The notes beneath the pieces are model-generated. The model saw nothing but the letters and a program-made list of their open reading frames with translations, was not told where the DNA came from and did no database searches. Positions 1 through 42,301 of a stretch of DNA of 42,301 nt are shown in pieces. The position numbers and the translations under genes were made by a program. Source of the DNA: Verrucomicrobiota bacterium (lineage in GTDB: Bacteria; Verrucomicrobiota; Verrucomicrobiia; Chthoniobacterales; UBA6821); NCBI GenBank assembly GCA_021413925.1, contig JAIOPL010000027.1, positions 1 through 42,301 on the forward strand, read 5' to 3'. How positions within the stretch are numbered: the stretch's first letter is position 1; the number at the start of each line of letters is the position of its first letter.

Positions 1-73
1 CGCTCGAAGCGCAAACTCTGTTCTCTGGCTCATTAGGTCTAGGTGTTGCCACGGCATAGTCTCTTACCCTGCC

Positions 74-207
74 AGTAAGAGCCCCATGGTGTTACCTATG
101 TCCTGAACCTAAAGCGTTACCCATGTCCTGAACCTGTACCAGTAAGAGCCCCAAGGTGTTACCTATGTCCTGAACCTAAAGTGTTACCCATGTCTTGAAC
201 TTGTACC
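74..207. repeat. Two tandem 67-bp units of IS481-like end sequence
   Basis: Positions 74-140 and 141-207 are direct repeats of 67 bp with about four differences. Each unit holds two copies of a word of the form GTTACC(T/C)ATGTCCTGAACC. The same words occur in inverted orientation at 42166-42211. I recognise this as the style of terminal sequence found around IS481-type integrase elements (recollection of the family, not a search). No transposase is visible here, so these are ends or remnants only. Confidence 0.5.
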
Positions 208-220
208 GGATGGGAAACCT

Positions 221-319
221 GAACCAAGCTCCTGGGAAGGAGCGCGGTAGACTGTGAGCGTAGCGAACAGCCCTGAAAGGGCGGCACGGCTTTGCGGGAG
301 CAAAGTGCCGTCAATGCCG
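221..319 (+). repeat. Structured intergenic repeat, copy A
   Basis: This is one of three related sequences (others at 18395-18488 and 30237-30328). It opens with AACCAAGC. Hairpin 1 is GCTCCT/AGGAGC (228-233 with 238-243) around a GGGA loop. Hairpin 2 is CTGT/ACAG (252-255 with 267-270). Hairpin 3 has GGCA (283-286) pairing with TGCC (306-309), a 3-nt bulge, then CTTTGC/GCAAAG (290-295 with 300-305) closed by a GGGA tetraloop. It ends with TCAATGCC. It may be an RNA or a mobile palindromic repeat, and the strand is uncertain. It lies downstream of, and convergent with, the O-antigen ligase-like gene. Confidence 0.7.
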
Positions 320-355
320 AGGGTCAGCAGGAGCCCCAGAGCCCCAATTACTTCT

Positions 356-2971
356 TCACAACTCTCCCTTCGCATGCAGGTAGGCAAGGAGGTCGTTTAG
401 AGCCGCCTTCCAATCCTCGCCACGCATCGCGAGCACGGCTCTGAGTCGGAGAGCCTCTGACCTATCCCCTCCCCTCATCGCCTCGGTCAAAAGCCGAAGC
501 GCGGCGCGCTTATTACCCCGCTCGATATAGTAACGAGCAGCAGCCAGCGGGTCATCGGGAACGGAGTCATCGCCCCCGCGAATTCCCTGCGTTCCCTCAA
601 GATCCAACTCAGGAACAGGAATACTGAAGGTATCGAGGAGGAGACCGCAAGCCCACTCCGGGGAACCTGTGGCAGCGGCGATCACTGCACGGGTGGCAGC
701 CGCCGCCCGATCATACCGTGGATGATCACGCAGGAAGGCTGTGATCGTTGGCCAATCTCCCTTACTCCACCAAGCCTCAAAGAAGCGCCTCTGTTCTTTC
801 GAGGACAATCGATCCAAGCAGTCGGGATGGGCATCCAGGAATGAGCCAATCCCCGCTTGATTGGCTTGCCTGCACCAGAGTTGGAGTACGATTGAGAGGT
901 CTTTAGAGGTCAACGAATTCATCCAAGCCTCATCATTCACCGCGTCGTTGATTTGTTCGGCAGTGCAGAACCTTTGGGAAAGCCAGCTCAATCGCAGTTC
1001 CGATGACAGGATTAAAAGCCGGTACATTCCCTCCATGAGAGAGGGGTTCTTGGAGGCGATGGTGAGCATTGAGCCATAGAGATCCCGCGCGCGGGCACCG
1101 TTACAGTTCGGCGAATGATCAATTGCCAGTCGGCGTCGCAACGCTTCTTCCCAGTATCTCAATGTCGCTTCGCTGTCCAAGTTAGCCAGCGCGGATCCCG
1201 CACGGTAAGGAGACTCCGCATACCTGGGACGTAGTGCATTCTCGACATCAAAGCACGCCGCGGCTTCCGGTACCGGACGGCCAAGCGCCACCAGCATCAT
1301 GCCCCGTAGATAGGAAAGCTCCCACGCCATCGGGTATTGAACCCGAAGGCTTTCGGAAAGATCGGCAGCCTCTTGAAAGCGAACGGATTGATTAAGCTCG
1401 GAAAGACGCTTTAGACCATTGTCCACAGCATAAGGAGGCATGGAAGCTCCCCCTCCCCACTGGCCGTAAATCAAGAAACCGCCAAGGAAGATGGAGAAGA
1501 CTCCGGCAAGAATGAACAGGAATCGCTGAAAACGAAACCGACCTGCCGACTCACCCCGTCCTACCGCTAGGTTTACCGGCACCGTCGCCAGAAAAAGCAT
1601 CCACCACCTGAGTTCGGGACTATGCGCCGGAACATCCACGAATCCGTGACAGACCTCGGCAAGAAAGGCGCTGAACATTCCCCATCTCAAGGGCCATGAG
1701 AGGGCCCCTCGCGACTGCCTGATTCCACCGATCAAGAGGGACAAGAATGCAAAAGCCCCCAAAAGGGCCAGCGGCCCGGCTTCTTCAAGGAGGGTCAACC
1801 AGTCGCTTTCGGCATGAGCGGCGGTATGCTCGGAGAGGCTTTTTTTGGCGTAAAACGGGTAAACATATTCATAGGTCCCCAGTCCACTCCCTGTCATCGG
1901 GTGATCGGCAACCATGCTCAGCGTATCGGCAAAGATCATGAGGCGACCATCCTGAAGGACTTGCGGGAGAGGTTCGGATGCCCCGTCGGCAGTGGGGCGT
2001 CCCCCGGCGAGGCTTTCAAAGATGCGATCCCTGGCCCCTTGAGGTGAGGCCAGGAAAAGAACTGCAGCCACCATTATGACTAATCCGAAAACAGGCAGGG
2101 CAAAGGCGAAGCGCTTCCGATCGAGGCCCAGGATCCAAATGACAATGCCCAAAACGAGAAAGAGAATACCACCCCGGGATGTCGAGAAAAACAAGACGCC
2201 GGAAGCAAGGATCGCCGCTGAAATACCGGCGATGGTTCCCGTGATAAAGCTCCTGGAAACAAAACTCTGCAAGACAAGAGCCACAGCCACGATCGTGGAT
2301 GTCAGCATCAGGCTGGCCGTCTGATTTCTGCTTGGAAAAAAACCGAAGCACGACGGCACTGACGGATCACGATCGAAGAAAGGATAATTCCAACCCGTTA
2401 ACCAAGCATACATTGCCACCACGGTATAGGCGGAGCAGCCGACCACGGCGATCAGGGCCAGAAATTGAAGCCCCCTGCCAGAGAGAGGTTGTGAGAGCGT
2501 GGCCAGGCCGATCAGGAGTGAGAGCGCCATGAGCACGATCCAGTAGGCTGTTTCCCTCGGCGATAAGGAGAAGAGGGATCCTGCATGAAAGGCCGGAAGC
2601 GCTTCCAGGGACTGGCGCCATGAGGTAGGCCCGAGGATCGATACCGGGAGCATTGCGAGGCAAAGCGACCCCAGAAACAGAATGGAGCAAACCCAGTAGG
2701 GCCAGGGGGGCGATACCCTAGGTTTACAGAGTAGCAAGCCTATTCCAGAGATCAGAAGGAAGGCACCGGAAGCCCCCTGACGGGGCCCACCCGCCAGGAA
2801 AAAGAAGAGCAAAACGGCACAAAGAAAAAAACCTGCAAAGGTGCGCCAGGACACCCCGCCACCACCCGATTCCTCTTTGAAAGCGGACATGAATCCCGAA
2901 GGCTCACTCGGCGACTTACTTGATGACTTACTTGACGAATTATCGATTTGGAAGGATGCGTCTTTACTCAT
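356..2971 (-). CDS. O-antigen ligase/polymerase family membrane protein with C-terminal helical repeats
   Basis: An 871-residue protein. The first ~480 residues are a polytopic membrane region with about a dozen hydrophobic segments. It carries the hallmarks of the Wzy/WaaL (O-antigen ligase, Wzy_C) family: an SRGG motif near residue 265 and a long extracytoplasmic loop near residue 383 with the His-containing stretch AAHAESDWL, similar to the HNDYL-type motif of the family. The remaining ~390 residues are soluble and Ala/Leu/Arg-rich with TPR-like helical pairs, an add-on seen in some polymerases. It probably joins or polymerises surface polysaccharide in the inner membrane; the substrate cannot be read. 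The N-terminus has a Ser/Lys-rich cytoplasmic tail. Start ATG is at 2971 with no Shine-Dalgarno site. The nearby PEP-CTERM gene fits, since exosortase systems are usually linked to exopolysaccharide genes. Confidence 0.8.
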   Translation of the reverse strand: MSKDASFQIDNSSSKSSSKSPSEPSGFMSAFKEESGGGGVSWRTFAGFFLCAVLLFFFLAGGPRQGASGAFLLISGIGLLLCKPRVSPPWPYWVCSILFLGSLCLAMLPVSILGPTSWRQSLEALPAFHAGSLFSLSPRETAYWIVLMALSLLIGLATLSQPLSGRGLQFLALIAVVGCSAYTVVAMYAWLTGWNYPFFDRDPSVPSCFGFFPSRNQTASLMLTSTIVAVALVLQSFVSRSFITGTIAGISAAILASGVLFFSTSRGGILFLVLGIVIWILGLDRKRFAFALPVFGLVIMVAAVLFLASPQGARDRIFESLAGGRPTADGASEPLPQVLQDGRLMIFADTLSMVADHPMTGSGLGTYEYVYPFYAKKSLSEHTAAHAESDWLTLLEEAGPLALLGAFAFLSLLIGGIRQSRGALSWPLRWGMFSAFLAEVCHGFVDVPAHSPELRWWMLFLATVPVNLAVGRGESAGRFRFQRFLFILAGVFSIFLGGFLIYGQWGGGASMPPYAVDNGLKRLSELNQSVRFQEAADLSESLRVQYPMAWELSYLRGMMLVALGRPVPEAAACFDVENALRPRYAESPYRAGSALANLDSEATLRYWEEALRRRLAIDHSPNCNGARARDLYGSMLTIASKNPSLMEGMYRLLILSSELRLSWLSQRFCTAEQINDAVNDEAWMNSLTSKDLSIVLQLWCRQANQAGIGSFLDAHPDCLDRLSSKEQRRFFEAWWSKGDWPTITAFLRDHPRYDRAAAATRAVIAAATGSPEWACGLLLDTFSIPVPELDLEGTQGIRGGDDSVPDDPLAAARYYIERGNKRAALRLLTEAMRGGDRSEALRLRAVLAMRGEDWKAALNDLLAYLHAKGEL

Positions 2972-3159
2972 ATGAGGTCGATCAGGGGATCACAACGATG
3001 CAGTCAACTCTCACTTCTAGCCAACAAAAACTTGCAGAGAACCATTGTCGGGGAGACGAATGTTTCCGCGCAGATATTGGACAGGAGCAAAGAATCCAGC
3101 AGTTTCTTAAAAAAGCCTATTGACAATGGCTTTTGAGTAGAGGAAAATCAAAACAGAAT

Positions 3160-3432
3160 ATGAAAAACTGCATCCCCCGAGCACTGGCATTGAAAGCAGC
3201 TATGACACTGGTTGCACTACTCTCATTGACCGCTCCATCCCTCACCCAAGCCCAGAGCCGCCCCAGAGCAACCCCCCCGAAGTTTGTCATGCCAACTCCG
3301 TCGCCGACGCCAGCTCCGGCGCCGGCACCGGCACCCGTGACTCCCTCCAACGTCTACACGAATGCTACCACGGCCACCCCTGCACCTATTTCCACGAACC
3401 CTCAGACCAAGTTCACAACGACAAAGAAATAG
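3160..3432 (+). CDS. Small secreted Pro/Ala-rich protein
   Basis: A 90-residue product. Residues 1-28 form a clear signal peptide: basic MKNCIPRALALK, a hydrophobic core, then a cleavage region ending near LTQAQS. The mature part is low-complexity, with PTPSPTP and repeated PAPA between about residues 48 and 66, then Thr/Asn-rich sequence ending in KK. The ATG at 3160 is preferred over an upstream in-frame TTG at 3133 because the signal peptide starts there. I do not recognise a domain. The Pro-rich stretch could be a wall- or envelope-spanning linker, which is inference only. It sits between the divergent ligase-like gene and the PEP-CTERM gene. Confidence 0.6.
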   Translation: MKNCIPRALALKAAMTLVALLSLTAPSLTQAQSRPRATPPKFVMPTPSPTPAPAPAPAPVTPSNVYTNATTATPAPISTNPQTKFTTTKK

Positions 3433-3524
3433 GCCATAGCATCATCCCAAAAGGCCAATACTCCTCCCCGTTAATCCTACTCTGACTTAGTCAAACCCCT
3501 CCAACCATTCACCCCCCGAAAAAA

Positions 3525-4544
3525 ATGAAACTACTCAGACTTGCCGTAGCAACATTGACTCTGACCGGACTCTCAGCACTTCATGCTCAGACCTACACGA
3601 CGACAACCAATAACCTTTACAGCGTCGATTTCAATACAATGGACGCAGGTCCCATTATTAGTGGCACCACCATTACTAATAGCACCAATGGATGGGTGAT
3701 GAATGTCCCCGACGTTTCACCGTACAATACAGTACCCGGACCAGCAGCCATCAACGCCTATCCCGTCATCTCCCAATACTACGGGAACGTTCTGAACCTT
3801 GGTGGTTTAGACGGGTACAGTGTAAAAACCAATACTGCGAACACCCTCCCTCACAACCAGTTCAACTATATCGCCCATCCTTTTACCTTCGATCAGACCG
3901 GGGGCAAGATCATCACCGGCGTCCAACTCCAGTCTCAATTTGCCATCTCACCCTCCTCGAATCAATATGCCGATTCGACCAGCAGCCGGATGGATAACTT
4001 TGGTTTCACCCTGCAGGATACGAACGGCAACTCCCCCATCAGTTTTGACCTGAATGCTTACAACAACTCCACTCTTTCGATGGGTTATACTGTGTCTGGA
4101 GCCAACTCAGGGAATGGCTCCTACACAATCGGAACTGGCAATCAGGCTTCAGATTTTTATGCCAACACGATTCCTGAGAATGAAATCCTATTTTGGAATT
4201 ATAGTGATATCAACACCCTACAACTCACGTTCAGTGGACTCAATACTGATACAGTAAGCATGGATGTGACCATCAATGGGATTCAACTCTTCTCCAGCGC
4301 ACTGAATGCAGATTTCCATGGCATTGACCTCACCTCCATCGCATCTGCTGCTCCAACATGGATCCTCTATGACGGTACGTCAGATCCTGATACGGGAGTC
4401 TACACGGGTTATGGCAATAACCAGATGGCTATGCTGAACTACTCGGTAAATCAACTGAGTGTTCCCGAGCCCCAGACATGGATACTTTTTGGACTTTCCG
4501 GTCTGATCATGGTGGTTGCTATCCGCCGCCGGGCTAATTCCTAA
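3525..4544 (+). CDS. PEP-CTERM sorting-domain protein
   Basis: A 339-residue exported protein. Residues 1-21 are a signal peptide ending LSALHAQ. The body is Thr/Asn/Ser/Gly-rich, as in beta-rich surface proteins, with no catalytic motif that I recognise. The C-terminus has the three-part sorting signal: VPEP at residues 313-316, a hydrophobic segment (about 318-333) and a terminal Arg cluster (RRRANS). Proteins of this kind are processed by an exosortase (EpsH/XrtA family) and are tied to exopolysaccharide or biofilm. The exosortase gene is not in this window. Base composition is visibly more AT-rich than the housekeeping genes around it. A strong terminator follows at 4563. The leader 3483-3524 is C-rich without a Shine-Dalgarno site. 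Confidence 0.9.
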   Translation: MKLLRLAVATLTLTGLSALHAQTYTTTTNNLYSVDFNTMDAGPIISGTTITNSTNGWVMNVPDVSPYNTVPGPAAINAYPVISQYYGNVLNLGGLDGYSVKTNTANTLPHNQFNYIAHPFTFDQTGGKIITGVQLQSQFAISPSSNQYADSTSSRMDNFGFTLQDTNGNSPISFDLNAYNNSTLSMGYTVSGANSGNGSYTIGTGNQASDFYANTIPENEILFWNYSDINTLQLTFSGLNTDTVSMDVTINGIQLFSSALNADFHGIDLTSIASAAPTWILYDGTSDPDTGVYTGYGNNQMAMLNYSVNQLSVPEPQTWILFGLSGLIMVVAIRRRANS

Positions 4545-4562
4545 AAAATAGACTCTTCTCTC

Positions 4563-4597
4563 AAAGGCCGTATCGCATCAGCGATACGGCCTTTTTG
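4563..4597 (+). terminator. Rho-independent terminator of the PEP-CTERM gene
   Basis: A perfect 14-bp stem (4563-4576 with 4581-4594) with an ATCA loop, followed by a short T run, starts 18 bp after the stop codon. The left arm begins AAAGGCC, so read from the other strand it also ends in a T run. It could therefore act in both directions, including for the tRNA transcript coming from the right. Confidence 0.9.
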
Positions 4598-4696
4598 TTG
4601 TTAAAAAGTGTCCGGAAGCAAGCCGCTATGCAAAGGCGTAATCAGATCGAGGCATTGAGTTCCTTCATCAGAGAGGCAAAACAACAAGCCCCGCGT

Positions 4697-4864
4697 TTCA
4701 ACCCTTCAACCCTTCAACCCTTCAACCCTTCAACCCTTCAACCCTTCAACCCTTCAACCCTTCAACCCTTCCACCCTTCAACCCTTCAACCCTTCAACCC
4801 TTCAACCCTTCCCCTTCAACCCTTCAACCCTTCAACCCTTCAACCTTTCACCCTTTCAACCTTT
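4697..4864. repeat. Octamer tandem array (TTCAACCC)n, about 20 units
   Basis: Roughly 168 bp of nearly perfect 8-bp repeats (GGGTTGAA on the minus strand) with a few variants such as TTCCACCC and a decaying right edge (TTTCACCC, TTTCAACC). It lies 8 bp downstream of the 3' end of tRNA-Leu on the minus strand. That strand has about 20 G-triplets spaced by 5 nt, a pattern able to form G-quadruplexes. The array also stays open in one frame as repeated NPSTLQPF, a consequence of the 8-bp period, so I do not call a gene. Confidence 0.95.
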
Positions 4865-4872
4865 TAAAAACC

Positions 4873-4957
4873 TACCGGCGGTCGGGTTCGAACCGACACA
4901 TCTTTAGAGGATACCGGATTTTGAGTCCGGCGCGTCTGCCAATTCCGCCACGCCGGC
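4873..4957 (-). tRNA. tRNA-Leu (anticodon CAA)
   Basis: An 85-nt cloverleaf on the minus strand. The 5' acceptor GCCGGCG pairs with CGCCGGT at the 3' end (G-U at 1-72), followed by discriminator A. The D-arm region includes GGCGGAATTGGCAGACGC. The anticodon loop CTCAAAA gives anticodon CAA, which reads UUG. The variable arm is long, as expected for class II leucine tRNA, and the T-loop is GGTTCGAACCC. CCA is not encoded. The octamer array follows directly downstream. Confidence 0.95.
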
Positions 4958-5069
4958 GCGGAGGATAAGAATATGCAGCATCTTCATTCCTCTGCCAAGA
5001 GGATCTTCCCTGAATCAATTCAAAAATCTTTCCGATGGCGAAACCAAAAGTTTGGTTTACGTTTAACCC

Positions 5070-5450
5070 ATGAAGAAGTTCCTCGCCTTACTCGCCATCT
5101 CCCTGTTCGCCATCAATGCCTTTGCGGGATCCTATCCCGACATCAGTCTGCCTGACCTGAAATCGGCGATCGCCGCCAAGAAGGTGACCCTGCTTGATGT
5201 GAACGGCCCCGTCTCCTATAGCAACGGCCATATTCCTGGTGCAATCGACTACACGGCCCACACTGCCGATCTGGCTAAATTCCTGCCAGCCGACAAGGGC
5301 TCTCTGATCGTCGCCTACTGCGGCAATGAACATTGCGGAGCCTATGCCCGTGCCGCAGAAGCCGCACAGAAACTCGGCTACACGAACGTCCAGCACTTCA
5401 AGCCAGGTATCGCAGGCTGGAAGGCGGCTAACGAGCCAACTGAGAAATAA
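5070..5450 (+). CDS. Periplasmic rhodanese-domain protein
   Basis: A 126-residue single-domain rhodanese with a signal peptide (residues 1-19, MKKFLALLAISLFAINAFAG). Visible fold motifs are LLDVNGPVSYSNGHIPGAI (the CH2A-like start) and the active-site loop at Cys84 (YCGNEHCGAYAR), followed by AAQKLGYTNVQHFKPGIAGW. Cys84 is the predicted persulfide-forming residue. A second Cys (Cys89) lies inside the loop, as in CxxxxC rhodaneses that may switch by disulfide formation. The family transfers sulfane sulfur or acts in periplasmic sulfur or redox chemistry; the acceptor is unknown. It is a monocistronic plus-strand gene with no Shine-Dalgarno site (leader TTTAACCC). Confidence 0.9.
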   Translation: MKKFLALLAISLFAINAFAGSYPDISLPDLKSAIAAKKVTLLDVNGPVSYSNGHIPGAIDYTAHTADLAKFLPADKGSLIVAYCGNEHCGAYARAAEAAQKLGYTNVQHFKPGIAGWKAANEPTEK

Positions 5451-5500
5451 AGAATGGCTCCTCGCTGTTTTCAGTGGGTAAGAGGGAAGACAGAGAGAAA

Positions 5501-5710
5501 ATATGGAACTCAGGAACTCAGGAAAAGAAACCGACGAGGAAGTTTGCCACTGAGAGCAATCTGATGCTGAGTAATGGTGGACCGAAGGAAGCAGAACAAT
5601 CCGTCGAGAATGCAAAGTGACGGGCCGGCCAGCCAATGCATCAAGGATCACGAGAACTTATCACATCCATAACTATTCAGCTTTTCTTCCTGAGTTCCTG
5701 AGTTCCATAT
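5501..5710. repeat. 210-bp element bounded by 24-bp perfect inverted repeats
   Basis: The left arm 5501-5524 begins ATATGGAACTCAGGAACTC and is the exact reverse complement of 5687-5710. Inside each arm the word GGAACTCA is repeated in tandem. The ~162-bp interior has no convincing ORF. The arrangement resembles a small non-autonomous mobile element or a long-stem hairpin. I see no target-site duplication. Confidence 0.7.
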
Positions 5711-6010
5711 TCAAAAAACCCTGTTTGGTTCTTCTAAATCCTTTTCAAAACCAAAGGCCTAGGCGCTGATTGTTTTCGATCCAGCAGATTCACCCATTCC
5801 AAACAGCGGAGAGCCTAAAGAATCAAGGGAAGGTCTCCCGCAGCCGTAACGGATGCGAAGCAACGGCCGGGCAAGCAAACGCTGAGAGCGCAGAGTTTTT
5901 TGGCTCCTCGCCCTTTTGAGAGTGCACAAGGGTTAGGATCGCTAGTTTTTTATGACGAAAAACCGGTCACTATTCTTTTCCTGACCCGAATGGCTTGGTT
6001 CAACCCTGAA
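5711..6010. other. Non-coding gap with degenerate repeat fragments
   Basis: No gene is visible. At 5821-5880 there is AATCAA followed by a GGGA/TCCC hairpin and GCAG, which resembles the opening of the structured repeats at 221, 18395 and 30237, but the diagnostic third hairpin is absent. At about 5888 the words GCGCAGAG and TTTTTT recall the inner edge of the hairpin arms at 18180 and 19332. This looks like a scrap yard of decayed repeats downstream of mlaD. Confidence 0.4.
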
Positions 6011-6802
6011 TTAAGGCTGCTTTTTGAGAGGCCCCGCTGATGAGCCTGCGCTATCCTTGTAGAAGATGATCCCGTGCTGGCGCAAGTTCGTTACAAAGGC
6101 TTTAAGATCCCCTGTCGCTCCCTGAACGGAGTCCATCGCGCTGTTTCCCTTCTTCAAGAAGACATTGGCCTTGGCCATCACTCCCTTAAGTTCCCCTGAA
6201 GAAGCCGCCATGGCGTCGCTGGTGGTGCGGAAGTTCGCGAGCGTCATCTGCAGGTTCTGGACACCCTGCTTATTGAAGACATCATCATGGAGCGACTTGC
6301 TCACGGAATCGATATTGTCCAAGGCCGAGCTAAGCTTAGGCAGGATCTCGTCGTGAAGTTGGCGCTGGAGCTCCGAGATGCTGGATTCACTCTGCCCGTT
6401 CTTGATCACGGTACCAGGAGCTATCGGCTGTGGATTGCGGTTATGGTCATCCATTGTCACGGTCACGAAGTGGTCCCCGAGAAGCCCGGAACTTCCAATA
6501 GAGAAGATGCTGCCCTCCGGGATCTGGACTGTCTCCTCGATCTTCAGAGGAACTGCAACACCTCGCATGTTGGGCAGCACCGTGGGTGGTGTCGCTACTT
6601 CTCCGATCTTCGCACCTGCCAGCATGACATCCGCCCCCTTCAGGATACCACTGGCATTCCGATACTCGACAGTCAGGGTGTAATATTTCTTCACTCCTTC
6701 GCCGAATCGTCCGAAGTAGATGACAAGTGATCCTATGCAGAGGAAGCCGAGGATCATGAAAAATCCTGCCCGGAGCTGATTGGAGGTGTTGGTGGTGTCC
6801 AT
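6011..6802 (-). CDS. mlaD: MlaD-like MCE-domain lipid-transport protein
   Basis: A 263-residue protein with one N-terminal membrane segment (about residues 11-29, AGFFMILGFLCIGSLVIYFG), then a single MCE domain (about 38-115, with YRNASGILKGADVMLAGAKIGEV and SSGLLGDHFVTV). A helical C-terminal half contains Ser/Asp/Met-rich amphipathic helices. MCE proteins form hexameric rings or tubes that shuttle phospholipid between the inner and outer membranes. It is the last gene of the mlaE-mlaF-mlaD run and starts 28 bp after the mlaF stop. No mlaC or mlaB is seen beside it, so the periplasmic carrier must be elsewhere or absent. The leader has no Shine-Dalgarno site. Confidence 0.9.
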   Translation of the reverse strand: MDTTNTSNQLRAGFFMILGFLCIGSLVIYFGRFGEGVKKYYTLTVEYRNASGILKGADVMLAGAKIGEVATPPTVLPNMRGVAVPLKIEETVQIPEGSIFSIGSSGLLGDHFVTVTMDDHNRNPQPIAPGTVIKNGQSESSISELQRQLHDEILPKLSSALDNIDSVSKSLHDDVFNKQGVQNLQMTLANFRTTSDAMAASSGELKGVMAKANVFLKKGNSAMDSVQGATGDLKAFVTNLRQHGIIFYKDSAGSSAGPLKKQP

Positions 6803-6830
6803 AGTGGAATAATGGGAATGTCTTGGTCTC

Positions 6831-7592
6831 TTAGTCGATTTCGCGGGAACGTCCTTCGATGAAATCCGTAATCACGGGGTCCGTCGAGGCGTGAAGATCC
6901 GCAAGTGAGCCGTCGAAATGAATGCGTCCCTCGCGGAGAAGGGCTACTCGGTCGGCAATATAATCGGTGCTGATCATGTCGTGGGTCACGACGATGGATG
7001 TCACCTTGAGCTGGGATTGCATGCGTCTGATGAGCTTATTGATCGTGTCAGAAACAATGGGATCGAGGCCGGCTGTCGGCTCGTCATAGAGAATGCAGGC
7101 GGGCTCGGTGATGATGGCGCGGGCAAGAGCGGCGCGCTTGCGCATGCCTCCGCTGAGATTGGACGGCATCTTCTGATCCTGTCCCTCCAGTGAGACAAGC
7201 TCCAAGGATCTGGCAACCTTCTCCCGGATGATTTTTTCACTCCGCTCGCCGCGTTCACGCAGGGGAAAGGCCACATTCTCAAAAACTGTCATCGAGTCGA
7301 AGAGTGCCCCATCCTGAAAGAGCATCCCGATCTTCCGACGGATTGGCTCGAGCTGACGCTCGTCGAGATGGGCAATTTCCTCACCGTCGATCTTAATGGA
7401 TCCCGAGAGGGGGCGGATCAGTCCGATGAGCTGCCTGAGAAAAACACTCTTCCCTCCGCCACTCTGGCCCAGAAGCACGGTGGTCTCACCCCGGGGAATG
7501 TCGAGGTTCACACCGCGCAGAATCTCCTGTCCAGAGAAGCTCTGGCTCAGGTTGTGGACCTCGATCAGGTTCTCGCCCGCGGAGATCATCAC
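6831..7592 (-). CDS. mlaF: MlaF-like ABC transporter ATP-binding protein
   Basis: A 253-residue ATPase of the Mla/Ttg2A type. Visible motifs are Walker A GQSGGGKS (near residue 43), Q-loop LFQDGALFDSMTVFENVAFPL (the GALF segment is typical of MlaF), signature LSGGM, Walker B with ILYDEPTAGLDP, and switch His in VVTHD. It powers lipid movement through MlaE. Its start overlaps the mlaE stop by 4 bp, so the two are translationally coupled. Confidence 0.95.
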   Translation of the reverse strand: MMISAGENLIEVHNLSQSFSGQEILRGVNLDIPRGETTVLLGQSGGGKSVFLRQLIGLIRPLSGSIKIDGEEIAHLDERQLEPIRRKIGMLFQDGALFDSMTVFENVAFPLRERGERSEKIIREKVARSLELVSLEGQDQKMPSNLSGGMRKRAALARAIITEPACILYDEPTAGLDPIVSDTINKLIRRMQSQLKVTSIVVTHDMISTDYIADRVALLREGRIHFDGSLADLHASTDPVITDFIEGRSREID

Positions 7593-8380
7593 AACTTCCC
7601 TCCGGCTGGAAAGATGATGTTCAGCCCCATCGTCAGGAAGAAGTTAATCATCAGGATGGTCAGGGAACTGATGACTACTGCCTCGGTCGTGGAGCGTCCC
7701 ACGCCGACGGCACCATTGCTGGTCGTGAGTCCCTGCTGACATCCGACAAAGACAACGATCAAGGCGAAGACAAACCCTTTGGTCAGCGCCATCACTATGT
7801 CCTTGGTGTGCGTGTAGAACCACATGTGCTGCAGAAAGAAGACGCTGTTCACGTTCAGGATCCGTGTGGCCACGTAGTAGCTGGCCGTTAGGGCGAAGAA
7901 AATGCATTCCCCCACGAGAAGGGGCATCGATATCATCATCGCCACGGCACGGGGCACCACGAGGTAATCGATCGGATTGACAGCCAGGGCACGGAGGGCG
8001 TCGATCTGCTGGGTTACCTTCATCGTGCCGATCTCGGCACAGATGGCGGCTCCGACGCGCCCCGCCACCATGAGTCCGGTAAGGACAGGTCCGAGTTCAC
8101 GGCAGAGGGCTATGGATACGACCGGCCCGACTGCCGTACTCATGTTCAGGGCGTTGAATTGGAAAAAGATCTGCGCGGTGAACACGGCACCCGTGAAAAT
8201 CCCAGTGATGATGACGACGGCCTGGGAGCCGAATCCTATCTCGACAATCTGGTTCAGAACGAGACGCCAGCGGATCCTTCCGCGGAAGATTGACGAGAAG
8301 CTCTCGCCGGCCAGGAAAGCAATCTGTCCCAGATAGACGCTAAATGCCCGTGTCAGAGGGAAGGAATACGAAAACTTCAT
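7589..8380 (-). CDS. mlaE: MlaE-like ABC transporter permease
   Basis: A 263-residue membrane protein of the MlaE/TrnF (DUF140) family. An N-terminal amphipathic part is followed by about five transmembrane helices. The conserved block RELGPVLTGLMVAGRVGAAICAEIGTMKVTQQIDAL is recognisable around residues 95-130. It is the inner-membrane permease of the MCE lipid transporter. It starts 25 bp downstream of rimO on the same strand and overlaps mlaF by 4 bp, giving the order rimO-mlaE-mlaF-mlaD. Confidence 0.95.
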   Translation of the reverse strand: MKFSYSFPLTRAFSVYLGQIAFLAGESFSSIFRGRIRWRLVLNQIVEIGFGSQAVVIITGIFTGAVFTAQIFFQFNALNMSTAVGPVVSIALCRELGPVLTGLMVAGRVGAAICAEIGTMKVTQQIDALRALAVNPIDYLVVPRAVAMMISMPLLVGECIFFALTASYYVATRILNVNSVFFLQHMWFYTHTKDIVMALTKGFVFALIVVFVGCQQGLTTSNGAVGVGRSTTEAVVISSLTILMINFFLTMGLNIIFPAGGKL

Positions 8381-8405
8381 CTTACAGGGACCTCAACTCG
8401 GCTTG

Positions 8406-9800
8406 CTAATCAATGAGCGGCTCCGCCTCAAGATCATAGCCACGCGTGCCGGTGATCCTGACACGGTGGAACTCCCCCGACTTGACGGGCCTAGTGAAGT
8501 GGACTCGGCAATCGACATCGGGGGCATCCCCTTCGGTGCGCCCAAATCCAGCAGTGTCCGCAAGGACGATCATCTCCCTACCCACCTGCTCCAGTGCGAG
8601 TTCGACGGCAATCTCTTGCTGGACGAGCATCGCCTCGCGGTGACGGCGCTTCTTGGTACCGCCATGGATCTGACCCGGAAGCTTCGCGGCGCGGGATTCC
8701 TCCTCGCGGGAATAGTTAAAGACACCCAGACGCTCAAAACGACGGGCATTCATGAATTCCAAGAGACTCTCGAAATGCTCCTCGGCTTCTCCGGGGAACC
8801 CGACAATGAAGGTTGTCCTGATCGTCAGTCCGGGAATGCCGGCGCGCATCCGGTCGATCAGGCGTTCGATATGTCCGCGGTCCGTTTCGCGGCGCATAGC
8901 ATCCAGCATCACGTCATGGATGTGCTGGAGTGGCATATCGACATAGCGGGCTACCTTGGGATTGCGGGCGATAGCGGCGATCATGTCGTCGCTCCAGTGG
9001 GCCGGATGGGTGTAGAGAAGACGGATCCAGAACTCGCCTGGGATCGCCGCCAAGGCGTCGAGCAGGGCAGGAAGTCCGGGCCCTCTGTCTTCATCAACCG
9101 GCTGACGCGGTCCGGCCTTCTCCTCCCAGAGATCCATCCCGTAGTAGGTGGTGTCCTGGCTAATGAGGTTGATCTCCTTCACTCCGGATGCCACCAGTCC
9201 CTCGACTTCCTTCACCACGGACTCGATCGTGCGACTGCGATGGCGGCCTCGCATCCTCGGGATGACACAGAAGGAACAGGGGTGATTGCATCCTTCGGCG
9301 ATTTTCACATAAGCGGTGTGTGAAGCCGTGAGACGGACACGCGGAGTGTCGTAGTCGGGAATGTAGGCGGCACGGCGCGAAACCTCGACCAAGGCCCCTG
9401 TCTCTTCACGCTCGTCGTCAAGAAGGCGGTCAAAGAACGAGCCTGCGCTCTTGATCTCATCCAACCCCATGAAGGCATCCACTTCGGGAAGCTGAATGGC
9501 GAGATCGCTCGAATAGCGTTGGGAAAGACACCCCCCCACGACAAGCTTCTGTCCCGGTTTTGCACCATGGAGACGGCGGCGGTTAGCCTCCAGGATCGCA
9601 TTGATACTCTCCTCCTTCGCCGGATCGATGAATCCGCAGGTATTGACAAGGACAACATCGGCCTCGTCGGTCTCGTTCGTGAGTTCGTAGCCGTGGAGCT
9701 TGGCATCTCCAAGCAGGATTTCGGCATCGACGAGGTTCTTGGCACAGCCAAGGCTTATCAAGCCGATCTTGCGGGTTTCAGTAATCTGGGTCGTGCTCAT
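8406..9800 (-). CDS. rimO: Ribosomal protein uS12 methylthiotransferase RimO
   Basis: A 464-residue radical-SAM enzyme that adds a methylthio group to the conserved Asp of ribosomal protein S12. The N-terminal UPF0004 domain has ISLGCAKNLVDAE and NTCGFIDPAKEES, with a third Cys in VGGCLSQRY. The radical-SAM CxxxCxxC site is CNHPCSFC (about residue 172). A C-terminal TRAM domain holds the last ~65 residues. NLVDAE and the S12-type loop separate RimO from MiaB. It sits 24 bp after the RodZ-like gene. The leader 9801-9838 has no Shine-Dalgarno site but three near-copies of the word AACCGATAATTTC. Confidence 0.95.
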   Translation of the reverse strand: MSTTQITETRKIGLISLGCAKNLVDAEILLGDAKLHGYELTNETDEADVVLVNTCGFIDPAKEESINAILEANRRRLHGAKPGQKLVVGGCLSQRYSSDLAIQLPEVDAFMGLDEIKSAGSFFDRLLDDEREETGALVEVSRRAAYIPDYDTPRVRLTASHTAYVKIAEGCNHPCSFCVIPRMRGRHRSRTIESVVKEVEGLVASGVKEINLISQDTTYYGMDLWEEKAGPRQPVDEDRGPGLPALLDALAAIPGEFWIRLLYTHPAHWSDDMIAAIARNPKVARYVDMPLQHIHDVMLDAMRRETDRGHIERLIDRMRAGIPGLTIRTTFIVGFPGEAEEHFESLLEFMNARRFERLGVFNYSREEESRAAKLPGQIHGGTKKRRHREAMLVQQEIAVELALEQVGREMIVLADTAGFGRTEGDAPDVDCRVHFTRPVKSGEFHRVRITGTRGYDLEAEPLID

Positions 9801-9824
9801 CGGTTGGAAATTATCGGCTAGAAA

Positions 9825-10304
9825 TTATCGGTTGGAAAAGGCAGAGAGGCTGGCGTTGCTGGTGATCCAGGGAATAGATCGGACGCGCGATAGTTGGCGC
9901 ATCACGCCCCAGGTACTCAGGAGTGTGGTCACCAGCAGAATATAAACGGCAGCACGACCCAGGGGAGCTAAAGGAGCCAGCAGTTCCAGACTCCATTCGA
10001 AGGGAGGTTTCAGAGGGCGTGCGTAATTGGAGAGATACTGACAGTTCTTAGGTGCCAGCTCCGGCATGGAGGGAAGGGAGTCGCGGATGGAAAGAGGATC
10101 CAAACCCAGGGCTCTCGCATAGGTCACGGCATGGATGCGGGCGACTTCGGGATTCAGGGATCCCCCCTCCTCCATCAGTTCGATCTCCTGTTCGGAAATT
10201 CTTGCTAACTGTGACGCCTCTCCAAGGCTCAGACCCAGATCCTGTCTCGCCTCACGGAGAAGAGGACCAAGCGGCCTGGCTGATGATGTCGGTTGAAAAA
10301 ACAT
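9825..10304 (-). CDS. RodZ-like helix-turn-helix membrane protein
   Basis: A 159-residue protein. Residues ~10-75 form an XRE/RodZ-type HTH (LGPLLREARQDLGLSLGEAS, then ISEQEIELMEEG). A Pro-rich linker precedes one transmembrane segment near residues 118-138. RodZ binds MreB through its HTH domain and spans the inner membrane. This version is short and lacks the usual periplasmic C-terminal domain, leaving only ~20 residues outside. It lies between ftsK and rimO in one direction with short gaps. A role in cell shape is inferred from domain order; a membrane-tethered regulator is the alternative. Confidence 0.75.
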   Translation of the reverse strand: MFFQPTSSARPLGPLLREARQDLGLSLGEASQLARISEQEIELMEEGGSLNPEVARIHAVTYARALGLDPLSIRDSLPSMPELAPKNCQYLSNYARPLKPPFEWSLELLAPLAPLGRAAVYILLVTTLLSTWGVMRQLSRVRSIPWITSNASLSAFSNR

Positions 10305-10334
10305 AAATGATGAAGGTCAGAAGGGATGGTCTGC

Positions 10335-12836
10335 TCAGTCGTCCAGACCATCCAGGTCGACTAGAATCTCGCGGTCCTTCGCCCCGTCCTTGGGTCCCAG
10401 AATGCCACGTTGCTCGAGAATGTCGACAATACGGGCAGCACGGGTGTAACCCAGCCGTAGACGACGCTGGAGCATGGAGGTGGAAGCCTTTTTCTCCTGA
10501 CGGATGATCTCGAGGCACCTGTCGACAAGATCCTCCTCCTCGTCGGTGATCTCATCCTCCGGCATGGTGTTCGAGGCGAGCTTGGCCGAGATGCTCGGCT
10601 CGAAGACAGGCTTGGCCTGAGTGGCGAGATTGGCCACGACTCGGTGGATCTCCTCATCAGTGACTAGGACACCCTGAGCACGCGTGAGCTTCGCGCTCCC
10701 GGGTGGCAGATAAAGCATGTCCCCTTTACCGAGGAGCTTTTCCGCACCGTTCATGTCCAGGATCACCCGACTATCGAGACCCGAGGCCACCTGGAAGGCG
10801 ATGCGGGAGGGAATATTCGCCTTGATGACTCCGGTGACGACGCTTGAGCGGGGCGTCTGTGTCGCCACGATCATGTGGATTCCGGCGGCACGCGCCTTCT
10901 GCGTAATACGGGCGATTGCCCCCTCGACATCGGCAGGAGCTGTCTGCATGAGATCGGCCAACTCGTCGACGATCACGACGATAAAAGGCATCTGGTCCGG
11001 AATGATCATGTCGTCGCCGGGCTTGAGCGGAAGTTCCGACACCGCTGGTTCCTCCTGATCCTCCAGATTGGCAACCGTGGTCGAAGCGAAGGGATCATGA
11101 GCGATCTCGCTCACTTCGGCAGTTTCCTCCCCTTCGGAGGAGCCATCCAGAACCACAGGCAAGGGAGCTTTCTCGGGCTTGGGGCGACTGTTGAAGCCGC
11201 TGATATTCTTGACTCCCACCTTGGCGAAGATGCCATAGCGCTTCTCCATCTCGTCGACCACCCAGCGCAATGCCAGCAGGACCTTCTTCGGATCCGTCAC
11301 CACCGGAGTCACCAGATGGGGGAGATCATTGTAGACCTGCATCTCCACGACCTTCGGATCAATCATGATGAATCGGAGGGTCTCGGGCGTGTGCTTGAAG
11401 ATCAGGCTCGTGATGATGGAGTTGATGCAGACGCTCTTGCCGCTACCTGTAGCACCCGCCACAAGGAGGTGGGGCATCGCGGCGAGATCGGCGATGATGG
11501 CATGTCCGTAGACATCCTTGCCGAGAGCAAGGGGCAAAGCGGCCTTGGTTGAGTGCCAAGCCTCGCTCTCAAAAAGCTCGCGGATGCTCACCTTCACCTT
11601 GCTGGAGTTGGCAATCTCGATGCCGACGGTGTCCTTCCCGGGAATAGGAGCAAGAATATTGATCCGTTCCGCACATGTGGCACGGGCAAGGTTTTTTTCC
11701 AGCGCCGAGATGCGCTCCACACGCACGCCGGTGGCGGGATAGACCTCGTAACGTGTGATTGTCGGACCCTTGGTGATGTCTCCGGGAGAAGCCTCAATGT
11801 CGAATTGGGCAAGCGTCTCCAGAATGATCTTCTGCACTCCTTGAAGCTCGGCCGGATCAGCGGGCTTGTGCCCCTCATCATCGTAGGTCTCCAGAAGATC
11901 AAAGCCGGGCAAGGTATATTCCTCCAAACTCAACTCGCCAAGGGCGCCGGCAGCAGGAAGCGAATCACTCTGCTTAGAGTTGGATTTGCCCTTCATTACT
12001 TCGGCCAGTGTCGGCTTGCGAGCCGGCGCTGGAACGCTGGCATCGATGATCTTGGGTGAAGGGAGATCCATAGGAAGAGGCGTTCCGAGGGAAACACCTT
12101 CATCCGACAATCCCTCGACCTTGGTTTCCGCGGTGGGAGATTTACGACGATTGCCCGTGCGGTAGCGTGGCGGCTCAACCTCCTCCGGCACCTCGGATTC
12201 CTTTTTCCGGTTGGCAAGATGCTTTTTGATAAACCCGATCAGGAACCCCGCGAATGTTCCCGTGATGGAAATGATTAAGGCAAAAACCCGGCGCATTGCC
12301 AGAATCGGATGGAATCCTGTTGCCAGGATCAGGCTTACCAGGGCGAGGGCCATGAAGATCAATCCCGAGCCGAGCGTGCCAAGTACATGTCGCCCGAGCA
12401 CCAGATCAATCTGGTGTCCGAACCATCCTCCGGGCCCCGGAATGTTGAATTTCTCTTTCCAATCACCCAGGATTAAATGCTGCAAATCAAGCAGGGTCGA
12501 CCAACTCAGGACAAAAACGAACGACCATCCAAGGCGGATACCGAGTCGGAAGTCCGGGGTCGTGAACTTGGCGATTCCGAGCCCCACCAAGGCTACTGCG
12601 GCAAAGTAGGAGGCGCCGCCGAAGAGAAAGTAAAACAGTCCGGCGATATCCGCTCCCACGCGACCGATAAAGTTCACCGGATATTCCGAGGAATGGGCGT
12701 GCTTTGCATAGGGCAACCAGGGGGAAACATCCCTTGTCTCGAAGGAGCAGAGCGCGAGAAAGAGCAGGATTCCCCCAAAAAGCAGAAGAACCCCCGTTAT
12801 TTCATCCAAGGAACGTTTACGTCGTGTCGAGACCAT
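10335..12836 (-). CDS. ftsK: DNA translocase FtsK
   Basis: An 833-residue septal DNA pump that drives chromosome segregation and activates XerCD at dif. Four transmembrane helices occupy about residues 15-200, followed by a short charged linker (~205-310) and the alpha/beta motor. Walker A GATGSGKS is at residues 461-468 and Walker B is in IVVIVDELADLM. The C-terminal winged-helix gamma domain (last ~65 residues, RLGYTRAARIVDILEQRGILG) reads KOPS-like sequences. Odd feature: between the conserved NISGFNSRP and MPFIVVIVDELADL segments there is an acidic insertion of about 45-50 residues (about 561-607) not present in E. coli or Bacillus relatives. It heads the minus-strand run and is divergent from manA (71 bp apart). 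A XerC-type recombinase is encoded at 41153. Confidence 0.95.
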   Translation of the reverse strand: MVSTRRKRSLDEITGVLLLFGGILLFLALCSFETRDVSPWLPYAKHAHSSEYPVNFIGRVGADIAGLFYFLFGGASYFAAVALVGLGIAKFTTPDFRLGIRLGWSFVFVLSWSTLLDLQHLILGDWKEKFNIPGPGGWFGHQIDLVLGRHVLGTLGSGLIFMALALVSLILATGFHPILAMRRVFALIISITGTFAGFLIGFIKKHLANRKKESEVPEEVEPPRYRTGNRRKSPTAETKVEGLSDEGVSLGTPLPMDLPSPKIIDASVPAPARKPTLAEVMKGKSNSKQSDSLPAAGALGELSLEEYTLPGFDLLETYDDEGHKPADPAELQGVQKIILETLAQFDIEASPGDITKGPTITRYEVYPATGVRVERISALEKNLARATCAERINILAPIPGKDTVGIEIANSSKVKVSIRELFESEAWHSTKAALPLALGKDVYGHAIIADLAAMPHLLVAGATGSGKSVCINSIITSLIFKHTPETLRFIMIDPKVVEMQVYNDLPHLVTPVVTDPKKVLLALRWVVDEMEKRYGIFAKVGVKNISGFNSRPKPEKAPLPVVLDGSSEGEETAEVSEIAHDPFASTTVANLEDQEEPAVSELPLKPGDDMIIPDQMPFIVVIVDELADLMQTAPADVEGAIARITQKARAAGIHMIVATQTPRSSVVTGVIKANIPSRIAFQVASGLDSRVILDMNGAEKLLGKGDMLYLPPGSAKLTRAQGVLVTDEEIHRVVANLATQAKPVFEPSISAKLASNTMPEDEITDEEEDLVDRCLEIIRQEKKASTSMLQRRLRLGYTRAARIVDILEQRGILGPKDGAKDREILVDLDGLDD

Positions 12837-12907
12837 CCCGGTTATCTTGCAGGATATCGTGTGGTCTTGGCAATCGCAGGCATCTTGGGAATACTAGTTG
12901 ATCGCAC

Positions 12908-13864
12908 ATGAATCTATCATCTCCGATCACTTTCGAGCCCCTGGCCATGGAACGCGTCTGGGGGGGGCGCCGCTTCGAGACCCTTCTGGGTAAAACACTG
13001 CCCCACGCGGTTCCGGTCGGGGAACTCTGGGAAATGGTGGACCGACCGGAGGCCCAGAGCGTGGTGCATGAAGGCTCCCTGAAGGGAAAGACGCTTCACG
13101 ACCTATGGATTGGACACCGTGAGGAAGTCTTCGGATCCCTGCATGCCTCCAACCCTTCCCCCCGTTTCCCCCTACTGATCAAGCTTCTTGATGCCCGTGA
13201 GCGCCTCTCTGTCCAAGTCCATCCCCCGGTTGAGACCGCCACAGCCATGAACGGGGAACCGAAGACGGAATGCTGGTATTTTCTCCATGCCTCCAAAGGA
13301 GCCTCCGTCTATGCCGGACTCAAGAAGGGTGTCTCCCGTAAGGACTTCGAGCAGGCTCTCCAGGATGGCACGCTGGAAGAGACTCTTCACAGTGTGAGGG
13401 CTCACACCGGGGAGAGCATCTTCATTCCAAGTGGCAGACTGCATGCTATCGGTGAGGGGTTGGTGATCGTCGAGGTGCAGCAGAACAGCGACACCACCTA
13501 CCGCGTCTTCGATTGGAATCGGCGGGGTCTCGACGGGAATCCTCGTGATCTTCACATCCAGGAATCGCTCGCCTCCATCGATTTCAACGATTTCGAGCCA
13601 CCTCTAACTCCCGCCTCTCAAACCGTAGTTGCCGACTGCCCCTATTTTCATGTCGAGAAGATCCCCCTCCCCTGCCCTGGGAATATCGCCACCAAGGGGG
13701 ACTTCTCCATCGTCACGTGCCTGACAGGTGAGGTGGAGTGCTCTGGAACGACCATTCGACCCGGCGGGTTCATGCTGATTCCCTCCTTACTGGAAGAGGC
13801 TATCCTGATCCCCATCACTGGGGACACGACCATTCTAGTCACGCGTCTGCCAAGTCTCATCTGA
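12908..13864 (+). CDS. manA: Mannose-6-phosphate isomerase, class I (short form)
   Basis: A 318-residue cupin-type zinc enzyme interconverting mannose 6-phosphate and fructose 6-phosphate. Motifs are WGGRRFE near the start, LSVQVHP with the metal-binding Gln and His (about residues 99-105), KTECWY with the metal-binding Glu (about 118), and IPSGRLHAIGEGLVIVEVQQNSDTTYRVFDW. The length matches the Bacillus-like short family rather than the ~390-residue enteric form. It feeds GDP-mannose for surface polysaccharide or mannose use. It is divergent from ftsK and 148 bp upstream of carB. Confidence 0.9.
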   Translation: MNLSSPITFEPLAMERVWGGRRFETLLGKTLPHAVPVGELWEMVDRPEAQSVVHEGSLKGKTLHDLWIGHREEVFGSLHASNPSPRFPLLIKLLDARERLSVQVHPPVETATAMNGEPKTECWYFLHASKGASVYAGLKKGVSRKDFEQALQDGTLEETLHSVRAHTGESIFIPSGRLHAIGEGLVIVEVQQNSDTTYRVFDWNRRGLDGNPRDLHIQESLASIDFNDFEPPLTPASQTVVADCPYFHVEKIPLPCPGNIATKGDFSIVTCLTGEVECSGTTIRPGGFMLIPSLLEEAILIPITGDTTILVTRLPSLI

Positions 13865-14012
13865 TCCGGCGGCGGGGGAAAAGTAAGGGTAAGTTCGTTT
13901 TTGACTTATTCCCCACAGGGCTTCGGGTTATAAGAAAAGGCAAATCGACCCGCAGCTTCGGGAAAATACTTCTCCCGATTTACACAACCGGCACTACTTT
14001 TAAGATTTCACC

Positions 14013-17240
<3,228 letters not shown>

Positions 17241-17348
17241 GCCGTAGCATGAGGCTTTTGGTTCCCTGGTTCCTAAACATATCACCATGAAGGGCTTTAG
17301 TTGCAGTGCATCTTGACAGCATTTGTTTTTGATGCGTTGATGCTTCTT

Positions 17349-17618
17349 ATGAGAACCACAGTGACCCTTGATTCCGACGTGGAACGGATCCTGCGAGAGG
17401 AAATCCATCTCTCAAGAAAAAGCTTCAAGGAAATCCTCAACGAGGCCGTTAGGACGGCCCTCAAGCCGAAACCCCGGCAACTTCCAAAACTCCTGCCCCC
17501 AGTTTCCATGGGAGTCATCACCGGCATCGATCCGGCCAGATTCACCAATCTGGCTGATGAACTGGAGGTGAATGCCTATCGGAAGCTGCCGCCCGCTCGG
17601 AAAGGAAAAGCGCGGTGA
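17349..17618 (+). CDS. VapB-type antitoxin
   Basis: An 89-residue protein. The ATG at 17349 gives MRTTVTLDSDVERILREEI, a ribbon-helix-helix start typical of VapB antitoxins paired with PIN toxins. The middle (KSFKEILNEAVRTAL) completes the DNA-binding fold, and the Pro-rich C-terminus would wrap the toxin. A longer in-frame start at 17301 adds residues that do not look like the fold. The stop overlaps the toxin GTG by 4 bp. A perfect -35-like TTGACA lies at 17313-17318, but no good -10 follows at 17 bp. The whole pair is inserted between two carB 3' ends. Confidence 0.85.
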   Translation: MRTTVTLDSDVERILREEIHLSRKSFKEILNEAVRTALKPKPRQLPKLLPPVSMGVITGIDPARFTNLADELEVNAYRKLPPARKGKAR

Positions 17619-18043
17619 TTCTCCCCGATGCCAATCTTCTGCTCCACGCGCTTAATGTGGACAGCGTTGATCATGCCGCATCACGGAAGTGGTGGAGAGC
17701 ACTTCTGGAGACGGGAAAGGAAGTCGGCCTCTGCTCGGTGGTGGTCTTTGCCTTTATAAGAATCAGCACTCACCGGATGGCTTTTCCCCATCCCCTGTCC
17801 GTGGAAGCTGCCTTCGACCATGTGGAGAATTGGCTCTCCTTTCCCTCAGTCTCTTGGATTGATTCCAGCAAGGAGGACATTGTTGTGTCACGTGATCTCC
17901 TCCAGGCGGCAGGAACCGGCGGCAATCTCGTCACCGATGCCCAGATTGCAGCGATCGCGCTCCGACTGGGGGCGACCATCCACACAGCCGATACCGACTT
18001 CGGCCGTTTTCCAAAGATCCGCTGGAAAAATCCTCTAATCTGA
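17615..18043 (+). CDS. VapC-type PIN-domain toxin
   Basis: A 142-residue PIN-domain ribonuclease. It begins with GTG (MILPDANLLLHALN; Asp5 is the first acidic residue) in a 4-bp overlap with the antitoxin stop. Later acidic positions are in LVTDAQIAAIAL (about residue 108) and TADTDFGRFP (about 126-128). The closing FPKIRWKNPL is typical of this subfamily. The central acidic residue usually near position 42 is not obvious: the segment reads SVVVFAFIRISTHR. VapC toxins cleave tRNA or rRNA when freed from VapB. It appears intact. Confidence 0.88.
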   Translation: MILPDANLLLHALNVDSVDHAASRKWWRALLETGKEVGLCSVVVFAFIRISTHRMAFPHPLSVEAAFDHVENWLSFPSVSWIDSSKEDIVVSRDLLQAAGTGGNLVTDAQIAAIALRLGATIHTADTDFGRFPKIRWKNPLI

Positions 18044-18053
18044 AATTGGCTTT

Positions 18054-18124
18054 AAATCCATGGCGGAGGCACCGCTGACGGTGAAATCCCTTCAGGAACA
18101 CCACGCTACGGCTTAAGCCGTAGC
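18054..18124 (+). repeat. carB 3'-end direct repeat, second copy after vapBC
   Basis: It repeats the final codons of carB ([20 protein letters not shown], stop) and the palindrome around the stop (18105-18124). It begins 10 bp after the vapC stop and has no upstream carB sequence, so it encodes nothing by itself. The synonymous-only divergence means it descends from a functional carB allele rather than from a freely drifting duplicate. Confidence 0.9.
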
Positions 18125-18134
18125 GTGCGACTGT

Positions 18135-18382
18135 TAGAGCGGTTTCGGTTTTATTTGACGCATGTAAAAGGGAAGAAATCTCGCGCAAAGACGCAAAGAC
18201 GCAGAGTTTTTATGACTCATGGCAACGTATCTTTGGAGACATCGGTGACAGTCTTCTCCGGACCCAATCCTTTGTCTTTTCCTCCGCGCCTTTGCGCCTT
18301 TGCGCCTTTGCGCGAGTCCTGTTATTTATCGACGGTCAAGCTGATCGCCCAAAGAACGACAGATTAAACGCAAGATGCTCTA
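18135..18382. mobile_element. MITE-like element 1, 248 bp
   Basis: Its ends are TAGAGC (18135) and GCTCTA (18382). The ~29-bp terminal regions are imperfect inverted repeats containing TGACG or TGTCG at their inner side. Inside are two long palindromic arms, 18180-18206 (repeated GCAAAGAC) and 18281-18316 (repeated GCGCCTTT). It aligns along its ends with the reverse complement of 19267-19515, which is 249 bp. TA at both ends fits insertion at TA by an IS630/Tc1-type transposase (inference). No ORF is convincing. Confidence 0.8.
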
Positions 18383-18394
18383 GCCATTTATACT

Positions 18395-18488
18395 AAACCA
18401 AGCTCCTAGGAACGAGCGCGGAAGACAACGCCGGAGTCGTTGCCCGAAGATTGGCACCGTCCGCCGGGAGGCGGATGCCATCAATGCA
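18395..18488 (+). repeat. Structured intergenic repeat, copy B
   Basis: It opens AAACCAAGCTC. Hairpin 1 is GCTC/GAGC (18402-18405 with 18414-18417). Hairpin 2 is CAACG/CGTTG (18426-18430 with 18438-18442). Hairpin 3 has GGCA (18453-18456) with TGCC (18476-18479), a 3-nt bulge CCG, then TCCGCC/GGCGGA (18460-18465 with 18470-18475) and a GGGA loop. The geometry equals copy A while the inner stem differs at five of six pairs. It ends ATCAATGC. It lies about 110 bp upstream of exoD on the same strand. Confidence 0.75.
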
Positions 18489-18596
18489 GTTGGGTCATTT
18501 TCATTTCTGGGTGTCAACAGGATCCGCTTGATCCGATATTCCCTCCTTGATTTCCCTTCGGGAGGGATGAGTGTTAGGCTCTCAAAAGTACTGAAT

Positions 18597-19253
18597 ATGA
18601 CGCCGACTCCTGTTGATCAAGAACGAGATCCGTTTGAACCGCGGCGCCTCTCGGTGGAGTTGCAGATCCTCTCGGATTCGGCAGAGCACTCCGATCTGAC
18701 CATGGGTGACTTGGTTGATCGGCTCGAAGGGCGCGTCTACACCCTGTTACTGGTGATTCTTGCCCTTCCCTTCTGCCAACCGATCATGCTTCCCGGTCTC
18801 TCCACGCCCTTCGGCATGGTGATCGCCCTGCTGGGACTGCGATTTGCGTTGCGCCAGCATCCATGGCTTCCGCAGCGCCTGCTCAGGACCCATCTTTCAG
18901 GAAAATACCTTCCCAAGATCCTTCACGGGAGCGCCCGGGTCCTCGGGGGAATTGAGAAACTCCTTCACCCCCGCCTCTCGTTCCTTTTTGAGTATCGCCT
19001 CACCCAGTTCCTTGCAGGCATGGCTGTTTTCCTCAGCGGCCTGATGCTCCTTCTTCCGCTGCCCATCCCCTTCAGCAACATGCTTCCCTCACTGACAGTC
19101 GTGCTTGTGGCATCCTCCTTCTCGGAACGCGACGGCGCGACCCTGGGTGCGGGGCTGATCCTCTTCCTGATCTCCCTTGGATTTATCGGAGCGATCCTCT
19201 TTGGAGGGACCGAGGCGATCACCTGGATCTTCAACGGATGCGCTCACAGATAA
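18597..19253 (+). CDS. exoD: ExoD-family membrane protein
   Basis: A 218-residue protein. The N-terminal LSVELQILSDSAEHSDLTMGDLVDRLEGRVYTLLLVILALPFCQP is the recognisable ExoD signature, followed by PGLSTPFGMVIALLGLRFALRQHPWLP and three more hydrophobic segments. ExoD was named for an exopolysaccharide and alkali-tolerance phenotype in Rhizobium; its biochemical role is unknown. The start is uncertain: ATG 18597 is chosen. ATG 18567 has a GGAGGG directly abutting it (too close), and TTG 18528 has AGGA 5 bp upstream. It is bracketed by two inverted MITE-like elements and preceded by structured repeat B. Confidence 0.85.
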   Translation: MTPTPVDQERDPFEPRRLSVELQILSDSAEHSDLTMGDLVDRLEGRVYTLLLVILALPFCQPIMLPGLSTPFGMVIALLGLRFALRQHPWLPQRLLRTHLSGKYLPKILHGSARVLGGIEKLLHPRLSFLFEYRLTQFLAGMAVFLSGLMLLLPLPIPFSNMLPSLTVVLVASSFSERDGATLGAGLILFLISLGFIGAILFGGTEAITWIFNGCAHR

Positions 19254-19266
19254 CGGAGTGACTCGC

Positions 19267-19515
19267 TAGAGCATTATCTAATTAATTTGTCGTTCCCGGT
19301 AAAATCATCAGAGTCGTTGAAAATACAAAGGTTCACGCGGAGGCGCGGAGAACGCAGAGTTTTTTCTAATGAAATTGGATAGTGATGATTAGCCTCCACT
19401 CATTCACTGAAATCAGACGTAATGATTTCATCTCTATCCACCGCGTTCTCCGCGCCTCCGCGTGAAACATTTCTGTCTTACTGCAAATGCGTCAGAATAA
19501 ATCAAAAATGCCCTA
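19267..19515. mobile_element. MITE-like element 2, 249 bp, inverted relative to element 1
   Basis: The left end TAGAGCAT (19267) and right end ATGCCCTA (19515) are near-inverted. Inner perfect arms of 24 bp pair 19332-19355 with 19443-19466. The end sequences match element 1 in reverse orientation: TTGTCGTTC at 19287-19295 corresponds to GAACGACAG at 18355, and ATGCGTCAG near 19491 to TGACGCATG near 18156. Together the two elements frame a ~1.38-kb unit holding repeat B and exoD. Confidence 0.8.
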
Positions 19516-19792
19516 GACACCTACGACTGGCGAGTTGAGGTAGGAATGGTAAAGACAGCCTCTTTAGGGATGCATAATCCTGGTTTATTTCGGCGTACCA
19601 TCTGGAAAAATGGAAAAAGTAAGCCTTTTCACTATGCGAAGGGTGTGGAGTGGCCATCCTTTTCACATGGTAGATTGGGTTCATGGGAAAGCTTTCAACC
19701 GCCAAGGGGAAAGACCGGATCGCCGATGCCTTGAAAATATCACTGACTTTTCCGAGTCTGTGTTTGTGAGGGTGTAAGAAAAACTCCATCCC
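19516..19792. other. Non-coding gap before the P-type ATPase
   Basis: 277 bp with no supported gene, repeat or terminator. The last bases (GTGAGGGTGTAAG, then ACTCCATCCC before the ATG) contain no usual ribosome-binding site at the normal distance. Confidence 0.4.
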
Positions 19793-22543
19793 ATGACCCC
19801 CGCCTTTCCGATCGCACGGCAGGATGTGGGATCATCATGGCATTCCCTGGATTCGGAAGCTGTCAGTAGGGTGCTTCGGGTCGATCCCGAAAGGGGATTG
19901 GAGAACAGCGAGGTGACGGGGAGGCGCGAGGAGTCCGGCTGGAACACACTTCCGGAGGCACGTACCCGACCGCTTGCGATGCTCTTTCTCGGACAATTCG
20001 CCAGCCCCCTGATCTACCTCCTGCTCGCGGCCGCGATCATAGCCTTGGTGATGGGGGATCGGCGTGATGCGATCGTGATCCTGGGTGTTTTGATCATGAA
20101 TTCCCTGATCGGCACCTTCCAGGAAGGAAGGGCCGAACGAACCATGGACGCCCTCAGGAGGCTTACCCTGGCAAGAGCACGGGTTATCAGGAACGGGATC
20201 GAGCAGGAAATCACAGCCCGGGAACTGCTTCCGGGTGATCTGCTCCTTCTCTCCGCCGGGGACCGGCTCGGGGCAGACGCACGCGTGATCCAGTCGGCCT
20301 CCCTGAGCACCGACGAGTCGGCCTTGACTGGGGAGTCTCTTCCCGTTTTCAAACAGGCCGATAGCCTTCCGCCGGCGACCTCCCTGGCGGAGAGGCACAA
20401 TATGCTCTACTCGGGGACGCATGTCACCACGGGGCGTGGACGAGCTCTCATCGTCGCGACAGGGATGAAGTCGGAGTTGGGTAAGATTGCGGCCCTTGCC
20501 ACATCCACGATCGAACCCAAGACACCGCTGGAGGTGCGGATCACCCTGTTCGGCGGTTCTCTTGCCCTGGCTTCCGCCCTGATCTTTCTCGTGATTCTCG
20601 GCTTTGGAATGGCCCGGGGTCTTCCTTTTCAGGAGATCCTGATGGTGGCACTCAGCCAATTGGTCTCCGTGGTTCCGGAAGGACTCCCGGTCGCCATGAC
20701 CATCGCTTTGGCGGTGGGCATGCAGCGGATGGCCCTTCGAGGAGCTGTCGTGCGGCGCCTCGGAGCGATCGAGACCCTGGGATCGACCAGCGTCATCTGC
20801 AGTGACAAGACCGGAACCCTGACAAGAAACGAGATGACCGTCGCCCGGCTCTGGCTTCCCGACACCGGAATGATGGAGGTGAGCGGCGAGGGATATGCCC
20901 CCGAAGGGGTGATCACCCAGGGCGGGCTTCCGATCAATGAAGCGATGAGACGATCCCTCCATCCACTCGCCGAGGCCCTGCTTCTCTGCAACGACGCCCG
21001 CCTTCTCCCACCCGACGCGCGGCATCCACGATGGCACATTCTGGGGGATCCCACCGAGGCGGCCCTGCTGACACTTGCCGGCAAGCTTGGCTCGGGCATG
21101 GAAGAAGTCAGGGGACGATGGCAGCGCGTCTCCGAGATGCCATTTCACCCTTCCTCGAAAATCATGGCGACCCTGGATCGCAACGGCGACTCCCTCTTCA
21201 GGATCTCGCTCAAGGGAGCCCCAGAAGTGATCATCCCCCTCTGTGCCTGGGCAGGCTCGGCAGGGGGCGTCATGCCACTGGATTTGTCGCTGAAAGCGAA
21301 GGCTCTCGGAATTGCCGGAGAGATGTCAGGTCAGGCACTTCGCTGCCTTGCGGTGGCCGCGTGGGATCATCCCCGACTTCTTGAGCAAGACGGAGCAGAA
21401 CAGTTTATCGGAAAGCTCACCCTGCTCGGCCTGGTAGGACAGATGGATGCTCCCCGCGAGGAAGTTGCCCGGGCGCTGGAGTCGAGTGCATCGGCCGGAA
21501 TCCGCACGATCATGCTCACCGGTGATCACAAGGCAACGGGTCTCGCCATTGCACGAAAGCTCGGGATCGCGAAGGAGGAGGACATCGCCATGGAGGGATC
21601 GGAATTGGAATCCCTTCCGGATGATGCTCTACCGGACGCCCTTCGCCGCATCTCTGTCTTCGCGAGGGTTTACCCCGAGCAGAAGCTCAGGATCGTCAAA
21701 GCCCTTCAGTCCAGCGGCGAGATTGTCGCAATGACAGGAGACGGAGTGAACGATGCACCTGCGCTGGCAAGGGCGGATGTCGGAGTGGCCATGGGCAGTG
21801 GGACGGAGGTCGCCAAGAGCGCGTCGAGGATCGTCCTCACGGATAACAACTTCGCAACACTCATCGCCGCCATCCGCGAAGGGCGCATCGTGTACCGGAA
21901 TATTAAGAAAGTGATCCTTTTTCTTTTTGCGACCTCTCTCGACGAGGTGATGGTCCTCCTGCTGGCGCTCTTTTCCGGTTACCCCCTCCCCTTGGCGGCA
22001 GTTCAGATTCTCTGGATCAATGTGGTCACCGAGAGTGTCGCCACGGTGAACCTTGTGATGGAAGGAGCTGAGGGTGATGAGATGCGGCACCCCCCAGTTC
22101 CCCCGGATGATCCCCTCCTCGATCGGGAGATGATGAAGCGTCTCCTCGTGATGGTCTCTTCCTCCGTGCTGGTAGTGTTCGGATTCTACCTGTGGCGTCT
22201 CTCCACGGGGGTTCCCTTTGTGCTGGTGCAGAGCGAGACCTTCACGCTGATGGCCGTGACACAGTGGTTCAATGTGCTTAACTGCAGAAACCGGATCCGA
22301 TCCGCCGTGGATTCCAGGGTATTCAGTAACGTCTGGCTCACGGGCGGACTCCTCTGCGGCATTCTCCTCCAGTTGCTGGTCATCTACAGCGAAGCGCTGA
22401 ACCGCTACTTCCACACCACCCCGATCCCCCTGCGGGATCTCCTGCTAATCATCGCGCTTGGCAGTCTCGTCCTCGTGCCCGAGGAGATCCGGAAATTCCT
22501 CAAACGAAGGAAACTCCGAAAGGGGCGCGAAGGAGAAGCTTGA
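19793..22543 (+). CDS. P-type (P2) cation-transporting ATPase
   Basis: A 916-residue ATPase of the calcium-pump-like P2 class. In order: N-terminal cation-ATPase domain with WHSLDSEAVSRVLRVDPERGL; membrane helices M1-M2; actuator domain with the TGES loop (ALTGESLPV, near residue 180); M4 with PEGLP (near 295); the phosphorylated Asp338 in SDKTGTLT; a nucleotide-binding domain; the hinge GDGVNDAPAL (near 650); and six C-terminal helices. Family members export Ca2+ (or Mn2+/Na+) using ATP. PEGLP in M4 favours Ca2+, but the ion cannot be fixed from sequence alone. There is no heavy-metal CPC motif. It is monocistronic. Confidence 0.93.
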   Translation: MTPAFPIARQDVGSSWHSLDSEAVSRVLRVDPERGLENSEVTGRREESGWNTLPEARTRPLAMLFLGQFASPLIYLLLAAAIIALVMGDRRDAIVILGVLIMNSLIGTFQEGRAERTMDALRRLTLARARVIRNGIEQEITARELLPGDLLLLSAGDRLGADARVIQSASLSTDESALTGESLPVFKQADSLPPATSLAERHNMLYSGTHVTTGRGRALIVATGMKSELGKIAALATSTIEPKTPLEVRITLFGGSLALASALIFLVILGFGMARGLPFQEILMVALSQLVSVVPEGLPVAMTIALAVGMQRMALRGAVVRRLGAIETLGSTSVICSDKTGTLTRNEMTVARLWLPDTGMMEVSGEGYAPEGVITQGGLPINEAMRRSLHPLAEALLLCNDARLLPPDARHPRWHILGDPTEAALLTLAGKLGSGMEEVRGRWQRVSEMPFHPSSKIMATLDRNGDSLFRISLKGAPEVIIPLCAWAGSAGGVMPLDLSLKAKALGIAGEMSGQALRCLAVAAWDHPRLLEQDGAEQFIGKLTLLGLVGQMDAPREEVARALESSASAGIRTIMLTGDHKATGLAIARKLGIAKEEDIAMEGSELESLPDDALPDALRRISVFARVYPEQKLRIVKALQSSGEIVAMTGDGVNDAPALARADVGVAMGSGTEVAKSASRIVLTDNNFATLIAAIREGRIVYRNIKKVILFLFATSLDEVMVLLLALFSGYPLPLAAVQILWINVVTESVATVNLVMEGAEGDEMRHPPVPPDDPLLDREMMKRLLVMVSSSVLVVFGFYLWRLSTGVPFVLVQSETFTLMAVTQWFNVLNCRNRIRSAVDSRVFSNVWLTGGLLCGILLQLLVIYSEALNRYFHTTPIPLRDLLLIIALGSLVLVPEEIRKFLKRRKLRKGREGEA

Positions 22544-22809
22544 TGATGAAGGTTCTCCGCAGTCGTCAGCGGAAGGAAATCTGAAAACAGGAAAACAAGA
22601 ATCAGGTCAAAGGCTTGGAAGTTTGGATGCAAGGCCAGACGCCCCAAGTGTCAGCCGTAGAAAAGGCGCGTGGGAACGCGGCTTAGTCATTTGAGGCTTA
22701 GGCCGAGAAGTCCGAAGCTCAGCAGAGCAAGGATGCCTGATCGGGGACGATCGGCAGACAAATCCTACGGCAAGTGCAGGGCGGCCGCTATTCGCCAACT
22801 CTCACAATA
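22544..22809. other. Non-coding gap with possible structured sequence
   Basis: 266 bp between the convergent ATPase and pgl genes, with no supported gene. It is rich in local hairpins, for example CGCG with a TGGGAA loop near 22670, and a stem TGATCG/CGATCG closed by a GGGA loop at 22734-22756. The GGGA loop echoes the dispersed structured repeats, but the flanking GGCA/TGCC pairing is missing. Whether it is an RNA gene is unknown. Confidence 0.3.
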
Positions 22810-23526
22810 CTACAACCCTGAAGCGGCGGCGGTGTCGGTGAGTAGTAGCGCGTTGTCCTGACTGATCCTTCCTCCAGGGATGGAGGGGTCTGCTGCCCGT
22901 AGCTTCACGATCATCGGAATCTTCGCAGCCCCCGTGGCGAGCCACATGATCTTTCTGGAGCGGTTGATCATCGGGTAGGTCAGAGTCATCCGGCGGCGGT
23001 TCTGGTAGAGATTCACCGGATCGGTCAGCGCCACATCGCGGTCAGTGACCTCCAGAACTGGATCATTCGGAGTCAACGAGGCCGTGTGGCCGTCGGGTCC
23101 AAGGCCAAGATGAGCCATATCGAGAATCGGGGGATTCCCGCAGATTTCCTGAAGGACCTTCTCGTACTCCTTGGCTCCCTCGACAGGATCAGCTGCATTC
23201 ACCGGCATTGCGTGGATATTCTCTTTCGGGATGGGGGCACCATTTTCACCTTGATCAAGGAGTGACTCATGCAGGTGGGTCAGGTTTCGGTCGGGGTCTC
23301 CCTCGGGAGCGATGCGCTCATCGATCTGGAAGACATGGACTTGGGACCAAGGCACCTCTTCAGAGGCAAGATCCCGCAGCATGGCCCAGGGAGTCTTGCC
23401 GCCACTGACGGCAAGGGTGAAGACTCCACGAGCAGCTACTGCCTGGCGGGCGGCATCTGCAATTACTCCTGCGGCGGCCTTCGCCACCGCATCATCATCA
23501 GCTAGGACTTCGATCTTAAGAGCCAT
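22810..23526 (-). CDS. pgl: 6-phosphogluconolactonase
   Basis: A 238-residue NagB/RpiA-like protein of DevB/Pgl type. It hydrolyses 6-phosphogluconolactone in the oxidative pentose phosphate pathway. Visible segments are LAVSGGKTPWAMLRDL (phosphate loop), VHVFQIDERIAPEGDPDRN, MAHLGLGPDGHTASLTPNDPVL and the RRMTLTYPMINRSRKIMWLATG strand. It starts 21 bp after the pgi stop, so the two probably form one transcript drawing on glucose 6-phosphate. Zwf and Gnd are not in this window. Confidence 0.93.
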   Translation of the reverse strand: MALKIEVLADDDAVAKAAAGVIADAARQAVAARGVFTLAVSGGKTPWAMLRDLASEEVPWSQVHVFQIDERIAPEGDPDRNLTHLHESLLDQGENGAPIPKENIHAMPVNAADPVEGAKEYEKVLQEICGNPPILDMAHLGLGPDGHTASLTPNDPVLEVTDRDVALTDPVNLYQNRRRMTLTYPMINRSRKIMWLATGAAKIPMIVKLRAADPSIPGGRISQDNALLLTDTAAASGL

Positions 23527-23547
23527 GACTTGATAGTGGTTAGATGG

Positions 23548-25170
23548 CTACTTCTTCGCCCTGTAGCGGCGGATGAGGGCGTTCGTGGAGCTGTCGTGCT
23601 TGAGCTCGGGCTCGGTCGGCGCCTCCAACTCGGGAATGATGTGCTGGGCAAGCTGCTTACCGAGCTCTACGCCCCACTGGTCGAAGGAGTTGATCCCCCA
23701 GACAACACCCTGTGTGAAGACGCTATGCTCATAGAGAGCGACCAGAACGCCGAGGGTATGCGGATCGAGCTTGTCGGCCATGATGACATTCGAGGGACGG
23801 TTTCCCTCGAAGACGCGGTGAGGATTCAGCCAATCGGGCGTCCCTTCGGCCTTCACCTGCTCGGGAGTCTTGCCGAAGGCGAGCGCCTCGGCCTGCGCGA
23901 AGATATTCGAGATGAGATAATTGTGGTGGTGACCCAGCTCGTTGATTGCCTTGTTGAATCCGATGAAGTCGCACGGGATGAGGCGTGTTCCTTGGTGGAT
24001 CAGCTGGTAGAAGGAGTGCTGGCCGTTCGTGCCGGGCTCGCCCCAGTAGATCGGACCGGTGTCGAAGGTGACATGGGTGCCGTCGAGGCGGACCGACTTG
24101 CCGTTACTCTCCATCGTGAGCTGCTGGAGGTAGGCGGGGAAGCGCTTGAGGTACTGCTCGTAGGGAAGCACGGCGATGCTCTGGGCTCCGAAGAAGTCGT
24201 TGTACCAGACGGCAAGCAGACCGAGAAGAACGGGAAGATTCTTGTCGAGCGGGGCCGTGCGGAAGTGCTCGTCCATGGCGTGGAAGCCGGCGAGGAGGTC
24301 TGAGAAGTTCTTCGGACCAATGGCGATCATGGTCGAGAGACCGATCGCGGAGTCCATCGAGTAGCGGCCGCCAACCCAATCCCAGAATCCGAACATATTC
24401 GCGGTATCGATGCCAAACTCGGAGACCTTGGCGGCGTTTGTGGAGACAGCGACGAAGTGTTTGGCGACAGCTGAGGCATCATTGCCAAAGCCAGCAAGCG
24501 ACCATTCGCGGGCGCTGTTGGCATTGGTCATGGTCTCGAGTGTGGTGAAGGTCTTCGAGGAGACGATGAAGAGGGTCTCGGTGGGATCGAGATCACGAAC
24601 GGCCTCGGAGAAATCGGTGCCGTCGACATTGGAGACAAAGCGGAAGGTCATGTCACGGTCGCTGTAGGCCTTGAGCGCCTCGTAGGCCATGACCGGACCC
24701 AGATCGGAGCCGCCGATGCCGATATTGATCACGTTCTTGATGCGCTTGCCGGTGTGGCCCTTCCACTCGCCGGAGCGGATGCGATCGGCAAAGGAACCCA
24801 TGGCCTCCAGGACCTTGTGGACCTCTGGGACAACATCGATACCGTCGACCTTGATCACCGCATTCTTAGGGGCTCGGAGAGCAACATGGAGAACGGCGCG
24901 GTCCTCGGTGATGTTGATCTTCTCCCCGGCGAACATCTTGTCGCGGTGAGCTTCAAGACCGACTTCCTTCGCAAGCTGGACGAGGTCCTTGAGGGTCTCG
25001 TCGTTGACGCGGTTCTTCGAGTAGTCAAGGTAGAGGCCGCAAGCCTCGGCAGTCAGGCGTTCGCCACGCTTCGGGTCGGCGGCGAAGAGATCCTTGAGTG
25101 ACGTCTTGGCGATCTGGTTGCGATTGGCTTCGAGTGCCTTCCAGGCAGGGAGTTGGGTCGGGTTGGACAT
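23548..25170 (-). CDS. pgi: Glucose-6-phosphate isomerase
   Basis: A 540-residue enzyme, close to the long bacterial Pgi form. It interconverts glucose 6-phosphate and fructose 6-phosphate. Signature stretches are [65 protein letters not shown], and near the C-terminus [14 protein letters not shown]. It is upstream of pgl and divergent from tsaE across a 100-bp gap. Its leader, read on the minus strand (25171-25215), is a run of CCC(A/T)ATT-type words with almost no G and no Shine-Dalgarno site. Confidence 0.96.
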
Positions 25171-25270
25171 AGTAATTAGGAGATGGGTAATAGGGAATTG
25201 GGAATGGGGTTGTTCCGTGGGTGGACAGTAGTATTGCTAGCGCTAATTACCCAACTAGAATGGCTCAGAA

Positions 25271-25726
25271 ATGGCAACCGACAATCCTGTCACACATCAA
25301 CTGGGAGAACATACTGCCCGGAGCGTTCAGGAAACGGACGCCATTGCCGCAGAACTTCTGCCGCTGATGCTGAAGTCGGGTGTAGTCAGTCTGGAGGGGC
25401 CGCTCGGTGCCGGAAAAACCCACTTCGTCAAAGCAACAGCCCTCGCCATGGGGATTACCGAAGATGTGACCAGTCCGACCTTCACTCTGCTTCAGAGCTA
25501 TGGTTTCGGAGAAAACCGCCTGCATCACTCGGACTGGTACAGGTTGGAATCCGAATCCGAGGTGCTAGCCCTAGGATTGGAAGATTACTATAATGACGGG
25601 CTGATGTTCATCGAATGGGGAGACAGGTTTGCCGGCATCCTTCCTCCCGGGACGCTGAGGATCCGGATTGAGCCACAGCTTGTGGGCACGGAAGAGATCC
25701 GCACGTTCCGCTGGGAAATGCTCTAA
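25271..25726 (+). CDS. tsaE: tRNA threonylcarbamoyladenosine biosynthesis ATPase TsaE
   Basis: A 151-residue P-loop ATPase. Walker A GPLGAGKT lies near residues 43-50, followed by TSPTFTLLQSY (switch region), HSDWYRLESESE and FIEWGDRFAGILP, all typical of TsaE. It supports the TsaB-TsaD complex that places t6A at position 37 of ANN-decoding tRNAs. TsaB begins 1 bp after its stop codon, so the two are cotranscribed. TsaD is not in the window. Confidence 0.95.
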   Translation: MATDNPVTHQLGEHTARSVQETDAIAAELLPLMLKSGVVSLEGPLGAGKTHFVKATALAMGITEDVTSPTFTLLQSYGFGENRLHHSDWYRLESESEVLALGLEDYYNDGLMFIEWGDRFAGILPPGTLRIRIEPQLVGTEEIRTFRWEML

Positions 25727-25727
25727 A

Positions 25728-26366
25728 ATGACGATGAAGATCCTTTCCCTCGACTCCTCATCACCGGTCGCCTCGGTTGCCTTCGTTTCCTTCAATAAAG
25801 GAACACCGGAGGTTCTCTTTGAAAAGCAGACCCCCCATGCGCGATCCGACTCCTCGGCTCTCTTCGAGGGGCTGAGGAATGCCGTGGAGACATGCGGCCT
25901 GCCCGATGCACTCTGCGTGGGACTTGGTCCTGGATCGTATAATGGCCTGCGTGCAGGAATTGCAGCCGCCAGAGGGTTCGCCACGGCGCGGAATCTCCCG
26001 CTCTATGCCATTCCCTCCCCCTTGGCACTGCATGGTCCGGATGAGGGGTTCTGGGCTGTCGGGGATGCACGGGGAGGCCATTACTGGATAGCGCGGATTC
26101 AACTGGGGGTATTCGTGGAGGAACCTCGGCTACTTTCTCCCGCAGAGACACTGAGTCATCTGAGCTCGTATGCCGATCTGCCCATACTCGGGTCGGCGTC
26201 ATTGCCGGAAATCGAGAGCCTGGTGAGGGCCACCCCACGTGCCGTACGACTTGCAATCCTTGCAGAAAAGAACGATCCCTCTTTTCTCGTATCGGTAACT
26301 CCCGAGCCAATCTACCTGAAGCCTCCCCACATCACCCCGCCAAGAGCCATAGCCACCGTATCATGA
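25728..26366 (+). CDS. tsaB: tRNA threonylcarbamoyladenosine biosynthesis protein TsaB
   Basis: A 212-residue member of the ASKHA fold (YeaZ family). The ATG at 25728 gives MTMKILSLDSSSP, the canonical TsaB opening; another ATG lies 6 bp further. Later segments are HARSDSSALFEGLRNAVE and GLGPGSYNGLRAGIAAARGFATA, which is diagnostic. TsaB is the catalytically silent partner of TsaD in t6A synthesis. It is placed 1 bp after tsaE, and its stop overlaps the PBP2 start by 4 bp. Confidence 0.93.
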   Translation: MTMKILSLDSSSPVASVAFVSFNKGTPEVLFEKQTPHARSDSSALFEGLRNAVETCGLPDALCVGLGPGSYNGLRAGIAAARGFATARNLPLYAIPSPLALHGPDEGFWAVGDARGGHYWIARIQLGVFVEEPRLLSPAETLSHLSSYADLPILGSASLPEIESLVRATPRAVRLAILAEKNDPSFLVSVTPEPIYLKPPHITPPRAIATVS

Positions 26367-28288
26367 GCCTACGGATCCTTCTTCTTACCCAGCTTTGGTC
26401 TCTTTCTCTCGTCTTCCCGGCACTGGCACAGATGAACAATGGGACGAATGCACCCGTCGATGAGAATCCCAAACCCACATGGGAGACCCAGAAGCAGGCG
26501 CGAACCTTCCAGCTTGGAATTCCTGCCCCGAGAGGCCAGATCACCGATAGGAACGGCTACCCGCTTGCCCAGACTCGTCTCAGTTACAACCTAGCGCTTC
26601 AGTTCCCCACCCCGCTCGACTGGAACGAAGCCAAGGTCCTGGCTTTTGCCCGCCAACACATCACGTTCGCCAAGGGGTTCCTTGGACGCCAGATCTTGCT
26701 GCGCGATCAGGCTATCCTGAATCATTACCGCAACCGTGGGCTCCTACCGCTGACTCTGCTCGAGGATCTGCAGCCTGAGGAACTGGCCGCCGCCAGACGT
26801 GGCCTCACGAGTGCCCTGGTGCTCCAGCAGGTCTACGCGCGCATTTATCCCAATGGGCAATTTGCCTCCCACATCATCGGCTATACCGGCAAGGAAGCTC
26901 CGCTCTCCATCCGTCCGATCGAGAACAAGGACCTCATCTTCACAGAAAGCGAGGGGCGCGAGGGGATCGAGCAAACCTTCGACTATCAGCTGAAAGGACA
27001 CCCCGGCAGCATCCATGTCACCTACGATGCGGAGGGGCGCAAGACCTCGGAGAGGATCGCCAAGCCTCCCGTTCCCGGCGACAACGTGATCACAACCATT
27101 GATCAGAATCTTCAGCGCATCTGCGAGAAGGTCCTGAGTGAGAATTGCAAGCGCGGTGCCATCGTGGTGATCGATCCCTGGACGGGTGAAATTCATGCCA
27201 TGGCCTCCTGGCCGGAATACAATCCGAACCACTTCGTTCCTATCCTGAATCCTGAGATCTACAGACAGCTCAGCGAAGATCCTTCCACGCCGTTGCTGCC
27301 CCGAGCTTATCGCTCCGCTTACCCCCCCGGCTCCACCTTCAAGACCTTTGTCGCACTCTCCGGGTTCCAGTCCGGCAAGCTCGCTGCCAACGATATCTAT
27401 AGCGGCCCCACTGCGATCGATATCGGCAACTTCACCTTTCACAACTGGAAGAAGACCAATGCGGGTCGCCTGAATTTTGTCGAGGCACTCACCCAGTCAT
27501 GTAACACATGGTTCATTCAGGCCGGCATCAAGATCGGGGCACAAAATATCATCACTTGGACCGAACGTCTGGGACTCGGAAAGAAGACAGGCATCCCGCT
27601 CAAAGCCGAATCAGGCGGCATCATTCCTACCGATGAATACATGATCCGCACCCAGAAGCGGAAGATCCTCAAGGGCGATGTCGCCAACATGAGCATCGGA
27701 CAAGGTGCCATCGTCATCACCCCTCTCCAGATGGCCCAGGCTTACGGGGCAATCGCCTCGGGTGGACAATTCCACCAGACACGGCTCGTGAAGCAGATCC
27801 AAGGCATCGATAATAAAGTTGTCTCCGCCTACCCGGACCGCCTCCGGGATGACCTCCAGATCAAGCCCGAGGATATGGAGACGCTAAAAAAAGGTCTCGT
27901 GGCCGTGACCGAAGATGGACAGGGGACGGCCCATCACGCGCAGGTGAAGGGATACCATGTCGCCGGAAAGACCGGTACTGCCCAATGGGGTGGCGGAGGG
28001 AACAAGGAGAAGCAGCGCACCGCCGCATGGTTTGCGGGATTTGTTCCCGCTGAGAATCCCCAGTATGCCTTTGCCGCCGTCTATGAGGGAGAACCTGGCG
28101 ATAACAACATCCATGGAGGCAGTCACGCCGCACCGCTTATCGGCAAAGTCCTCCAGGAGGTCTACGGCTCGAAAGAGGAAAAAGAATCGAAATCCACCGA
28201 CTCTTCCGACCAGACCGATAAGAATAAGGCAGAGAAGTCCGATAAGTCTAAGGATCAGGATCAGCCCACGACGGATCAGTCAAACTAG
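26363..28288 (+). CDS. mrdA: Penicillin-binding protein 2-like transpeptidase
   Basis: A 641-residue class B PBP. The N-terminal dimerisation domain starts at RGQITDRNGYPLAQ. The transpeptidase motifs are complete: S324-T-F-K327, S379-C-N381 and K536-T-G-T539. The family crosslinks lateral-wall peptidoglycan with RodA during elongation. Two oddities: the N-terminus (LLTQLWSLSLVFPALAQ) looks like a cleavable signal peptide followed by a ~30-residue polar stretch rather than a long membrane anchor, and the last ~45 residues are a Lys/Asp/Ser/Glu-rich tail. Its ATG overlaps the tsaB stop by 4 bp. No mreBCD or rodA is seen nearby. Confidence 0.9.
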   Translation: MSLRILLLTQLWSLSLVFPALAQMNNGTNAPVDENPKPTWETQKQARTFQLGIPAPRGQITDRNGYPLAQTRLSYNLALQFPTPLDWNEAKVLAFARQHITFAKGFLGRQILLRDQAILNHYRNRGLLPLTLLEDLQPEELAAARRGLTSALVLQQVYARIYPNGQFASHIIGYTGKEAPLSIRPIENKDLIFTESEGREGIEQTFDYQLKGHPGSIHVTYDAEGRKTSERIAKPPVPGDNVITTIDQNLQRICEKVLSENCKRGAIVVIDPWTGEIHAMASWPEYNPNHFVPILNPEIYRQLSEDPSTPLLPRAYRSAYPPGSTFKTFVALSGFQSGKLAANDIYSGPTAIDIGNFTFHNWKKTNAGRLNFVEALTQSCNTWFIQAGIKIGAQNIITWTERLGLGKKTGIPLKAESGGIIPTDEYMIRTQKRKILKGDVANMSIGQGAIVITPLQMAQAYGAIASGGQFHQTRLVKQIQGIDNKVVSAYPDRLRDDLQIKPEDMETLKKGLVAVTEDGQGTAHHAQVKGYHVAGKTGTAQWGGGGNKEKQRTAAWFAGFVPAENPQYAFAAVYEGEPGDNNIHGGSHAAPLIGKVLQEVYGSKEEKESKSTDSSDQTDKNKAEKSDKSKDQDQPTTDQSN

Positions 28289-28359
28289 CCATGCCACGGA
28301 AGTGACAGGGAGGGGTTTAGGCTGTAGGTATTTGGACTGTTAGGAAAGAAGAAGAAAAT

Positions 28360-28500
28360 ATCCCGCAGTGGCGCTGAGCACGCAGTGAAAGAATCTTTTA
28401 TTGATCAGGGATAAGCGGACTTAAAATGTCTAACTCGACAGCATGAAAAATCATCATGTCTTTTTCATATCCTCTCAGCGCCTCTGCGCCCCCGCGGGAA
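28360..28500. repeat. Solo imperfect hairpin repeat
   Basis: The left arm near 28361-28386 (CCCGCAGTGGCGCTGAG, then CACGCAGTG) is imperfectly complementary to the right arm near 28471-28499 (CTCAGCGCCTCTGCGCC, then CCCGCGGGA). Arms, spacing and the A/T-rich centre resemble the inner palindromes of the MITE-like elements at 18135 and 19267, but the TAGAGC ends are missing. It lies between PBP2 and the small gene at 28505. Confidence 0.55.
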
Positions 28501-28504
28501 AAAA

Positions 28505-28699
28505 TCACCTCCGCGACCGGCCGGTAACTCGCAGAAGTTCGTAGAGACAGTTCAGGATCCCCTGGGCCATCTGGGAAGAGTGACGGGTCAGGGCACGAGC
28601 TGCGGAGGGTTTCGGGGAATGCAAGGATGTCCTCTTTAGGGCAGCCCATTGCCAGAGCTCATCGGTGGATCGGATGGGGGACTTGGTGGCGGTCTTCAT
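28505..28699 (-). CDS. Small hypothetical protein downstream of lexA
   Basis: 64 residues (MKTATKSPIRSTDELWQWAAL..., ending LLRVTGRSRR), basic, with no signal peptide or membrane segment. I recognise no family. Support: it lies 33 bp after lexA on the same strand, and its leader (28700-28735 read on the minus strand) is a G-free ACCC/ACCA-rich stretch like the leaders of several real genes in this window. It may be part of the lexA transcript. The alternative is a chance ORF. Confidence 0.4.
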   Translation of the reverse strand: MKTATKSPIRSTDELWQWAALKRTSLHSPKPSAARALTRHSSQMAQGILNCLYELLRVTGRSRR

Positions 28700-28732
28700 G
28701 GTGTTGGTTGGTGATGGGTATTTGGTATTGGG

Positions 28733-29356
28733 TTAACGTGGAAGATGGGTACGGATCAGCGCTCGGAAGACTCCTTGGATCAGGAGTTCCCGAGCAGGAA
28801 TGAGATCGGGATAGAGTGGGTTCTCAGCACGAAGGAAGGGAACACCTCCCTCCACGAGATAGCGCTTCAGCGTGACCTCGCCGTCGATCAGGGCGGCAAC
28901 AATATCGCGGTTCCGAGGTTCGGTATGCTCCAGGATCACGACATCGCGGTCCAGGATCCCGGCACCGATCATTGAGTCTCCCCTCACCTCAAGGGCGAAA
29001 GTCTTCGCATTCCGGGGAATCTTGATCGTCTCCGGATCGACGGTGATGCAGCGATCTACCTCCTGCTCTTGACCCTCGGGGATACCGGCAGGAATCATTC
29101 CGTAAAGTGGTACTTCGAGAAGTTCCGGACGGGACTTCCGGAGCTCACGATCGGGCAGAATGATATTCCTCGAACGCCCTGCCTCGCGACGAATGGCCCC
29201 CTTCTTTTCCATGAGATCCAGATGACTCGCCACGGTGGCCGGAGAGCTGAATCCAAAACGGGCCATGATCTCACGCACCGAGGGAATACCTCCCCTCTCC
29301 TCCGCGCAGTCGCGGATGAAAGAGAGGATTTCACTCTGTCGTGAGGTGAGATTCAT
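28733..29356 (-). CDS. lexA: LexA SOS repressor
   Basis: A 207-residue protein from the ATG at 29356 (MNLTSRQSEILSFIRD); an in-frame ATG 12 bp upstream would give 211. The N-terminal winged HTH (FGFSSPATVASHLDLMEKKGAI) binds SOS operators. The C-terminal S24 peptidase domain has the Ala-Gly autocleavage site in GMIPAGIP, catalytic Ser in GDSMIGAGILD and Lys in EVTLKRY. RecA filaments trigger self-cleavage. The inner start is preferred because it fits the family's M-x-LT-x-RQ opening and because a promoter-like TTCATA-18-TATATG overlapping the dyad at 29364-29395 would start RNA only a few bases before it. Confidence 0.95.
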   Translation of the reverse strand: MNLTSRQSEILSFIRDCAEERGGIPSVREIMARFGFSSPATVASHLDLMEKKGAIRREAGRSRNIILPDRELRKSRPELLEVPLYGMIPAGIPEGQEQEVDRCITVDPETIKIPRNAKTFALEVRGDSMIGAGILDRDVVILEHTEPRNRDIVAALIDGEVTLKRYLVEGGVPFLRAENPLYPDLIPARELLIQGVFRALIRTHLPR

Positions 29357-29363
29357 GCTGAGA

Positions 29364-29395
29364 TTCATATACCGTTCATTTGTTCGGTATATGAA
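29364..29395 (-). promoter_or_regulatory. Probable LexA operator overlapping the lexA promoter
   Basis: Perfect 11-bp inverted arms (TTCATATACCG at 29364-29374 and its complement at 29385-29395) are separated by 10 bp. The middle also holds GTTC-N4-GTTC. Read on the minus strand, TTCATA (29395-29390) and TATATG (29371-29366) are 18 bp apart and could be -35 and -10 boxes, so a protein bound to the dyad would block the promoter. Autoregulation by LexA is inferred. Confidence 0.65.
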
Positions 29396-29513
29396 TCCAA
29401 AAGAGTCCGCAAGGAGTTTTTACAAAAAAACCTCACTGCAGGTAGGCCCCCAACGCAAAACTACTCCGACGGATGCACAACCCTAAGTCCTTGAAACCGC
29501 GCAAATCCACGGT

Positions 29514-29891
29514 TTAACCCGAACTCCGAAGATGAAAGAGATGCGTTGGCGTAAGATGGTGGCCGATAGGAGTTGCGGAGATTTCGAGGGCGTATCGATT
29601 GATACAGGCGAGAATCGACAAGACTTCTTTGCGGTCAATAGGTTGCGTCAAATCGCTCTGCTCAACTTTGGAGCTCGGGTTTAAAGTCACCCATTCGCAC
29701 CCTGTCTCTATGGCCAGCGCGGCGTGGTAGGCATCGGGAACAAGATTTCCACGGGCATCGCTGGCACGGCACAGACTGGCAAAGATAGCCCAGTGCTTTT
29801 CACCGGGAGCCAGGATTTTCACGCCTTCCAGTCCACGGAGCAACTCCACGAATTCTAGAGCCAGCAGCAAGGGTGTAGGCTGTTTGAAGAC
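29514..29891 (-). pseudogene. Truncated VapC-type PIN toxin remnant
   Basis: The frame reads VFKQPTPLLLALEFVELLRG, then HWAIFASLCRASDARGNLVPDAYHAALAIETGCEWVTL, which is the second half of a VapC-like PIN protein. The first half, with the first catalytic Asp, is missing. An in-frame TAG (29892-29894) directly precedes VFKQPTP, only 3 bp past the antitoxin stop. After EWVTL the expected D-x-D-F ending is replaced by an unrelated ~50-residue tail. An internal deletion removed the start of the toxin gene. A short product from the ATG at 29870 would be inactive. Confidence 0.8.
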
Positions 29892-29897
29892 CTACGG

Positions 29898-30137
29898 CTA
29901 GGAATCCATCACCTCGAGCAGCTCGGCCCAGGAGTCCAGTCGCACACCTTCTCTCAGGCAAGTGCCATTATAGGTTAGCAGCACGGGGCGTTTCGCCATC
30001 ACGGAGGATTTAGATCGAGGAACCAGCGTCGCCCGGAGGGCCTCTTCGATCACCTCTCCGAGGGTCGAACGCCTCTCCCTTGAGAGCTTCTTGGCCAAAT
30101 CGAGCAGCGAGTCCGAAATAGAAACAGTCGTCCTCAT
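29898..30137 (-). CDS. VapB-type antitoxin next to a broken toxin
   Basis: A 79-residue ribbon-helix-helix protein: MRTTVSISDSLLDLAKKLSRE, then TLGEVIEEALRATL and the typical antitoxin tail GTCLREGVRLDSWAELLEVMD. It looks complete or nearly so. Its partner is the truncated PIN gene directly downstream, so it may be an orphan antitoxin. It is a different subfamily from the 17349 antitoxin, with little similarity beyond the first residues. Confidence 0.75.
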   Translation of the reverse strand: MRTTVSISDSLLDLAKKLSRERRSTLGEVIEEALRATLVPRSKSSVMAKRPVLLTYNGTCLREGVRLDSWAELLEVMDS

Positions 30138-30236
30138 GCATCAAGTCATCAAATGAAACCATGAGGATGTCAAACCCTCCAAATCCTCGAAACTAAAAAG
30201 GCTCGGAAGATCAGATGAAGAGCAAGGAGGTCAAGG

Positions 30237-30328
30237 GAACCAAGCCTCTCGAATGAGGCGCAGAGAAGTTGCCGAAGGCAAAACTGAAAGGAGGCACAGC
30301 TTTGCGAGGGCAAGGTGCCGTTCAAGCC
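30237..30328 (+). repeat. Structured intergenic repeat, copy C
   Basis: It opens GAACCAAGCC. Hairpin 1 is GCCTC/GAGGC (30244-30248 with 30255-30259). Hairpin 2 is TTGCC/GGCAA with a GAA loop (30269-30273 with 30277-30281). Hairpin 3 has GGCA (30293-30296) with TGCC (30316-30319), a 3-nt bulge CAG, CTTTGC/GCAAGG (30300-30305 with 30310-30315) and a GAGG loop. It ends GTTCAAGCC. Another hairpin, GCCGTAG/CTACGGC, follows at 30327-30344. It is located upstream of the vapB start and downstream of lipA. Confidence 0.7.
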
Positions 30329-30410
30329 GTAGTAGTCCTACGGCGAGCGATCAACACCGCAGTTGTTCCGATACCAGGCCGTAGGAGCGAGCGAGGCGAT
30401 ATCCTAAGCC

Positions 30411-31337
30411 TTACCTGTTCAGGCCTGCTTGCTCGGCCAAACCCTCAATCGGATTAAAATCCGATGCATGGTACGAACTCCGCACCAAGGGACCGCTAGC
30501 CACATGAGTGAATCCCTTCTTCCTGGCGATCTCGCCGTAGAGGTTGAATGTCTCCGGGGTGATGTACTCAACTACCGGAAGATGCTGTGGGCTGGGTCGG
30601 AGATACTGTCCCATGGTGAGGACGCTGACATTGGCCTCACGCAGGTCATCCATCGCCTGAAAGATCTCGTTCTCCTGCTCGCCGAGTCCGAGCATGATGC
30701 CGCTCTTGGTCACCATTTTCTGATCGCGTGCATCGGCAAGAGCGCGGGCGCGCTTCAGGAAATCCAGCGAGAGGCGGTACTTTGCCCGGGAACGAACCAT
30801 CGGCGTGAGACGCTCCACGGTCTCAAGGTTATGATTGAAGATATGAGGGGCAGCATCGACGACAATCTGCAAGGAAGAGTCCTTGCCGTTGAAGTCAGGA
30901 GTCAGGATCTCAATAATGACCGAGGCATCCATGTCACGGATTGCCTGGATCGTGCGGGCGAAATGCTCCGCGCCGCCATCGGGAATGTCATCGCGGGCAA
31001 CGGCGGTGACAACCACGTGCTTGAGCTTCATCCGACGGACCGCCTCAGCGACCCGCTCAGGTTCATCCTCCTCCAGGGCAAAGGGCTTGGCCGTATCGAC
31101 TGCACAGAATCCGCAGGCCCGGGTGCAGCGATCTCCGGCGATCATCATGGTGGCGGTGCCCCCGCTCCAGCACTCCCAGCGGTTCGGGCATTGGGCGCTC
31201 TCGCAGACCGTATGAAGGCGGAGATCGGCGATCATCGCCTTGGTCGAGAAAAAGACAGGATTCGACGGAAGACGTACCTTGATCCAGTCGGGCTTACGCT
31301 CTTGATGGAGAGCTGGATCGATCTTTGGAGTGGCCAT
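30411..31337 (-). CDS. lipA: Lipoyl synthase
   Basis: A 308-residue radical-SAM enzyme inserting two sulfurs into octanoyl-protein to make lipoyl cofactor. The auxiliary cluster motif is C45-x4-C50-x5-C56 (CESAQCPNRWEC) and the radical-SAM motif is C71-x3-C75-x2-C78 (CTRACGFC). The C-terminal Ser of the family is in PLVRSSYHA. The ATG at 31337 (MATPKIDPALHQERKPDW) is chosen over an upstream in-frame start at 31448, whose extra residues would be read from the leader repeats. The leader 31338-31384, read on the minus strand, is tandem TTTTTAAC/CTTTTTAAC words without any G. LipB is not adjacent. Confidence 0.95.
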   Translation of the reverse strand: MATPKIDPALHQERKPDWIKVRLPSNPVFFSTKAMIADLRLHTVCESAQCPNRWECWSGGTATMMIAGDRCTRACGFCAVDTAKPFALEEDEPERVAEAVRRMKLKHVVVTAVARDDIPDGGAEHFARTIQAIRDMDASVIIEILTPDFNGKDSSLQIVVDAAPHIFNHNLETVERLTPMVRSRAKYRLSLDFLKRARALADARDQKMVTKSGIMLGLGEQENEIFQAMDDLREANVSVLTMGQYLRPSPQHLPVVEYITPETFNLYGEIARKKGFTHVASGPLVRSSYHASDFNPIEGLAEQAGLNR

Positions 31338-31398
31338 GGATTGAAAGGTTAAAGAAGTTAAAAAGGTTAAAAAGTTAAAACGTACAAAAGATTGGGAA

Positions 31399-31950
31399 TC
31401 ACCGAGCGACCTGAGGATCAAGTGGTCGGGCAGCGATCTTGGCGACATCGGGTGAGATTCCCCGATCCCGGAGCATCCGCTCCGCCTCTTCGCGGTCCGC
31501 CCAGTCTAGGTGAGTATGACAGACTACCTCCCACTGACGGAGCATTTCTCGGTTCAGTTTGTCCAACCGCGGCCTGATTTCAGTGGCAAGATCGAGTGGC
31601 TTAATCTTGGGTACATCGATACATGAACGCCATCCGGCGATCAGTTCCTCCTGATAGCGGCGCGAGGCGGCGATCTGGGGAATGAACAATCTGGTCACCT
31701 CTTCGGAAGTTAGTCCCTCCTTCCTTCCGGCGACCTTCAGATCGGTCAGCATCCGTGCCTCCCGTATGGGATCGGCGACAGGAATCCCAGCCTGGCATTT
31801 GCTCCAGGCAACCTCACGTGACAACTGGAGCCTCTGGATCATGAGGGTCACCAGCGGATTGAGACGCTCATCAACGGCAGCTATCCCGCTGGTGGGAAAA
31901 GCCGCAAGCAAAAGGCAGACGCAGAGCAGGAGTAACCGGGGCAAAATCAT
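31399..31950 (-). CDS. Secreted AroQ-type (gamma class) chorismate mutase
   Basis: A 183-residue protein with a signal peptide (residues 1-24, ILPRLLLLCVCLLLAAFPTS). The mature part matches the periplasmic AroQ class: LMIQRLQLSREVAWSKCQAGIPVADPIREARML with the substrate-binding Arg/Lys pattern, then GLTSEEVTRLFIPQIAASRRYQEELIAGW. Two Cys (SCIDVP and VVCHTH) could form the disulfide typical of this class. It would convert chorismate to prephenate outside the cytoplasm; why bacteria export this activity is unclear. It sits 17 bp after recR and 61 bp before lipA. The leader contains a tandem TTTCCTTAAG. Confidence 0.85.
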   Translation of the reverse strand: MILPRLLLLCVCLLLAAFPTSGIAAVDERLNPLVTLMIQRLQLSREVAWSKCQAGIPVADPIREARMLTDLKVAGRKEGLTSEEVTRLFIPQIAASRRYQEELIAGWRSCIDVPKIKPLDLATEIRPRLDKLNREMLRQWEVVCHTHLDWADREEAERMLRDRGISPDVAKIAARPLDPQVAR

Positions 31951-31967
31951 GAATACTTAAGGAAATC

Positions 31968-32603
31968 TTAAGGAAATGACTTATTGCTCCCATTGCTTCC
32001 GTAAGCACCGCGATTTGCGAGGGCACGGTGGAGCGTAATCTGATCGGCCTGATCGACACCCCCGCCAGCGGGTAATCCCTGGGCGATCCGGGTTACGTGG
32101 ACGCCGGTCGGTGCAATCATCTCGGCCAGATAATGGGAGGTGGCCTCACCCTCGACATCGACACCCAGAGCCAAGATCACTTCGGAGGGACGCTCATCTC
32201 CGATGCGCTCAAGCAACTCACCGATACGTAGCTGCTCAGGCCCGATGCCATCCAGAGGTGAGAGTTTCCCACCGAGGGCATGATAACGCCCGCGAAAGAC
32301 CCCAGTTCGCTCCAACGGCAGGATATCGGTCGCCGTCTCCACAATGCAGAGTTCGCGTCCCGCACGAGCCTCGTCCCGGCAGAGAGAACACTCTTCCGAC
32401 TCGGCGAAGAATCCGCAGAGTCGGCAGGTTTTCAGACTCTCGCGGGCCTTGGAAACTGCCGAGATCAGCTGCTCGGACTTGGCGTCGGGGGAACGCATCA
32501 TCCAGAGGGCGATCCGCTCGGCGCTCCGGGGACCGATCCCGGGAAGCCTACGGAACTGGCGGACCAGTTCGCGAAAGGATTCGGGATAATCGAGATGGGA
32601 CAC
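31968..32603 (-). CDS. recR: Recombination mediator protein RecR
   Basis: A 211-residue protein of the RecFOR pathway that helps load RecA at gaps. It has an N-terminal helix-hairpin-helix (FRRLPGIGPRSAERIALWM), a zinc finger C60/C63/C72/C75 (CRLCGFFAESEECSLC), a Toprim domain (LCIVETATDILPLERTGVFRGRYHALGGKLSP) and a Walker B-like C-terminus. The start is GTG at 32603. No Shine-Dalgarno site; the leader read on the minus strand is A/C/T-rich (TTTTTAAC words). The expected upstream neighbour dnaX is absent; cbpA lies upstream instead, 93 bp away. Confidence 0.95.
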   Translation of the reverse strand: MSHLDYPESFRELVRQFRRLPGIGPRSAERIALWMMRSPDAKSEQLISAVSKARESLKTCRLCGFFAESEECSLCRDEARAGRELCIVETATDILPLERTGVFRGRYHALGGKLSPLDGIGPEQLRIGELLERIGDERPSEVILALGVDVEGEATSHYLAEMIAPTGVHVTRIAQGLPAGGGVDQADQITLHRALANRGAYGSNGSNKSFP

Positions 32604-32696
32604 GAGTGGAGAAAGTTAAAAAGTTAAAGGTGAAAAGGTTACAGGCTCATGAATCCTTAATTCACTTCCACAACGACCTCATTCAACTCTGTTTTG

Positions 32697-33656
32697 TCAG
32701 CCGAGTTTGGAGAGTTTCTCCCAAAGCTCTTTCTGGTCAGGTGTCAACGATTCGGGAATTGAAATCTCAATCACCGCGTAGAAATCCCCACGAGCCTCCT
32801 TGCCCGGAAGCCCTCTCCCCGGAATTCGGAACTGGCGGCCGTTCTGAGTGCCTGCAGGGATCTTAAGCTTAGCTCTCCCATCAGGTGTCGGGATGGTGAG
32901 TTCACCACCGAGCACCGCCTGCCAGGGAGGAACATCGGCCTCGTGATAGATGTCAGAGCCCTCGAAGCGGTAATCGGGATGCTGCTGGAGCTTAACCCGG
33001 AGGTAGAGATCACCGGCCTCGCCGCGCGAACCTCCCGATCCACCCTGACCGGCAAGACGGATACGCTGCCCCTCGCGGACACCCTTCGGGATCTTAACGG
33101 TATAAGTCTGAATGTCCGGAGAGTTCCCCTTGCGGAAAGAGATCTGACGGGTAGCCCCGTGCAGCACCTCCTCTAGCGTCACCAGGATATCGGCCTCGAC
33201 ATCGCGACCACGCTGAGGAGTCTCCTCGAAATCGACTCCTCCACCGCCGCCGCTGAATCCCCTGCCTCGCCGTGTGCCGAAGAACTGCTCAAAGAAATCG
33301 CTGTAACCCGTCCCTCCAAAGTGAAACTCCGAGGCATCGCCTCCGCCTCCATAATTTCCTCCAAATCCACCTGCGCCTGCACCTCCACGCCCACCCCCAC
33401 CACCGGGAGGGAACCCGTTGCCGGCATGCTGCCAGTTGGCGCCATATTCATCGTACTTCTTGCGCTTCTCGGGGTCGCCGAGGACCTCGTAGGCCTCGTT
33501 GATCTCCTTGAACTTCTCCTCAGCGGCCTTCTTGTCCTTTGCCAGATCGGGGTGATGCTTGCGGGCAAGTTTGCGGAAGGCACTCTTGATCTCGTCGGCG
33601 GAGGATGTCTTTGCGACTCCTAGGGTTTCGTAATAATCGCGGAACTGGGCTGCCAT
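32697..33656 (-). CDS. cbpA: DnaJ-class co-chaperone (CbpA-like)
   Basis: A 319-residue J-domain protein. The ATG at 33656 gives MAAQFRDYYETLGV, the standard start. The J-domain HPD motif is in ARKHHPDLAKDKKAA (about residues 33-38). A Gly/Phe-rich stretch spans about residues 75-130, then come the two beta-barrel substrate-binding domains (RQISFRKG, GDLYLRVKLQQHPDYRFEGSDIY) and a dimerisation end. There are no CxxCxGxG zinc fingers, so it is a type II J-protein rather than DnaJ. It stimulates DnaK. It heads the run cbpA-recR-aroQ-lipA. Confidence 0.93.
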   Translation of the reverse strand: MAAQFRDYYETLGVAKTSSADEIKSAFRKLARKHHPDLAKDKKAAEEKFKEINEAYEVLGDPEKRKKYDEYGANWQHAGNGFPPGGGGGRGGAGAGGFGGNYGGGGDASEFHFGGTGYSDFFEQFFGTRRGRGFSGGGGGVDFEETPQRGRDVEADILVTLEEVLHGATRQISFRKGNSPDIQTYTVKIPKGVREGQRIRLAGQGGSGGSRGEAGDLYLRVKLQQHPDYRFEGSDIYHEADVPPWQAVLGGELTIPTPDGRAKLKIPAGTQNGRQFRIPGRGLPGKEARGDFYAVIEISIPESLTPDQKELWEKLSKLG

Positions 33657-33792
33657 GGTCAGATCTATTCCTAATCCCAATTCGGCCGCCTGACAATCTC
33701 GCCGAAAAATTGATCGTATCCGCAAGCCGCTAACTCAATAAAGGATGGGACTTTTTGTTGCATGGATCGCAGGGAGTGTTAGGAGATAGATT

Positions 33793-34122
33793 ATGCAGAT
33801 GATCGCACAAATGCTCGGCATCCACCCTATCCTGGCCTTTGGTATCCCGAGTGGCCCAGACCTGATCATTCTGCTGGTGATCGTCCTGGTTCTCTTCGGC
33901 GCAAAGCGTCTGCCGGAACTCGCCCGTGGTTTAGGCCAGAGCGTGAATGAATTCAAGAAGGCAAAGGATGAGTTCGACAAGGAAGTGTCAAAACCATCCA
34001 TATCTCCTGCGACTCCAGCCTCTCCAGCCACTCCCACGATCGCCGCCTCCACTCCCGTCGTCTCCGCGGAATCCCATCCAGCCACCCCGGCTCCTACCAA
34101 GGACGAGCAGAAGCCTGCCTGA
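33793..34122 (+). CDS. tatA: Twin-arginine translocase subunit TatA
   Basis: A 109-residue protein. A short N-terminal extension precedes the membrane helix (PDLIILLVIVLVLFGAKRLPELARGLGQSV, about residues 23-52), which runs into the amphipathic helix (NEFKKAKDEFDKEV). The FGAKRLPELARGLG hinge is diagnostic. The tail is Pro/Thr/Ala-rich. TatA forms the variable pore for folded proteins. AGGAG at 33781 lies 7 bp before the ATG, one of the few clear ribosome-binding sites in the window. TatC is not present here. Confidence 0.93.
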   Translation: MQMIAQMLGIHPILAFGIPSGPDLIILLVIVLVLFGAKRLPELARGLGQSVNEFKKAKDEFDKEVSKPSISPATPASPATPTIAASTPVVSAESHPATPAPTKDEQKPA

Positions 34123-34174
34123 AGATCGAATCGTCAGAATCGTCAGCATCGATAAAGATATCTAAGACCGGTTC

Positions 34175-35119
34175 ATGAAGACGATCTCTGCGCTAGGGAT
34201 CGTCTTTTGTTTTTTAAGCTATATAGGTTCGCTCCATGCCGAGGGGACGAATGGATTTCGAATCGCTTCTTACAATGTGGAGAACTACATCACCATGCCG
34301 CGTCGGATCGACGGCAAGCTTCGAGCTAAGGCTGGCAAGCCGGAATCCGAGCGGGATGCGGTAGTGCGGATGATCGGATCGATCAGGCCCGATGTTCTGG
34401 GCCTGGAAGAGATGGGGGAGCCTGGGCAATTCTTAGACCTGCAAAGGCGTCTCCGCAAAGCAGGTCTCGACTTCCCCTACAGCGAGTATCTGCAGGCAGG
34501 CGACACCAGTCGTCATATCGCCTTGCTCAGCCGCACCCCGATCGTGGAGCATCATTCGCAGAATGATTTGCCGCTCAGGGTGAATGGGGTGACCTTGCGC
34601 AGTCCTCGCGGTATTCTGGATGTCACGGTGGAACCCGTCCGAGGAGAGAGGATTCGTATTCTTTGCGTCCATCTGAAGGCCAAGTTGGAAGTTGCGGAAT
34701 ATGATCAGGCAGACCTACGCCTAGCCGAGTCGCAGTATCTCAGGCGTTATGTGAGGGACATCCTGCGAACGGATCCCTCGGCACGTCTTGTCCTGATGGG
34801 GGACTTCAATGACACGAAGAATGAAAAAGCGATCTGGCAGATCATGGGCAAACCGGAGTGGCCAGATAGCCTAAAGGCCCTGCCCCTTGCGGACGACCGC
34901 GGGGAATTCTGGACGGAATTCTGGCCATACGCCGATGTCTACTCGCGCATTGACTACATCATGGTCTCCAAGAAACTGGAGGGAGAGGTTGATTCCGGTC
35001 AGTCAGGCATTGCCCGTCCGTCATTCTGGAACGAGGCGAGCGATCATTGCCCCGTCTATCTCACACTAAGGAATCCCCCGACGACGTCTCCCTCCATAAC
35101 TACCCCAACCATTCCATGA
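34175..35119 (+). CDS. Secreted endonuclease/exonuclease/phosphatase-family hydrolase
   Basis: A 314-residue protein with a signal peptide (residues 1-23, ending SLHAEG). The EEP fold motifs appear in order: RIASYNVENY, DVLGLEEMG (metal-binding Glu), LCVHLKAK (catalytic His region), LVLMGDFNDTKNE, SRIDYIMVS and EASDHCPVYLTL. Family members are Mg2+-dependent phosphodiesterases acting on DNA, lipids or phosphates; the substrate cannot be told. Its stop overlaps the start of the thioredoxin-fold gene by 4 bp, so the two exported proteins are probably coexpressed. Confidence 0.88.
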   Translation: MKTISALGIVFCFLSYIGSLHAEGTNGFRIASYNVENYITMPRRIDGKLRAKAGKPESERDAVVRMIGSIRPDVLGLEEMGEPGQFLDLQRRLRKAGLDFPYSEYLQAGDTSRHIALLSRTPIVEHHSQNDLPLRVNGVTLRSPRGILDVTVEPVRGERIRILCVHLKAKLEVAEYDQADLRLAESQYLRRYVRDILRTDPSARLVLMGDFNDTKNEKAIWQIMGKPEWPDSLKALPLADDRGEFWTEFWPYADVYSRIDYIMVSKKLEGEVDSGQSGIARPSFWNEASDHCPVYLTLRNPPTTSPSITTPTIP

Positions 35120-36186
35120 CGATACCCTACAAACGAGTACTCCTGCTGTTGATCGGTCTACTCACTCTACCCATTCTACAAATTGACAGCTTGCGTGCTG
35201 ACTGGTCACGGGTGACCGATCTCGACCAACCGGTGACGCGACTCTCACCCGATCCCAGGAAGGCAAAACTGGCCATGAAGGCGCACTTCGAGGCGCAGAT
35301 TGCAGCAAATGAAGCCTTCCTCAAGGAGTCCAAGGAGTCCAAGGAGGTCAAAGCATCATCCAAGGATCCCCATGCCTACGAAGCCAAAGTACGACTCGCC
35401 GTGGCCCAGGCTAAGCTGGCGTCGCTGGACAGCAACCCTCCCGCAGTCACCGAAGCACTCGAGAAACTGAAAATCCTGGAAAAGCAGGCTCCGGATGATT
35501 CCCAACATGCCGAGACGATGTTTCGCCGTCTCTCCCTCCAGTGGCAGAATCTCGGCGACACAGCAGACCAGCGTCGCGAGAACGCGACCACCTACGCGCG
35601 CCTGTTTGCGACGGAATTTCCCCAGGATCGACGGGCCCCACGCCTTCTGGCAGAGGCAGCCGCGCTCTGCGACAACCATCCGGAAGAGAAAGCCAAGCTC
35701 ATCGAGCAGGCTCTAACCCTGAGCAGGGAGGAGAGCCTCACACAGCGCCTTCAGGATGACAGGAAACGACTTACCCAGCTGGGTAAGCCATTGGATCTTA
35801 GTTTCACCACCACGGAGGGGGAGCAGTTTGACCTCTCCAAGGAAAAGGGACATGTCGTTGCCCTGATCTTCTGGTCGGCGGAATCAGCCCCCTGCCTGGT
35901 CTGGATGCAGTATTTCTCACGGTATGCAGCCGAGATTCCGGCACTGAAAGTCGTGACAATAAGCCTCGACCGGGATCGCACCGATCTGCGCTCCGCAATG
36001 CAGTCCTTGAATGTCACCTGGCCCACTTTCTTTGACGGCAAGGGATGGGATAACACGATCGCCCGACGCTTCGGAATCAACACCATCCCCACACTCTGGC
36101 TGATCGATCGCAAGGGATGCCTTCAGGCGCTCAATGCCCGTAATGATTACCAACTAAAGATCAGCAGCTTACTTCAGCAGAAATAA
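35116..36186 (+). CDS. TlpA/AhpC-type thioredoxin-fold protein lacking the first Cys
   Basis: A 356-residue exported protein. The ATG at 35116 begins MTIPYKRVLLLLIGLLTLP, a signal peptide or anchor. Residues ~50-200 are charged and helical (with KESKESKEVKASSKD), likely TPR-like. The C-terminal third is a redoxin fold: LDLSFTTTEGEQFDLSKEKGHVVALIFWSAESAPC260, then TISLDRDRTDLRSA and FGINTIPTLWLIDRKG with the cis-Pro. The usual WCxxC is replaced by S257-A-P-C260, leaving only the second Cys, so it cannot form the standard disulfide. Peroxiredoxin-like, binding or inactive roles are open. It is coupled to the EEP gene. Confidence 0.82.
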   Translation: MTIPYKRVLLLLIGLLTLPILQIDSLRADWSRVTDLDQPVTRLSPDPRKAKLAMKAHFEAQIAANEAFLKESKESKEVKASSKDPHAYEAKVRLAVAQAKLASLDSNPPAVTEALEKLKILEKQAPDDSQHAETMFRRLSLQWQNLGDTADQRRENATTYARLFATEFPQDRRAPRLLAEAAALCDNHPEEKAKLIEQALTLSREESLTQRLQDDRKRLTQLGKPLDLSFTTTEGEQFDLSKEKGHVVALIFWSAESAPCLVWMQYFSRYAAEIPALKVVTISLDRDRTDLRSAMQSLNVTWPTFFDGKGWDNTIARRFGINTIPTLWLIDRKGCLQALNARNDYQLKISSLLQQK

Positions 36187-36309
36187 TCCTCAGATCACCT
36201 CTTTTTCTTGGCCCGATAGTTGCTTTTCTCAGTTATCCCTTCTTCCCCTGAGGAACTGGGAACTGACTTCCATCCCCATCATGCGGCATTATCCTACACA
36301 AACTCTCCC

Positions 36310-37770
36310 ATGCTCCTGAACAACTATCAAACGGAAGACTTTTTTGACGAAATGTTCACGGAGGGGGGGCATGGTGTCCGACCCCACTATCAGCGCGTCG
36401 CTGATCGGCTCCAGCACCTAGATAGCGGGGAGCATCGGCGCAAGCAGACTGCAGTCGATCTCGCCTTCATGCGCAGCGGGGTAACCTTCACGGTCTACAA
36501 CGACGATCAGGGGACCGAGCGGATCTTTCCCTTCGATCTCGTGCCCAGGGTCATCCCCGATACCGAGTGGCAGCGGATCGAGAAGGGACTGATCCAGCGG
36601 ATCACCGCCCTGAATCTCTTCCTGCACGACATCTATCACGACCAGAAGATCCTCAAGGACCGGATCATTCCCCCTCACTACATCCTTGGAGCAAAGCATT
36701 TCCGCCGTGAGTTCATGGGATTCAATGTCCCGAAAGATATCTATGTCCACGTCTGCGGCACCGATCTGATCCGCGACCGCGATGGGAATTACCTCGTTCT
36801 GGAGGATAATCTCCGCTGCCCCTCGGGTGCCAGCTACATGCTCGAGAACCGCGCTGCTCTCAAGCGCGCCTTCCCCGATCTCTACCGCAATGCCCGCGTA
36901 CAGCCAGTGGACAACTACGCAGCCGACCTTCGCAAGGTCCTCCAGTATATTTCTCCCCCGTCGCTCGGGAGTGCACAACCGAACGTCGTTCTGATGACAC
37001 CGGGCGTCTTCAACAGCGCCTACTTCGAGCATGCCTTCCTGGCTCGCCAGATGGGCATTCCCATCGTCGAGGGACGCGATTTGCTCGTCCGGGATGCACG
37101 CGTTTACATGCGTACGACCTCGGGACTCGTTCCCGTCGATGTCATCTACCGCAGGATCGACGACGACTTCCTTGATCCCACTGTCTTCCGGCCCGACTCT
37201 CTCTTGGGAGTTCCCGGCCTTGTCCATGCCTACCGCTCAGGCAATGTCAGCCTTGCGAATAGCATCGGCACCGGCGTGGCCGACGACAAGGTGGTCTACT
37301 ACTTCGTCCCGAAAATCATCAAATATTACCTCGGCGAGGAGGCGATCCTGCCGAATGTCGACACCTACCTGGCAAGCGAATCGCAGGATCGGGGCTTCAT
37401 CTTGGAGAACCTTGCGAAGCTCGTGGTCAAGTCGGCCAACGAAGCGGGTGGCTACGGCATGCTCATGGGCCCCTGGGCCAGCAAGGAGGAGATCGAGAGT
37501 TTCCGAGAGCAGATCCAAGCCAATCCCCGCAACTTCATCGCCCAGCACCCGATCTCCCTCTCACGTCATCCCACCTGGTGCAACACTGAGACGGGAGGTG
37601 CTTTCGAAGGGCGCCATGTCGATTTGCGTCCTTACATCCTCTATGGGGAAAAGATCACCGTCACTCCCGGGGGCCTCACCCGCGTGGCGCTCCGCAAGGG
37701 CTCGCTGGTCGTGAATTCGTCGCAGGGCGGCGGCTCCAAGGATACCTGGGTACTCCATGGTGATTCCTAA
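36310..37770 (+). CDS. Circularly permuted ATP-grasp type 2 protein
   Basis: A 486-residue protein. The ATG at 36310 gives [20 protein letters not shown], the usual opening (DUF404/DUF407, CP_ATPgrasp_2). Further hallmarks are [78 protein letters not shown] and [15 protein letters not shown]. The family is predicted to ligate amino acids or peptides in an ATP-dependent manner; no substrate is established. It is followed 35 bp later by an alpha-E protein and then a transglutaminase-like protein. This trio is conserved in many bacteria as a predicted peptide-tag or peptide-modification system. Confidence 0.93.
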
Positions 37771-37805
37771 TTAAACAATCCTTTCCACAGCACTCTCTTT
37801 TCCTC

Positions 37806-38885
37806 ATGAGCGAACCTCTTATCCCCGCGCCCCAGAAGCCGATTTCGAACCGGCGCGACAGCCTCGTCATGCTCTCCCGCGTGGCCAATTCCCTCTACTG
37901 GATGAGCCGCTATATCGAGCGCTCAGAGAATGTCGCCCGCCTGCTCGACGTGAACCTCCAACTGATGCTCGATTTTGCGGACTTTGATGACGATAAGCTC
38001 GAGAAACACTGGCTCCCCATCCTCTGCTCAGCCGGCAATGAAAAGACCTTCTTCCAGCTCTACGAGAAAGCTGATAGCGAAAGCGTCACCGAGTTCCTGA
38101 CCTTCAGGGAAGAGAATCCCAACTCCATCATCTCATGCCTCTTCTCCGCACGTGAGAATGCGCGTCAGGTCCGTGATCAGATCTCGCTGGAGATGTTCGA
38201 GACGCTCAATGAATGCTACCTCTTCCTGAAGTCGAGTAACGCCCGCGAGGTCTGGCAGACGGGAGCCCATGAATTTTACGAGCAGATCAAGAGATACTCC
38301 CACCTCTTCCAGGGACTGACCGGATCGACCTTCACCCGCAACGAGGGGTACGAGTTCATCAATCTCGGCAAGTTCCTGGAGCGCGCCGACAAGACCTCGC
38401 GCATCCTTGACCTGAAATACCATATCCTGCTGCCAAGCGTAGCGGATGTGGGAGGAGCCGTGGATGCGGCCCAGTGGCAAGCGATACTGCGCTCGGCCAG
38501 CGCCCTGGAGGCCTACCGCCGCTTCCACGTCGAGGACATCCTTCCGAAGAAGGTGGCAGAGTTTCTGATTTTCTCGACCACTTTCCCTCGCTCGATCCGT
38601 GCCTGCATGCAGCATCTCGACGAGGATCTCCACCGCCTGAGCGGCAAGGAACGGCGCGAATACAAGAGCCCGGAGGAACGGGCCTTCGGAAAGCTTCTCT
38701 CCGACATGAATTTCATGACCATCGAGGAGATCCTTGATACCGGTCTCCATCAGTTTCTCGAGCTCATCCAGACCACGCTCGACCAACTCGACGACCACAT
38801 CTACCGAGAATACATGCACCATCCGCCTGTGGACAACCAGGCGGAGATCCTCCTTCATCAGCAGCAGATGCAGCAACAGCAATGA
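37806..38885 (+). CDS. Alpha-E domain protein (DUF403)
   Basis: A 359-residue, nearly all-helical protein. The conserved start MLSRVANSLYWMSRYIERSENVARLLDVN lies at residue 22, so a ~21-residue extension (MSEPLIPAPQKP) precedes it and the start could be internal (37869). Other family segments are SCLFSARENARQVRDQISLEMFETLNE and GYEFINLGKFLERADKTSRILDLKYH. It ends in a Gln-rich tail. Function is unknown; it is a partner of the CP-ATP-grasp and transglutaminase proteins. Its stop overlaps the next start by 4 bp. Confidence 0.92.
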   Translation: MSEPLIPAPQKPISNRRDSLVMLSRVANSLYWMSRYIERSENVARLLDVNLQLMLDFADFDDDKLEKHWLPILCSAGNEKTFFQLYEKADSESVTEFLTFREENPNSIISCLFSARENARQVRDQISLEMFETLNECYLFLKSSNAREVWQTGAHEFYEQIKRYSHLFQGLTGSTFTRNEGYEFINLGKFLERADKTSRILDLKYHILLPSVADVGGAVDAAQWQAILRSASALEAYRRFHVEDILPKKVAEFLIFSTTFPRSIRACMQHLDEDLHRLSGKERREYKSPEERAFGKLLSDMNFMTIEEILDTGLHQFLELIQTTLDQLDDHIYREYMHHPPVDNQAEILLHQQQMQQQQ

Positions 38886-39787
38886 TTTCCCAATCTTCCA
38901 GTACAACGGAGAGCAAGGGTGCAAAGGTTCCATGGACGGAGCCGATCCTTCTCTCGATCTCCCATCTCACTCGTTACACCTACGAGGGGGCGGTCCAGGA
39001 TAGCTTCAACGAGGCACGCTTGCAGCCGATCACCGACACGCTTCAGCAATGCCGGAATTTTCGCTTTAAGATCGATCCTGCCTCCTCCGTGCGTGACTAT
39101 CCCGATTTCTACGCCAACTGCGTTCATTACTTCGATGTCCCCCAACCCCATGAATCACTCGAGGTCTTGGCGGAATCGGAGGTTCAGACTATCCCAGAGA
39201 CGCGAGGCCCCATTCCCGAAGCGGGAGTAAAGAGCCTGGAAGAACCCTCGGTGAGGGAGCAGAACTTCGACTTCCTGCACGCCTCGGAATTCGTCTCCCT
39301 GGAGGCCGATGTCTGGAGGGAAGCCATTGACGCACTGCCCGGTGGAGTGAGCGATGTCTGGAATGACACCGCGACAATCGGCGAATATATCCATCGCAAC
39401 TACAAGTACACCCCGCTTTCCACCAACGTGAACACCCGCGCCACCGAGGTGATCAAGAAAAAGCAGGGCGTCTGCCAGGACTTTGCCCACCTGATGCTGG
39501 GAATCTGCCGGACTCACGGCATTCCAGCCCGCTATGTCAGTGGCTATTTCCTCAACCAGCACAAGCTCCCCGGAGAGATCGAGGCCAGCCATGCGTGGCT
39601 CGAAGTCTTCATCCCTGATTACGGATGGAAGGGATATGATCCGACCCATCGACGAGAGGCTGATACCCGCTATGTGAAGCTGGCGGTGGGACGTGACTAC
39701 GGTGACATTCGTCCTGTGGGAGGAACCTTCCGTGGGAAGGGAACGCGCAAGATGGTTGTCGAAGTCTCCGTCCAGCGGATTTCCTGA
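38882..39787 (+). CDS. Transglutaminase-like cysteine protease-fold protein
   Basis: A 301-residue protein. An N-terminal beta domain (SISHLTRYTYEGAVQDSFNEARLQP, about residues 25-110) precedes a transglutaminase core with the triad Cys198 (KQGVCQDFAHLML), His237 (EASHAWLEVF) and Asp253 (WKGYDPTHRR). Such proteins can be peptidases or transamidases. As third member of the ATP-grasp/alpha-E cluster it may cleave or transfer the peptide made by the ligase (inference from known neighbourhoods). There is no signal peptide, so it is likely cytoplasmic. It is convergent with the glycosyltransferase, with only 4 bp between the two stop codons. Confidence 0.93.
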   Translation: MISQSSSTTESKGAKVPWTEPILLSISHLTRYTYEGAVQDSFNEARLQPITDTLQQCRNFRFKIDPASSVRDYPDFYANCVHYFDVPQPHESLEVLAESEVQTIPETRGPIPEAGVKSLEEPSVREQNFDFLHASEFVSLEADVWREAIDALPGGVSDVWNDTATIGEYIHRNYKYTPLSTNVNTRATEVIKKKQGVCQDFAHLMLGICRTHGIPARYVSGYFLNQHKLPGEIEASHAWLEVFIPDYGWKGYDPTHRREADTRYVKLAVGRDYGDIRPVGGTFRGKGTRKMVVEVSVQRIS

Positions 39788-39791
39788 CGGG

Positions 39792-40916
39792 TCACTCCCG
39801 TTCCGCGATCACCTCGCGGATGACTGCAAGAGTCTCCTTCAAGTTTCGCTCCAGCGTAAACTCTGAGGCGAGAGCGGCGCATGCGTTGCGTGCTTGATCG
39901 GCCTGAACCGGGTCACTGAGAATCCCAAGCCACTTGTGAAGGGCGGTGACGAGAGCTGCACTATCAGAAGACTCGGCGATTACTTCGCCATGCACTCCCG
40001 GAGTCATAATTTCCGAAACTCCATTTGCAGCTGTGGTGATCACCGGAAGACCCGCGCTCAAGGCCTCCAGCGTAGCCAGCGGGAAGGGATCGAAGATCGT
40101 CGGGAAGAGAATAATATCGGCCGCATAATAGATCGTCGCCATCTGACTGACACTTCCAAGGAAACGCACGGAGGGAGACGCATAGCGCTTCTCATTCCCC
40201 TTTCCTGCCACGAACAGTTTCACCATAGGATCCCTCAACGATTCAACCGCATCGATGGCGAATCTGAGTCCCTTGCGCTCCCAACCGGTGCCGACAAAGA
40301 GAACAACCTTTTCATCCGCCGGAATCCCGAGTTTTCGGCGGGCGATTTCCCTTTCCTCATGAGTGGTTGCCTCACGACTCGGCACACCGTTCCGGATCAA
40401 GGTGATTTGCTCCTCCGGATAACCATAGAGAGCGCTGATCTCGCCGCTGATCTTGTGAGATAGGGAGATCACTCGCCTAGTTTTTTCCGGAGTGAAGAGT
40501 TGCCTTTCAAGGCGGAGCTTCTCTCGGTGCTTCGGACTGATTTTTTGAAAGAACCGGGCCCAGAGTCCGATATGTCGGGAGCGCTGTTCAATCCATGCCG
40601 CATGAAGACCCTCATCAGTCCGGTAGAGGTCGCAACCCGGAACTTTCTCCACGGAAAGAATCAAATCAAACCGGTTGTCAGGAGAGGCCTTTTGCCTTGT
40701 TACCTCGGCACTGTACTGGGAGAGGCTACCTCCCTTGCAGCGAATGATCTCTCCACCCGGCCATTCAGCCTTAGGCCATTCCGAGGTTCCCAGCAGAACG
40801 ACCCGATGCCCCTCCCCTCTCAATCCTTCGGCTAATCCCTTGAGATAAGCCTCAACTCCACCAGTCGGGGAATATCCGCGTCGCAGGAAACCGATGGTTA
40901 ATTGGGAATCGGCCAT
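39792..40916 (-). CDS. GT4-family glycosyltransferase (WaaG-like)
   Basis: A 374-residue GT-B enzyme. The N-terminal acceptor half starts IGFLRRGYSPTGGVEAYLKGLAEGL. The hinge and donor half hold ISLSHKISGEISALYGYPEEQITLIRNGV, VVLFVGTGWERKGL and DIILFPTIFDPFPLATLEALSAGLPVITTAANGVSEIM (the E-x7-E nucleotide-sugar motif). GGVEAY and RTDEGLHAAW resemble LPS core glucosyltransferase WaaG. It probably adds a hexose to lipopolysaccharide or another glycan at the inner face of the membrane. It is the only gene on its strand here, and its leader is C-rich without a Shine-Dalgarno site. Confidence 0.88.
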   Translation of the reverse strand: MADSQLTIGFLRRGYSPTGGVEAYLKGLAEGLRGEGHRVVLLGTSEWPKAEWPGGEIIRCKGGSLSQYSAEVTRQKASPDNRFDLILSVEKVPGCDLYRTDEGLHAAWIEQRSRHIGLWARFFQKISPKHREKLRLERQLFTPEKTRRVISLSHKISGEISALYGYPEEQITLIRNGVPSREATTHEEREIARRKLGIPADEKVVLFVGTGWERKGLRFAIDAVESLRDPMVKLFVAGKGNEKRYASPSVRFLGSVSQMATIYYAADIILFPTIFDPFPLATLEALSAGLPVITTAANGVSEIMTPGVHGEVIAESSDSAALVTALHKWLGILSDPVQADQARNACAALASEFTLERNLKETLAVIREVIAERE

Positions 40917-41152
40917 TGGGTATAGGGCATCGGGGATAGGGAATACAAAGGCATCATTCTCAAACTAACCGCCCTGATCAACTCCTCCCTATCACCTATT
41001 ACCAATTTGTACTCGCTTGATTCCCACAAGGTACGCCCTACGGGTCCATCTTCGTGACGATAACTCTCCTTTCCCAAAGGCTGTTTTCCGATAACCCATC
41101 ACCAATTCCCCATAACCTATTTTGGACTCTTCTCGCTATTCCATGACATACT
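40917..41152. other. Intergenic region made of degenerate CCTATTACC-like words
   Basis: 236 bp between the divergent glycosyltransferase and xerC genes. 40917-40950 read on the minus strand, and 40985-41007 plus 41093-41120 read on the plus strand, are made of words such as CCCTAT, CACCTATTACC and CCCATAACC. In each case the C-rich strand is the sense strand of the nearest gene. No promoter with good boxes is visible. Confidence 0.5.
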
Positions 41153-42094
41153 ATGACTACCGAGATGAGCCCTCTCAGCGTAAATAAAAAATCTCTTCAT
41201 GATCGGGAAGAGTCCGATCCCCTCTCCGAGGAGTTCTTCGACTACCTAGACAACGGGAAGAACTACTCTCCTCAGACGCTCCGATCATACAGGCAGGCAC
41301 TCGGTCAGTTCCGAGCCTTTCGTCCCTCTCTGGCATGGACTGAGGCAACGGCGGAGGACTTCAGAGCCTATCTCTTCGACCTGATGAAGCGGGATCGTTC
41401 CCGTGCTACGATCAGGCTCTCTTTTGCCGCCTTGCGCAGTTTTTTCAACCACCTCTCCGACCGGAACATCATTCCTACAAATATACTGAAACTGGTTTCG
41501 CTTCCGAAATTGGAGAAAAAACTCCCGCAGTTCCTCACCATCCCCCAAGTGACGACACTGATGGAAAAACCCGCCGCTGGTTTGAAATCAAAACAGGCCC
41601 CCGAGTGGATGGCAGCTCGTGATGCGGCGATTCTGGAGCTCTTCTACTCTTCAGGTCTACGACTTGCCGAATTGGCTGAACTGGACGTGCGAGACCTCGA
41701 TCCGATCGGGGAGACCGTTAGGGTGATGGGCAAGGGATCTCGGGAGCGGATCGTGCCAGTGGGAGGACTGGCTCTTAAAGCCCTCTCTCACTACCGCCAT
41801 CAGGCAAAGGTTGAGGGCGGCCCTCTCTTCCTCAACAAGAGCCGGAAGCGCCTCGGTCACCGCTCCATCTGGCTACTGCTCAAGAAGTATGTGCGCGAGG
41901 CAGGACTCCCAGCCACCCTCAGTCCCCACAAGCTGCGCCACTCATTTGCCACGCACTTACTGGACAACGGGGCGGACCTGCGCAGCGTGCAGTCACTTCT
42001 GGGGCATGCCAGCCTGACCACCACACAAATCTACACTCATGTCACGACGGAGCGTCTCAAGCGTTCCTATGATGCCGCTCATCCCCGCGCGTAG
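41153..42094 (+). CDS. xerC: Tyrosine recombinase XerC-like
   Basis: A 313-residue tyrosine recombinase. It has an N-terminal SAM-like core-binding domain (FFDYLDNGKNYSPQTLRSYRQAL, residues ~25-115) and a catalytic domain with Arg170 (SSGLRLAEL), Lys near 195 (MGKGSRERIVP), His259-x-x-Arg262 (SPHKLRHSFATHLL), His285 (LLGHASL) and the nucleophile Tyr294 (TQIYTHV). Length and motifs match XerC/XerD, which resolve chromosome dimers at dif under FtsK control (ftsK is at 10335). It lies just inside the IS481-like repeat at the right edge, but nothing marks it as a phage or island integrase. An N-terminal extension of ~20 polar residues precedes the domain. Confidence 0.9.
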   Translation: MTTEMSPLSVNKKSLHDREESDPLSEEFFDYLDNGKNYSPQTLRSYRQALGQFRAFRPSLAWTEATAEDFRAYLFDLMKRDRSRATIRLSFAALRSFFNHLSDRNIIPTNILKLVSLPKLEKKLPQFLTIPQVTTLMEKPAAGLKSKQAPEWMAARDAAILELFYSSGLRLAELAELDVRDLDPIGETVRVMGKGSRERIVPVGGLALKALSHYRHQAKVEGGPLFLNKSRKRLGHRSIWLLLKKYVREAGLPATLSPHKLRHSFATHLLDNGADLRSVQSLLGHASLTTTQIYTHVTTERLKRSYDAAHPRA

Positions 42095-42165
42095 TGCGGA
42101 GATAGGTAATCGGGGATGGGTTATAGGATCTAGGGAATAGGAGATTGGTTATCCGGGACGGGCAC

Positions 42166-42211
42166 GGGTCAGGACATAGGTAACACATTTGGTTCAGGAC
42201 ATGGGTAACAC
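42166..42211. repeat. IS481-like end sequence, inverted relative to 74-207
   Basis: Two words, GTCAGGACATAGGTAACAC and GGTTCAGGACATGGGTAACA, lie 4 bp apart. They are the reverse complements of the words in the left-edge tandem repeat. No transposase is encoded before the window ends. The remaining sequence to 42301 is GGT/TGG-rich with no feature I can name. Confidence 0.5.
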
Positions 42212-42301
42212 ATGACGTGAGTGTTTGGTAATGGTGTTGGTGTTTTGGTTGTTGGTCAATGGCAGGGAGATTGGGGTAGCAGGCAACGGAGCGGAAGGGG
42301 C

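Follow-up and report, generated by a model that had tools for sequence, protein, structure and literature searches.

A genus-wide family of four-hairpin repeats resembling miniature mobile elements in freshwater Verrucomicrobiota

Three copies of a hairpin repeat in the window

The window, a 42,301-nt stretch of DNA from a Verrucomicrobiota bacterium, contains three copies of a repeat near genes for an O-antigen ligase, a PIN-domain protein, ExoD, LexA and a lipoyl-synthase-like protein. These genes have no common theme. A preliminary description had reported three related sequences, and all three were located as described, in an alignment that agrees with it. Their starts were placed correctly, but their right ends were 3-5 nt too long; the cores span 221-314, 18395-18484 and 30237-30325. 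We label this four-hairpin repeat family E1. Its features in the window, with bit scores from a covariance model, are as follows.

221..314, + strand: copy A, the 5' GAA target plus the element CC..TCAA; 96.4 bits
224..247, + strand: hairpin P1 of copy A, CC-AA-GCTCCT GGGA AGGAGC-GC-GG, with a conserved AA/GC internal loop
248..252, + strand: unpaired tag TAGAC of copy A, conserved (WAGAC across the family)
252..270, + strand: variable hairpin P2 of copy A; all four modelled pairs covary
271..281, + strand: short hairpin P3 of copy A, CCC TGAAA GGG
282..310, + strand: hairpin P4 of copy A, CGGCA-CGG-CTTTGC GGGA GCAAAG-TGCCG, with a 3-nt bulge
310..314, + strand: 3' end GTCAA of copy A; TCAA occurs in nearly all of 81 copies
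18395..18484, + strand: copy B, 79.0 bits; the orthologous site in genome G012 (L106) is also filled
18398-18421, 18422-18426 and 18426-18442, + strand: P1, tag and P2 of copy B
18452-18480 and 18480-18484, + strand: P4 and the end ATCAA of copy B
30237..30325, + strand: copy C, 71.0 bits
30240-30263, 30268-30284, 30292-30319 and 30320-30325, + strand: P1, P2, P4 and the end GTTCAA of copy C
30190..30370 (approximate), + strand: second repeat family, E4, hosting copy C, with flanks GGCTCGGAAGATC.. and GCCGTAGTAGTCCTACGGCGA

The element is ~86-92 nt long, runs from CC to TCAA and is ordered P1, WAGAC tag, P2, P3, P4. Its consensus reads (G/C)AA, CC-AA-GCNNNN GGGA NNNNGC-GC-GG, WAGAC and P2, followed by CCC..GGG, GGCA-CNG-6 bp-GGGA-6 bp-TGCC and GTCAA. 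One hairpin adjoins each end (P1 and P4), each with 6 bp in its upper stem and a loop of GGG type. The preliminary description counted three hairpins per copy. Those hairpins are present, but P3, a short hairpin of the form CCC..GGG, had been overlooked along with the CC/GG pairs on the outside of P1, and the number is four. The geometry it gave for P4 (GGCA, 3 nt, a 6-bp stem, a 4-nt loop, the return stem, TGCC) is exact in all three copies, and two of the three P4 loops are GGGA as it stated (GGGA, GGGA and GAGG).

The window also holds other repeated DNA. At 18134-18383 lies a repeat of ~250 bp with ends CGCAAAGACGCAAAGACGCAG and CTTTGCGCCTTTGCGC; copies 95% identical to it occur genus-wide, and it is missing at the G012 ortholog. 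A 252-bp repeat with inverted ends (GTTCACGCGGAGGCGCGGAGAACGC) occupies 19265-19516 and has 97% copies elsewhere in the genome. The start of the contig (1-200) carries tandem GTTACCCATGTCCTGAACC motifs, possibly the remnant of another repeat.

Copy number, host range and conservation of shape

We searched the 2.4-Mb source genome with a gapped pattern, which gave 11 matches compared with 0 for a reversed control pattern. A covariance model built from 12 copies gave 48 matches at E up to 0.1; 41 of these had E<1e-7 and the other seven were weak. E1 is therefore repeated in this genome far beyond chance, as expected of the dispersed intergenic family proposed earlier. When the search was extended to 58 relatives, 15 of 16 same-genus genomes carried 3 to 74 copies each; the sole genome without E1 is a small assembly, 84% complete. 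Six genomes of the sister genus contained no E1. Across 213 genomes of the order, one other genus, from another family, had single weak relatives (for example, L056). An exact pattern run over 84,980 species genomes matched solely in Spartobacteria/Chthoniobacterales MAGs, and E1 was not found in viral contigs, phages or plasmids. The hosts of E1 are one group of freshwater Verrucomicrobiota.

The statement that no named family has this layout also stands. Rfam scans of E1 returned no match at the gathering score, and a permissive search with copy A gave chance-level matches. HEARO, the RNA that accompanies IscB genes, was likewise without an Rfam match among E1 sequences, and a literature search for a described Verrucomicrobia family of this type found none.

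The compensatory stem changes first seen in three copies are upheld on 80 distinct copies. When these were compared with shuffled alignments, 96.0% of cells paired versus 77.3% in shuffles, and double changes occurred in 331 cells versus 82, at 19 of 25 pairs. The covariation score was 0.487 versus 0.151, and sliding the partner by one column lowered pairing to 32-37%. Even the outermost C-G pair of P1 has become A-U in 8 copies. The sequence of E1 changes while its folded shape is kept. Mean entropy is 0.85 bit in the stems versus 0.60 bit in unpaired columns, so the fixed part of E1 is its unpaired bases: the loop GGG, the internal loop AA/GC, the tag AGA and the bulge CNG. Stem types behave as discrete alleles, exchanged whole (CTTTGC, CTTGCC, TCCGCC and CTTCCC), and the P1 and P4 stems differ between copies whose P2 is nearly the same.

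The argument that the loops are GNRA tetraloops is weak in the larger sample. Of the loops in the 80 distinct copies, 24-25 per hairpin (~30%) depart from GNRA, mostly through a change of the first or fourth base. P4 has GGGC 16 times, and P1 shows TGGA, CGGA and GGGG; the second loop position, free in GNRA, hardly varies. This pattern looks like recognition of GGG rather than a GNRA fold. Because 30% of loops break GNRA, a GNRA or RNA role for E1 is weakly supported. G.T mispairs outnumber A.C mispairs (31 versus 16, p 0.04), a sign that folding probably takes place on the written strand; this excess does not distinguish RNA from single-stranded DNA.

Insertion sites and genomic surroundings

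E1 inserts directly 3' of GAA (sometimes CAA). It neither duplicates its target nor carries terminal inverted repeats. Across 81 copies, the left flank GAA/CAA and the right end TCAA are nearly invariant. Orthologous filled and empty sites in two species (genomes G000 and G012) show the insertion directly. At an E4 site, filled L194 (G012) reads CCAAGTGA[ACC..GTTCA]AGCTGTA, compared with CCAAGCGA|AGCTGTA at empty L021 (G000). In the other direction, filled L024 (G000) reads AGGCTGAA[CC..ATCAA]TGTTGAA and empty L196 (G012) reads AGGCTGAA|AGTTGAA; read as AGGCTGAAAGTTGAA, the empty L196 site lacks ~70 further bases found in the filled allele. A third pair, L250 and L153, is similar. No bases are duplicated at these sites, and GAA is already present at empty L021, L196 and L153. 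The empty sites rule out target duplication. Apparent duplications of 4-5 bp are array units, a 7-mer giving 4 and an 8-mer giving 5.

Copy B and the copies at L017, L021, L023 and L039 are common to both species, while others are present or absent at orthologous sites. These data indicate that E1 is an old family with recent activity. Copies of identical sequence also occur at different sites in G012 (L116 and L139). In G000, the identical inverted copies L025 and L026 (C12:19087 and 23319) have swapped array flanks and look as expected from inversion by recombination between the two copies.

Copies are mostly located between genes, although up to 13 lie within predicted ORFs of at least 150 aa. 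Orientation relative to genes showed no preference among 76 copies with assignable neighbours, out of 105 with enough flank, when ORFs of 150-250 aa were used. GC skew, the guide to replication-strand bias, was weak. E1 is often inside 7-8 bp tandem arrays with units such as ACCTGAA, GGATGAATTATGAA and GTCGAGG. Its flanks are 7-bp periodic (lag-7 identity 0.342 versus 0.257 background), and insertion points share one phase within the arrays. Purine-rich tandem arrays of 7-8 bp (ACCTGAA, GGGTTGAA, GTCGAGG) were seen in most flanks, including L007, L003 and L049.

Some arrays have units lacking GAA, and the filled unit in them still reads GAA or GAG. More generally, unoccupied relatives of nested or array sites read GAG, GGG or GCG, and the filled site reads GAA or GAG. 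The left AA may therefore be part of the element and take the place of target bases; the GAA-less arrays allow either that AA is chosen in the target or that it is carried by the element.

E1 also nests with other repeats. A sister family, E2, has about a dozen distinct copies in the DNA examined and the same order: P1 looped by GGGA, a tag reading TAG (mostly as GTAG), P2, GCCC..GGGC, P4 with a G-rich loop and the end CAA. Most E2 copies are inserted after GAA or CAA. The two families insert into each other: E1 lies inside an E2-type repeat at L031 (unoccupied at L139), and E2 lies inside the P1 loop of E1 at L042 and L053. At L039, one E1 directly follows another. Copy C and several others lie inside the third repeat, E4, whose flanks (GGCTCGGAAGATC.. 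and GCCGTAGTAGTCCTACGGCGA) are common to six copies; this explains the longer flanks that those E1 copies share.

Candidate mechanisms of movement

The preliminary description left open whether the repeat is a structured RNA or the recognition hairpin of a mobile element. The filled and empty orthologous sites, insertion after GAA, nesting, restriction to the genus and lack of gene orientation favour the mobile element, and the RNA option is weak. The original observation is confirmed, and its interpretation is partly supported. E1 appears to be a new family of miniature mobile elements of the REP or IS200-derived type, with a distinctive layout.

We compared E1 with known systems. The target of IS608 is TTAC; the element goes in on its 3' side, leaving TTAC in the left flank, and is cleaved on the right at TCAA (PMC5934647). 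The guide tetranucleotides of IS608, which pair with the cleavage sites, sit 5' of each hairpin foot. Like this IS200/IS605 element, E1 inserts on the 3' side of a short, invariant target that remains in the left flank, ends in TCAA on the right, lacks target duplication and terminal inverted repeats, and has at both ends subterminal imperfect hairpins, bulged and confined to one strand. Unlike IS200/IS605 elements, its target is GAA and it packs four hairpins into ~90 nt. No tnpA or tnpB was found inside or beside any copy examined, and no Y1 transposase with matching ends occurs in E1 genomes. A left guide tetranucleotide 5' of P1, as in IS608, is not possible because the first base of the element is already part of P1.

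A REP consists of one 20-40 bp hairpin and is usually paired with another, head-head or tail-tail; REPs of the CGTC superfamily lack a dedicated transposase (PMC3733652). E1 resembles the REPs of the GTAG and CGTC superfamilies (PMC3733652) in being composed of short intergenic palindromes whose stems vary by complementary change. About a third of copies carry a GTAG-like tag before P2, and, as for CGTC REPs, no dedicated transposase was found. E1 differs in having four hairpins in fixed order and defined insertion ends. Its tag, unlike the terminal GTAG of GTAG REPs, is internal and mostly GAAG/GTAG (AAGA/TAGA), and no RAYT is flanked by E1. Like MITEs, E1 is small, non-coding and dispersed, with nested insertions, but it lacks terminal inverted repeats and target duplication; its ends, AACC and TCAA, are not complementary. 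An integron attC site is one long imperfect palindrome whose ends pair with each other. E1 is similar in length, keeps structure better than sequence and has its junction between AA and C, whereas its ends do not pair together and its four hairpins are separate.

None of the four enzyme classes we looked for is conserved with E1. Y1 transposases (PF01797) occur in 2 of 16 genus genomes, reverse transcriptase in 1/16, IS110 transposase in 1/16 and resolvase-type serine recombinases in 4/16. TnpB (PF07282), the gene with which an omega RNA would be associated, was absent from the source genome, and no convincing left-end or right-end halves were found around a gene, as an autonomous E1 would have. 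Copy number peaks in the two Y1-bearing genomes (74 and 42), yet G009 has 41 without Y1. Since each class is missing from most carriers, the mechanism proposed here is drawn from the footprint of the element only.

We give about an even chance to the reading that E1 is a non-autonomous miniature mobile element operating in the manner of IS200/IS605/REP elements, via hairpins on one DNA strand. A trans-acting enzyme would recognise the two end hairpins on one exposed strand and cut 3' of (T)GAA at the left end and 3' of TCAA at the right end. The cut strand would then be pasted into a new GAA site, by analogy with the IS200/IS605-type Y1 transposases that use TTAC and TCAA in IS608. Such an enzyme would select the shape together with a handful of fixed positions outside the stems (GGG in the loop, AGA in the tag, AA/GC in the internal loop and CNG in the bulge), leaving the stems free to drift pairwise. 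In most genomes, it could be lost, divergent or supplied from outside. If target bases are replaced by the AA of the element, as the nested and array sites suggest, this would not fit IS200/IS605 chemistry. The same miniature element might instead be moved by a conservative recombinase, IS110-like or serine-recombinase-like, that exchanges strands at a two-base AA core (ends AA-CC..TC-AA) and converts the target dinucleotide to AA. The near-invariance of AA at both ends fits such a core, as does its absence at the insertion point in relatives (GAG in L139 versus GAA in filled L031; GGG or GCG units in TCGA arrays). Identical L025 and L026 both start GAG in different arrays, as if the end travels with the element. 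However, the scarcity of IS110 transposases and resolvase-type recombinases and the GAA already present at the three empty orthologous sites argue against it, and we consider this exchange unlikely. A wider proposal, which we rate as rather doubtful, joins E1, E2 and the relatives from the order's other family into one four-hairpin superfamily. Its mover would be an unrecognised enzyme, not a Y1, IS110, serine recombinase or reverse transcriptase, that reads nucleic acid in its folded form and inserts after GAA.

Could E1 be transcribed into a structured RNA, whether as a family of non-coding RNAs or as an element spreading via RNA and reverse transcription? The very strong covariation, the compact four-helix fold and some G.T excess on one strand would suit an RNA. 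The indifference to gene orientation, the lack of an Rfam match, the single genome with reverse transcriptase, the frequent GNRA violations and flanks so variable that no shared promoter is visible make this quite improbable. We think it very unlikely that the covariation is partly mutational, with template switching during replication letting hairpin arms copy each other and no folded product needed. Stem types exchanged as discrete units, and near-identical P2 alongside differing P1 and P4 stems, would be expected from such copying. However, it does not account for loops, internal loop, bulge and tag that stay fixed while stems vary, nor for site-specific insertion, and the excess of single G.T over A.C intermediates points to a constraint on one strand. 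Strong hairpin covariation in a repeat does not by itself prove a functional RNA.

E1 is thus a genus-wide family, absent from Rfam and the literature searched, with exceptionally clear covariation and clean insertion sites but no resident enzyme of the four classes conserved alongside it. What mobilises repeats that lack a transposase, a question posed for CGTC REPs (PMC3733652), therefore becomes testable in one tractable genome set.

The Y1 genes were rejected as movers of E1: both are flanked by their own repeats and neither is bracketed by E1. At L078 (G006 C33), a RAYT-like Y1 gene lies between its own GGGGTCAGTGT and ACACTGACCCC inverted repeats and has landed inside a truncated E1, within the P1 loop. 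At L012 (G000 C6:175432-178626), a Y1-type transposase reading frame lies amid several copies of a different hairpin, GCGCTCCAACGGGGTGAACCCGTTGGGGGCGGC, with which it likely forms a REP/RAYT pair.
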